A stretch of 64,000 nucleotides of DNA, taken from Odiellus spinosus. Lineage: Eukaryota; Arthropoda; Arachnida; Opiliones; Phalangiidae. The notes below the pieces were generated by a model. The model was given only the letters and a program-made list of their open reading frames with translations, searched no databases and was not told where the DNA came from. This document shows, in pieces, positions 1-64,000 of this stretch; the first letter of the stretch is position 1; every line of letters starts with the position of its first letter. The position numbers and the translations under genes were made by a program. Location: the NCBI GenBank assembly GCA_963920705.1, contig OY987226.1, positions 436,501 through 500,500 on the forward strand. Direction: 5' to 3'.

Positions 1-234
1 GATAACAATGTCCAATCGTTCTCGATGTCCGGATGAATGAAGTAAAAGCTACGTGAGCCTTTCTTCGCTTCCAATTGGTTCGTTAATTAAAAGAACGCGA
101 ATGATCTAGAAGACGTGACTAAAATATCAAAAATAAATGAGAAATCATTTTGTACAGATTTGCTTTCTTTAATTCGAAGGGCGCCTCGCCAAAATCTTTA
201 CCCAAATAAACCGAATTTAGCTCTAATTAGTAAA

Positions 235-421
235 CTATCCTAGTTTCGTATCTTTAGAAAGGTTTTCGCGATCGGGGGTGGAGCCTACGTGGCCACCTGT
301 AAAGTTCCAAAATGACCGTACCTTAAAATCTAAATTACGTAAATAAGCTTTAAACAAGATGGTCAAGCCCATAGGAATAGCTAGACCCATGACATTGTAA
401 AAGAAGCTGAAAAGAATGATG
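235..421 (-). CDS. Possible terminal exon of a membrane-protein gene (partial)
   Basis: On the minus strand an open frame ends at a TAG at 237-235. From a possible CTATAG acceptor at 427-422, it would encode a hydrophobic helix (IILFSFFYNVMGLAIPMGL) followed by a polar tail with a PDREN motif and charged C-terminus. This composition resembles a last transmembrane segment plus cytoplasmic tail. I do not recognise the family. An internal GTACGG donor at the end of the hydrophobic part would instead splice toward a possible exon near position 40. No minus-strand AATAAA was seen after the stop. Upstream exons were not found, so this may be a chance open frame. Confidence 0.28.
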
Positions 422-510
422 CTATAGCAGGGGCTTGTTATGCATGCATAAACGCTCTTTGAACAATTTGAATGGCGTTTCGAGATTCCTTTAAACACGA
501 AGTTGCGTAA

Positions 511-642
511 AGTTTTTCAAATCATGTTTTTCAAATGTTTTTCAAATCATGTTTTTCAAATCATGTTTTTCAAATCATGTTTTTCAAATCATGTTTTTCA
601 AATCATGTTTTTCAAATCATGTTTTTCAAATCATGTTTTTCA
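511..642. repeat. 14-bp tandem array
   Basis: About nine head-to-tail copies of the unit TTTTTCAAATCATG, almost perfect, with one truncated copy near the left end. It is not coding. Confidence 0.95.
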
Positions 643-655
643 ACTTGGCTACTTG

Positions 656-1225
656 TGAACGCGTCTTTATATCTAATCTTTATTAATTTATCTTTTATAC
701 CCGTGTGAAAGCGGTTTTATATCTAATCTTTATTAACTTATCTTGGATACTCGTGTGAAAGCGGCTTTATATTGAATCTTAATTTTTCTTTGATACGTCT
801 GAATGCGGATTTATATCTAATTTTTATTAATTTATCTTGGATACCCGTGTGAACGTGGCTTTATATCTAATATTTATTCATTTTTAACTTAGATACCCGT
901 GCGAACAGGCATTTATGTATTATCTTGGTCATTTTATCTTGGATACTCGTGCGAACGGGACTTAATATCAATTCTTTATTAAGTCATTTTTATCTTGGAA
1001 ACGCGTCTTTATATCTATTCTTTATTAAGTCCTTTTATCTTGGATACCCTGTGAACACGCCTTTATATCTAATCTTTATTAATTTTTACCTTGGATACCC
1101 TTGTGAAGACACCTTTACATCTAATCTTTATTGTCTTATCTTGGATACCCGTGAAAACGCACCATAATATCTAAAATTTATTAATTCATTTTATCTTGAA
1201 CACCCGTGAAAACACGCCTTTATCT
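656..1225. repeat. Degenerate ~50-bp tandem array
   Basis: About eleven diverged copies of a unit of roughly 47-53 bp. Each contains a GATACCCGTGTGAACG-like core followed by a TTTATATCTAATCTTTATTAA-like stretch. The copies differ by substitutions and small indels, so the array is old. The short open frame inside it follows the repeat and is not a gene. Confidence 0.9.
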
Positions 1226-1419
1226 AATCAACCTATAAGAAAATATTGAATATCTTCAAAAATCTCTTTTATATTAAATTTAAGTTTCAGCAACATTGGT
1301 TTTAAGATTAAGTTAAATCATTTAATCTGTTTTAATTTTAATTTAAATGAATATTACGTTTCAATTCAGTAAAAGCTATAACCTCAGTAGGCTAAAATAG
1401 ACGCGAATCCAAAAGATAC

Positions 1420-1427
1420 TATATAAA
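1420..1427 (+). promoter_or_regulatory. Possible TATA box without an identified gene
   Basis: TATATAAA stands out from its surroundings, with ATAAACTAACAAGCG about 25 bases downstream as a possible start region. The next ATG (near 1480) opens a frame of only about 11 codons. There is no convincing downstream coding exon, so this may be a chance match or the promoter of a noncoding or decayed gene. Confidence 0.2.
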
Positions 1428-1680
1428 GCGTTCGTTGATCATTATAAACTAACAAGCGAGTAACGATTGCTGCTCTTCAATGAGCTGTGGAGGATATTCT
1501 TTTACAGCAAGGTAGAAGCTAATAACTGTATAAGCGAATTTTATTGGAGAGTCAAGCGCCGTGGGTGATGACGTCTTCTTCCGACGTCACGTACAGACAG
1601 AACCTCTCCGCGAACTAAAAGTTCACTGGGAGAGGTAAGAAGACGAAAGTTTTTCGATTCGAAGACGTATTTCGTCTTCT

Positions 1681-1736
1681 TGTACAACGCGAACGCCAAC
1701 GCGAACGCGAACGCCAACGCGAACGCCGCAGTGAAT
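1681..1736. repeat. Hexanucleotide repeat (GCGAAC/GCCAAC)
   Basis: An imperfect hexamer array of ACGCGA/ACGCCA units. In one minus-strand frame it would read as alternating Ala-Phe-Ala-Leu, but no splice or start signals support translation. Confidence 0.85.
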
Positions 1737-1753
1737 ACAGTACCTAGATCCAA

Positions 1754-4700
1754 CTAGGGTTGGGTCTAGCTAAAAACGCTCCTTCTATCGACTTTTACGA
1801 GATTCTCAAAAATATCATCTTGAAAATTGAAAGGACCATTTCGTTCTTTGACCACGCGTATACGAGACCACGCAGCTGCTCCCCGAATCCTAATTAGTCC
1901 ATAAGCGTCATTATTTAGTGGGTGTCTGATAATGGTTATCTAGCCCAGACCAAAATTGACGTTTTATTATTTATTTAAAATTCCATTTTTTAGCCTAAAA
2001 ACTTTAAAACCCAGCTAGATTTCGTGGTCCTTTAAAAAAAGCAACGCGTTTTTGTATAAGATAAAAGTACTTAGGGTGAATCGGCGTGATTTTGGACGCG
2101 ACTTGAAAATAATTTCGGTGGTCCACTAAAGAGAGTTACCCATAAAGCAAAAGTTCAAATCACTCTTTATTGACTGAATTTCGCGCCTTTTTTAGCCTCG
2201 AAATCTTCATATTTTTATAAATCGTCCGAACTTAGGCTCGTCCGAACTTAGGCCGATTGAACCAATATATTTGGCGTCTTTCTTCCGGTTCCATCGAATA
2301 GAGAGAAAAAAGATGATAAGAAGTTTTCATTGATCGAGAAGTAAAATATTTGGATAGTTATTTTGTAAAACTATTTTGTATCGTATTAGGGATGATTGGA
2401 ATTTATGCGCCTTTATCGTATAACGGACATATAATAGATAAACTAATCGAGACTTGCCCGAGAATTTTTTATTTATCTCTAATTTGGGTACATTAATTGG
2501 CACGGTGACCTCGATAGAGACCTTGAGAGAACGCCCCGCCCATCAATCACAATTTCTACTAAAATTTACGAAAAAAACTTTTAATTATAAGCCGTTACTA
2601 TTAGACCAATATATATATATATATATTTTTTTTTTTGTTATTAAGATTCTTTGGTTAAAAACTAGTTAGTATTTGGTAGTCGCGTACTTCTACTAGCTCA
2701 TTCGCTTTAAATTTGATTAACTGATTCGTTTATTCAACGTTTATTCGCGGATAAAGCGGAAAAGGCTCGTCTTCGGGTAAACCTGATACTTTTAACAATT
2801 ATACGAATATAGAAATTTCATTGTTTTAGTTCCGAACAATTTTATCGGAAAATAAAATATCTGAAAATATCCGAATAACGGAAGATAATGGATCGATCCC
2901 ATTCCCATTCCCAGCTCTAGTAAATTTTAAGTTTAAATCTTACCTTTGGGTTAAATAAATTAATATAAATTTACTTGATTTATGGAGACTAGGATTTTAG
3001 GTATACCTTTCCCGTTATTTCTTCCGAGCGGAATAAATAATTGCTAATTATTCTGGCTTCGAATCAGGGTTGAAATGTAAAGGAACGCCGTTCGATCAAT
3101 TTTTATCCAAGTATCGGTTAACGTTTCTGGCACGGAAACATTCCAAAAGTGATTTGAACGAACTGGTGGGACCCCGTACGCCGAGTTACGCGCTATAAAT
3201 GCATTTCGAAAGTAGACGCTTGTTTATCAAAATGCCTAGAATTTTTAGGCCAAGTTATCGTTGAATTGAAAGCGCGTCTCCCTATTGGCTATTATTTTTA
3301 AACGGAATAAACGAGCCAAGTACCGAGTCCTACGTTTACAATAGTATAGTAAAACGCGTATACTTTTCAAGTCGTGGAAATTAGCGCTTAAACCGATCGC
3401 GCCATTAGAAAGAAGACCTTCTCTAGATTATTTTAAGATCATCAAATTCTGTTTCGCCACTCGATAGAAATCGAGCGAAAGTCCAAAAATGACCCCTATA
3501 TATTAAAATCCAAATGGGCGTACAAGATGAAAAAAAATATTAGAGACTAGACCCGCGTCGATTAATAGATAAGTGGGGATTACGGGGATTGGCTGACCTT
3601 TCGCGTAATCCGGAGATACGACTCGCTTACCTGAAAAGTAGCGAAATTACCTTCGAATCAGTTATTGATATTTTCTCATATTCTCGAACTAACTCATATT
3701 TCGGAACTAACTGAAATTGATCTTATTTGGCGAACGAATTCTTAGCTTCATCGTCGAGATTTCGCCGTTTAAACCTATTTGGTTCGGTGTATCCACCGCA
3801 ATTTCTAATCGTTACTAGCCTTATAGTACCTTTATTGAACTAAGTTCCGACACGGGCCAAACTCGTAATGATAAAAATATTAGGAATTACGCGAGGCCTA
3901 GATTTCTTCGTTACAGCTGTCGCCTAATTTATATGAAAACGATTATTACCATAAATGGCGGAACTCGTCCTAAGTCTGCCAATAAGAATCTTTTTCCTAC
4001 AAAGTTTCAAAGTATTTGAATTTGAAATTACAATTCGTGATAGAGAAATATTCCACGACGCGCTTTTAAAGAAGACTTTCTTTTTCCGAACGAACGATTC
4101 TAATTCCGAACGCCCTTCCGCTTTTAAATCTCAACTTTCTTTTAACCTAGACGAAATAAAATCCCAAAATTTGCGAAAGGAACCACTCGCTCGCCTCCAA
4201 TCGAGAAACGAGCGTTACCCGTAGATTCCTTGGCCAAATTTAACAGCGTTCAGGTGGAATTAGCGCGATCGAGCCAATATTTGCCAAGTTATTGACGATT
4301 TCCTTCCAAATGAGGATTCCTTTAATGACACGCGTGAAGCGCGCCCATCAATTAGTAAGGTTGGGTTCGGTTAGTTTTATGCTTATTAAATAATACTTAA
4401 ATAAAATTACGTATTTTTTGGAAGTTGAATAAAAAAAAAATAAGCGTTTAAAATGCCTTTCCTTGAAAAAATTGTGACAATTGGGATTGGGTTAAGTGTG
4501 AATTTTTGATCGGGATAGTTTGGATCGGGCTAAGTGGGAATTGGGCGAATCGGGGTACAACCTTGAGTTTATTTTTAAATTTAGAGTTCAAATTCTTGTT
4601 AAAATTGACCGAGAATTAATTGAAATGATTGAAAATAAGTAATTTCACCCTATTTTATAAAATTAAAACGGCTGTAAAATACGAAGTTATTGAAATGTAA

Positions 4701-5264
4701 TTGCGACGGGTGATGAAATCCCGCTTAGCTTATTATAAAAACAGAGCTTCACCTTGACGAGTTCGCTCTGAAATTAAAAAATAAAAAGGGTTTATTATAC
4801 GCCTTCAATCGCGTCTAAAATTACCTTGAGGTATTGATAGACGTCATTGATACTCCAAGAACAAAAAAACCAAAATTTTTTCGCGGTTCAATTAAATTTA
4901 TTTAATGGTTTTAAAACTCTTCCGTGTTGGCTCGAATTCGAATTAGTGTTAGATCCATTCGCAACCGGACGAACATTCCAATAGGCCTTATTATAAAATA
5001 ATCTTGGAAAGGGATAAAAGAGGCGTTAAAAAGCACCCGTTTCTATCTCGGATGTTGCCTTTTTTCAAGGTTGCTACAAAGTATAGGATTTTCTATACTC
5101 GGTTGCCAACCTTGAAACTAACAAAAATAGCCGTTAAATAGAAGCCGCTTCTTTCAAAGATGTGGCACAATGGACTGAAACTCATAATATCAAAATATTT
5201 TATAGAAATGAATTATTAGTCATAATTTCCTTGAAAAATTTAGGTATAATGTATATTATAATAT
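1754..5264. other. Intergenic AT-rich DNA, no gene recognised
   Basis: I find no start-plus-splice combination, conserved domain or repeat family here. Open frames are under 90 codons and biased only by low GC. A short AT dinucleotide run followed by a T tract lies at about 2611-2638. A degenerate inverted repeat with CAAGGTTG and CAACCTTG ends lies at about 5068-5117. Confidence 0.6.
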
Positions 5265-5308
5265 CATAAGTTTATAACTTATCTTAGAAGATAAGTTATA
5301 AACTTATG
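5265..5308. repeat. Perfect 21-bp-arm hairpin
   Basis: Two 21-bp arms (5265-5285 and 5288-5308) are exact reverse complements with a 2-nt spacer. The centre, AACTTATCTT-AG-AAGATAAGTT, is the same core as the palindrome at 7379-7402. This suggests a small hairpin repeat family, not chance. Confidence 0.95.
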
Positions 5309-6377
5309 ACGTTTTTTACGAGACTCGCTATGGATAATAACGTCAAAAACACTCTGCAGCGAATGAAACGGTAAATTCGAAGATTTCCTTTATTGCCACA
5401 CTTACGAACTTTTACGTTATTTATTTTCTACAACCTATTTGATATTGAAATGGGTCGACAAAAAACAAAGTGTTATAGAACCATTCTAGTGACGCGAGAA
5501 TTACCGCGAAACGCGAATTAGAACAAATACGGGTTTCGAGTAATAATAGTCAACGATTTGATTAACTAACTGTAAAGGTTAAAAGTGTGACTAGTTCTAG
5601 GTACGCCTGTACAAATTCATTCGATTACCTTCGATCTCGTTTCAAATTATCCAAGTTCGGGGTTTTTGAATTTAGTCGCGTTCGCACTTCCTCCTATAAT
5701 TCGCCTTTAAATTTCCTATTTTTCCTATAAAATTTCAAGTTTTTTCCCCGCTCACCCTGAAACGTATTTTTGGTAAAATTTACACTTACTAATTGAGCCT
5801 AATTAAACACTAATTATCGCTTTAATTTCCCAATTAGGGACGATTAAAAAGGTCTACGTATTTTTAATACAAAATATTTCTAATATTTTCAAATTAAATT
5901 TTACAAATATTGATTGAAAATGAATTAATTTATTTATATTTACCGATGCCTAATAATATTCGTTCGTTTAATAATCAAGTCCGAATTGCAAACTTGTCGG
6001 CAAAGGTCCACTTAACAAGCGTCTCTTCTACTATCCTCGGGGTGGACTAGCCCCCCCTTAGTTGGCGTAGGAGTATGATAAGGCCAAGCAGTCGGCATCT
6101 CCTTCTATAGTTCCTCCGAGCCACGATGATGATGATGGATGCTCTATATTTTGTACACCACCTGTAGTAACGCAATTACGCCATCGTAGCTTTTACGCGT
6201 ACCCTTAAAACGCGCCATACGCTTGACAAAATAATTATTACGGACATGTATGACTTTAAAGTAAAAATAGAAGTAGCGGTACTGGCAACGAACGAGGGCT
6301 TTATAAACTCGGACTTTCTCGTCTGGGAAGTCATTACATAAACGCGTATTGTAACTGAAGTAATATCATTGGCAAAG

Positions 6378-6438
6378 ATGGCAAAGAATATTTCCTTATT
6401 ATTTATCGCCTTTTTCGTCGTTTTCATTTCGTTCAAAA
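6378..6438 (+). CDS. Orphan signal-peptide exon
   Basis: ATG at 6378 opens 20 codons, starting MAKNISLLFIAFFVVFIS, a classic short basic N-region followed by a hydrophobic core. It ends at a strong donor (AAAA|GTAAGA), leaving phase 1. No partner exon was found before 6962. In phase it could join the phase-1 acceptor at 8179 of the next gene, which would make it an alternative first exon of that secreted protein. It could also be the remnant of a neighbouring paralogue. Joining it to the acceptor-like site just before 6962 gives an immediate stop. Confidence 0.4.
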
Positions 6439-6961
6439 GTAAGAATGAACTTAAAAAGAAGGACCCTTATACCCTATAACGGCTTTAATCAGATTTAATC
6501 AAAATTAATCAAGGTTAAATCTGATTAATCCGGTTTATATAAAAATGAAATCATTTTTTACGTATAACAATTAGATATATATTGTATTATTCGTATTTTG
6601 ACAGTTAATTTAATTAGCGGATTAATTGTTCGCGTTAAAATGATGTTCGGTTTATCCGCGTACTTATCTTTAATGACGTTAAAGCGCGTTTTCAAAGTTT
6701 TACTTTGATTAAACTTTGAAGAAACTTCTCGTTTGGCAAAAAACCGCAATTTCTAATATCTCTACACCGTGCTAAATAATAACTCTAATATATTAAAAAC
6801 TAAATCGATTTCCACTTTCACTTTCCCTTTAAATTTTGGCGCGAAAATAAGTCTATGAAAAAACAAAATTAAACGGGGTTTAGTTACTATCCAATCTCGA
6901 CTATAATTTGGCTAATTAGAGATAATAATTGTCTTACGCTTTTACAAATATCAGGAAGGAA

Positions 6962-8860
6962 ATGTCACATTTATACGTGTCTTTGCTTTTATTTGCCTTC
7001 ATTATAGCTACGATTGGAGCCGATGAAAATGAGCCAAAATGCGTTGCTGACGGAATTATCACTCAAGATGAATACGACGCCGGAGAAGGACTCTTGATTT
7101 TGTTTTGTTCATACGATGGTTAATCGTATTTATATATTATCTACTATACCTATTGAACTAGATTAATATTAAGCTACGCTACGGGCCAATCGGAGCTTAG
7201 TTAAAGGGGATATCCCCTCTAAATCCCCTTTAAAGTTGTAACAAATTGTACAGTCAAAGCTAGGCTAGTCCATAAGGAACAGCACTTTAAAGGGGCAAAT
7301 TTCGAAGCAGATAAGGCCTTTAAAGGGACTGGTTAAGCGGTCTGTTTGGAATGCAAGCTTGATTGCCATTAAGATAATAACTTATCTTCTAGAAGATAAG
7401 TTCTAAACTTAAAATGGCCGCCAGCTCTGGAAATCAAGCCCGAATTGCGTAAAGTAAACTGGCTTGCGGCAGAGGCAGTCTGCTGTGTGGCGTCTGGTCC
7501 AATGAAACCAGGGTTATCCAAAGAACTAGAGCCAGTTCTAATTAAACTACCCGCTTTGAACCAGTTTAATCCACTTATAAAAAAACCACCTAAAAATCTC
7601 CCTTTTTAAATTTTTAAATCTTTTCATTGATTATTTAATTTTTTAACGCGTATTCATTGCCAATTCAAACTAGTTTTTATCTTCAGATTCAATAATTCTT
7701 ATTTTTACGAGTCTAGTGACGTTATCGTTAAGTAATTTTAAATCTTTAAAATCCAACATTTCACGGATTATTTCATTTTTTTAACATATATTCATCGCCA
7801 ATTCAATCTAGTTTTTTATCTTCAGATTAAATAATTCTTACTTCGCCGAATTTAATGACGTTATCTTTAGGTAGTTCGGAATGTTGGATAGAATTCCATT
7901 GGGTCGAATTCCCAATTAAATTTCAGATATAAATTTTGGATAAATTGTTCGTGGTTATTCAAAATTATTTAAACTCGATCCTAATTGGTTAACCCGAATA
8001 TAAAATCTTACGTTTATCCATAAAAAAAAGATAAAGACGAATAATAAAATTCAATTTAGAAAATCAAATAATTAAAGTTTTTTTATCCAGTTAAAAAAAA
8101 TTATAAGCTAGCCCAAACTAATTAAATAATTATGAATTAAAAATATCTGATCTTTAATTTTATTTCGTTTAATTGTAGTAAATGATGAAAAGGAAAAATG
8201 TTACGACCAACTTCTTTACGTAAGTATACTTATGATACGATATTTTTAAACAAAAACTTGTTTCGCTCCCGCTTCTAAATAAAGTGTCTTTAATCGTATC
8301 GCGGTCGAACCCGTAAAGGGACAAAAACGAATACCTCGATCATCATCATTACGGGAATTGCAAATACGTTAATCAGTATGCAAACTCCAAATAAAATTAG
8401 TTTTTTTATATCTTGATAGATTTACTCCAAAGGGGCCGGAGTGGATTTCAATAGCCTTAGCGATATGAGAGCGGCCATTTGCGACGAAGAAGAGAAGGAA
8501 ACAAAAATGAACGACCAGGTAACCACGGATTTACTCGTTGGTTGAGAGAGAAAACGTTACTTTTTAGAAAGTAGCGGGTTCTATTCTTATTTTGAGGTTT
8601 CAAATATCGCTTTTATTTTTAATAATATAATTGATTCATATTGGAAATAACGCGACCAAAAACGTCCGATTTGCCTTCCCAGCTCCTTTCCTAATTACTC
8701 GTTTAAAATTGTGGCTTTTGAATTCTTACCCCAGGTTATCGATATTTCGTGTAAGATTGGAAAACGAGTAAACGCCAATGACGGAGCTTTCGCTATTCTG
8801 GACGAATCAAATTGCGAACAATTTGACGAAAAGACGGAAGCGTGCCAAGAAGAAAAATAA
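6962..8860 (+). CDS. Small secreted cysteine-containing protein, 4 exons
   Basis: Exons 6962-7118, 8179-8219, 8420-8518 and 8735-8860 join in frame (phases 1, 0, 0) to 140 residues ending in TAA. All junctions are GT-AG and an AATAAA follows at 8906. The ATG at 6962 was chosen because it begins a clear signal peptide (MSHLYVSLLLFAFIIATIGA, residues 1-20). The mature part is acidic and has seven cysteines at residues 27, 49, 60, 87, 105, 126 and 136, so one is unpaired or forms a dimer. I see no membrane segment, repeats or known domain and do not recognise the family; secretion is the only function I can infer. An acceptor-like TTTACAAATATCAG at 6941-6954 hints at an upstream 5' UTR exon. Confidence 0.75.
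7195..7345. repeat. Dispersed repeat with CCCTTTAAAGGG motifs, copy 1
   Basis: This segment, in intron 1 of the secreted-protein gene, has several AAAGGGG/CCCCTTT blocks and a 27-nt block at 7238-7264 that recurs with one mismatch at 48045-48071. Related fragments occur near 24070, 52420-52485 and 61185-61210. It is a low-copy dispersed, probably mobile, sequence. Confidence 0.65.
7379..7402. repeat. Perfect 24-bp palindrome
   Basis: AACTTATCTTCT followed immediately by its reverse complement. It shares its core and part of the right flank (ATAAGTT.TAAACTTA) with the hairpin at 5265-5308. Confidence 0.9.
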
Positions 8861-8905
8861 TAATAACTAAATTATTATATATTTTAAACAGCCACGAAAC
8901 TTTTC

Positions 8906-8911
8906 AATAAA
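8906..8911 (+). terminator. Polyadenylation signal of the small secreted-protein gene
   Basis: AATAAA lies 45 bases after the TAA, a usual distance for a compact 3' UTR. Confidence 0.7.
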
Positions 8912-10465
8912 TTTCATCGCGTAGCTCAAGAATTGATTTAATTATTAGCGGGAACGATGGACATTACGAGCGCTGTTGAAGTCTGAAATAATACGATTGG
9001 TCCCAATTTATATTTACTTTTAATCAAATTTTACCAAACTTTAGGAATTAATTTAAACACCAAAAACGTGTCTAAAATCCTGAAAAAATTCTCGAATACT
9101 TTTTTGGCCTGGTGATTCTGAAAATAAAATCCCACGCTATTCCATTTTTATTTCAGTATCCCTTTAAGCGACAAAAGCTCCAGCTAAGATTTAGGTAACT
9201 CTGTAATAAATCAAGAATAATTTCCCAGTCGTTAGTCCGTCTCCACAATCTACTCAAATTTGCCTATTGAAACTGGACACGTGGCCAGTTACAATTTTAA
9301 ATCAGAAAACTTGACAGATTGTGTTTAGTAAATTAGAGTAGTTTTTTGAATCACTGCTTTTATTTTAATATCCATTAGTTCCCAGTTTCAAGTATTCTTC
9401 TTATGAACTAAACCCGGAGCTGAATTTCCATGCCGCGGATCCTTTCTCGTTCCCGAAGGTCGGAGCTCAACTGCGTGTAGTGTAATACCTCTAGAATTAT
9501 CTCAGTTATCCAAGTAAAATAAGCTTATAGATAATATAACTATTATATAGTTAAGAAACTTCAACGGGGCAAAGTTAAGTTTATTTTCGTATATCTATGA
9601 TAGCAGACGACGGCTATGGTAACCTCCAGTCCTACTCCTCCGACCTCCAGCCCTCCACTACTCAAAAGCCACTGTAGCTCATGAACTGAACTAGTCCCCA
9701 AAAAAATATGGCTTTCTACTCCCGTTATTAATCCTCCATGCGTTATGTTTCTATCGTGTATGCTCTTTGTGTCGTTGTGAAGCGCAAGCATTGGAAATTG
9801 CAAAATGGTGATTTTCATGATTGTTTAGCTCGCAAAATTTCTTCGAATGAATTATTGAAACTCTAAAGTAAGTACGAGAATTTTTGATAATTAAAAGTGG
9901 ACAGAAATATGCCTAGAATTGAAAATTGAATATTACTTTATTGCCACTGCACGTAAATGAACTATACATTTTCAGCCCAGTGTTTGGTTTACCCTAGCCG
10001 GCCTCCCCCCAGTACTACCAGTAGTGTCTATTTCAGAGTAGACCAAGGTCCAGATTTCCTATTGATATAAGGAACACGTTACGTGTAAGGTGTAACATAT
10101 TTTGGGGCTTAAACAACAGATTAAATTCTAAATAAAAGTGTAAACTAAAGTCTACATAAGTTAAATTAGTTTAATTACGCCTTAGATATGTTTCACCTTG
10201 GATCCATTTTCAAGTTGAAACGTGACAATGAGAGTTAGGCAGTTAGCATTACAACAGTGCCAAAAAGATCATTGCTTTTTTGTTGCTGCGTTAAATTCTC
10301 CGTGATAGCGGGATAGTAGCTGTAATCAATTTATATTACCTAAGTTTCAAAAGTATCTATTAGGCCCTAAATGTTAACCAATTTACCGATACAGATGAAC
10401 CACCCTTAACCCCTCAATTTTGGTGGCCCTGAAGTACTGGAGATCTTTTGAAGCTTTATATCTTC

Positions 10466-10512
10466 CTTCTGCCCAAGCCTACGGTCTAATAGACCGTAGG
10501 TTTGGGCAGAAG
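10466..10512. repeat. Near-perfect 22-bp-arm hairpin
   Basis: Arms 10466-10487 and 10491-10512 pair with a single C/T difference around a 3-nt loop (AAT). Each arm contains CTTCTGCCCAAGCCTACGG or its complement. The loop is too short for a typical pre-miRNA. It is more likely a foldback remnant. Confidence 0.9.
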
Positions 10513-10837
10513 AAGACCGGGTCTACACAGTCTGGCAACATTTTGATATTCTGCCACTAATAACTTAAGTTTTAGTATGGTCAGAAATATTTCTGGTATA
10601 GTAAGGTGTTGAATACCTTCTACAATTTAAAGAAATAAAATTATTATCATTACCAAAACTCCAGAAAGGATTCGCATACGGGGTAAACCTCATTCGATGC
10701 TTTTCCCTGGCCATCCCTAATGACTTGACTTTGATATTTCACCTTTATAATGCGCTAAAATTTAGCTATACAGGACAACCTAGTCTGTTTATAATAATTT
10801 ATTCATCAGGTAAATAAAGCTATACACTTATTGTGCC

Positions 10838-10955
10838 CTGACAAAAATAAAGTTAGTCTTAAGAGGTCTTGGGGAAGTCTTTCATTATGTCTTAAAGACT
10901 TCCCCAAGACTTTTGTAGTGTTCTTCAGATCAGACTAACTTTTTTCAGTGAAGGT
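10838..10955. mobile_element. MITE-like family A, copy 1
   Basis: About 118 bp with inverted ends (AAAGTTAGTCT... and ...AGACTAACTTTTTT) and an internal hairpin in which GGGGAAGTCTT pairs with AAGACTTCCCC. The same sequence recurs at 12371, 19091, 23640 and 24771, all inside the zinc-finger gene. No coding capacity, so it would be non-autonomous. Confidence 0.85.
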
Positions 10956-11080
10956 ATGTCAGATAGGCTAATCTCGCACCAGGGAATTGAAAATCTTAGT
11001 AGTAAACCTTGATTGTTCCCTACAATAAATGTATTAACGTATGTTTGAATTGCTTTTTCTCCTCAGTTAAATATCGAATA

Positions 11081-14000
11081 ATGTCTGACAATAAAGGCGA
11101 TACGGGTCAAATGAGAGGTCGGGGAAGAGGTGGTCGACCGTTTATCAAGAGACCGTTCGTTAGAGGGCGTGGTGGTTTCCGAGGAAATTCTTCCGGAAGA
11201 TTTCAACACGGGGACAAGCCTTTTATCAGGGGACGAGGGGGCTACCGACCGTATCACGACCGCAAATCAAACTATAATTCGAGTCGTAGATATTCTCGTA
11301 GTCGATCACGAAGTAGATCGCGATCCAGATCACGCTCTCGATCAAGATCTCCATACAGAGGGCGATATCATAGGAGATATTCCAGGTCTCGGTCAAGATC
11401 TCGGTCGCGAGATCGTGGGAGGCCGAGATCTAGATCTAGATCAAGATCACCTCCTAGACGAGGAGATACTTACAGAAAGGCCCTCAGTCCCGTTAATGCC
11501 TCGCTCGTTTCTAAAGACAAATTAGAGCCATCGGAAAATTCAATTTTATCTAATTCAGTAAGTCTAATCTGTATTCAAAAGTTTCCTCATCGCTAGAGCT
11601 CAACATTATTTATTATTTGGCTAATTATTAAACTTTTGTCTCTTTAAAGCAACAAAATGTTGTCAAGCCTCCGGATTCTTCGCAAATGGGTCAAAAATGG
11701 GTGCCAATACAAGACCAGGGCAAAAATATGCCAATTTATCCCGACATAGAACCAGTTAAGCCGGAAGTCGAAGTGGCGCCCGTCAGACAAAGCTACCAAC
11801 AAAACGCTCCTACCGGCAATCAAGACTTTAGAACGTATTTACTGGAAAAAGCTCTCGAAGAGAAGAGAAAATTGGGTCTCGATGAACCTAACGGAAGCGA
11901 AAAAAGCTCAATGGAGCGACGTTTCAGTCCAGAACCGAGACTTAGAGAGAGTTCTCATCAAGGAATGTCAGAAAAACACGATTTTAGACCCAAACAGTAT
12001 CGTTTGGACGATCCACCTCCTCAAAGTATACTAAAGCAACCGAAACCTATTCTTAAAGTTAAACAAGCGGTCGAACCGCAACGCGTTCCACCTCCTGCAC
12101 TAAAAACCTCCCAACAGTACGGCCAATCTCAAAGAAGTTCTCAAGATGACTCTATGTTGCCCCAAATACCCGGACTGGGATTTGGCAGCGTCGATGATGA
12201 GGATGAATTTCTCTACGGAGAAGGTTTGTAACTCGTTTTTAATCTCTTTTTTGACTAAGTGTGTGGAAATGGGTGGTGATGTCCAAGACGCGTATTATCC
12301 CCAACCCAGAAATGGCGCTACAATCACTGCTGTTTTTTTTTAAACCATAAAGGTTACGAGGAAGACCAAACCCTTACCTGAAAAAATTAAGTCTTAAGAG
12401 GTCTTGGGGAAGTTTTTCATTATGTCAAGAAGTCTTGGGGAAGTCTTAAAGACTTCCCCAAGACCTTTGTAGCGTTCTTGAGGACCTCTTCAGATCAGAC
12501 TTAACTTTTTTCCGTAAGGGAAGCTTCCATAACATAGGGGTCCTTATTATTACGTTGCCAGGACTTGAGAATAACTTGAAAAACTATTTATTACTTACTG
12601 AAGCCAGAGACTGATTTAACTTTGAGCTGGAAGCCTCTACATCCGTATTATTGTTACGGTCAAACATTCTCTCAAAAGTTACTGGCAACACTGGGGGAAT
12701 GTCAATATCCCCTTTTAGTGACTGCTATGTGTCATTGCTAACTGAGATTTTAAGTAGAAGAATCGCTATAAATCACTTTATCAGGCTGATTAGGGAAAAA
12801 CCTTGAAATTTTATAGGAAAAATAGGAAAAGGCAAATTATAGGAGAAAATAGGATTGAAAATTTAAAATTATAGGAAAAATAGGATAAATAATAAGGAAA
12901 ATATAGGATAAATAACAGGGAATTTATAGGAAAAAATAGGATATGTTTTAATACGCCGTTGAATTAACATTTTTACCATTTTTGATTTTCTTTAAAATCT
13001 TAAACAACTTCTGTTTTTGATTCGACGCCTTTGGTGGCAATTTTATATTTTTCCCAAATTTGAAATTATACTTTAACTTGAAAATGAATAACCTGAAAAC
13101 CGAAAAAAGTGAATAAATAGGAAAATATAGGAATTTAAAGGAAGGCATTGAAAATTTAGGAGTTATAGGAAGTCTGGTCACCCTGTCTTATTTATTACAT
13201 ATTTTACGGTTTACATTTTGTACGATGGTTACTGTTCAGGGTAGAACTAAAGCAAATACGTTTTAATATCATAGGTGGAGCTCCCGCTTTTAGCCGGCAA
13301 ACTGCTCCGAAAAATGATTCTTCAATGACGAAATTGAGCCGCGAAGCCTCTTACGACAGATTTAGAAATGATGGCAAAATTCCCGTTAACCGCCAAGACA
13401 GTTCGGATCTTCTGCCATCTTGGGAAAGCGGACAACATTCGGTGAAAAGTAAAAGTCCCGTTGTTAAAAAGAATCCTTCTGGAGGATGGAGTGACGACGA
13501 GGAAAGAGACAAACCCTCGGGAATGATGCCTAACTCCAAAAGGAACGCTACTCCCTTAATGGAAGACTCTAACGCTAACAATTTCGCGAAGAAATCAAAG
13601 TTGTTTGATTTGGAAGATCTATTGCCACGCTCGGAGATGTTGGGACGCGATAAATACTCTTCTTTAGGTAATTATTATTTGAAAAACAAGAGGGATCTCC
13701 CGTTTCCGCCGTGACGAGAGTATAGTTTAAGAACTAGATACGTTTTTATTTAAAGGCTTAAAAGAAGACGTTCTTGGCGCGGAAAAGAAACCGTTCTGGA
13801 GCGTTCAAAGCCCCGCGCGAGACAAGAAAGAACCTCCTAGTCCATTTAGCAAGAAAAATATGGACGATTACTCTCTGGAGGCGAAAGATCCGAGAGGAAA
13901 CGCCCCTCTCCCGTTATCGGACCTCGGTACTCGCCATAATTCTTCAGGCCTCGTGGACTTGGCATCGCATAAAGTGACTAAGTTTGACTACGGAAGCTCT

Positions 14001-17000
14001 AGCGAATACGAGATTCGGATGAAGAGGCTCGATCAAGGTAGCGTTAAAACGAGCAGTCCACCGAGCCAAAGGAAGTATTACCCCGAAACTGGCGGAAGAA
14101 GTCCCATGCAAGAACATTATTCCAGACCATCTAGAGGGTAAGCGCCGCTCTTTTATTCTTTGAACCCGTAAAATTGGTTTTGAGCGAGGATTGCTACCAA
14201 TCTAAAGAAAACTCGATAACAATTGGGTCTGACTGCCAAGCTTTTTAGAAGTATGGCTAAAATTCTGTCGCGATCATTAGGGTAAAAGCTTTATTTAAAA
14301 CCAACCTCTGTTCACAAACATTGACAATGAATGCATTGTAGAAATTATCAAAATGTAATGAGTTACGAACTAGTTTCCCATAAGTTATAGCCTTATTCAA
14401 AATAGTCTCAGTTATTTGAATTTCGCAGTGTCAATCCACCAGATTTTGCGCAAGAAACAAAATGTTCGTAAAACTATAGGGTAATTCCAACACAGATTTT
14501 ACCACCTGGTCTCCCCTACTCTCTCCAATTTGAATGAAAACTTGTATCTAGGGTTTTTTGGACAGTGTGTCCCTCTGAACTAATTGTTTTTCGCAATACA
14601 TATGAAAGAGCCCTTATTTAAAACTGAGTAATGACAAGATTAGACCCCGGAGTATTTAAGACCAGTTTGCTGTGGACTTCGTTATTCGCTTTTACTCCAA
14701 TTTCAAGCCTTTCTTTTGGTTTAAACTTTATATTGAAAGAAAAAAAGGCCGCATTCTCCCCCAGTTTCCGCTTTTTCAAAACAATGCCAAAAATTGTTCC
14801 GGAAGAGTGTATGAAAGTGTTTGGGCGTGTAAACATTTTGGAACTGTTTTCATACTGAGGGTTGCCACAGAAAAGTCAGGGAATTTTAAAATTGTTCAAA
14901 GGTCAGGGAATTTTCATATTATCCAAAAATAAAATTGTGGAATCTCATAGTATGGATTCAATTAGACCAGGGAGGCTTCCGTAAATATGTGTAAAAATTT
15001 ATTATACGGGATCAGAGCCTTCAAAACATTTATGGGAAGTCCCTATTGAGAAAAGCACGTTTTTAATGAATACTTTCTCACAGTATACTGTCTAACAGAA
15101 GACCTATTTTTGGGGAGAAGTGATTCGCACTAGGAAGATCTCCCACAGGAATCTTTAGCAACCTTGGAGTTCCCGTACAACGCAATAAGGGGTTTATTTG
15201 TCAGTTATTGAAGAATAAAAAATGTTTTACACTTAAAATTGCGTATTACTACTAATTTAAAGCTTTAAATTGGTCAGGGAAAAACATTGTAGATGGTCAG
15301 GGAATTTTGTTATGAAAAATCTGTGGCAACCCTGTATAAACTTCTGGTCTGTTTCCAGATGAAACTGGATTTTAACGCAATATTTTAAAGCTGGGAATAT
15401 CCCACTGAAATTTTAATTCGCTGTACTATATTTTTTAAAATATCGGGAAAATATTTCAATTTGTTAACAGTGATGCGAGTCTAGACCGAAGCTGGAGCCC
15501 GCCGAGTCATCACAGCAGCTTGCGAAGACTGTCACCCAGCAGTCGTCAAGATAGCTCGAAACACGGTGGCTCCAATAGAATAGATAGTTTAACTCGTAGC
15601 TCGCCGACTCACTCTGATAGTTATCGTAGTCGTCCCCGCGTATCATCTCTCGAGCGAAGAGGCTCACCCCTTATAGATCATCATATTTCGCTTCTTGACA
15701 GACGCGGCGGGGCTTCCCCTCGCGATAGGCGATCGCCTATTATTGAGAGAAGAATTTCGCCCGGGTACGGTCGGTCCGTTTCTCCTCTTATCGAAAGACG
15801 CGTAACTTCTAGTTCGAACGAAAGGAGGCTCTCTCCTTCGTTTCAGAGCGTTCATCGAAGATTACCGAGCCCCGGGGACGCGAGAAGTCCCTCGCGTCAT
15901 TTGGGTGACTCCCCGGATCGTCGGAATCTTAGACGTAGTCCCTCTCCGCGGCGTTACGAACGATATTCATCGAGATCGCCTTCGCCAAGATTTCATCGAT
16001 CTTTCAGTCGATCGCCCCAATCTAGACGTAGAAGATCCTTTTCTAGATCTCGTTCGCGATCCTATTCGCGTTCGCCTCATTACCAATCCAAATCAAGCGC
16101 GAGTCCTTCCAGACAGCGTAGTTTCGAAGATTATCCCCGACCAGTAAGCTCCAATGAAAGCGCTATTAGACAAAACGTTCAATCCAATTTCTATCGCGAT
16201 CAACCTCCCCCTAATATTCAATATCCTACGAGCTATCCCGTAGCTAATATTGCACCCCCTCCTACATTCCCTATACCTCCACCGCCGGTCCAAGGGAATC
16301 CATCGGCGTATAACACCGTTTATCCAACCGTGTATAATACGCCGGCTCAACCGCTGTACTCTCATCCCGGCTCTAACGCTTTCAATAACGCTCCACCGCC
16401 GCCGCCTCAAGGCTTTTCGTATCCCCCTAAACAAATGCCGTTTAAACAAAGAGGTTCCACGACAAATTTGAAAGTCGTAGAAATTCAGGGACAAAACGAT
16501 GAAGCGAAGAAAATGGCTTCCGAACCAAAATTCAAACCAATAGGCTTAGGGAAAGATAGCCTCCCTGTGGATAACAGAAAGACGCAGAAACTCGTGGATG
16601 ATCTGAGGAAGGAAAAATGTGACAAGTTGAAGATTTTGTCGGACGAACTCGAAAGACTGGAAAAAATACAAGGTAATAATTTTAACTTCGGTTAAATTTT
16701 TAAATGGTTACTGCTTAATCAAACTTCATTATTTACAACTTGTATTTTATAATTATCTTACTGTTAACAACGGGTAATTACGGTAATTAGGCTGACAGTG
16801 TAAATAAACTTTACGGGTATGACTTAGGAGTATTTTGAGGTAATTAAAAGTTTGGAATGTTTACTTCCGGACTCCTACTTGTACAATTTGCAATTTGCAA
16901 ATGGGTAAAGTGGTAAGAAGCCATGCGTTAAAAGGTAAAGCTAAGTAGTAGAGTAATCTGCATGATGAGAATAACTTTGAGCCACGCAATGGATTGTTGT

Positions 17001-20000
17001 ACATTTCTACAACAAATTTGGATTGATCTTGTTCAATCGTAGCCAAAAAATAAGGTAAAATTTGCGCTTTGTTGAACTTGTTTTGAAGTTTGTTACGGGA
17101 TTTCAAATAAGGTATGGAAAATTGTACTTTTAAGTCGTTTAAAAATATTGAGAGAATGAATTGAAACATAATAAATGAAAGTATGTTAAAGGAATCAAAA
17201 CTAGATTAAAGGGAGCTAGCTGAAGAGGAAAATTAAGTCATGTTTTTTATCGATTAAACTATTAAAAATGAGATTTGTTTGCGAGGATTATAACATATGG
17301 GAAGATACAGGGAGGGGGTCTTTTGAGTTGTTAGAAAGCGCGATACAACTCGCTAGTTAAAACCCTGATTGAAAATTTGATTTCGTTTGATTGATTGAGT
17401 GATTTTTATCCGACTTAAAAGTTAAATTTCCCTCGTATCGAATCAGGTTTCAATGAGATTTTCTCGTGTTGTTCCAAAATGCAGGGTTGATGATGCGGAA
17501 AAAGCAAAGAGAAAAAGATGGTCACAAAGACCCGCTCATAATTGAAAATACCCGTCTTCAAGCGGAATTGAGATCGCAAATTGACGAAATCCACGATAGT
17601 TTGGATGAAATTGCCAAGCATTACGGACCGCATCCCTCCGAATTGCGCGTCCCTAAGCGCAGGAAATTCGCGCCTCTACTGGCGAAAGACGATAATAAAG
17701 TTATAGCCCTTCCCGATGAGAAGCAAAAAATTAACAAGAACTCTTCAACCTCTTCGCAACAAAGAATAACGAAGGTAAGCTTTTTTTCAATTTATTTCTA
17801 GAATCACGCTTTTTCAGAGTCTAGTTATTTTTAAACTGACGCTACGAAGGGAGAAACGGCGTTTACGGGTGTAGTGATATTAAAATCTTGTTACAGCGAC
17901 ATCCGAGATCTAAATACTCCAGTAATTAACTGGTATATTTGTTTTGGAACTGGAGATTCTAATATTTGGTCATTCTCGTAGTTAAGACCTTTTCAAATGT
18001 AGCGATACATTTACTGGTCTGGCAAATGAAAAATATACTGAGGATTCAAACTCTGAAAATGACCGCAATTTCGATAAGACTATCCTACATCTTGTAGAAG
18101 TTTTATTTATTGATTTCTCTACGAGTTTCCGTTCAAGGATTAAAAATTTGGCTTTGACCAACTCCAATGGTGGTTTAAAATCTTCTTTCTTATACCTTCA
18201 TTATCTATTTAAAGAAAATCAACGCGTGAAAAGTGTAATACCTTTCGGTCTCGACTGTTTTTCGATTAAATAGTTCAATACAACCTCGGAATTACTTACG
18301 GAGGAAGTTCTTTACTTTCCAAAGTTTTCACTATACATTGTTCTATTAGACTTAGGGTTCCATATACAAAAATTTCTAAAAATTAGAGAAGCAAGAAATG
18401 CGTGGAGTTTAAGACAATGTGGAAAATTCATCACTATAGTCACCTACTCGCTACTTTTATTCAACTGCTTAACTATAGTGTGCTTCTGAATATTTTTTTT
18501 TTCATCCAAAAATACTCCAGAATATCTATTTACATTGAAAATACTTCAGAATATCTATTTTTCATTCAAAAATACTCCAGAATAGAAGCTATTGCGTATA
18601 TTTAGTGAAAAATTCTTCAGAATACCTCAGAATACCTAGTTTTCATTAAAAAATACTTCTGAATATCTTTTTTTCATTGAAAAATACTTCTGAATATCTA
18701 TTTTTCATTGAAAAATACTTAAAAATATCTATTTTTCATTGAAAAATACTCCAGAATATCTATTTTTAGTGAAAATTACTCCAGAATATAAATTTTTCAT
18801 TTAGAGATTCTTCAGATTATCTATTTTTTTTTTTTCATCACGAAAATTAGGCCCAAATCGGGTAGTTTTATGGATGTAAGAGTGTGCTTGATGATAAACT
18901 TCAATGACAAAAAGTTGGTAAAACCTCAATCAAAAAAATTCATTGCTTTTCAAAACATTTGAGGCATCTGAAAATATCGGGGAAAATTCACCTTTAAAAC
19001 CTGGGAAAAAATTGGGAAAATTGCTTTTTCAAATGGTGTATGAACCCGTAAAGAAAAATGTTTCATCTTCAGCGTTATGGGCCCACTTTCCCCTTACCAA
19101 AAAAAAGTTACTCTGATGTGAATAGGTCCTCAAGAATGCTACGAAAGTCTCGGAGAAGTCTTTAAGACCTCCCCAAGACTTCTTGACATAATGAAAGACT
19201 TCCCCAAGATCTCTTAAGACTATCTTTTGTTGGTAAGGGAATTCCTTACCCTCAAGTCCATGAACTTGTTCTGAATTTTCAGTCAGTGATGACATTGATG
19301 TTTCGCGCTTTAAACATTTCGAAAATAAAGATGAAGAACTCCTTCCGAAGTGTTTCATAGACATCTTTTACCGAATCACGGGGTTTAGTTTGAAAATATG
19401 TGTAAAATGCGGCAATTCCACGTATTTGGCAGAATACAAAACTCGCGCGTAGCTGAAATTTGAATCCTTTTCACACGCAGGAAAAAATAAAGCTATTTAG
19501 ATCTCGCGTCCAAGAATCACATACATTAGATTTTTATTGTTATTATTATTTTGTTTAAATCGGTTTCTTTCAACTTGAGGTTTTTAAGTTCCTCACGCTA
19601 AGTTACTTAGGGTGAATATGAATTTTTATCCCTCCATAGAAGATATTGAGTTTTTGATCTAAACCACATTGTATATTATACAATGAAAGCTATTTTTAGT
19701 ATATAGGAATATGATTAATATCATCCCATAGTGGTTTAGTCCAATGTGAATATTCCCTTATTGTACGAAAGTCGCGTCAAAAAATCTTTTGACTTCTCTT
19801 AAGATCTCTTTTAGACTTCTAACGCTCTTTAATAGGTGCTTTAGCATTTTGCATAGACAACCAACTTTATTTTTTTCGTATTGAATTTCTAGAATTTTTA
19901 AATAGAGGTTAGGCCTAATGACGATTTGAATATTCCCAAAATAACATCAATTTTAATGTTAATTTAATTTTTGAAGTTGATATTTAAAGGCAAAATTTGT

Positions 20001-23000
20001 CTTTAAAATGAAATTGAGGCTTTCTGGGTAGAACCTACCTTCTTATCTGTTAAGGATTTAAAAAATTTGGACTAAATAGATGTGTATATCTGGTCCATCA
20101 TCGTGCCAAACTTCAACCGCATCTGTTTAGTACTTTTTAAGTCGTATAAATTGTATTCCAGTCGAGAAAATTAAAATTATCGCGGAACAAAACCTATGGG
20201 ATGAGTAAACTTTAATCCCTCTCTGCTATTTAACCAAGTTTAAAGATATTTCACTCGGTCCGTGTTAAAGTTGAAACCCTAAAGCGCAATTACGTACGTG
20301 GAATGTCAAATATCAAGCCTTAAATATACTGAGAAAGTATTACGAAAGTAACGCGTCGTTACAACTGCAAATTATCTTCGTAAACTAAAGTGAAGTGACT
20401 TGAATTTCAAAATCAAATATGGAGCAAATGTATTTCAAAAATTTGCGATTTATCGAATCAGCAAAATGAAGATTACCAGCCAAGTTTGAGAGGAAGTTTC
20501 TCAAAAACCTTCCGAATGATTCCCCGCCGCAAAGAATTTATCTAATAATGTAATTAATACAGCTACTGTTAACTTTTTTCAACGAGTGTATAAAATATTG
20601 AAACCGCAATATGAAGATAACAGCGAAGTTCGTGATGAAGTAATTTGAATTCAAGGGCGGACAACTTAAAAGCGCTTCGTAAAAACCTTTTGGCTGCCAA
20701 GAATTTAGTTATTAATGTAATTATATTGGAATGAATAAAAATCTTACAAATGCGTTATTTACTTCTCAACAGCGTATTCCGCGTGATATCAATTTATTTA
20801 TGTTAAAAAAATGATGTGAAAAAGTAAAATTCAAATTTGCTTTAAATTCAACGTTATATTTCTACCGTAATAACGTCGATGGATTTATTATAAAAGGGAG
20901 ACAAAAGACTTCTACACTGAGCTATTAATTTAAAGTCATTTTTAAATTCTATCGTTTATATTATTATTTTTTTTTTTAATTTTTTGAAGGACAAGACGGA
21001 ATCGTCAGTCGACCCTGGCCCATCTTTCGAGTATTTTGATCCCGGAAATCATTGGTGTAAACTTTGTAACGAAGTTTGTCAGTCTGGTCAACGCTATTTA
21101 GTTCATCTTAATACCTTCGAACACAAAAAGGTTGTTCGCGTTAATACAATTTTAATTTTGGGTCAATAAACTAACGTAAACCTTTATTCAGAAAATGTCC
21201 CCGAAAGACACGCCTTGGGTTCCCGCTAAATCGGATGCGGATTCTAAAAAAGATAAGGACAAGGAATCGAAGAAAACCATTTTGAGACCTTTCAAAGGTT
21301 CGTGCGCTTCTCTGTTTATAAATTATAGACCAATGGCGAGAGTTGAGCTCTAGAAAGTAGACCGGACATCTCGCAAACTTTTTAAAAGATTCAAAGCTAT
21401 ATAAAATAGCTTTAATAATCATCTTATATAGGAGGGGAATTTCTGTTGCCTGTTTCTGGATTCTTTTGCAAGCTTTGTTTGTCATTTGTTGGAGAAGAGA
21501 CGGATGCCGAGACGCATCTCAAGAGCCCGGACCATAACAGAAACTACACGGTAATTAACGTTAGATTTCTAAAATGTTTTTGCCCATAATTCGTTTTTCA
21601 CTCTATACCGCATTTTGAATGAAACCCCGCCTAAACTCATTTTCCCTATCACCCTGCCCCCAAATGTTATCATTATTCTTCAAAATGTTTAATTAGTTGG
21701 GATATATGGTTTTCAGATGCTATTTAAAAGCGGTGTTCCTATTTCTCGTATATTTTACTATAATTTACGTTATTTATATACCCTATACATCTCCACGCTG
21801 AATTTCATATTTTTACTATTAAAAGTTCCAAGGATTTTCCCCGCAAACTTAAGTGATCCAATGAGTATGGTTTATAAAATGATTAAAATATTTAGCCTTT
21901 TATGACTAAAGGGAAGTGGAAGCTCATTTTAACCCAAACAGGGCTCCCAGAGTACCTATAAATACCTATAATTCCCAGGTGGTCCTATAAAAACCTATAA
22001 TTCTTATATTTATCCCAGGGTTCCCACCAGGTCCCTAAAATACCTAAAACCCCATACTTTTTTTCGAGGTTCCTAAACCACCGTAAAATCATGATTCTTT
22101 TCCCTAAATCACCATAAAACCATGATTTGGTCCCAAAATCACCGTAAAATTGGGATTTTTAGTCCTTAAATCCCCATATTTCTAGTAAATTTGGTTAAAA
22201 GTACCGTCGTCCTATAATATTGGACTCAAATGTTTATGCTAAGTCGAAAAACTAAGTCAGTATGATATAATATCACAAAAAAATGACAAAATTAAAAAAA
22301 AAAAAAAAAAACAAAAAAAAAACCTACTTTAAAAGTAATTTTGTGAAAATTCTTCTTAAATTGGTTCCTATTTGCTCCATACTTTAAAAATTTTGGTTCC
22401 TATTTCACCCTATTTCTAGCCTGAAAAATCCACTATTTCCCTAGATTTTTTAAGATTTTGGTGGGAGCCCTGTTATCCTATAAATAAATCTTCTATTATT
22501 AGGATATTTCTCATTGAAACCCATGTAAAGAAGATTATACGCATTCCTTCACAATTTTGGACAGAACGTAGTTCTGGATTGACTGCTTTATGGATAACTT
22601 TTAACACGCGTGCTGTAAATAGTGAGGAATGACGTCATATGATTAAATTTAACCAGAAGTAGTTACATCAAAAATTATTAATCTTCAATTATTAGGATAT
22701 TTCTCATTGAAACCCATGTAAAGAAGATTCGACGCATGCCTTCACAATTTTGGGCAGAACATAATTCTGGATAGACTGATTTATGAATAACTTTTAACAC
22801 GCGTACTGTAAAGAGTGCGGAATGACGTCATATGATTAGTTTTAACCAGAAGTAGTTACATCAAAAATTATTAATCTTCAATTAATAGGATATTTCTCAT
22901 TGAAACCCATTCAATTTAGGACTTCTTATAGTCTTTTAGTGTCAAGGCTAACCCTTAAATTTATCGCGAACTATTTTGATCTCTCGTAGAAACACGTGTT

Positions 23001-26000
23001 GCTAAACCCGAGCTACGAGAAAAATCTGCAGTATGAAAAAACGCAAGGATTGGCGGTCTTGAAAAGGGAAGAGAAGAAACGTTGGAAGGACGAGGAAGAC
23101 TCGAGATTGGCCAAGAAGAAAAAGAAAGATGCGGAGACTGAACGCAAAAAGGTCGAAGCGCTAAAGAAGAACAAAGAGCTGGTGAAATCGGAACAAGAAG
23201 TAAGTTGATTCCAGTTTTTTTTTAATTGCCCAGCGAAAGTAACGTAAGAGCCAAAAAATAGACTGGTACGTTACGTTACTTTTAAGCCTTGATTTCTTTT
23301 CTCTTACGAAATAATATTGATCAGGTGACTTAGGAATGATATCGAAAGATATTGGGAAACGCTCTACGTCGCATTGTTTTTAAGGAAAATAATTACTGTT
23401 TTGATGAAACTCTTTTTGTCATTAAAATATGAAGTTTTAATAATTTAAAAGCTCAAACCTTTTCTTAGACCCTTATAAACCGATTTCATTTCTTACGAAG
23501 GGAAAATTATTAAAATATACCTAATTCCAATTAATAAGGAAACTTACTAACATTAGATTCATTTTGACAACTGATTTTCAAGCCCAATTTTGTAGCCTAC
23601 CCATATTTTAGTCGATCGTGTAAATTATAATTAGATCTCTTACCAAAAAAAGTTAGTCTTAAGAGGTCTTGGGGAAGTCTTTCATTATGTCAGGAAGTCT
23701 CGGGGAAGTCTTAAAGACTTCCCAAAGACCTTTGTAGCGTTCTTGAAGACCTCTAAGGGGAGTCGCTAGCTATGTTTTATAAAATGAGGAACGGCTTAGC
23801 GAGATGTTGCTCTCAACATTGTATGTTATAGCGTAGGACTTTCAACAATGGGTATAGATTAATAGCGAAATCTGGTAGCTCATAAGCTTCCTCTAATGGC
23901 AATAGTAGGATCGAAGGATTTTTTCTTGTCCAACTACTGTATTTTTAAACTATACGTAATCAATTAGCTACACTTTTCAGACCTTTTCATTTTTAATTTA
24001 ACAGCGATATTAGAATAAGCCTTATTTTCGTGGCTGGTAAACTATACTAAATGTGGGCCTAGCCATTGGTGGTGACTTAAAGGGGTAAATTTATCACAGT
24101 CAGAAGCTACACCAGCATGGGATAGAACTTTGCACCAATGTCAGCCATTTCAAACGATAGGAAAAATGAGTGTCTATACATTTTGAGTCGTAACTAGATT
24201 CGTGTTCAGCCTTAGAAGAGAGAGTGTTATGCGGGGGGGAAATACCGTACTTACAAACACCGTGTCCAGTTGTTACTACCAATTGACACCAAAATCGCCA
24301 GCATTATGAGAATTTGCGTTAAATCTTGTAAAATGTCACGAGCGTATAAAAATTTTAGTCTTGATGAAAAAATCTATAGTATAATTTATTGTACAATAAA
24401 CTCTAGAAGAATTCTTCCGCCTTTTTGTAAGAACCTACCCCAAGCACCGACTATATCGTGACATACAGTCTCTTGGAGATTGAGAGTACCTGACCCAAGT
24501 TTAGGTTATGGATTAAAATTACTCGTTTAAAGGGCGAATGAAGCTAATTCATTGGTTCATTATCATTGAAATACGCCTTATTCACTTGTAACGCAATTAT
24601 AGAAACAAATATTAAACTAGATACCAAAATGTAACTTATTCAAAAACTAGGCTTACACGCATTTGTGACAAAGATCTGTGCGCACCTATAACGTTCTAGG
24701 CACACTCTTATCAAGGATATCTAGATAAAAATTGCCTGGGGGTATGAAAGCTGTAGTGATTGGGTGTTAGTGCCTCACCAAAAAAGGTTATCTTAAGAGG
24801 TCTTGAGGAAACCTTCCTAGTGTCTAGTATAGTCTTAAGAGGTCTTGGGGAGTCTTTCATTATGTCAAGTCTTGGGGAAGTCTTTAAGACTTTTCCAAGA
24901 CTTATTAACCTAATGAAAGACTTTCCCAAGACCTCTTGATCGTAAGACGCCCTAAAGAGTTCCCCAAAAACTTATGCAGTCCAAAAAAATGTGTGTTTTT
25001 CATGATATGATTGACCCTTTGAGTTTGCCTTGATAAGGCAAAGTCATTGTTAAATTTCTTTAACACATTCTTAATGACGCAAATAATAACTTTTAGACTA
25101 TTTAAAATTTTAAATTTTGACTACTTTTTATCAATTTGTTCTCTTCAAATCGAAAAAGTTTTAAATTATATATTACCACTACCCTGGTAACTTATTGCTT
25201 AAACTCTTCCAATTGTATTAAAATTATGTAATAGCGCGATGATCTTATAGTACAATACCCCAGGCTTATGAATTTTGATGTTTTGTACGAGCAGGCTTAG
25301 TTTTTGTCACCCTTGCTGCAATAATAAGAAAAAATAATGAATATAAAGGTGAGTTACGATGGTGGGTTCGAGGGGGGAACCCCCATTTTTAAAATTTTTA
25401 TTTCTATATCATCCCTATTCAGTTTGTCCGATCACGTACGAAAACTACGCTAAATGAAGCCTAAAGCAGATTTCCATTTATATTCTAGGATCGTAAGAAA
25501 ATTCAAGAATTGGAAGAGAAGCCGAAAGAACAAATTAAACCCTCGACGACCGAAAAGGATAAGGAAAGTATAAAAATGACTTTACTAGCGAAAACTAAAG
25601 CCAAAAAGGCCGCTAACGCCGCACCCGTAATCATCGGCAAGGCTCCCAATTTTAAAAATAAGGAGGAAACGAAACCCGTCGCGTTAAAACCCGGAGATAA
25701 AAAAACCCCGGGGATGAATCAATTAGGCGCTCGTACGAACCAAGAAAATACTTTACCTTCGTCCTCTCTGATGGACATGTCGTACATGAGTCAAGCCGAC
25801 TATTATCAAAACCAAATTATGATGAATCAGATGATGATGCAAAGTCACGCTATGATGGGAATGCCACCCAGCATGATGTACAACCAATACGGTTCTTATA
25901 TGGACCCTCAAATGTACATTCAACAACAATTAGCCTTAGTTAGCTCCGGAATGGAATCAGAACTGGCTCCTCCCGGAACAGAATTGGAAAATACCGACCC

Positions 26001-29000
26001 GCCAATGTCCGAAGAGATAAAAACCAAGATTATATCTACTAAAGACGAAATAAACAAAAGTCTAATGGAAAGTCAAAGGAACGCTAGGAAAAGCCATTAT
26101 TTAGAACCTCCTGGCATGGGGTTCGCGTACGCTCCCTTGTCTAGCTCTCAAAATAGAGGCGTTAAAGCTATTGAGAATATGGAATTGACCGATATGGAGG
26201 TTGAGGAATCCGACGAAAATACCAAAGAAGACGTTTTGACGACTAAGGATAATGAGAAACCCATTATTACGAATGTTCTACTTAATGAAATTGTTAAAGA
26301 ATCGAATGAAATTGATAAAGAGGTTGGAATACTTCCTCTTAATGTAGAGTTGCCTTTAGTTCCCGAACCTAAAAGTTCAGTTTCCAAAGAGGCTTCGGAT
26401 ACTACCGCTATAAAAGCGACTGAAGCCGTTGCTTTTAAAGAAACTACGGATGTGGTTGCTACTAAAGAAGCTATGCCTAGTACCGATAGAGCTACGGAGG
26501 TTAGCGCCCCTAAAGATTCCGGGGAGGCTGAAGTAACGGAATCTATAGAGAAAGATTCTAAAGAGCAATTGGATGACAAGGCGGGCGAAAGCAATTTGGA
26601 GGACAATGTAGATGAGGACAATGCTGTTGAAGACAATTTGGAAAATAATGCGGGTGAAGGAAATTTGGATGACAACCCTGGTGAAGAATATTTGGAGGAC
26701 AACGCGGGTGAAGACAATTTGGAAGATAATTCTGCCAATGGAAATTTGACAAATTTTGCGACGAAAGAATCAGTTCCTTCGCCGCTTCAAGCAAATAAGC
26801 AATTAAAAGATTTGGAAGAAGAAATTAAGGCATTGAATGAATGTTCAGCCACCAATGAAACTGGATCAACTACTTCAAAAGGTTATTAATCAATGTTTTA
26901 CTCAATCTAATTTGTTTGCACTCTTTTTTGGTTTCTTTGCAAAAATAAAAAAAACTGTTTTTTTAGAGACAAGTGAAGCCTCGCTCCACGCAACCCGGGG
27001 ATTAAAATCAATAGAACAAAATCAAGGTTAGATATCTAAGAACTCTTACTTTTAAAGCTATCTTTTTCTCTATCTTTTTGTGTCTGGGGAAATACTTTTG
27101 GCATGACTTACTGGTACCGCTTCTTAAAGAAGGCTCGCGACCCGAAACTATTCTGGCTAGGCTCGCGAATTTAATTTTTAGAAATAGATATATTGCGCCA
27201 CAATTCGGGGAAATTATAACGATAAAAAACTCTTTATTTTGTTCTTCATCTTCCATTTCAATGTTATTTCTTAGCGCACACTGTTTGCGATCCCGCACCA
27301 GAAATGGAAATAGCGAAAAAAGACGCGGGTTCCGAGGGAAACGAAGAATTCGTGACTTTGGACGAAGCTTTGGGTGATGACGAGGACAAAGTTGATACCG
27401 CTCTAAGCAGTCCCAGGCTCGCCTTAGACTCGGGTAAATTAAATTTTAACTTATTTCAATTCTTAGTATCAAAAGCCTTTTCAAGTTTCCATCAGACAGT
27501 GTAGGAATAGTTCTCATTACGGAACTTCTAACTTCCAAAAACGTGTTTAAATGATACTCGTGTTTTACGCGTGAGAATATTAAAGTACTCGATTCGGGCC
27601 CTGCCATATGGATCTCGCGCCAAGCTTACCAATTTAATAACGAGAAAATTCCCCAAACTGTTTCTACATAAGTCTCTTTTACTTTTCATTTTGATGTGTT
27701 CTCGTAGAGTAAAACCCAATCAGGAAAAATGAACTAATTTCTAAGAAACAAGGGGCATTGAAGTGAAAATGTATTTGTAAGGCCATTGCAAGGAAAACCC
27801 ACCCTGACTATTGAGATAGAGCGTCTTGAAATTAGCGCTGGTAGTGTAAAAGCGTTTAATGTCATACTTGGTTGACTTGTGACGTATTCCCTTCCATGCT
27901 GGACACTCGTTTTGTTGCGTTAGACGGTGCCGAAGGTGACAGTATGTTTGGATCGTACGAGGACACCCGAGAATTCCTCGATTTCGCACCCATTTGACTA
28001 AACGGTACACATTTTTTTAAAATTCATTTTCAGTGATTGGAAATTGGTATATGTAAATTCCCATTTTGTTTTCTAATATATTCTACGCCGACGAACCAAC
28101 GGTACCCCTCTCACCTCTTCCATTTAACACCCAAATTAGACTCGAATGGCACCTTATTGCGACCTAAGAGTTTCTTTTAAATTGATCTTTTGGTGTTGAG
28201 AACAATTAGAAGAACGTAAAGGCAATGTTTTCGTTTTAAACTCATTAATCTTTTAAAAACATCCACAGGGTATAGAATCTGGATTAAGTAAGGTTTTTTT
28301 CCTGAATGGGGGAAAAGTCAGGGATTTAAAATATTTCATAGAATGTCAGGGATTTAAAATATTTCATGGAATGTCAGGGATTTAAAATATTTCGTAGAAT
28401 GTCAGGGATTTAAAATATTTCGTAGAATGTCAGGGATTTAAAATATTTCGTAGAATGTCAGGGATTTAAAATATTTCATAGAATGTCAGGGATTTAAAAT
28501 ATTTCATAGAATGTCAGGGATTTAAAATATTTCATAGAATGTCATGAATTTAAAATATTTCATAGAATGTCATGAATTTAAAATATTTCATAGAATGTCA
28601 TGAATTTAAAATATTTCATAGAAAGTAAAGGATTAAAAATATTTCCTAGAAAGTCAAGGATTAAAAATATTTCCTAGAAAGTCAGGGAATTGAAATATTT
28701 CATAGAAAGTCAAGGATTAAAAATATTTGCTAGAAATTTGGGATTTAAAATATTTCCTAGAAAGTTGGGATTTAAAATATTTCCTAGAAAGTCAGGGACT
28801 TGAAATATTTCTTAGAAAGTCAGAAATTTAAAATATTTGGTAGAAATACATAAATATTGATGACAATTAGTAAAGGAATAGTATTATAATAATTCCAGCT
28901 ATGATTCAAACAAAACCGAGAATATCTGGAAATGTTCAATTTTTTTGAAAAAAAAGTGAATATAACATAGATACCGGGTTTGAATTTAAAAGTAGAACTA

Positions 29001-29464
29001 ACCACTAACTAGCACCAGGAAAACTAAAGGTTATATGTGTCAAGTATTCGTTTCCTAAACTTAAGATTATCATCAGCAAAGCTCAGTACCATTCGGGTCT
29101 AATTGAAAATACTTTAAATTCCATGAAATGTCAGTGTTTTCGAGATAAAGGGAGGATGAAAGGGAAATGAAGTCATTTTTTATTGATTCTTCTATAAAAA
29201 TAAGACTTGTCTTATTTTTAGAAACAGAATCAATTAAAAAACAACCCACATAACTTTCATCTTTCATTTAAAGTCGAATTAATTTTCCAACATGGAAGGG
29301 TGCGTTGACACTCTTTCCACGGTATTGTTTCAATATTTACGAAGCCATTTCTTTCATTTTTTTTATTTCAAGATGAAAACTCGAACGAAGGTAGTGAAGG
29401 AACTATCGTCATGAGTGACATGGAGGTTGTTGACGAGTGCGAAGACAACGCGACCGAAACGTAA
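11081..29464 (+). CDS. ZNF318-like nuclear protein, two matrin-type zinc fingers, RS/RG-rich
   Basis: Thirteen coding exons join in frame to about 1845 residues: 11081-11557, 11650-12223, 13275-13667, 13756-14137, 15471-16672, 17485-17774, 20990-21130, 21192-21297, 21432-21550, 22990-23199, 25489-26881, 27275-27433, 29373-29464. In order the protein has an RG/GGF-rich N-terminus, a long RS-dipeptide tract (about residues 70-135), and a Pro/Ser/Arg-rich exon with a proline-rich end. Two fingers follow, both C-x2-C-x12-H-x5-H (Cys1129/1132 with His1145/1151; Cys1201/1204 with His1217/1223), then a highly charged helix, a Met/Gln-rich stretch and an acidic C-terminus with NLEDN-like repeats. Paired matrin/U1 fingers after an RS-rich region match ZNF318, which in vertebrates is nuclear and linked to RNA processing and transcription. 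The call rests on architecture. The start ATG follows an acceptor, so a 5' UTR exon is expected. Confidence 0.88.
12371..12520. mobile_element. MITE-like family A, copy 2 (most complete)
   Basis: 150 bp in intron 2 of the zinc-finger gene, bounded by CCCTTACCTGAAAAAATTAA and its imperfect complement ending TCCGTAAGGG. The internal palindrome has 16-bp arms (GTCTTGGGGAAGTCTT / AAGACTTCCCCAAGAC) with a 1-nt spacer. No clear target-site duplication was seen. Confidence 0.88.
12790..13190. repeat. A-rich repeat built on ATAGGAAAAATAGG units
   Basis: Intron 2 of the zinc-finger gene carries many imperfect copies of TATAGGAAAAATAGGA with poly-A-like filler, ending near CACCCTGTC. A related inverted stretch (TTTCCTATAATCTCC-like) lies at about 39400-39475. 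Probably a degenerate transposon-derived simple repeat. The 77-codon minus-strand frame over it is compositional. Confidence 0.7.
14856..15336. mobile_element. CAGGGTTG-family element, copy in the zinc-finger gene intron
   Basis: About 480 bp in intron 4 with inverted ends: AGGGTTGCCACAG at the left and CTGTGGCAACCCTGT at the right. Just inside both ends lie GTCAGGGAATTT blocks. Related copies lie at 43052, 44365 and 46760. No transposase frame is present. Confidence 0.8.
18483..18835. repeat. ~31-bp minisatellite
   Basis: About eleven imperfect units of AATACTCCAGAATATC followed by TATTTTTCATTGAAA, in intron 6 of the zinc-finger gene. The 67-codon frame here is repeat-derived. Confidence 0.9.
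19091..19239. mobile_element. MITE-like family A, copy 3 (reverse orientation)
   Basis: 149 bp bounded by CCCTTACCAA and TTGGTAAGGG, inverted relative to copy 2, in intron 6 of the zinc-finger gene. It keeps the CTTCCCCAAGA hairpin arms. It accounts for most of a 111-codon minus-strand open frame. Confidence 0.87.
21939..22472. mobile_element. Non-autonomous element with CAGGGCTCCCA ends
   Basis: 534 bp in an intron of the zinc-finger gene. The termini CAGGGCTCCCA and TGGGAGCCCTG are perfect 11-bp inverted repeats. The interior holds repeated CCTATAA and CCGTAAAATC motifs and an A-tract near 22290-22322. No other copy was found in this window and no target duplication is obvious. Confidence 0.7.
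22500..22915. repeat. 193-bp tandem duplication (2.2 copies)
   Basis: Units start at 22501, 22694 and 22887 (the third is partial), each opening AGGATATTTCTCATTGAAAC. The two full units differ at about a dozen sites and each contains a TGACGTCA palindrome. It lies in the intron before the exon at 22990. Confidence 0.93.
23640..23757. mobile_element. MITE-like family A, copy 4 (right end truncated)
   Basis: Starts TACCAAAAAAAGTTAGTCTT and keeps the internal hairpin, but loses the right terminal repeat after GAAGACCTCT. In the intron following the exon 22990-23199. Confidence 0.83.
24771..24980. mobile_element. MITE-like family A, copy 5 (rearranged or nested)
   Basis: Contains at least two partial copies of the family: TCTTAAGAGGTCTTG occurs twice near 24790 and 24832, followed by the CTTCATTATGTC and CCAAGACCTCTTG arms. 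It looks like one copy inserted into, or duplicated within, another. Confidence 0.75.
28315..28850. repeat. 28-bp minisatellite with GTCAGGGA motif
   Basis: About nineteen copies of the 28-bp unit GTCAGGGATTTAAAATATTT + CATAGAAT in the last intron of the zinc-finger gene. Left copies are nearly identical. Right copies are diverged (GTCAAGGA, GTCAGGGAATTG), so the array is oldest at its right end. Confidence 0.95.
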
Positions 29465-29643
29465 ATATACGTTGGCATATGATAATGGGGTTTTTTTGCC
29501 CGCAAGCGCATTTTTTTTAACGTTCTTTAGCTGTAAAGTTTTTGGAAGCATCATTTTGTATCTATTCAGGGGTACCGTTTAATTCACCAGGTGTACATTA
29601 ATTTAGTTTTCGTATATTTATCTTAACAATGTATCGCTTCGTC

Positions 29644-29649
29644 AATAAA
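29644..29649 (+). terminator. Polyadenylation signal of the ZNF318-like gene
   Basis: AATAAA lies 179 bases downstream of the TAA. Confidence 0.65.
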
Positions 29650-29998
29650 TATCATTTCCTTTACGCTAGAATTATATCTTGATTAAGCCAAGGGTTAGTG
29701 AAGAAAATATCTACGTAATTTTAAAATCAAATTAGACCGAAATCGGTAGTTGTTAGAACTCAAGGTGTACGGTGTTTAAGTTTTGGTAGAATCAAAGGGT
29801 AGAAGTGTCGCGTCATTGAAAAATGGCTGGTACTAAACTTTATAAAAGTTGATCGAAACCAAAATACGCTAGATCAACAATTGCGCGGGTTTCGTGATTC
29901 TAGCGAGGTTTATTAACCCCCTACTCTGATGCGAAACAATTACCAGAGTCCATTTATTAATTGAACAATTATCTATTCTTGTTCATTTAAAAATAGTT

Positions 29999-30004
29999 TT
30001 TATT
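29999..30004 (-). terminator. Polyadenylation signal of chitin-binding gene 1
   Basis: AATAAA on the minus strand lies about 60 bases after the TAG at 30067-30065. A second one lies at 29958-29953. Confidence 0.65.
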
Positions 30005-30064
30005 GTTTCTCAGTTAAGTATACAACCCGTTTTGATAAATGCGTATTTGTTTGGGGGTCCTCGA

Positions 30065-31996
30065 CTAAGACCAGGAACAAACTTTAAGATTTGGATCAAA
30101 AACGAGATTGTGAGGACATTGCATTATATGAGGGTAGTAGCCTTGACAGTGAAGGTATTTGTGAATGTCAGTTGGGTGAGGGAAAAGTCCATCCGCTTCG
30201 GGGCATTCTACTTCTTCTTCGCTCGAATCGTCTATGAGATAGAAAATGCGTTTATTAATGGACATTTTAGACTTAAGTCTTTCTAGTTTTTTCCCTATTC
30301 TGATCAGGGCTTATTGGTAAACCTTAGTCAAACGATATCTTGATCAAATGGGACCTCAATTCTTGTCCCAAGCAAATAAAATTTTTTTTATTATTATTTT
30401 AAGAAAGGGGTGGTGTGGATAAATCAGCTGTACCACTTGACTAGTGGTACGGATCAAACTATTGTACCGATCAGGGGAATTTTGAGTAGGGCCAAGAAAA
30501 GTTTGGGTAGGATGACTCATTTTTTTGTCTTAGTTCTTTTGTTCAAGAGGAACTGGCGTAATGGGAAATATCTGTCGCGAATTGAAACAAAATCTAATAG
30601 AAAAACCTCTCCTTGGGCACGATTATTAAAGATTTCTCACCAATAGTGGTTGGTTTGCTAGATGTGCTGTGGCTTGGATTTGGGTTAGGTGTCTGACGGT
30701 CAGTTACAGTTGACCATTCAGTCTGAGGATCAGGTTCATCGGGTGCAAAAGTCGAGTAGTTTTGCTCTAGTTCAGTAACTCCTAAAAAAAAATTTTAATA
30801 TCAGACTAAAATACCCAGTGAAAATATCATGACTTAAAAAGTGGTAATTCCAACCCTAAAAGTCTGTTATCCCTCAAAATCATTTTTAAATCAATACGGC
30901 TTAAATCATTTTTCTTCGAAATTAAAATTTTTACGAAAATTTGTTTTAGATTTTCAAGGAATATGGAGTTCGACCCTATAGCTAATACAGATAATTCGTA
31001 CTTTGTCACAACCCACGGTTAAAAGGAGGCGGATTAGCTTGAAAATGCACTTTTAAAAACCAAGTACCTTAGTTTTATGACCTATAGGACATAGAACGGA
31101 AGAGATAGGCTTATTTATCTTTTTTTCAGCTATTTTCCAAGATGGCGGGGTTAGCGCGAGGGTTACAGTTAGGGAAACCTTACCAAATGAATGAATGTTC
31201 AAAATGTTTTTAGAAAACTGAAGAAAAAAATCTTTATCAATTTGTTCTGATTTAAAGGGACGTGGAAACCTGTTTTTTGAATCTTTAAATATTTTCCAAG
31301 CGTAATAGAGAATTATTTTATCAGTAATAGATAGAATAATATCATTTTCACTTTGTTGAGTCATTTTAATATAGTGATTCTTTGATAACTCATTAAGCTC
31401 ACTTGACTTAACCCTGTTCCGTGATTGGCTATTGAATCGCTTTTCAATATGCCTAAACTACTTTCATTTGGAAATCAATTTTGGGCAACATTTAAGACCA
31501 AAATTTGTTTTATCCTCAAACTCTGGTCATAATATTTTAGCATTGGCAGTCCTAATTTTAATAGTATACGAAAAATAGCGCGCAGACTCAACTGGTTTTA
31601 CCTGGTCTGCTTCTAAGACCGCAATCAACTTCATATTCGTCCGTACATTGTAAGGTTTCGTAGTCGAATAGCTGATGCTCCGGACAAACGTTAAGGTAGG
31701 GTTTATTTTGGTAGCAAACGTAGAAAGAGTCGCATAGTGTTTCGTGAGCGAAATACCCTCGGTCAGTTGGGCAATCGAAACTCGATACGCAGTTGTATTC
31801 TGAAATTAGAGAAACAAATTTAATTTTACTACATTTTCAAAAAACCAATAATATAAATACTTAAAATTCAATTTTGATATCAAAAATGGTAGTTGTTAAG
31901 TTCAAACAATATTATCAATATTTACTTAATACAAAACTTACGAACAAAGATGAGGAAAACTCCTAGTAAAATCATATTGGATAACTGTCGCGCCAT
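30065..31996 (-). CDS. Secreted protein with two peritrophin-A (CBM14) chitin-binding domains, paralogue 1
   Basis: Four minus-strand exons, 31996-31942, 31799-31602, 30781-30641 and 30231-30065, all split in phase 1, encode 186 residues. Exon 1 is almost entirely the signal peptide (MARQLSNMILLGVFLIF). Exon 2 is a full six-cysteine chitin-binding type-2 domain (Cys28, 41, 47, 57, 70, 78, with the YxC and CP.H.LFD motifs). Exon 3 is a Pro/Thr/Ser linker suited to O-glycosylation. Exon 4 is a second domain (Cys141, 160, 170, 183) that lacks the second and sixth cysteines and stops soon after CSWS. Such proteins bind chitin in cuticle or gut peritrophic matrix. The next gene upstream on the same strand has the same structure, so the two are a tandem duplicate. 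Confidence 0.94.
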
Positions 31997-34033
31997 GTCT
32001 TCTACTTGAAATGAAAAGTTTCTTAATACGAAGGGTTTTTATTGAATTTTGAACAATATCTTCAACACTTGTTAATTTCGCACGGATTATGGAACTCGCG
32101 CTATTTCCTCACCGTAATCTTTCGGATAAGATAATCGTTATATAATTACACGAGAAAACAAATACGTACAAAGGTGTCATTGCGTAATAGTTAGTCATTT
32201 TCAAGAACTGAAGCCAATTAAATGTTGAGGCTGATCACTTTTGAGTTTGATAGACGCGCTGAAAAAGCATTGCCTCCAAATGAGTATAGGAAAATAAAAA
32301 AAAAGGGTTTTTCAAAACTTTTACCCAAAAAAATTCCACCGTTTTCTCGGAAATAGGATTGGAAAATCGCATTTTTACGCAATGTATTGATAAATAAAAT
32401 AACTTGATTTTCCTCTTCACCCTCTCTTTGAAAGATCCTTCAAAACGGGCCAAGTTTTAGTTATTAGTTTATTACTAGCACTAAAGCTTATCAGTTCATG
32501 TAGGCGTCTTTGTAGGATCGTTAATTATGGTACTTCTTATACATCTTTTTATAAAATCAATTGTTCGATTTGTAAACAACAATTTATCACGCGTACACGT
32601 CATCAATGACTTTGTTATAATTGCTTCTCGAAATAAATTAATAAATAAACATTTACTTCGCGTAAATTAATTTAATTGTATGAGTGTGAACATAATATTA
32701 CTTCTCCACCTTCAGATTTACTATTATCCGTGTTATAATGTTTTTTACTACAGATCTATGCCAAATAAAATTATTTGAATAAGCGCGAAAATTTTGAACC
32801 ATAGGCGTCTTTCCCACCTTGTTTCCACGGTCAATATTTACGTGAAGTTGATTTTCCGTGTTAAAATTGATGTTTTAGTCGGCCGTCAAGTCAGCTCGTA
32901 GCGGGATGGAAATAAGTTTTTTTATCTGACAATTCAGCGGGAAGCGGATGACAAGACGAATGTGGCGAATTATGCCAAGACGGTCATTTAAGGTCTATCA
33001 TTTTATAATTTATTTCGTAAAAAGAATGAAGTTAATGGTCCAATCTATGTTTTATTTAACTCGCGGATAGTTTTAATATCTTCGTACATCGTATTTTTAC
33101 AATGTTTGGATATATATTTCGCGTTTCGGCGAGATTTGCGTATCACGTTCACCGGGTACTTCGTAATATTTTGCTTTGACGGTCCTACCTAGTTAGGCTT
33201 AGCGAAAACATCATTACTGACCTTCGACGTTCTACGAGCTGGAAACGCAATTTTTAAGAAATGTTTTGGTAAGACTCTTTTCACTCTTAGCACCTTCAAA
33301 ATCGGAAAGCAAGTTAAATAAACATTCCCTCGATTTAAATCATTTAGAATGAAGAAGTCAAGAAATCACTGGATACAAATTGTGAAATTATTGGATACAA
33401 ATCGGGAAATCGTTGAATAAATCGCGATCTGATCAAAGATGAAATATTTCCCCGTAAGTACCCGTACTATTTTCTTGCCATTGCATTGTGGCTAATTTTT
33501 CATTGTGGTGTATTTATAATGTACGTATAATGAGGGCCACTAGGGAGGCGAATCAAATTTTTAGTCAATCACGGGGAAGATTCAGCCGAACAAATATTCT
33601 AGTGACTTAACCTAGTTTTAATCAAGATTTTGACGCGTTACCTAGTTCCGGTTCGCAATTTTATGACGAATTTAATGTCTACGAGAGTCTGAATGTCACT
33701 AGTTTGACCTTGAGTTAATGAGTTTATTTTTAATAATAAACTAAATTTATTTGGACCTAAGTCACTCTGGCAGAGTCACTGTCCTTGTTCGGGTGAGGGT
33801 GTATCTAAGCTAAGTGACCCGGTCTTGGGTCCAATTTTGACCATTAGAAAAACGTTGACCTTTGACTCTGCCGCTCATTAAGGGCTAAATGTTCTACGAA
33901 TCAGACCCGGGTATCGTTTTATAAACTATTTACAGGTACCTTCTGTTAAACAACTCACTTCTCCACTGCCTTACTTACTCCTTAGGGGGGACATCATTTT
34001 ATTATTGTTCGTTGAAAATAGATTTTAGAATTG

Positions 34034-34125
34034 TAAAATCTTTTGTAAAATCTTGGATAGGGAAATTGTAAAATCTTGGATAGGGAAATTGTAAAGTCTT
34101 GGATAGGGAAATTGTAAAATCAGAT
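34034..34125. repeat. 23-bp tandem repeat
   Basis: About 3.5 copies of ATTGTAAAATCTTGGATAGG + GAA, just downstream of the stop of chitin-binding paralogue 2 (minus strand). The last copy is cut short. Confidence 0.9.
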
Positions 34126-34365
34126 GAATTTAGAAACCAGAGCTTTATCCACTCGGATTTAAATAATATTTTAATCCGAGAGAGATTTGAGTCCCTCCTC
34201 TGATTGGACTCCCAATTCAATCAGATGGATTTGGAAAGCGGAGCTTTATCCATTTGGATAATCTAGGGGTACTTTCCAATTGAAATAATGTAGTTGAAAC
34301 TTTTAGTATATTACTTTTAATCCGATTGTTATTAACTGAGATAATGTATATTTGAAGAAGCAATT

Positions 34366-34371
34366 TTTATT
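34366..34371 (-). terminator. Polyadenylation signal of chitin-binding gene 2
   Basis: AATAAA on the minus strand, about 60 bases after the TAG at 34431-34429. The spacing matches that of paralogue 1. Confidence 0.65.
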
Positions 34372-34428
34372 TAAATATTTAGACATAAATATTTAATTTT
34401 TAGTTGGAAATTTGTTTTTGGTGGTGGT

Positions 34429-37400
34429 CTATTTTGGCCAAGCGCACACTTTGAGGGTAGAATCGAAGATCAAAGTGGCTGGGCATCTCATGACGTGGGC
34501 GTAGCCTCCTACGCATTGGATGAATTGTTGTTTGTCTTTGGGATGAGGGTAGAGACCTTCCGGTTCCGGGCATTCAACGTCTTCGTCTTCTCGATCTTCT
34601 GCGAGAGAATTACCATTATTAGTTACCAGACGTCAATAAGTTACCCCAGCTGGGAATTCTTAGGGGCGTGTGGGAGGCACTCGATTTGAAACGTCATTAT
34701 AGCTAAGATCGCGTTATCGTATTTCAATCGATTATTATCGATAACATTACACCGATATTTAAATCCCTCCAATCAATTTTAAGCTCGCCGTATCTTTGGG
34801 AAATATATTTTTGCTAACAATAAAGGCGCGTTCAAATCCGTATCAGAACAGAAATTAATTGTTAAAGAGTAATTTAATATTTTTAAAATTGTGGTTAGTG
34901 GGTTTAGTCTACTACTACTAAGATTTTACTAAGCCGAGTTCACACTAGGCAGCTTGGAATCGATTTAAACCATTTCAAAACGATTCTCTCGAGTCGTGTG
35001 AACGGGAAAACGGCTTTTCTCGAATCGATTTGGTTCGATTTCTTGAAACCGCTTCGGGAACCAGTTTCGAATACCGATTCGGCTGGTTTCAACTGAACTG
35101 ATAGATGAAGCTACGATAAATCGATTTATAAAGATAACGCGTGACTCTTAAATCGATTCTTGGCGATTTGAATTGATCGGTTTGATTTTATCTTTTTGAA
35201 TCGATTAGTGTGATCGTAGCTTAATTAAACACGTTCCTAGAATGGGGTTTTATTGGCGCGTACGAATTCCCAGTGTTTGACCGCGTGATTAACTTTTTAG
35301 CCCTATTCCATGCAATCAAGGAGGATCAGAGAAGTAGAGGAAATGTGGGGCTGCGTTGAGTTAGAGAGAGAAGAGCCAACCTCCCACTCGGGTGGAAAGG
35401 GGGGATAGGAAATTCTCGAGGTAAACTGTTGTCACGTGGTCGCTAGCTAGCGCGTCTCATAAAGGATTCGTTTTACCCACGCGACAACATTTTACCACGA
35501 AACGTCTCTACCCCCGTTCTCCCAGAGTGGGAGTTTAGGCCGACGCAGTAGGAACCGCGCCGTCCCCACATTTCCTCTCCTTCTCTGATCCTCCTTGATG
35601 CAATTAAGTAATCAGAATGTCGTCACCATGACTCCCGCCAAAAATATACAGGGTGTTTCGAAAATGGTGGTAGGACCGAGCTCCAGTGGGTTCTATGGGT
35701 CATTTTAAGACGAAAATGTTCTATGACGTTTTGTCGTACGGGGCGCCGTTAAAGAGTTACGAAATGATTCATTTACGGATGACCGCTTATCGTACAATAA
35801 TAAACGTATACTCAATGCTAAAATAAGCTTAATTTTATTTAAGCTTATTTGATCATTGAGTATGGCTGGTTTTTTTAAAACCAGGACTGAAAACAGGTCT
35901 GAAAACAGGACTGAAAACAGGACTGAAAACAGGACTGAAAACAGCACTGAAAACAGCACTGAAAACAGGACTGAAAACAGGACTGAAAACAGGACTGAAA
36001 ACAGGACTGAAAACAGGACTGAAAACAGGACTGAAAACAGGACTGAAAACAGGACTGAAAACAGGACTGAAAACAGGACTGAAAACAGGACTGAAAACAG
36101 GACTGAAAACAGGACTGAAAACAGGACTGAAAACAGGACTGAAAACAGGACTGAAAACAGCACTGAAAACAGGACTGAAAACAGGACTGAAAACAGGACT
36201 GAAAACAGGACTGAAAACAGGACTGAAAACAGGACTGAAAACAGGACTGAAAACAGGACTGAAAACAGGACTGAAAACAGGACTGAAAACAGGACTGAAA
36301 ACAGGACTGAAAACAGGACTGAAAACAGGACTGAAAACAGGACTGAAAACAGGACTGAAAACAGGACTGAAAACAGGACTGAAAACAGGACTGAAAACAG
36401 GACTGAAAACAGGACTGAAAACAGGACTGAAAACAGGACTGAAAACAGGACTGAAAACAGGACTGAAAACAGGACTGAAAAGAGGACTGAAAAGAGGACT
36501 GAAAAGAGGACTGAAAAGAGGACTGAAAAGAGGACTGAAAAGAGGACTGAAAAGAGGACTGAAACAGGACTGAAAACAGGACTGAAAAGAGGACTGAAAC
36601 AGGACTGAAAACAGGACTGAAAACAGGACTGAAAACAGGACTGAAAACAGGACTGAAAACAGGACTGAAAAGAGGACTGAAAAGAGGACTGAAAAGAGGA
36701 CTGAAAACAGGACTGAAAACAGGACTGAAAAGAGGACTGAAAAGAGGACTGAAAAGAGGACTGAAAAGAGGACTGAAAAGAGGACTGAAAAGAGGACTGA
36801 AAAGAGGACTGAAAAGAGGACTGAAAAGAGGACTGAAAAGAGGACTGAAAAGAGGACTGAAAAGAGGACTGAAAAGAGGACTGAAAAGAGGACTGAAAAG
36901 AGGACTGAAGAGAGGACTGAAAAGAGGACTGAAGAGAGGACTGAAGAGAGGACTGAAGAGAGGACTGAAGAGAGGACTGAAGAGAGGACTGAAGAGAGGA
37001 CTGAAGAGAGGACTGAAGAGAGGACTGAAGAGAGGACTGAAGAGAGGACTGAAGAGAGGACTGAAGAGAGGACTGAAAAGAGGACTGAAACCGCCGTCAC
37101 AATTGTTGTTTTTAAAAATTAAATAAATCTTCAAAAAAGGCTTAAGTTAAGGCGGGAAAAATTGTACAGAGAAAGGCTGCCATACAAAAACAAAAAACCA
37201 CTCGCTCGAGAAAAATGTTTAGCGCGTGATCCTGAAAAAACATTTTTTCTCGAGCGCGTGTTTTTTGATTTTTCTTTAGTAAAGGTATGGCAGCCTTTCT
37301 CTGTACAATTTTTCCCGCCTTTTTTGAAGATTTATTTAATTTTTAAAAACAACGTTGGTGACGGCGGTGTAAATACACGTCCGCTTTTTTCAAAGCGTAG

Positions 37401-40194
37401 CTTGGCCGATTTCGTTTCCTTAAAAAGTTAACGATCCCGCTGGTTTTAAAGCGTAATTCTGGCAGACTAATCCGCTTTTTTTTTTAAAGCGTAATTTTGG
37501 CAGTTTAATCCGCTTTTTTTAAAGCGTAATTCTGACGGACTAACCGCGACTTTGCATAGACCATGACGGAGGGCATTTTCAACAATTTCTTTAACAATTA
37601 AGAAAATTCTTAAAGGAATTGCGCAAAATTATCACTTTCATGGTAGAATTTAATAGTACTTTACTAATTTGGTCCATTTTCCTCGAATTTATTAGAGATT
37701 TCGAATTGCCTAAAATTTTACATTTTGTCCATTTAATGGTATTTAAGCGAGTTTCCCCGATTTTTAATAGAATTTAGAAGGAATTTTCTCACTTGGTCAA
37801 ATTTGGTTTAATTTAAATTTTCCTCGAATTTAGAAGAAATTTTCTCGTTTGGCCCATTTTGGTTCAAATTTTTTTCCATTTAGCTCCCTTTTCATTGACT
37901 CGGTGCGGGCGACCTCTTCAAAGCGCGAGAATTGATTTTGATTGAAAGGGAACATTTTATAAAGCGCGCGCGCTTTATAAAAAACCAGCCATACTCAATG
38001 ATCAAATAAGCTTAAATAAAATTAAGCTTATTTTAGCATTGAGTATACGTTTATTATTGTACGATAAGGGGTCATCCGTAAATGAATCATTTCGTAACTC
38101 TTTAACGGCGCCCCGTACGACAAAACGTCGTAGAACATTTTCGTCTTAGAATGAGCCATAGAACCCGCTGTAGCTTGATCCGACCACCATTTTAGAACAC
38201 ACCCCGTATATTACGCTAGTCACGGCAATGTGTCGAAAAACCATATAAAGACTTATGTTAATATTTACCAGTAGTTGTAGGTTTAACCGCGTTGTCTGTG
38301 GAATTGGAACTATCGGGTGACTGTGTGCTTATTTCGGGTCTTATATCTAAATTAAGTTTAGAGTTAAATTAAAAACAAAATTGAGAAAACAATTAAAACA
38401 TAAATTTGGTTTTTCGTCATTGCAATTGGCTACTCTTTAATTTGAGGAGAAAATTATACGCGAGTCTTATTTATCCGACATTAATGATTTAAAAGTACAA
38501 TAGATCTAGGCTAAACATTGTAAGATTAACTTTTATTTAACAAATTTTGAAAGAATCCTCGTTTTGAACAACCGTGGTCGCTATCAAATCTATATTTTTA
38601 GCATTAAACGTTTACAAAAGCCTATAACATTATCCCATAAAAGTAAACAACGCCAACAAAGAAGACAATATAGCCAAGCGCGGCCCGCCTAAATTCGAAC
38701 ACTCTCTCATTCCCGACTCAACATATCGAACTGAAGAGTCCAAATCACTGGAGACAGACAGGGGTGATGGGCTAGTACCTTTACCCGCCCCTTTGTTGAT
38801 AGTTTACTTTTATAGAATCAAGTGATAGTCTTTTGACGTTTATCTAAATATATGACGCGTTATGAAATTCCCCTAGCTATTAGAGAGCGCCACGTGGCTT
38901 GGCGACTAGACCCTATTTTAACCCACCCTTCTTTACGTTTTAAAACTGGATTACCTGGTCTGTTGCGTTTTCCGCAATTAACTCCGGACGCTTCGGCGCA
39001 TTGCATAATTTCGACATCGAAAAGTTCGTGCGATGGACACAGACCTAGATAAGGTTCCTTTTGGTAACAAATGTAGTAGGCGTGGCATAAGATGTCGTGA
39101 GGATAGTAACCGCGCTCCTCTGGACAGGAGAAATCGCCCGATTGCTTGCCACCAGTTGATGCCCCGTTACAATCGTCTAATGACAAAAATATAAAAATAA
39201 AGAAAAAATTATAATCCTTTGCAAAAAACCGTATTCAAATTCCATGATTTTTTTATCTTGAGACAAAAGAATGCTTTAGTAGTAATTCCTTCGTAAAAAA
39301 TGGTAATAGCTGGAAAGTTATAGACAGCGCGGAAGCGGGGCATACTTTTTTGTACGATCTATTTCAGAGTGATCACGTGACTACGTTACGTGATCGCATT
39401 TCCTATATTTTCACCACCTACTTCCTAGTTTTTCCTATAATTGAATGGACATTCCTATAATCTCCTATAGATGTACTCAAAATCTAAAGCTATTGGTGAG
39501 TTGTTAATCCCTGACCAAAATAACCCATTAGTGATCAATTGCCCAAAATAACCAATCGGTGATCAATTACCCAAAATAACCCATCAGTGATCAACATGCC
39601 CTAATTTGAAGTCCAACATTGATCACGACTAAACTGGGGTAAAAAGACTAATTGATCAGGCCCAGAAATCGTTTCAAATTCAATAAGTTTTTAGTAAAAT
39701 AATCGCTCGGATTTGAGTATCACCAGATTTCTTGGGCGCCCCCATTTGGCTAGCGCCCGGGGGCAGGTACCCCGTCTGTTCCCCTCTCCCCTTAATCCGG
39801 CCCTGGTGATCAATTGCCAAATAAGCCAAAAGTGACTAATTGCCAAAATAACCAATCAGCGCCCAATTTCCAAAATGACCAATCGATAAGCAATGGCCAA
39901 AATAAGCGGTCGATGACCATCATAAATTAAGAATTAATTTGCAATGATTATTATTAATTAAAAGTTCTAATAAGCGACACGAAGTATCCGTATTTGAAAC
40001 GAAGTTTTACTTTTGGTTATGGATTAAAATTGATGAACCCAATTAATTCTGACCACTATACTTTATCTATTACGTAATTGAACGAATACCAAATAATATT
40101 TGCCCATAAGTTCTAGGGTTATTATTGGTTGTTACTTACAAATTACTATAAGTACGATGCTTAGTAGAATTAATCCGTTAACTCGTTTCGCCAT
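34429..40194 (-). CDS. Secreted protein with two peritrophin-A (CBM14) chitin-binding domains, paralogue 2
   Basis: Exons 40194-40140, 39176-38955, 38346-38269 and 34598-34429 (minus strand, all phase 1) encode 174 residues. The exon order and first-exon length (55 nt) equal those of paralogue 1. Exon 1 is a signal peptide (MAKRVNGLILLSIVLIVI). Exon 2 is a six-cysteine domain (Cys36, 49, 55, 65, 78, 86). Exon 3 is a shorter Ser/Thr linker. Exon 4 is a four-cysteine domain (Cys128, 147, 157, 170) ending CAWPK. The third intron is 3.7 kb, against about 0.4 kb in paralogue 1, because it holds two short transposon relics and a 2.57 kb foldback element. For exon 3 I chose the AATTTAG acceptor at 38353-38347 because it keeps phase 1. 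Confidence 0.94.
34930..35223. mobile_element. Family B MITE (TTCACACTAG ends), copy 1
   Basis: About 290 bp, left end AAGCCGAGTTCACACTAG, right end complementary to it with mismatches (ATTAGTGTGATCGTAGCTT). The interior is rich in ATCGATTTAAA and GGAACCAGTTTCGA blocks. Three more copies lie at 47628, 56191 and 61495 (reverse). This copy is in the last intron of chitin-binding paralogue 2. Confidence 0.88.
35317..35597. mobile_element. Family C MITE, 281 bp, copy 1
   Basis: 34-bp near-perfect terminal inverted repeats beginning CAAGGAGGATCAGAGAAG. Flanked by a 7-bp direct repeat ATGCAAT (35310-35316 and 35598-35604), read as the target-site duplication. A second copy, in opposite orientation, lies at 50473-50753. 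No coding capacity. Confidence 0.93.
35883..37089. repeat. 12-bp minisatellite, about 100 copies
   Basis: Unit GGACTGAAAACA in the left half, GGACTGAAAAGA in the middle and GGACTGAAGAGA at the right, with a short mixed zone at 36550-36720. Because 12 is a multiple of 3 and the unit has no stop codon in several frames, it creates open frames of 150-419 codons on both strands. These are repeat-derived, not genes. Confidence 0.97.
37090..37369. repeat. 280-bp palindrome inside the foldback element
   Basis: Arms begin ACCGCCGTCAC at 37090 and end GTGACGGCGGT at 37369. They stay complementary through GGCGGGAAAAATTGTACAGA and AAAGGCTGCCATAC to an inner CTCGAGAAAAA core. The left arm has a few extra bases near 37140-37150. 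It resembles a complete hairpin-type MITE nested in the larger element. Confidence 0.92.
37430..37545. repeat. ~40-bp triplicate
   Basis: Three imperfect copies of AAAGCGTAATTCTGGCAG + ACTAATCCGCTTTTTTTT inside the foldback element, to the right of the palindrome. Confidence 0.85.
38637..38812. mobile_element. Family D MITE-like repeat, copy 1
   Basis: About 175 bp with ends TAAAAGTAAACAACG and ...GTTTACTTTTA, in intron 2 of chitin-binding paralogue 2. Its interior (around AGCGCGGCCCGCCTAAATT, GACAGGGGTGATG and GAAGAGTCCAAAT) recurs in reverse at 41710-41888. Confidence 0.8.
39495..39910. repeat. Interrupted ~28-bp tandem repeat
   Basis: Degenerate units of CAATTGCCCAAAATAACC + AATCGGTGAT at 39510-39600 and again at 39805-39915. 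The two blocks are separated by about 200 bp with a short GC-rich stretch (GCGCCCGGGGGCAGG near 39755), which looks like an insertion. It lies in intron 1 of chitin-binding paralogue 2. Confidence 0.8.
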
Positions 40195-41709
40195 GATTTC
40201 TCAAATTTGAATAACGTTCGCCTAGTCCTCTCGATTTTTTTAATCCTTATATTACATTCATGGCTTTAATTTTCGCAATAAGAGCCAATATCAGTTTCCC
40301 GTCCCGATAATAAGATTAGATTAGAATACGAAAGCATTGTCTTTTGAACGGAAATCTCCTTCAAAAAGCAGGTACTTTGGCTACGAAAGCTTCAACTGAC
40401 TCTAATCTCAACCATCCTCTTGCCGCCCCATTAAATCACCCCATTTTGTTTATTTTCCTAGTTTAAACTCAACGGATATGACCAGGAATTGATTAATAAA
40501 TATAGAATGTTTGTTTTTGACTTTAGCGAACGCGCCCGTCATAGTTCATGACCCCCTTGTATGGGACAAATGGGGAGGGGGCTAGGTGACGCGGATTGGA
40601 TAATTTACGTACATTTAGAGTCCAGGAGTTGTTAAATTGTTTAGAATTACTTGGCTCTAATAAATCATAGATTAACAACCGGGTCTACAATTAAGATTTT
40701 TGAATTTTCCATCACTGTTCTCCTTTGGATATATGGCGAATTCAATTTATGATCGAGACCTAAATGAAAAGAGTCCCCGTTCGTCTCTAAGTCGTGATCT
40801 TCCTCATCTCTTAGCGGGTGGTCTATATTCTCGTTTCAATTTGGTTGGCTCTTCTACCTGAAAAATGCAAATTTTGAGGTTATTAAAAGCTTCGATATAA
40901 ACACGAAAGTGATGAATTTATTTTTTCGAGGAAATACTCGAAGGTTAATTAAAATTCCTAAATCGGGGCTCCCTCTAATTTCGCTTAAAGGACCTCTATT
41001 TTTTCCTCGGGTCACTAAACCATCCTAGAAGCCTAGTTTGGTCTCTTAATTGACCTATTTTCCAATCAAATTCGAAGAATGGCCATATTTTCTCGTCCAA
41101 TCGATTTGTACAAAAGACACGAGCTCTTTGAAAAGTTTCTTAATGAGCCAGCTTGGTTTTATTCTCGTCACTAATTGGTTCCTATTTTCCAAAAAACTAT
41201 TTATCGCTCGAATAGCTCGTTAATTTCGCTTTTATTAGAGAAAATTTGAGACGTTCCTCTATGGCGTTACGTTTTCCAATAGAAATAATATTTTTTTCGT
41301 AGAAAATTATTCGAATTTTCATATTTCTATCGTATTCGAAGATTTCGTTATATTTACTTTCTTAGAATAGCTTGATGTAAAAATATTCCGCCTAGAAAAG
41401 GTTTAGACGAACGTTTCCAAAGATTAAAAAAAAACCATTAACTCGAGTTTAAAGATAAGCTGTGATGATAAGACGCCAATCACAGCTGTCAATTTATTAT
41501 TTAATTCCCGGCTTAAAAATACGAATCATCGCGGCACCTTCAATCTTTTCGAGTTATTTCGAGGTTAACTATCGTTTTAGTTGACAAGATTGCGAATGAA
41601 GCCACGCGGGTGACTACGACAAAAACCAAAAACAATTTAGGAAAATTATTTATGTCGAATTTGAGGGATTTAGAAATATAGGGAATCAAAAGTTTATGAC
41701 TTCATTCCG

Positions 41710-41888
41710 TAAAAGTAAACAACGCCCCGTAGCTTAATACTTTAAACTAGACAAAAATGTCATCACCCCTGTCTCGCTCTTGAGTCATTTGGACTCTTCA
41801 GCTCGATATTTTGAGTCCCGGGAAAGAGAGAGTGTTGGAATTTAGGCGGGCCGCGCTTGACTATATTGTCCTTGGTTTGTGGGGGCGT
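41710..41888. mobile_element. Family D MITE-like repeat, copy 2 (reverse of copy 1)
   Basis: Starts TAAAAGTAAACAACGCC. Read in reverse it aligns to most of 38637-38812, including AGCGCGGCCCGCCTAAATT. The outer end AACGCCCC / GGGGGCGT may be its true inverted terminus. Confidence 0.78.
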
Positions 41889-42312
41889 AATTATATTAAT
41901 GCGACCATATTAAAATTAGGATGTTTATTTTAGCGCCTACATTTTAGCGTTCCTTACGGACAGACAGACAAGTACATATAGTATTATACGTTTTATATTA
42001 TAGGAAAATATAGATCTCGAAGAAAATTTGGTTTAATATAAATAATATCAGGGTCTTAACTATCAAAATAGATTTATGGAGATCAGCTGAACTCCCATAC
42101 AAGGAGTATCGACCAATGACATTGCTCTCTGGTCCTTATAGCCTATTCTTTCTAGTTTATTTATTGGTAGATTAGCCCGCTAGTTAAACGATAAGCAATC
42201 GATAAAAAATCCAAGCTTTTATTTTTATAAAAACTGGGATTGAATTGTAAGAAAACGAAATTTTGTCCGAGGTTTGTCCTTTAAAGCTATTCACGTTTTC
42301 CAACCATACGGA

Positions 42313-42340
42313 ACCCTTAATAAGAGCGCTTATTAAGGGT
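42313..42340. repeat. Perfect 12-bp-arm hairpin
   Basis: ACCCTTAATAAG - AGCG - CTTATTAAGGGT. A short perfect inverted repeat followed by a T-rich stretch at 42348-42360. In a eukaryotic intergenic region this is more likely foldback debris than a terminator. Confidence 0.85.
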
Positions 42341-43051
42341 GAGTCTATTTTTTTTTTTTAATGTCTTCAGAGTTCAGTGAAGCTATATAACGGGGCCTAT
42401 ACAACTATAAGTACCAACTATGACACGGTGACGAATTTACGCGTTAGAGGAAAAATGTTTTAACTCCTATAATTATACGTTTTTAAAGAAATCGGGGTTA
42501 CAGTACATTATCTGGAAAAGTCAAGGAATTTGAAGTTATACGCGATAGAGTCTGGGAATTTAAAAATTAGCCTAAAATGGCGTTGTTAAATAATAATGGC
42601 AACATTATTTGAAGTAATATTAGGTTAAAATTAACTAATTTTTCTAATTAGTATGGCTATTAGGAAATTAAACGCGAGACTGTAACTGAATTTTGAAATA
42701 TTAGCGACTTACCATTTTTTGGCTCTTAGGAAACGGATTTATAGTCGTCGTTATTATCAGCGGGGGAGATTGCGCCTTTTTCTTTAAAGGAAACGAGAAA
42801 TCCGCGAATTCAAAGATAAGATTAGATAATGAAAACTAGCAAAGTTGTAAAATACAGAAACGCTTGTTTTTCGTTATTCAATTATCAAACAATAATATTT
42901 TAATTGATTTAGATCAAGGGGTAGTCAAACTATCTCGATCCTACTATTGATATCGTACTATTCTGGCCGTTAGAGGACGCTTCACGAACCTGGCAAGGTT
43001 CTCATATTAATCTTTACCCAATACGACTAGAATCCGTTGTTCCATATATGA

Positions 43052-43384
43052 CAGGGTTGCCACGGGTCAGGGAAAAGTCAGGGAATTTGAGAATGAAACA
43101 AAAACGTCAGGAAAAAGTCGGGGAAAAATCAGGGAATGTAGAGATCTTTGAAGAAACCGGGGGAATTACAATCATTATCCGTGGAAAAGATTCTGAGCTG
43201 ACGGCGTGTCGGTTATATAGATTAGAACAATGAGACGCCGTGCGGAAGGTTTAGCAAACGCGATTATATAAAAAATAAAAGGTTAAAAATTGCGTAGTAT
43301 TAGCCGAAACGGTCAGTGGAAAAGGTCAGGGAAAATCCTGCAAAAGTCAGGGAATTTGAATCTGAAAAAACTTTACCAACCGCG
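43052..43384. mobile_element. CAGGGTTG-family element, copy 2
   Basis: About 330 bp just upstream of the NRF-like gene. Begins CAGGGTTGCCACGGGTCAGG and ends near AACTTTACCAACCGCG, a decayed CAACCCTG. Internal GTCAGGGAATTTGA blocks flank a conserved core around AGATTCTGAGCTGACGGCG. No coding content. Confidence 0.87.
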
Positions 43385-43904
43385 TATGATTAGACTTTTC
43401 AGAATGGACCTGAATTTTAAATGTAATTATTAGTCTTTGACGTTTCCTTTAGAATCGTGTTAACTAGATGAACCAAATTTCAACGAATATAAAAGTACTT
43501 CACGCTGCGAAATATTAGACTTAAGTTTCCTTTAAATACGTTTAAGATAGAAAAACCAGGAAATTTTTTTTTCTTTATTTATTCAGTTTGTAATTATTCT
43601 TGAAATGTGGTCATATCTCGTACTAACCCTCATTTAGTCGAGTAAACGAACTAATAACGAGATCACTTTGAGTAGAATTTCTGGTACAGAAGGTTAAATT
43701 TCAAATTATACGAGCTGTTCGTATCAAAATTCAAATTATGAACTAATTATTTTAATAAAAAAAATTAATCTGATCCAATTTAAATTTAACTACCAATTTC
43801 TGAAAGAAGTTTCATTTTGATTAAACTTACAGTTTGCGCGATGATCTGCCATGATCTGAAGTAATCTTAATTTTCTACCTTTTGATAAAAAAAAAATTGT
43901 CAAT

Positions 43905-46900
43905 ATGAATAGTATGATGTGTAAAGTGTTGGTGATTTTTTGCGAGTTTTGGGTGATATCACTGTGTTCGGAACAAAAAGTTTTAAACTTCGGTGTTGAA
44001 CCAACTGTCGTAATTCTCGGAGAATCTTCTACTATTAAACCCTTACCTGGTTCCGTTAATTTGGACGCTCTGGGTGGGTCCGAAGGTCATATATTGCTTG
44101 AAAAAGGTACGACGTTAGTTTGTCCCTAATTTATTTCGTTCTTTGGTTAAAAGTTTAAGTTAAACTATCATTAAAATAATTATTAATGAGACTGCTTAAG
44201 TTTTAAGTAAGGTTTTATAAACTTTTTATCTAGTAAATGTTTTGGTCAGGGGAGATATATACCCATATATATAAATTAAGTTATTTTATGTTAAGAAAAT
44301 ATTTCAACCCTGGATTCGTATCCGGTTGAAAGATTTCGTAGATTAGTTTTAATACCTTGTCCACCAGGGTTGCCACGGGTCAGGGAAAACGGGGAAAAGT
44401 TAGGGAATTTGAAAATGAATCAAAAAAGTCGGGGAACATTAAGATATTTTAAAAAGTCAGGGAATTTAAAGATCTTTCGAGAAGCCAGGAAATCGCGATC
44501 ATTATCCACGGAAAAGATTCTCAGCTGACGGCGTGTCAATTGAGATTAGAACAAAGATACGCCCGCAGTTTGGCCAACGTCATTATATATAACAATAAAA
44601 GGTTGAAAATTGGGTAGTATTAGCGGGGAAAATCGTTGTAAAAGGTCAGGGAAAAACCTGGAAAAGTCAGGGAATTTGAATCTGAAAAAACTGTATCAAC
44701 CCTGTCCTTGGATTAATCAGAAACATGTATGGTTATTCGATAGAAGATCGTACCTAGACCCTAAAATTGTTTTGATATCTGAGACTTCAACCCGTTTTCT
44801 TCAGATAACTTCGATTGAAAGTTATTCAAATTTGTAGTATCAAAGAATTTACAAGTTCCTTAAACATTGGTTAAAATCGAGATATATTAGTATTATAAAT
44901 TTTCATTAAAAATCGCTTGACCCTACGGTGACGCGATTGGTTGAGCTCACCCGGAATAACCCCGTTTCATTTCAGCGGGTCAAAACACCGCGACTAACAC
45001 AACCAGGGTAACTTCAACATCCACACCATCGATTGCAAAAATGACTCCAAACTCTAAGCAAATGACATCGGAGTTACCAATTACGGGGAAAAATGAGGAC
45101 ACTCCGATTAGAACCACCAAAAAACCTTTTACGTGGTACGTGGCAATTTATTAAATAATTATACTGAAAGGTAATTAGTAATTTGTTTAAGAAAAGGACC
45201 GGTTTGCTAGTTACCGAAGGCTACTTTTAAAAGAAATATTATTGTGTTAGAAACAAAAAAACAAGATGATGAAGCCCGTAAGAATACGTACACCCCTGAC
45301 ATTTGAAAAGAGCCCGAAGATAATGAAACCTTTTCGATTTTATCTCTGTCCTTTTCGCATTCTCTTCGCCTTTGCCTTTTTCACAAACACTTTGCGTGTC
45401 ACAATTAAGGGGTATTCGTGGTTTTTAAGTAAGGGAGAGGGGTGTAGCTAAAAAACGTCCATAGTAGATATCTGCTTAGAGAAATGAAGTAAAATATTAC
45501 CGATGAAACAGTTAGCTTAGATTGTCGAAATCCATATAGAAATATATGTTTTTAGCCTATTTTAATGTCAATTTTACTAAAATATAAGCTTAACTTAAAA
45601 CTGAAAAAGCTCGATTATTAGCGGCGAGTTTAAGTCCCGGAAGTTTTGTTACAGGACCGGAAAGACTTCCTCTAAGAAAGCTTCTTTTCTGGAACGCGAA
45701 AGAACAACAACCCCTTTCCCGTCTTTGGAAGACGAGGACTCGTTGGGTCCCGAAGCCAAATGGAAAAAATTCGAGGACAACACCAGGAACATGATCGAAA
45801 CACTCGTCAAACGAATGATGCCGCAATTACTAAAGATGTCCTCTTCCGGTGCCAATTTCACCGCCCAGTGTACCGCCGACTTCCTCAAAGTGGTCTTTGG
45901 GATGCGACAGCTCAAAGGATGGGCTCTTAAACGTAAGCGTAATGACTATTCGTAGCAACAGAAGCCGATGAAACCCTCCTTTGAAGTCTACTACTCTAAT
46001 GTTCGATATAGCGCTCCTCTCTGTATGGGTAAAATTCCCAATTTTACGAGATCGGAGGGGTCCTACTTCATACCCCCCTGTCTAAGGAAAATTGGAAATT
46101 CTCTCTCTCCACAAACGACGACGTTTTTTGGACGAACTCCGAGGCTGCTAGAGATATTCGTTAGGAGGCGTACGAATCGCGCTTTTTGAAACTAACTCAT
46201 ACAGAGAGGGGTAGACAAGACCCGGGAGTAATAGACTTCAAAGGAGGGTTTCATCGGCTTCTGGTAGTAGCAATCAAAGTACTACTACAAAGGGATTATC
46301 CGCTAGTTTTTAAATCCTCATAATTGTAATATTTCAAACGAACGGAAATGAACCAGTCGCTGCCTACGAATAGGGCGCGATTGTCGGGAGGTTTTCTTAA
46401 AGAACTTTCCTCGTTCGTTGTTGGTTGAATATCTTTTTGATTTAACCACCTTTATCCAACCAGGCGTGACTAGCTTTCTTTCGAGTCCTTTTTATTGGTT
46501 TAAGGTAACATTTCTTGAAAAGGCTTCGTCTCGCTTCGTTAATCACCCATTTAATGAAAGCGAGGAAAACTGGTTTTTGTTAAATATTCTTATTCTGATA
46601 CGATACAAATTCCTTATACAAATTTTCGAAATGATTGAAAGGTTTTCAATTTATATTTCTCCAATCCTGGTTGTCTTTTTGTATTGCTATAATAATTTCA
46701 AGCAAAGATGCTATTGACACTGTATTAGAATACGTATGATTATGGGCTCATAAGCAAATTAGTCAGGGAAATGGAAAAAGTCGGAAACTTTAATGTTTTT
46801 TCATATCCATTATTGGTTTTCCGAGAGAGATATGTCCCTGATCAGGGAAAAGTCAGGGAATTTGAAAATAAACCAAGAAAGTCAGGGAATTTTAAGATAT

Positions 46901-49900
46901 TTTAAAAAGTCAGGGAATTTAAAGATCTTTTGGGAAGCCAGGAAATTGCAATCATTATCCGCGGAAAAGATTCTCAGCTGACGTCGTGTCAGTTGTATAG
47001 ATTAGAACAAAGATACGAGTGCAACAAAGTTTGGCGAACGCGATTATATAAAAAATAAAAGCTTAAAAATTGTGTAGTATGAGCCGAAACGGTCAGGGAA
47101 AATCGATGGAAAAGGTCAAGGGAAAAACCTGGAAAAGTCAGGGAATTAGAATCTAAGAAAACTAAGGACAATTTTGAAATTGCGTATATTTCAATATATT
47201 TAGTATTGGACTCGTCAGGGCGCCCTCAAGCGGGTATTTTCGAAGGCGCCATAACCGACTTTGGCGAATACGACGAATGTTTGAACGTCATTGCCACGGA
47301 GAAATCGACTTGGGGTCCAACTGCTGGCCAAAACAAAGAATTGTTTCGTGGAAAGTATTGCACTCTTCTCATGCAACCGGCTTTACCGGCCAAACCAAAG
47401 ACTCTTCAAAAAGGAACCTCAGTCGTTCAACTTGGCGAAGAAGATTCGGTATTATTTCTATTTTAAGAGCAATTATAATGATCATACCCGTAGCTGATAG
47501 AAAAGTTTAAGGCTAGCTTAGTATTTTCCTGAGCCTTAAGCGCGATTAAAAATGTAGTGTCCAATCTCCATATAGTGTTGCGCGGGGACCACCTTTGACA
47601 AGTAATACCAATACCTCCGACACCATCTTAGCCCCGTTCATACTAGCTGCAGCTTGGAATCGATTTAAACCGTTTCAAAACGTTTCCTTTTCTCGAATCG
47701 ATTTGCTTCTCGAAACTGCTTCGGGAACCAGTTTCGAATACCGATTCGGCTGGTTTCAACTGAACCGATAGACGAAGCTACGATAAATCGATTTATAAAG
47801 ATAACGCGTGATCACGCTAAAACCTGGCGATTTGAATCGATCGGTTTGATTTAACCGTTTCAAATCGATTTAGAAACGCTAGTGTGACAATGTAGCTTTT
47901 TTTCAAGCTAACCCTGATTTTAACGTATTATTTAATCAGCTTAAATAAATTAAAAACGTCTACACTTCATTATCCCTTTAAAGGGATTATCCCCGCCGCC
48001 TTTAGAGTCGCCTTCTATTCTAAGCTTAGCGGACGACGTTGAGCGTAACAAATTATACAGTCAAAGCTAGGATGTGGGTGAAAGGGAAGATGATTTTAAA
48101 GGGGTAAACTTGTAGAGCAATTAGGTTCTTAAAAAATATGACGTGTCTATAGTATCCCTTTAAAATAATTTTTCATTTTAACCCTTAGTTGCTAGGTATT
48201 CTAACGGAAAGCGCCCATTTTTTTTACCATTTGCGACTTCGACTGGGCGTCTGCGTTCCCGATTCTTGCTTACCTCATGACGCCCAATTGTTCATGAAAG
48301 AAAGTAAGCCTTAAAGGCCTACACGTTATTCTATTACGCTATTTTTAAAAAAGGGTTCATATTATAGTATGGAAACATCTTGGGTTTAAAGTGTCTGTCG
48401 AACACTGCGAAACCAAACGCGATTGGTCCCTCGAAATGCACCAAATTCTTTGTCTGTTAGTATTAATTATTCCACTATTACGTTATTCGGAATAAGCTTA
48501 AGGGTCCCGAAGTGTTTTAGAAAATTCATATTTGAAATTTTTCTACTTAGAGCCGTTCTCGGACTCGTTGTTTCGGCTGTTTTTACAGGAACCGCCATTG
48601 ACGTCGTAAAGACTTATTATCTGACCAAACCAAATGGTATCCCATCTTCTAACGGTGCGTACGCCCACCTACCCTACTCGTATAATAACTTAAAAAATCT
48701 AAAAATATATCTTCGATTTTCTATACAAATTGTAAGCCTATATCGTACTTAATTCAACAAATTAATTAATTCAATTGGAATTAACCTTAATTCAACAAAA
48801 ATGGACCAAAAATTTAATTCTGATTTAATTTTTTTCCTCGTTAATTTGAGCCATTTTTGTCCCAATTAGAAGGTTTTTTCTGATTGGTTAAACCAATTTC
48901 TTTCGTTATTCTATGGGAGTTAATTAAAATTAAAATTAATTTAACCGACTGTATATGTAAAAACTCAAATTTGGTTAAAAATGACCCAAATTTGGGGAAG
49001 AACAAAATCTTCCATTTTTCGGAAGAAAATTAAATTAAATTTTAATTATCTTATCATTAATGTTTAACGTATAAAGGTGGATGGGTATTAATTGTGACTC
49101 CCGCCACTACGTCTAACAAATGCTGGCTAAAATTGGCGCTAGTTACGTTAGATAGCATTTGCGGACGATGTTTTACTTTATAGTTTATACTGTCTTTAAA
49201 TCAGGTGTATTGAATATTTTGCAGGTAAATTGATACGAGTCGCGAAAGCCTTGTCTTTATATAGCAATGGCAAAAAATTGTTGAAGACTGAAGGTGGAGA
49301 CAAAAACATGGGAGCTCTCCACGGAATGCGATTTATTAGCATGACTTGGGTTCTCTTAGGACACACTTACAGCTATTTTCACCTTTCCGGATTTAGTAAG
49401 TAAACTAATACATTCCTTATTGAAACTCGAGGGCGAGATTTTTGAAGAAAATGAATTTAAACGGTACGCGCTACTTATAGATAATAATAGACTTATGATT
49501 ATACGCGTAGACGATAGAACGTGGAAAGAAGGGGGGAGGAATGAACGCGCCTGCGCGGTGGGAAGCCGGTTAGGTCACGCGCGAGTTACGTGACTGGGGA
49601 AAGAGGAGGAAATCCTACAATAAAGAAGCCGGCGCGCGTACTAGGATAGTAGGATGCCATAGCGTCCCTTCCCCCATCCCAACAATGAGTCTTGCTACAG
49701 CCAATGAAAGGAGAGTATAAGGAATTTACTATTGCGTAATTCAAGGCCGTAGTAGAACGCGACAGGTGGATGGCTCCCTCCCGTAGAATACGGCGCCTAG
49801 TACGACTGTACGCGAAGAATGAAAATTGTCCCGAGTAGGCCTAGCGTTCTTTTTTGGCCTAAAAAATGTCGGTGTCTTTTCTAAACGTTAGGCTTAGCTA

Positions 49901-52900
49901 TGTGAAATGTTTTTATATTTTTTCAGTATTCATTTTGAAGTTCTAGCCATTTAAAGGATGTTTATAAAGAATTGCCGTTCTAATTTAGGGTTAATGGTAA
50001 ATAACTTCGAAATTAGGGGAAAATTTTATTGAAACGTCGAGTCCTACTCTTTATCTACCATAATCGCGGTTAATCCAATAAATCGTACTTATTGACCCGG
50101 ATTTAGAGTAAAAATGGCTCGTTTTAATATTTTTTTAGGAGGTATTAAAAACTTGCGTGATGCTCCGGAAGACCTATCATTTATGGCTGTCCTCAATGGT
50201 TGGGTTGACGTCGATACCTTTTTTCTCTTGGGGTAAGGACACTTACAAGTACTTGCCTCATATTAAAGGGGTTACGTATACAAACTTGGAAAACCTGTAA
50301 TTTTCAAGGAATTTGAATATTTTTTCCAAAATATTAGGGAAAGGGTGAAACATTTAGGCCTATGCCTATATCATAAATCAAGGAAATTCTGTGAACTTTG
50401 ACATGAATCAGGGAAATTCTGTAAAATTTGACATAAATCGGGGAAATTCGGAAAAATTTGCATAAATCAGGGCAAGGAGGATCAGAGAAGGAGAGGAAAT
50501 GTGGGGACGGCGCGGTTCCTACTGCGTCGGCCTAAACTCCCACTCTGGGAGAACGGGGGTAGAGACGTTTCGTGGTAAAATGTTGTCGCGTGGGTAAAAC
50601 GAATCCTTTATGAGACGCGCTAGCTAGCGACCACGTGACAACAGTTTACCTCGAGAATTTCCTATCCCTCCTTTCCACCCGAGTGGGAGGTTGGCTCTTC
50701 TCTATCTAACGCAACGCAGCCCCACATTTCCTCTCCTTCTCTGATCCTCCTTGATCGGGGAAATTTTGTAAAATATGACTTAAATCAGGGAAATTCTGTA
50801 AAATTTGACCTAAATCAGGGAAATTCTATAAAGTTTGACCTAAGTCAGGGAAAGTCTGTAAAATTTGACCAAAATCAGAAATTCTGAAAAATGGGACGCG
50901 TATCAGGGAAATGTATCATAAACCAGGAAAATTCTGAAAACATTAACATAAATCAAGGAAATTTATGGAAATACGACATTAACTTTAATGACACTAATAA
51001 TTAAGTACAACCTTAATCAGGGAAATTCGTAGTTTTTATTGTGATTATTTGCACCTGGATCTATCAGGAAAATTTATCAATAAAAATCTTAAAAAAATCA
51101 GGGACATTGGTTTTCCTATATATTGTACGAAGCTATAGAAGTTTCTAGAAACTAATATTAGTTTATTTTATTTGTTGTTCGCAGTGGTATGGCTCTATGC
51201 TATTCGATCTTGAAAAAATCCAACGGTAAACGTCATCTAAATATAGGATTCTACTTATTTCACCGATATTGGAGGTAATTGTACTTAATATCTCATAATT
51301 CCTTACCAAGATGTGTCTTAGAGAGTTAGTCTTAGAGTGTTTTTCACTCTTTTGTTTATTGTTAAATTGTCGATTAGGTTAGCTCCAACTTTTGGCTTAG
51401 TTCTGGCCTGCGCGTTCCTAACCCCGCTATTAAGTTCGGGTCCTCTTTGGCACGACGTTGTCGAAGTTGAACTCGAAAGGTGTCACCTGAGCTGGTGGAG
51501 ATCTTTGCTCTTCATCAGCAACTGGTACCCTCTAAACGAAATGGTAATTAAACCCAAGTTTCTATTCAAATTAAAGTTAAATTTAACTATTAAATGGTTC
51601 GTTTGTACGTAGTGTTTGCAACCCACGTGGTACTTGAGTTGCGACTTTCAACTGTACTTGATCGCTCTCGTCGTTATAGTACCATTGCTGAGGTTAGATA
51701 TTATTTTAGACAATTACTCTTGGTTTTGACTGTAGTTAATTAAAAACGCGACTTAGATGGCCCTCCGTTGGAATGTTCGTTAATATTTCGATGATGTTGG
51801 CGTCAGGCATCGTGTTGGCCGTCATCACCTTCTATCGAGGATATCCGCCGTCTATGACGCACGTTGGACCAGATGCCAAGTAAATTATTTCACAGCCTCT
51901 GGGGAAAAATTAACGGCTCTTAATTAATTAGTACCTCGTTGGAAAAAAGTTAAATACTTCGTGTAAGAAGTGTATTAAACAATTTTTAGATTCATCGAAC
52001 AAATGGCTACCGAAATCCATTGGAAACCTTACACCCATTTAGGACCTTATTGCGTCGGAATCGCGCTGGGTTACTTAGTTTACAAACAACGCCAATTGAA
52101 AATTAAACCAGTTAGTTTCAGTTAATTTAATTCATTTAATTTTACGAATGATTAAATTATTTGTCTCTTGTCAGTATATGGTAGTTTTTGGTTGGGTGTC
52201 AGCCGCGACATGCGCCATGGCCGTATTGTACGGCGCTTACGATTGGAACAACGGACACTTGCCGAACGAATTGGTGACGTTGACGTACGCTTCGTGCCAT
52301 AGAACAGCCTGGGCTTTGAGCGTCGCTTGGGTCATTTTCGCTTGTATTTACGGAGTTGGCGGTAATTATTTTAACACCTTTTTACAATTCGTTAAAGACC
52401 AGGTTATCCGCTCTGAAATTTGCCCCTTTAAAAATGCTCTTCTATTTAAGGGGTTTTAAACAATCGCGGATAGTCCCTTTAAAGGAAAATTAAGTGTTTT
52501 TTTTTTAATTAATTCTCCTTGATTACCAAAAAAATAATTAAAAAATGTTCTGATTTAGTAATAGCATATATTCAACTAAAAGTAGAACCTCCGACCAATC
52601 AAAAGAAACCCAAGGCTGTACCTTTGAATTAATAAAATCCCCTCGACACTCGCTCTTTTAATCATGGCTCTAAATCTCATTCTTGATTAATTTTTCGTGC
52701 AACAGCGCTCATTGCGGATATTTTACGAAGTTATTAGGGAAGTCTTTTAATTAGTCGGAGAGATTTTAATTTCAATCGAAATGCCAAAAATCTTTCAATC
52801 TTAGTCAATTTATTTAATTTTATTTATTTTTTCCGCTTAACCGAGATATTTCCTAAATATTTTAATATTTAATTTATAATGAGATGACGTCATTTAATCA

Positions 52901-53573
52901 GTTTAATCATTTAATCTTCGAATTAATCGTTTATTTTTAGGTGTCGTTAACAGTTTCCTGTCGTGGAAGTTGTTCGTTCCGTTAAGTAGATTAACTTTTT
53001 TAATGTACTTGACTCATCCCCTGGTTATGATGGTTCGAATCGGATCTCTACGCGAAACTCATAATTTTGGACATTACGCCTTGGTACGTGTTCAGTTTTT
53101 AAGCAAATAGAGTGATAGATTTTATTGGTGGGCCTACTACTAATCAAATAACACCCCTTAAGGAGTTTTGTCGAAGAAAATATTAGATAATTGTAATTTT
53201 ATTATTTTAGTCGTATTTCTTCGTATCTCACACCGTTTTCACGATTGGCGCCGCGTTTTTGGGATCATTATTTTTCGAATGGCCCTTCGCGGCTCTCGAA
53301 AATATATTTTTGGGAAAAGATTCTAAAGTTTCCGTTCGTTGTACCGACGTAAACTTAAATGATCCCGATCTCGAGAAAATGAGAATTAAATTTGGCGATG
53401 AAATCAGACCAGTATCTCGGGTACCGTGTCAACCTAAAAACGGATGTTTCGTCAAAAAGTTCGCGGTTCCTTCCCCTCCGGAACAAACTAGGGGCGCTTA
53501 TGTTGTAGGAATAAGTCTTGGCGGTCCCATCGCGACCAATATTCAATCGGACTCAATCGTATCTCGTCTGTGA
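43905..53573 (+). CDS. NRF-6-like (nose resistant to fluoxetine) multipass acyltransferase
   Basis: Seventeen exons join in frame to about 901 residues: 43905-44106, 44976-45135, 45655-45932, 47204-47448, 48189-48303, 48392-48455, 48551-48654, 49225-49395, 50139-50232, 51185-51274, 51378-51543, 51613-51692, 51757-51879, 51990-52110, 52175-52361, 52941-53083, 53211-53573. A signal peptide (MNSMMCKVLVIFCEFWVIS) precedes a Ser/Thr-rich linker. The Cys-containing NRF domain (about 190-350) has DSSGRPQAGIFEG, YDECL and LRLGVCVPDSC. The acyltransferase-3 domain (about 415-800) has many membrane helices and GMRFISMTWVLLGHTYSY, NGWVDVDTFFLLG, FHRYWRL, SGPLWHD, PTWYLSCDFQLYL and RLTFLMYLTHPLVM. Relatives include C. 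elegans NRF-6/NDG-4 and Drosophila drop-dead, needed for lipid/drug handling in gut and yolk. The ~95-residue polar C-terminal tail is long for the family. The exon 7 donor could instead be 48636. Confidence 0.95.
44365..44704. mobile_element. CAGGGTTG-family element, copy 3
   Basis: 340 bp in intron 1 of the NRF-like gene, from CAGGGTTGCCACGGGTCAGG to ...CTGTATCAACCCTG. It is the most complete copy and is closely similar along its length to 43052-43384. Confidence 0.9.
45959..46263. mobile_element. Family E inverted-repeat element, copy 1
   Basis: 305 bp in intron 3 of the NRF-like gene. Termini of about 36 bp, starting CAGAAGCCGATGAAACCCTC, are inverted. A further subterminal pair (CTCTCTGTATGGGT / CCATACAGAGAGG, imperfect) lies inside. 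GTAGCAA occurs just left (45952-45958) and shortly after the right end (46267-46273), a possible but imperfectly placed target duplication. Confidence 0.9.
46760..47165. mobile_element. CAGGGTTG-family element, copy 4 (ends eroded)
   Basis: About 400 bp in intron 3 of the NRF-like gene. The core (GGAAAAGATTCTCAGCTGAC) and GTCAGGGAATT blocks match copies 2 and 3, but the terminal CAGGGTTG is lost. It ends about 40 bp before exon 4. Confidence 0.82.
47628..47898. mobile_element. Family B MITE, copy 2
   Basis: Left end AGCCCCGTTCATACTAG, right end CTAGTGTGACAATGTAGCTT. The interior closely matches 34930-35223 (for example GCTTCGGGAACCAGTTTCGA). In intron 4 of the NRF-like gene. Confidence 0.88.
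47965..48175. repeat. Dispersed repeat with CCCTTTAAAGGG motifs, copy 2
   Basis: Begins ATCCCTTTAAAGGGATTAT, contains the 27-nt block shared with 7238-7264 (here 48045-48071) and ends ATCCCTTTAAAAT. The AAGCTTAGCGGACGAC stretch recurs at about 61210. It lies just before exon 5 of the NRF-like gene. Confidence 0.65.
49481..49900. mobile_element. Family F CpG-rich repeat, copy 1
   Basis: About 420 bp in intron 8 of the NRF-like gene, much richer in GC than its surroundings. It starts near ATAATAGACTTATGATTA and ends near TTAGGCTTAGCTA. It shares ordered blocks with 62829-63319, including ACAGCCAATGAAAGGAGAG and AAAAAATGTCGG. No frame or clear inverted ends. Confidence 0.82.
50290..51095. repeat. 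~30-bp minisatellite with ATCAGGGAAATT motif
   Basis: Unit AAATCAGGGAAATTCTGTAA + AATTTGACAT, about 5 copies before and 10 imperfect copies after an inserted 281-bp MITE (50473-50753). In intron 9 of the NRF-like gene. Confidence 0.92.
50473..50753. mobile_element. Family C MITE, 281 bp, copy 2 (opposite orientation)
   Basis: Same length and 34-bp termini as 35317-35597, internally inverted relative to it. Flanked by ATCAGGG (left) and ATCGGGG (right), a 7-bp target duplication with one later change. It is inserted into a minisatellite unit, so it is younger than the array. Confidence 0.94.
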
Positions 53574-53725
53574 AGAACAGACGGAGTCCGAATGTCGAGA
53601 TCGAACAAAAATGAGGTGGATTATCGATCAACCATTAAGTAATCCTTATTGGGATTAATATTGTTGGCTTAGCGTTTAATTCAAAACGGGATAATGAGGT
53701 TTCAAATTAATTAGATTTGGGTTTA

Positions 53726-53731
53726 AATAAA
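53726..53731 (+). terminator. Polyadenylation signal of the NRF-like gene
   Basis: AATAAA about 150 bases after the TGA, with a second AATAAA about 15 bases further on. Confidence 0.65.
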
Positions 53732-53992
53732 ACAATTCCCAAATAAAAATCCTGATTTGATTTGTCAATTATAGGTGACTATTTAGGCCTATTTAAGTTG
53801 ATTTTAAATCTAGGATGTAATTAAGTAACTTAATTACTGTCGGAACTATCACGGCCAATTTTGATCAATTCCTCCATATATGGCCCACACACACCATTTT
53901 CGGCGACTCAGATAATGTTCAAAATCGTATCAAAGGTTCGTTTTCTACTTATTTGAATCAATAACTTTTGCTATTAAAACTTATTCTCCGGA

Positions 53993-54370
53993 ATGCCACA
54001 AATTAATTCGGGATCTTTAAACATAAATTATGGATCTTTATTAATTAATTCGGGATCTTTATTAATTAATTCGGGATCTTTATTAATTAATTCGGGATCT
54101 TTATTAATTAATTCGGGATCTTTATTAGTTAATTCGGGATCTTTATTAATTAATTCGGGATCTTTATTAGTTAATTCGGGATCTTTAAAAATTAATTCGG
54201 AATCTTTAAAAATTAATTCGGGATTTTTAAAAAATAATTCGGATTCTTTATTAATTAATTCGTGATCTTTAAAAATTAATTTAGGATCTTTAAAAATTAA
54301 TTTAGGATCTTTAAAAATTAATTTAGGATCTTTAAAAATTAATCCTGGATCTTTAAAAATGAATTCGGAA
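53993..54370. repeat. 21-bp minisatellite
   Basis: About 18 copies of TTCGGGATCTTTATTAATTA + A, becoming more diverged (TTAGGATCTTTAAAAATTAA) to the right. 21 bp equals seven codons, so one frame stays open as repeated INSGSLL. Confidence 0.95.
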
Positions 54371-54776
54371 TCTTTAAAAACGAAGTATAATATTATTTAT
54401 ACTTTACCAGTCTTGAAAGCGACAAAAATTGGCGTTAAATAGAACCCTTTTCTATTGAAAATGTTGCCTTTTTTCTAAAGTAGAACTAGGATAATAAATG
54501 AAGTTTCGTAATACTATTATACTGAAAGCGTGTTTTTGAGCATACATAGAAAAGATATACAGTATTTATTTAATTTATCGTGTAGACGTAAAAAAGTTAA
54601 AAGATTAAGGGATTTTTGTAACCCAGTAATTCCAGGGTCTTCGAAAGATTATTTAAAGCGTTCGAGTTAGTTGTCGTATCATCCGCGATTATCTATTTTA
54701 ATTCAATCAAGTTCTGTAATTTAAACCCTAACTAGATTATTTCCCAGAAAAATTCATTTCGTATTAACGTTGCTAA

Positions 54777-54784
54777 TATATAAG
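54777..54784 (+). promoter_or_regulatory. TATA box of the sushi-repeat gene
   Basis: TATATAAG lies 82 bases before the ATG. A start site about 30 bases downstream would fall near 54808-54815 and leave a 5' UTR of about 45 bases. Confidence 0.5.
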
Positions 54785-54816
54785 CGAATTTTTGAAATAA
54801 ACATTTTCTTCTAAGT

Positions 54817-54836
54817 CTGGCGTTCCACAACGCCAG
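54817..54836 (+). promoter_or_regulatory. Perfect stem-loop in the presumed 5' UTR
   Basis: CTGGCGTT-CCAC-AACGCCAG: 8-bp arms and a 4-nt loop, 22 bases before the ATG at 54859. If transcribed it would sit close to the start codon and could dampen initiation. This is an inference. Confidence 0.55.
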
Positions 54837-54858
54837 TCAATAACAACAATAGTAGATC

Positions 54859-57800
54859 ATGTCTATCGCGAATACCTTTATAATCGTGACAGCGCTAATT
54901 TGCCAATTTATAAATCAATCTCATCAAAATGGTGAGTAAAGGTTTTTGGAAACTTTTTATTTAAAACTTATTATCAAAATAGGCTTAGCTGGATTCGTGG
55001 TTTATCACCCGAATTTCTTCAGCTACCAATCGAATGACTATAGACCTCTTTCATTTATTTTTACCCCCTCTAAAGAAGGTGGGCAACCTACTGAATCACA
55101 CCTGTAAAGGGGGATGATGAGCTCTTGCGCAATGACGGCGATGTTTCACCCCCTTTGCTTGTCTGATTCTGTGGTTGCCTACCCCCTTTGGTAGGGGTAA
55201 AAATAAATGAAAGAAGTGTATTATTAAATTTTTTAATTATTTTATTTTCTCTCGAAGTTCGCAATTGTCCCGCGCCTAGATTGTTGAATGGTGGTTACAG
55301 GATTGAAGCGTCTTTCGTTATTTTATTTTGCGACGATGGATATCAACTTATCGGGCCTAAACAGATAAAATGCATAAGAAAAACCTGGAATCCTTCTCCA
55401 GCCTTAGCGAGATGCCAAAGTAAGCCGTAGTTTTCATCATCTCCATGTTATAAATATAAAATAGATTCGACTTAAAAGGAAACTTGGAGCTAAAAACGTA
55501 TTTTAAATTTATTTTTGACATTTTTTTGGTGTTAAAATTAATTTCTGAAGGATGGTAAAGTGTTAAAAAAGGACCAATCATATAATTTATGCCTTCATCA
55601 GTGATTGTAATGTCCTTACTCTTCTGAAACGTGTTTTGTTACTAAGTAATTAATAAGATACAACAACAACCTAGCTTTAAACAATAACATATTTATTAAT
55701 GAGAGACGTATTAACTGTTCACTGTCTGACGTCATTATCAGACCACGTGACGCGTCTTATCAAATTATTAACGGTTTAGTTCAGTACTAACATTTAAGGT
55801 CTAACCCTTATGGATAATGTAACGTGAAAAAATAGACAGGCGTTTGTTGCCCAAGACCTTGGGTAACAGTAAAGATATTTTCAGAAGTATATGATATTTG
55901 TAATTCAGGAGAAACCGCGGATCTGAAGGAAAACGACGTAGCAGTCAGGCAATTCTGTTCCGCTAGCAATATTATTGAAAATGGAAATGTTCAACCGGAG
56001 AGACGAGACGGTTTTTACGAGGTTGGGGATATGATTGTGGCCCGTTGCGACTATTACTACGAAGCCATTCCGGGGGAAACTTCGCTAAGATGTTTGAAAG
56101 GACCACGATGGAGTGGAGAGTTCCCAACGTGCCAGAGTACGGATACGTTTCCTTAAACTCGCTCAAATTTAAAATAGAATTCGAAGGACTAAAGCCGCGT
56201 TCATACTAAGCCTTGGAATCGATTTAAACCCTTTCAAAACGATTCGCTTCAGTCGTGTCGTTTCTCGAATCGATTTGATTCGATTTGTCGAAAATGCTTC
56301 GGGAACCAGTTTCGTACCGATTCGGCTGGTTTCAACAACCGATAGATGAAGCTACGATAAATCGATTTATAAAGATAACGCGTGACGTTTAAAACGATTC
56401 CTGGCGATTTGAATTGATCGGTTTGATTTTACGGTTTCAAATCGATTTGGATAGGCTAGTGTGAACGTAGCTGTAGTCAACGAGTTATTTACTTTGTAAA
56501 ATACTAAAAGGAACTTGCGAACAACTTCGAAACGAGAAAAACGGCGAATGGAAACTGAGTAAAAACCAAGAGACGAGAGAACTACAGGCGGTATTCGTCT
56601 GCGACCAAGGACATCAATTGGTTAGAGGGGTTGAGGGTAAAACTTGCATTCGAGGAAATACGGGATACCAATGGATCGGAGATGATCCATATTGCAGAGG
56701 TTTACGCCTTATTTAATCACCCCAAAAGTTTTTTTACAATCCAAATTGTTGTATTTAGAAGTGGAATTAGATCTCGTTGATAAAGACAGAGATAAGACGT
56801 GTCCTCAACCGACATTAATCCTTAATGGTCAAGTATTCCCCAACAAAATGGGTGGCAAATATTTCGTAGGCGAACAAATCAACGTCGAATGTAACCCTAC
56901 ATTTCACCCAGTCGGTGGAAGCGCGGCTCTTCATTGCACCGATGAAGGAAAATGGAGCGATGACTTCCCAGAATGCAAAGGTGCTTTTTCAAACAATCCA
57001 CATTCTAATCAGTAGACGTAATAACGTATTACGTTTCTAGCCTTAACGTGCTTAATCGTTTCTCATCCTGATAACGGGAAAATCCTTGAATTGAGGAGTG
57101 ACAACCAGATTTTCAACTACGGTGATATAATAAGGTACAGATGCGATCAGGGCTATAGGTTGATAGGAGAAAACAGAAGGTTGTGTGGCGCCGATGGATG
57201 GAGTTCCAACGATCCGAAATGCGACCGTAAGTTGAAAGAGGAAATCATCCTTTGAAATAATTTTATGTCCGAAATCTCCGTGTTTTGACTCTTTAGTCGT
57301 TGTTTGCGGCGACGTACCGGCTCTGGAATACAGTAGGCCTAAAAGTTTCCTACCCGGAAAGACATTTACACCCGGCGAAGAATTGGAAGTAGAATGCCTA
57401 TTTGGGTTTCAAAAAAGGAACCAACAAAGACCACTTCACTTGTTTTGTAGCGAAAATGGACAATGGGACACTTCGTACGCCGAGTGCCAACGTAAGTAAC
57501 CTAGAAGATGAAACTTTTTTAAGCTTATTTAATTTAATGGCTCGTTCGTATTACTTTAATTTTTTTTCAACCGATATCCGCTAAATAATATCATACCCTA
57601 CATTTTTTTCTGGCGTTAATAATTAGTTTAATTTTAATTTAATCAGCGATAACGTGCGAAAAGCCACGGGTGATAGAAAACGGAGCGTACGAAAGGTTAA
57701 CGGAATCGGAAAATAATTTTTACTACGGAGATGAAATCCAATACACTTGTCAGAATGATTTAGTTTTGGTGGGCCAGGCGACGTTGACTTGTTCCGCTAC

Positions 57801-60800
57801 TGGATGGTCGCACGATTTCCCATCGTGTCAAGGTAATCGTAATTTACGAATTTGTTGAAATACCATGGTCTCTTAAAAATTTTACCATAAATTATAGATT
57901 TATGGTAATCCTTTACTTTTTACCGTTCCGAATGAACTAGGTTGTTTCGCGATGATTTAGTCTGTATTTGTGCCGGTTAATACTAAAGGGGGTGTGTGTG
58001 TGTTCAAAGTGTTCGTCCGTTCACCGTGTACAGGGCATTGTTAGTTATAAAGGGAGTGTTGATACGTCTGTTCAAAGTAACGCTCGCTATCAGCGCGTAA
58101 ATTCCTCTTTGAAAATTGGATATGGCCTACTGGGCTTTGAAAAATCAAATTCCTATTAAAAAGTTGATCTAAATCTCTGGAATCTTGATAATATCCGGCC
58201 ATAAGATAGTTTGGAATCCTTTTAATCCTTAGAACATTCTAACGTATTTGCGTCACACTTATCAGTATCATCATAAGTAATAGAGAAGTGTGAAAGATTC
58301 CCTTAGTGACGTCAATGGATAATTGTTCACTTATTCCCTTCTTCTTCGCGAGTGCAAATATTTGTAGCTCTGATCAAAGGGCGTATATTTTGTAGAAATA
58401 TATTGCGATCAGCCCGATCTCTCTGACGGAGTTCGAATCGAGAGAAGTACCTTGGCCCTCAATAAGAAGGGAAAATACCCGTATCGAACCGAGATATTTT
58501 ACGAATGCGAAAATGTCAACTACGACTTATCGGGAAGTTTGTCTCAATCTTGCACGCAAAATGGTTGGACTGGAAGGACGCCATTCTGCAAATGTAAGTT
58601 TCCTTATATTAAAGAAATTACGCCATTGGGGAGGGGGGGGGGACAGGCTCTCCAATCTATCAGTTACCGAAAGGCTTAGCAAACCTCCAAATTGTCACGG
58701 GATGGTCAAGGCGTTCTCCCCAAGATGTGACTAATTCCCACGTTCTTGACCAACTCTTTTAACTCTCGAAGAAAGCGAACCAATTACAAATAATTCTTCA
58801 TATTTATGACAACGCGCTTTTAAATTAGCCGCGAGTGATAAGGCGAATAGCGGACGGTTTTTTTATTTAAAGAAGGTTACAACGTACCCACCCACGACAA
58901 ATATGTCAGGGGGGCCCCTGGTGGGACTCGAATCCCTCTTCAAGTTGTATTTCTCAAATAGCCCCGTTCTTAATCTACAAAATGAGCCCTTCCATCTTTA
59001 AATCGACCCACCCAAAGTTAAGTTCTACATTTTGAAACGAAAGTGTTCGGAAATAGAAGCGTTCGGATTTAGGAGCTGACTGACTTTAATATTTTGTTTC
59101 TTCAGAACTCGAACTGATTTAGTTTTTCCGCTTTGAATGTTACAGTAACGGGTTGCTTGGAACCCAAAGCTCCGGAAAATGGCAGAATAAGTGAAAGCTA
59201 CAAAATCCAACACTATTCGAAATTCTATTCTGTCGGAGACTACGTCTTGTTTTCGTGTAAATGGGGATATACCATCGATAAAGAGGCGACGAGTCATTGC
59301 GCAGCCGACGGAACTTGGACATCAAGTCCTCGGTGTATCGGTACCGCTTTTACAAATTGGATTTCCGCTCCATTTCGTAAAAAGGGTAGAATTAAATTTA
59401 AAAACAAGCGGGCTAATTAACCCTCGTGATATTTAAATACTAAAAATACTTAAATTAGTTTAATCAGTGTAAAAGTGTGTCGAAGATATTGTCCACCTCA
59501 AGCTAATGCTAATTATTAATTGGGATAATTTTCAAAACTAGCTCCTTGTATAAACCGTACTAATTATCAATTTGTTTTAGCAGAAGCCGATGAAACCCTC
59601 CTTTGAAGTCTACTACTCCAATGTTCCATATAGCGCTCCTCTCTGTATGGGTAAAATTCCCAATTTTACGAGTTAGAAGGGGTCCTACTTCATCCCCCCT
59701 GTCTACGGAAAATTGGAAATTCTCTCTCTCCACAAACGACGACGTTTTTTGGACGAACTCCGAGGCTGCTAGAGATATTCGCTCGACGAACTCCCGCTCC
59801 GAAAATATCTACCGTTAGAAGGCGTACGAATCGCGCCTTTTCAGAATAACCCATACAGAGAGGGGTAGACAAGACCCGGGAGTAATAGACTTCGAAGGAG
59901 GGTTTCATCGGCTTCTAATTTGAGTCGAAATATATATTTTTTTTTATTAGAAATCTATTGCGAATTACCCGATCATCCGACAAATGGTAAATACCTGAAC
60001 ATTCTTCCGGAAGAAGACGCTCGATATCCGGTGAACTACGTCATAACGTTCAAATGCGATCCAGGCTACAAGCCATCGACTTCAACCTACTTCAACAAAA
60101 GACAATGCTATAGCAACGGCAGATGGACGAATTACCAGCCAGTATGCGAAGGTATATTTTTTCTTTATACTTTTTCTACAAATACTGGGTAAAGGACGCG
60201 ATTACCAGGCGCGCGGATATATTAGTTCTTAGACCATAGAATAAATGTGGTTCCGTTGAATAGATCGAATATTTTTGGAGTCTAAATATAGGGGTAAAGC
60301 TTATCTTAGGTTTTTCAAGCCTCGGAAAAGGTCAACTCCAAAAAGGTCAAATAATGTATAGAGTCTAAATTATGCTGTCTTTGTTAATTATGATTCATTG
60401 GATAAATGGACCAATCGAAAACAATTCAATCCATTCCATTTTTTGGTAGAAAAAAGCTCGAGGAAATCTTTGTCAAAATCACTAACTATAATTTCAAAAC
60501 ACTTGTTTTTTTTTTTTTTTGTTTTTTTTTATTTAAATCTAATAAATGACCTTAAGGTAGATAATATACGTATTGTCTTTGGGAAAATTGAATAGTCCTG
60601 GTCGATTTCCAAAACCGGAAGTCTAGAGACCCTCGCGAAAATTTTGGCGGGGAAAACTTTTATCACGTGATCGTCCGCCATCTTTTTGTAGCGTGAAATT
60701 TTCGTCCGCTCTAGTGATCCGTTCTAGCGGAGAGCGACAGAATAACAACTTGAATTTGTTTTGTGGGAAATAAAATTAGAAATAGTCTGGCAGCCTGTTA

Positions 60801-63800
60801 CTACAAAAAGATGGCGGCGCGGCTATGAGACAAGGGCCCATTTCCGGCAAATCGACCAGGACTATTGGTCGCTTCGCACCAGGGTTAAATTCGGCGAAGT
60901 TGATGGAACTTCTTATTTTTCTACTACTAGCTGTCAGGTGCGATAGACCTCCGGATATTCCAAACGCGGTTCTTCAAACGGCCATTTCCGAACCACCGAG
61001 AACTCGGAGTGGGGGCTACTCGAGATTACTGGAAATGAAAGCGGGTTTCGAAACTACGTACAAATGCAGAGAAGGACATCGGATGGTAACGAGGGGAGAA
61101 GAACGTCCGGTCCTTACTTGCTTGGAAACGGGAGTGTGGTCGGAGCCAAACTTCCAATGCCAAAGTAAATATCTATCTTTTAAAGCCCCTTTAAAGTCGA
61201 CTTTTTTTCTAGCTTAGCGGACGACAAAGCTAATTTACTTCAATTAAAAATATAATTCTTGAACTTTTTAATGTCAGGTGCTCAGTGTGGTTTATTACCA
61301 CGAATAAACAACGGATACTTATCCGTATTGTACCTACAAGACTATTATCCAGTTGGTGCCAGGGCGGGTGTAATCTGTCACGAGGGGTTTAGGGCGATTA
61401 AGGAGGAAGTGACGTGTCAACCAGACGGATTATGGGATGTTGAACCTGACCCGTGTCAGAGTCACTTTAAAGGTCAGTTCAGTTTTGTTTCCATCAGCTA
61501 TACGGTCGCGTTAGCGTTTCTTAATCGATTTGAAATGGTAAAATGATTAAATCAAACCGATATTTGAATCGCCAGGAATCGATTGAAGCCTTATTAATTT
61601 ATAAATCGATTTATCCATCGATTCAGTTGAAATAGAATCGGTACGAAACTGGTTCCCGAAGCAGTTTCGAGATTAAGTTGAATCAAATCGATTTTTCACA
61701 CGATTAAAGCGAAACGTTTTGAACCGTTTTAAATCGATTCCAAGGTGCCTAGTACGAACGCGACTTAAGATTGATTAAGATTAAAGGGAAAATGAATCTT
61801 TATTAAATGTTTACGTCCCAAAATTTGCGCTACAGCTTTTGGATGCGGTCCAGTTCCTCAAATTCAACACGGAATCATTTCAACGTACCCTAGCGATAGA
61901 TTATACGATGTTGGCACCGTCGCCCCGGTGTTTTGCGAACGTGGCTACCAGCAAAATACCTATTACGTTGTATGTTCGGAAGATGGGAATTGGAACGTTA
62001 CGGGAACCGAGTGCGCGACTAAACGTAATAATCTAGCCTCTATACTTTCGTAACGAGACGGATAACAAAACGACTCTTTATTGAAAATAGAAATTGTTTG
62101 CGAACGTGTGCCTAGAATTCCGAATGGAATCGCGGTGCCTCCCTCGGGCCCCCGAAAGTATCCGATTGGTACGCGAGCCAACGTAATTTGCAACGAAGAT
62201 TTCCAGACTAAACAAAACTTTATTATTTGCGGAGACGATGGACAATGGGATCTAGTAGATGTAGCCTGTAATCAACTAAGTAAGTATTAACTAATTCAAT
62301 TTAAACTAGCCTATCTCCGAACGCTTTTAAGAAATCCGCTAATAAATAAAGATACACTATTTTGTTTCAGCGAAATTCTGCGGGCCTCCGCCTCGCGTTT
62401 CTAAACACGGCTTTATCGTCGATTACGAGGCTGAGAAGAAACTTTTTCCTCAAGGATTTAGTATAACGTACGCCTGCGATCAGAACTATACACTCGTACC
62501 ATTAGGATACGAAAGAAACGCTTGCACCACGAGGGGCTGGTTGCACAATGCGCCGCAATGTGTAGGTAAGTGATAACTAACGCCGCCTTCGGTGTGAATT
62601 AAAGTACGCGTTAAATTCCGGTCAAAACAGCGAAAACTGGGGACAAACCGACACGCAAACGGATAAAACGGTAGCGACACCTCCCCTTAAATAATTATAA
62701 AACAATATAAACGTTTTTCCAACGCGTTCCATCAATAGGACAATGTACTTATTAAAGTACATATATATATTGATGAGAATATCCCTTAATAATACTTATT
62801 ATTATTATTACTAGGCATACTTAGAGATTATAATAATAGACTTATGATTACGCGCGTAGACGCGAGAGCTTTCATAGGGGAGTGGGACAAGGCCGCGCGC
62901 GTGCGCGGTAGGAAGTCGTCAAGGTCGCGTGAGCTATAGGAAGCTGGCAAGGTCGCGCTAGCCGGGGACGATTACGACACGCATGCGCGATAAAAGAAGC
63001 CGCCGCCAGCTGCGCTATTATTTCCCACCCATTCCTCAATGAAAAATACCACAGCCAATGGAAAGAGAGTGTAAGGAATTTACCATCGCGTGGGAAGTCG
63101 CCGCGGGTAGTAAGAATGCGGAAATCTATCTCTCTCTCCCGCGGAGTACGGCGCGTAATATTGCGTGTTTTTCCCCACCCATTCCGTCAATGAAAATTCC
63201 TACAGCCAATGAAAGGAGAGAATAATATTAGGAGGGGAACAGTTACGTATACAGTAGGCCTAGTGTTTTTTTTGGTCTAAAAAATGTCGGCGTCCTTTTT
63301 AAACTTTAGGCTTAGCTACAAAAAAGCATTTTATATATTTTTTTTACGTTCTCATTCGTAAAAAAAAAAAAATCCTACGGTGGGTGGCTGGTAATTTCGC
63401 GCTTTTTATAAAACCACCGAGGAAACTCTCCCAATGTTAACCGTGTCCAATTTAGGCATACCTTTATATAAATTGAACTCGATTAGCAATTATTGAATTG
63501 TCAATCGTCAATGATATTAGAGCTCGCAAATTTTAATTAGGTATTTTGAAGTTAATTAACTTTAAACTCGATGTTGTTTCGAGTGGACGGAATTAGCCTC
63601 TGTTGGTAGTTTTTTCTAATCTTCTATAATTAAATATGGTGTCAAGATGAGACTGGAAACGCGTATTTTGTAGCTAAAGTTCTGGCTTTTCGTATCTGTA
63701 CAATTTCCCTGATTGTTTTTAATCCTTATATCAGGGGGCCATAAAAACCTTCATTCTCTTAAATTGGCATTATTTTAATGGGAGTAAATTGCTACTTGGT

Positions 63801-64000
63801 TAATTTTAGTCATATCTTAGCCGAACCTCGTCATATGGCGTCATATTCTTGTTTCAATAACATTATATTTGAATTTCCAGTAGTCTTAAATACAACGATT
63901 CTATATTTCTTCTGACAGCGGAAGTTTGCGATCCAATACCGGTATTAGAAAATGGTAATTTGAAGCCTCAAAAGAGTGGAAAAATGAAACCCAACCTTGA
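54859..64000 (+). CDS. Secreted multi-sushi (CCP/SCR) domain protein, 3' end outside window
   Basis: Exons 54859-54931, 55258-55419, 55909-56136, 56511-56699, 56759-56980, 57041-57226, 57297-57491, 57647-57832, 58396-58593, 59146-59340, 59951-60151, 60931-61164, 61278-61472 (or -61460), 61836-62024, 62091-62279, 62371-62565 and 63919 onward read in frame through about 1039 residues. Exon 1 gives a short leader (MSIANTFIIVTALICQF). Each later exon carries one sushi domain with four cysteines, a mid-domain C-x-x-G-Y/F-like turn and a W near the last cysteine, 16 in all, the last cut by the window edge. Every intron is phase 1, the hallmark of exon duplication and shuffling. No membrane anchor or other domain is visible yet. 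Sushi arrays bind proteins or glycans outside the cell. Exon 12 may also start a separate transcript. Confidence 0.93.
56191..56471. mobile_element. Family B MITE, copy 3
   Basis: Left AAAGCCGCGTTCATACTA, right CTAGTGTGAACGTAGCT, the cleanest right terminus of the family. In intron 3 of the sushi gene, ending only about 40 bp before exon 4. Confidence 0.9.
59581..59916. mobile_element. Family E inverted-repeat element, copy 2
   Basis: 336 bp in intron 10 of the sushi gene, termini as in 45959-46263 (CAGAAGCCGATGAAACCCTC). It is about 30 bp longer, with an extra segment near 59781-59815 (CTCGACGAACTCCCGCTCC) that copy 1 lacks. AATTTG occurs near the left end (59569-59574) and directly after the right end. 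Confidence 0.9.
60660..60905 (+). promoter_or_regulatory. Possible internal promoter/alternative first exon in the sushi gene
   Basis: Upstream of exon 12 lie an E-box CACGTG (60664-60669) and two exactly inverted 17-bp segments (60675-60691 and 60801-60817), the second containing AAGATGGCGGC, a YY1-type motif. At 60903 an in-frame ATG opens MELLIFLLLAVRC, leader-like, running straight into the sushi domain of exon 12. Exon 11 reads through to a TAA at about 60190 with an AATAAA at 60240. The region could therefore separate two genes, or give a short isoform. Splicing of exon 11 to the acceptor at 60930 is equally consistent. Confidence 0.35.
61495..61770. mobile_element. Family B MITE, copy 4 (reverse orientation)
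   Basis: Reverse-complement match to the family (TGGTTCCCGAAGCAGTTTCGA, AAATCGATTCCAAGG) with more substitutions and small deletions than the other copies. In intron 13 of the sushi gene, starting about 20 bp after the exon 13 donor. Confidence 0.85.
62829..63319. mobile_element. Family F CpG-rich repeat, copy 2
   Basis: About 490 bp in intron 16 of the sushi gene. It shares ends and ordered blocks with 49481-49900. The CAATGAAAA..ACAGCCAATG..AAGAGAG block is present twice here (near 63040 and 63190). It contains ACGCATGCGCG and many CG dinucleotides. Confidence 0.82.

Follow-up and report, generated by a model that had tools for sequence, protein, structure and literature searches.

The window, i.e., the whole 64,000-nucleotide stretch of Odiellus spinosus DNA that was analysed, carries a composite foldback element. 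Taken as a whole, the evidence makes it very probable that this element is a non-autonomous copy of Tc1/mariner type with arms of ~230 bp, a deletion derivative which carries a tandem array and is presumably moved in trans. A chain leading from a mariner-type parent through a deletion derivative to a composite foldback is readable here in a single genome.

Anatomy of the element and its putative intronic setting

The copy in the window is 2,558 bp long (35649-38206). Its ends were set by the shared terminal motif and by TA on both sides, the left copy of the target duplication lying at 35647-35648 and the right copy at 38207-38208. The parts follow each other in the order left arm, 12-bp array, palindrome, 38-bp triplicate, a stretch of ~430 bp and right arm. 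The left inverted arm (5'-CAGGGTGTTTCGAAAATGGTGG..., plus strand, 35649-35880) and the right inverted arm (5'-CGGGGTGTGTTCTAAAATGG..., minus strand, 37974-38206) pair without gaps at 95% complementarity between 35657-35880 and 37974-38197. With gaps, the match reaches the ends (35647-35880 against 38208-37974, 94.5%), and the inverted termini, put at ~230 bp in the initial annotation, measure ~232 bp. Between 35301 and 38500, the longest stretch of exact inverted complementarity measures at least 79 nt, the limit of the scan; the maximum in 100 dinucleotide-preserving shuffles was 16. The hairpins that had been noticed inside the arms are real and span 56 nt each (35808-35863 in the left arm and 37991-38046 in the right arm). 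The outermost part of the right arm is unlike the left arm. Indeed, its bases 38180-38206 (...GTGTTCTAAAATGG inward) form a terminal variant, not the left-arm type, and this variant is present at several of the 17 genome places which match a terminal pattern with one extra N. A diverged arm at locus L035 is closer to the left arm of the window (89.5%) than to the right arm (87.0%) over 162 bp.

The interior of the element is composite. The 12-bp minisatellite (35878-37090, plus strand) comprises 101 copies in blocks of the variants ACTGAAAACAGG, ACTGAAAAGAGG and ACTGAAGAGAGG; the count of ~100 copies in the initial annotation is borne out by a value of 101.2 copies with 98% matches. As was also said there, the tandem repeat stands on one side only, adjoining one arm. 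The palindrome of 280 bp described earlier was found again at 37090-37368 as a series of nested inverted pairs, and is predicted to fold into a single long hairpin, a fold computed without a shuffle control at that length. At 37437-37547 (plus strand), a 38-bp repeat in 3.1 copies forms the triplicate; the unit of this repeat is 35 bp in loci L013 and L016. The triplicate is followed on the plus strand by a remnant of the C-terminal end of a transposase (37547-37644) and by the remainder of a 3' module (37645-37973) that is common to the region 3' of the transposase in loci L074 and L075.

Exons encoding CBM14 (chitin-binding) domains lie on the minus strand on both sides of the element. The upstream exon (38955-39176, splice sites read from the sequence) and the terminal exon (34429-34598) are separated by a putative intron at 34599-38954, and they join in phase 1 with GT/AG borders read by eye. 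In a tandem paralogue the arrangement is the same: its exons lie at about 31.6-31.8 kb and 30.1-30.2 kb, and its intron is ~1.4 kb long. Because the flanking exons share strand and domain and join in phase at GT/AG borders, the sequence supports the earlier placement of the element in an intron, here of a chitin-binding-domain gene. Long self-complementary arms and a palindrome in this inferred intron could also be taken for a functional hairpin-RNA locus that feeds an siRNA pathway. Transposition alone accounts for the hundreds of dispersed termini described below, and such a function is very unlikely.

The same stretch contains other repeats. An unrelated inverted-repeat element of 285 bp with 36-bp ends (35315-35599) lies in the same intron, ~50 bp from the foldback element, and matching sequence also occurs in L024, L045 and L050. 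A dispersed minisatellite of ~22-30 bp with the core TCAGGGAA occurs 27 times on the plus strand of the window against once on the minus strand; its places include 28317-28845, 44395-44477, 46848-46947, 50372-50472 and 50754-50922.

Dispersal, target sites and mobility

A search of the genome with the left arm gave 1,313 first-look candidates. From the 40 that were scored, 83 matches were listed, many of them matches to the internal hairpin. The terminal pattern CAGGGTGTNNNNAAAATGGTGGTNGGANC has 378 exact sites in the 443-Mb genome (100 of these places were listed), and the reversed control has none. The loci retrieved contain 38 pairs of facing termini, pairs under 250 bp being left out; removal of six from duplicate loci leaves 32 two-ended copies, the window copy included. 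They range from 299 to 4,725 bp. Among loci L041-L070, 16 of the 17 two-ended loci are compact hairpins of 299-542 bp.

TA stands on both sides of 27 of these 32 copies, the exceptions being L026, L034, L052, L053 and L054. Near-identical flanks are shared by seven of these copies (L047, L054, L056, L064, L067, L069 and L070), which are not independent; six of the seven have TA at both ends, and with all seven excluded the proportion is 21/25. The TA target duplications anticipated in the initial annotation are therefore seen in most two-ended copies. The same annotation held that a lack of other genomic copies of the arms would speak for a local inverted duplication. This argument does not apply, as the genome search with the arm found many copies elsewhere.

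The dispersed termini (378 sites against none in the control) and the TA flanks together establish that the window element is a mobile element, not a local duplication. An immobile inverted duplication joined by a chance tandem repeat has a single point in its favour, namely that no empty site was found: the joined flanks were compared with the retrieved loci, and one 230-bp joined query was compared with the genome, and no listed match spans the junction. Against it stand the spread of termini over many contigs, the TA flanks and the fact that, in copies with differing flanks, similarity stops at the termini, so that a local origin is almost certainly wrong.

The seven compact hairpins with near-identical flanks are centred in another inverted repeat (TTGAACATA / TATGTTCAA). 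This outer repeat was tried as an empty target; its 80 matches (40 of 118 candidates scored) include none that crosses the junction. It looks like a nested foldback that was amplified as a unit. Elsewhere, six family termini lie on one strand with a spacing of 1,100-1,113 bp at C1:5731375-5736941, and termini are arranged likewise near 5.64 and 5.67 Mb. In these places, sequence derived from the element appears to have turned into a tandem satellite.

Transposase-bearing relatives and probable parentage

The initial annotation had proposed a search for an autonomous relative. A relative with a transposase inside the same arms does exist, at L074 (C5:3766553). Its arms, present at both ends, are 93% and 96% identical to the window arm, and TA lies beside both. 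The transposase they enclose is in two open pieces split by one TAG. The spacer between the left arm and the transposase (239-941) is unlike the window copy, and L074 has no palindrome.

Further copies were found by searching the genome with the transposase fragment of L013. Among the 150 of 364 candidates that were scored, five are 87-100% identical and 145 are at most 47% identical. The five are two copies on C4 (L013 and its duplicate L014, which form one duplicated segment), L073 (C5:3263238), L074 and L075 (C6:3790326). All five adjoin modules of the foldback element. Each of them is either broken or truncated, and an intact transposase was not found. In L013, an arm, the 3' module, the palindrome and the 35-bp repeats are followed by an open frame with a DUF4817 helix-turn-helix. 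The transposase, repeats, palindrome, 3' module and arm of the C4 copy recur in L073 at 90-91%, and the similarity of the two copies ends within a few bases of the arm end; the palindrome of L073 holds ~2.1 kb of other sequence. In L075, the transposase comes immediately after the palindrome and runs in the direction of the 3' module. The transposase fragment of L013 points away from the palindrome, as does that of L073. Since this direction is opposite to that in L074 and L075, the L013 and L073 copies must be rearranged.

The enzyme is related to mariner-type transposases. Read through as a single sequence, the L074 transposase matches Mos1 over residues 30-306 (E=3.2e-6), and a profile of seven rows matches Mos1 (2.6e-12), Sleeping Beauty (3.9e-11) and SETMAR (4.7e-6). 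The fragments are less informative: the C-terminal piece of L074 alone has SETMAR, Mos1 and Sleeping Beauty as its best transposase matches at only E=0.22-0.31, and the N-terminal fragment of L013 by itself matches nothing in the PDB up to E=1. In Pfam, the transposase matches DUF4817 above the cut-off and HTH_32 below the curated cut-off, and none of the DDE models. Its acidic positions align with the acidic catalytic residues of Mos1, and 36 residues separate the second from the third. The genome also contains numerous DUF4817 mariner-like transposases at most 47% identical to this one, some of them open over 360-367 codons. A distant relative, with matches of 32% and 63% (the latter in the C-terminal part), lies near a compact hairpin in L051 (2657-3160). 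It is the only one that tblastn against all retrieved loci found among L041-L070.

A trace of the transposase persists in the window. At 37547-37644, 23 residues are 91% identical to the end of the transposase; in another frame, which contains a stop, an overlapping match covers 25 residues at 56%. The transposase body between the palindrome and the 3' module is absent. Because these last residues remain, the best reading of the window copy is that a Tc1/mariner-like element with long arms gave rise to it by internal deletion, and that it is not a foldback of Mutator type. The first reading as a foldback-type non-autonomous transposon holds for its shape, TA flanks, dispersed copies and transposase-bearing relative; the affiliation changes, the relative being mariner-like rather than of the FB/Mutator kind. 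The hairpin element said to be nested inside is a real palindrome. Since it adjoins the transposase in L013, L073 and L075, it more probably belongs to the parent transposon as one of its modules than stands as an independent element, judging from the part of its 40 scored genome places that was examined and notwithstanding its absence from L074.

It could be objected that the transposase of L074, L073, L013 and L075 is a hitchhiker and that the arms are mobilised by another, unseen enzyme. The broken state of the five close copies, the deviating spacer of L074 and the difference in orientation between L013/L073 and L074/L075 would fit this objection. Nevertheless, remnants of the transposase C-terminus lie within the 3' module, both in the window copy and in the other tblastn-matched loci with the module. 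Moreover, copies on C4 and C5 share transposase, repeats, palindrome, 3' module and arm, and their similarity ends within a few bases of the arm end. A hitchhiking transposase is therefore improbable, and descent from the mariner-like parent is preferred.

The element shares with the Tc1/mariner superfamily the TA duplication, non-autonomous derivatives and a larger relative which has the same arms and encloses a mariner-type DD(E/D) transposase, related to Mos1/Tc1 and with an N-terminal helix-turn-helix. Internal tandem repeats are known in mariner-type MITEs: miDNA4 of X. tropicalis is such a MITE with internal satellite repeats (PMC9659126). The tandem repeat inside the element is alike. 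The element described here differs from the Tc1/mariner superfamily and its MITEs, miDNA4 included, in its hairpin-bearing arms of ~230 bp, in its composite interior and in a 12-bp repeat which reaches 320 units and adjoins one arm only. MITEs are short (usually under ~600 bp), non-coding and numerous, and have TIRs; the 16 compact hairpins of L041-L070 fit this description, and the window copy, at 2,558 bp, is too long for it.

Foldback elements offer other likenesses. Tetris of Drosophila virilis has ~220-bp repeats in its arms and duplications of 8-10 bp, and its transposase was not found (PMC4079207). Foldback anatomy, variable tandem repeats and ends in common with a MITE are similar, whereas the present element has TA, a transposase-bearing relative and 12-bp repeats beside one arm. 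Galileo, of the P superfamily, is characterised by a P-type transposase, 7-bp duplications and ~210-bp repeats in two or three copies in an arm (PMC3573991). Long arms, an excess of non-autonomous over nearly complete copies, and expansion and contraction of tandem repeats are common to both (PMC3573991). Merlin elements with internal tandem repeats include one with a 12-bp unit in only four units (PMC8101967). The likeness is that of a 12-bp tandem repeat in a DNA transposon; the superfamily is different.

A classical Foldback/Mutator-type element, like FB or Tetris, with convergent ends would also have long arms, tandem repeats and a dynamic structure, and the ends of Tetris are likewise shared with a MITE (PMC4079207). 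The duplication here is TA rather than the 8-10 bp reported there for Tetris (PMC4079207). Indeed, the longest identical flanks are 6 bp (1/32) and 4 bp (8/32), are TA-rich and never reach 7-10 bp. The array of the window copy adjoins one arm instead of both, and the transposase enclosed in the relative is mariner-like. A Mutator-type identity is thus highly implausible. No published description of the family was found in the literature searched, which left out subscription papers and Repbase. Internal tandem repeats being already known in mariner-type MITEs (PMC9659126), what is new within that literature is that long arms and a composite interior occur together with a 12-bp array which changes fast and adjoins one arm.

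Origin and turnover of the 12-bp array

Arrays of at least 12 decoded units, the last of which may be partial, are present in 19 of 20 loci retrieved with the arm query, L017 having two units. This fraction is biased, because the last bases of the query that selected the loci lie in the array. When every fifth of the 100 listed termini was sampled systematically, the window itself being excluded, none of 19 had an array within 421 bases; about half of the array-bearing ends would be missed in such a sample because the array sits at one end. On this count, the array-bearing form looks like a minority of the family. None of the transposase-bearing loci has the array, and runs in L013, L014 and L072-L075 do not exceed two units.

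Of the 22 array-bearing loci, 16 have the arm/array junction TTTAAAAC[CG]AGGACT. On the array side, the junction was not caught in L018, L019, L024, L031, L034 and L071; in L031, the array begins some 170 bp away from the arm. The opposite arm, as far as it was caught (L020, L022, L029 and L033), reads TTTAAAGC... in place of the array. As the junction is common to 16 of the 22 loci, its sequence points to a single origin of the array for most copies.

The arrays have changed much more than the arms. Their length varies from 2 to 320 units across loci, the longest being in L026. L020 has 76 identical units, and L027, L033 and L035 have alternating two-unit patterns. Among 17 of the 21 decoded copies (L028, L031, L036 and L071 have no qualifying arm), the mean distance over 136 pairs is 13% for the units and 0.8% for the arms, a value lowered by the choice of copies, which are the best matches to the arm. 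The two distances are uncorrelated (Spearman 0.08, p=0.35). L071, to which the window copy is most closely related, matches it at 97.6% identity over 1,117 positions in the palindrome, 3' module and right arm, and yet has a different mix of units: ACTGAAGAGAGG makes up 71 of 123 units in L071 against 13 of 100 in the window copy. The array of L071 (C15:16833900-16837600) passes directly into other DNA, no second arm being visible, and a tandem repeat of ~25 bp flanks its other side.

A plausible history can be proposed, in which we infer that the element is mobilised in trans, in what order the events took place and how the array expanded. The ancestor would have contained the palindrome with the 35-bp repeats, the transposase, the 3' region and an arm. 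An internal deletion would have removed the transposase gene but spared the palindrome, three short repeats and the final residues of the protein. The 12-bp repeat would have arisen at the inner end of one arm, probably a single time. The array would then have grown and shrunk independently from copy to copy; the most likely mechanisms are replication slippage and synthesis-dependent repair of the excision gap. A mariner-type transposase would presumably move the element in trans into TA, in this case in the intron of the chitin-binding-domain gene.

It may further be speculated that the array is a hypermutable module tied to transposition, re-sized and homogenised in each cycle of excision-repair or insertion, which would make it a mobility barcode of each copy and possibly affect how copies move. 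We regard this as rather unlikely. The genome offers a natural series of copies with near-identical arms and minisatellites that differ widely in length and unit sequence. Such a series is a direct route to ask if transposition drives the turnover of tandem repeats and seeds new satellites.

The 12-bp unit was also considered as a binding site of the transposase, for it has AGGAC[TC]GA in common with the outer 45 bp of the arm. This idea is not supported: 80 of 400 shuffled consensus units match as well, and for the window unit 50 of 400 shuffles do. Only the L031 variant did better (3/400), being one of three units tried at several lengths. A further minisatellite, unrelated to the array and resembling CAAAAATGTCGCCTACAAATCGA, lies beside the copy in L020 (1-4600), where six frames are open over more than 1,200 codons.
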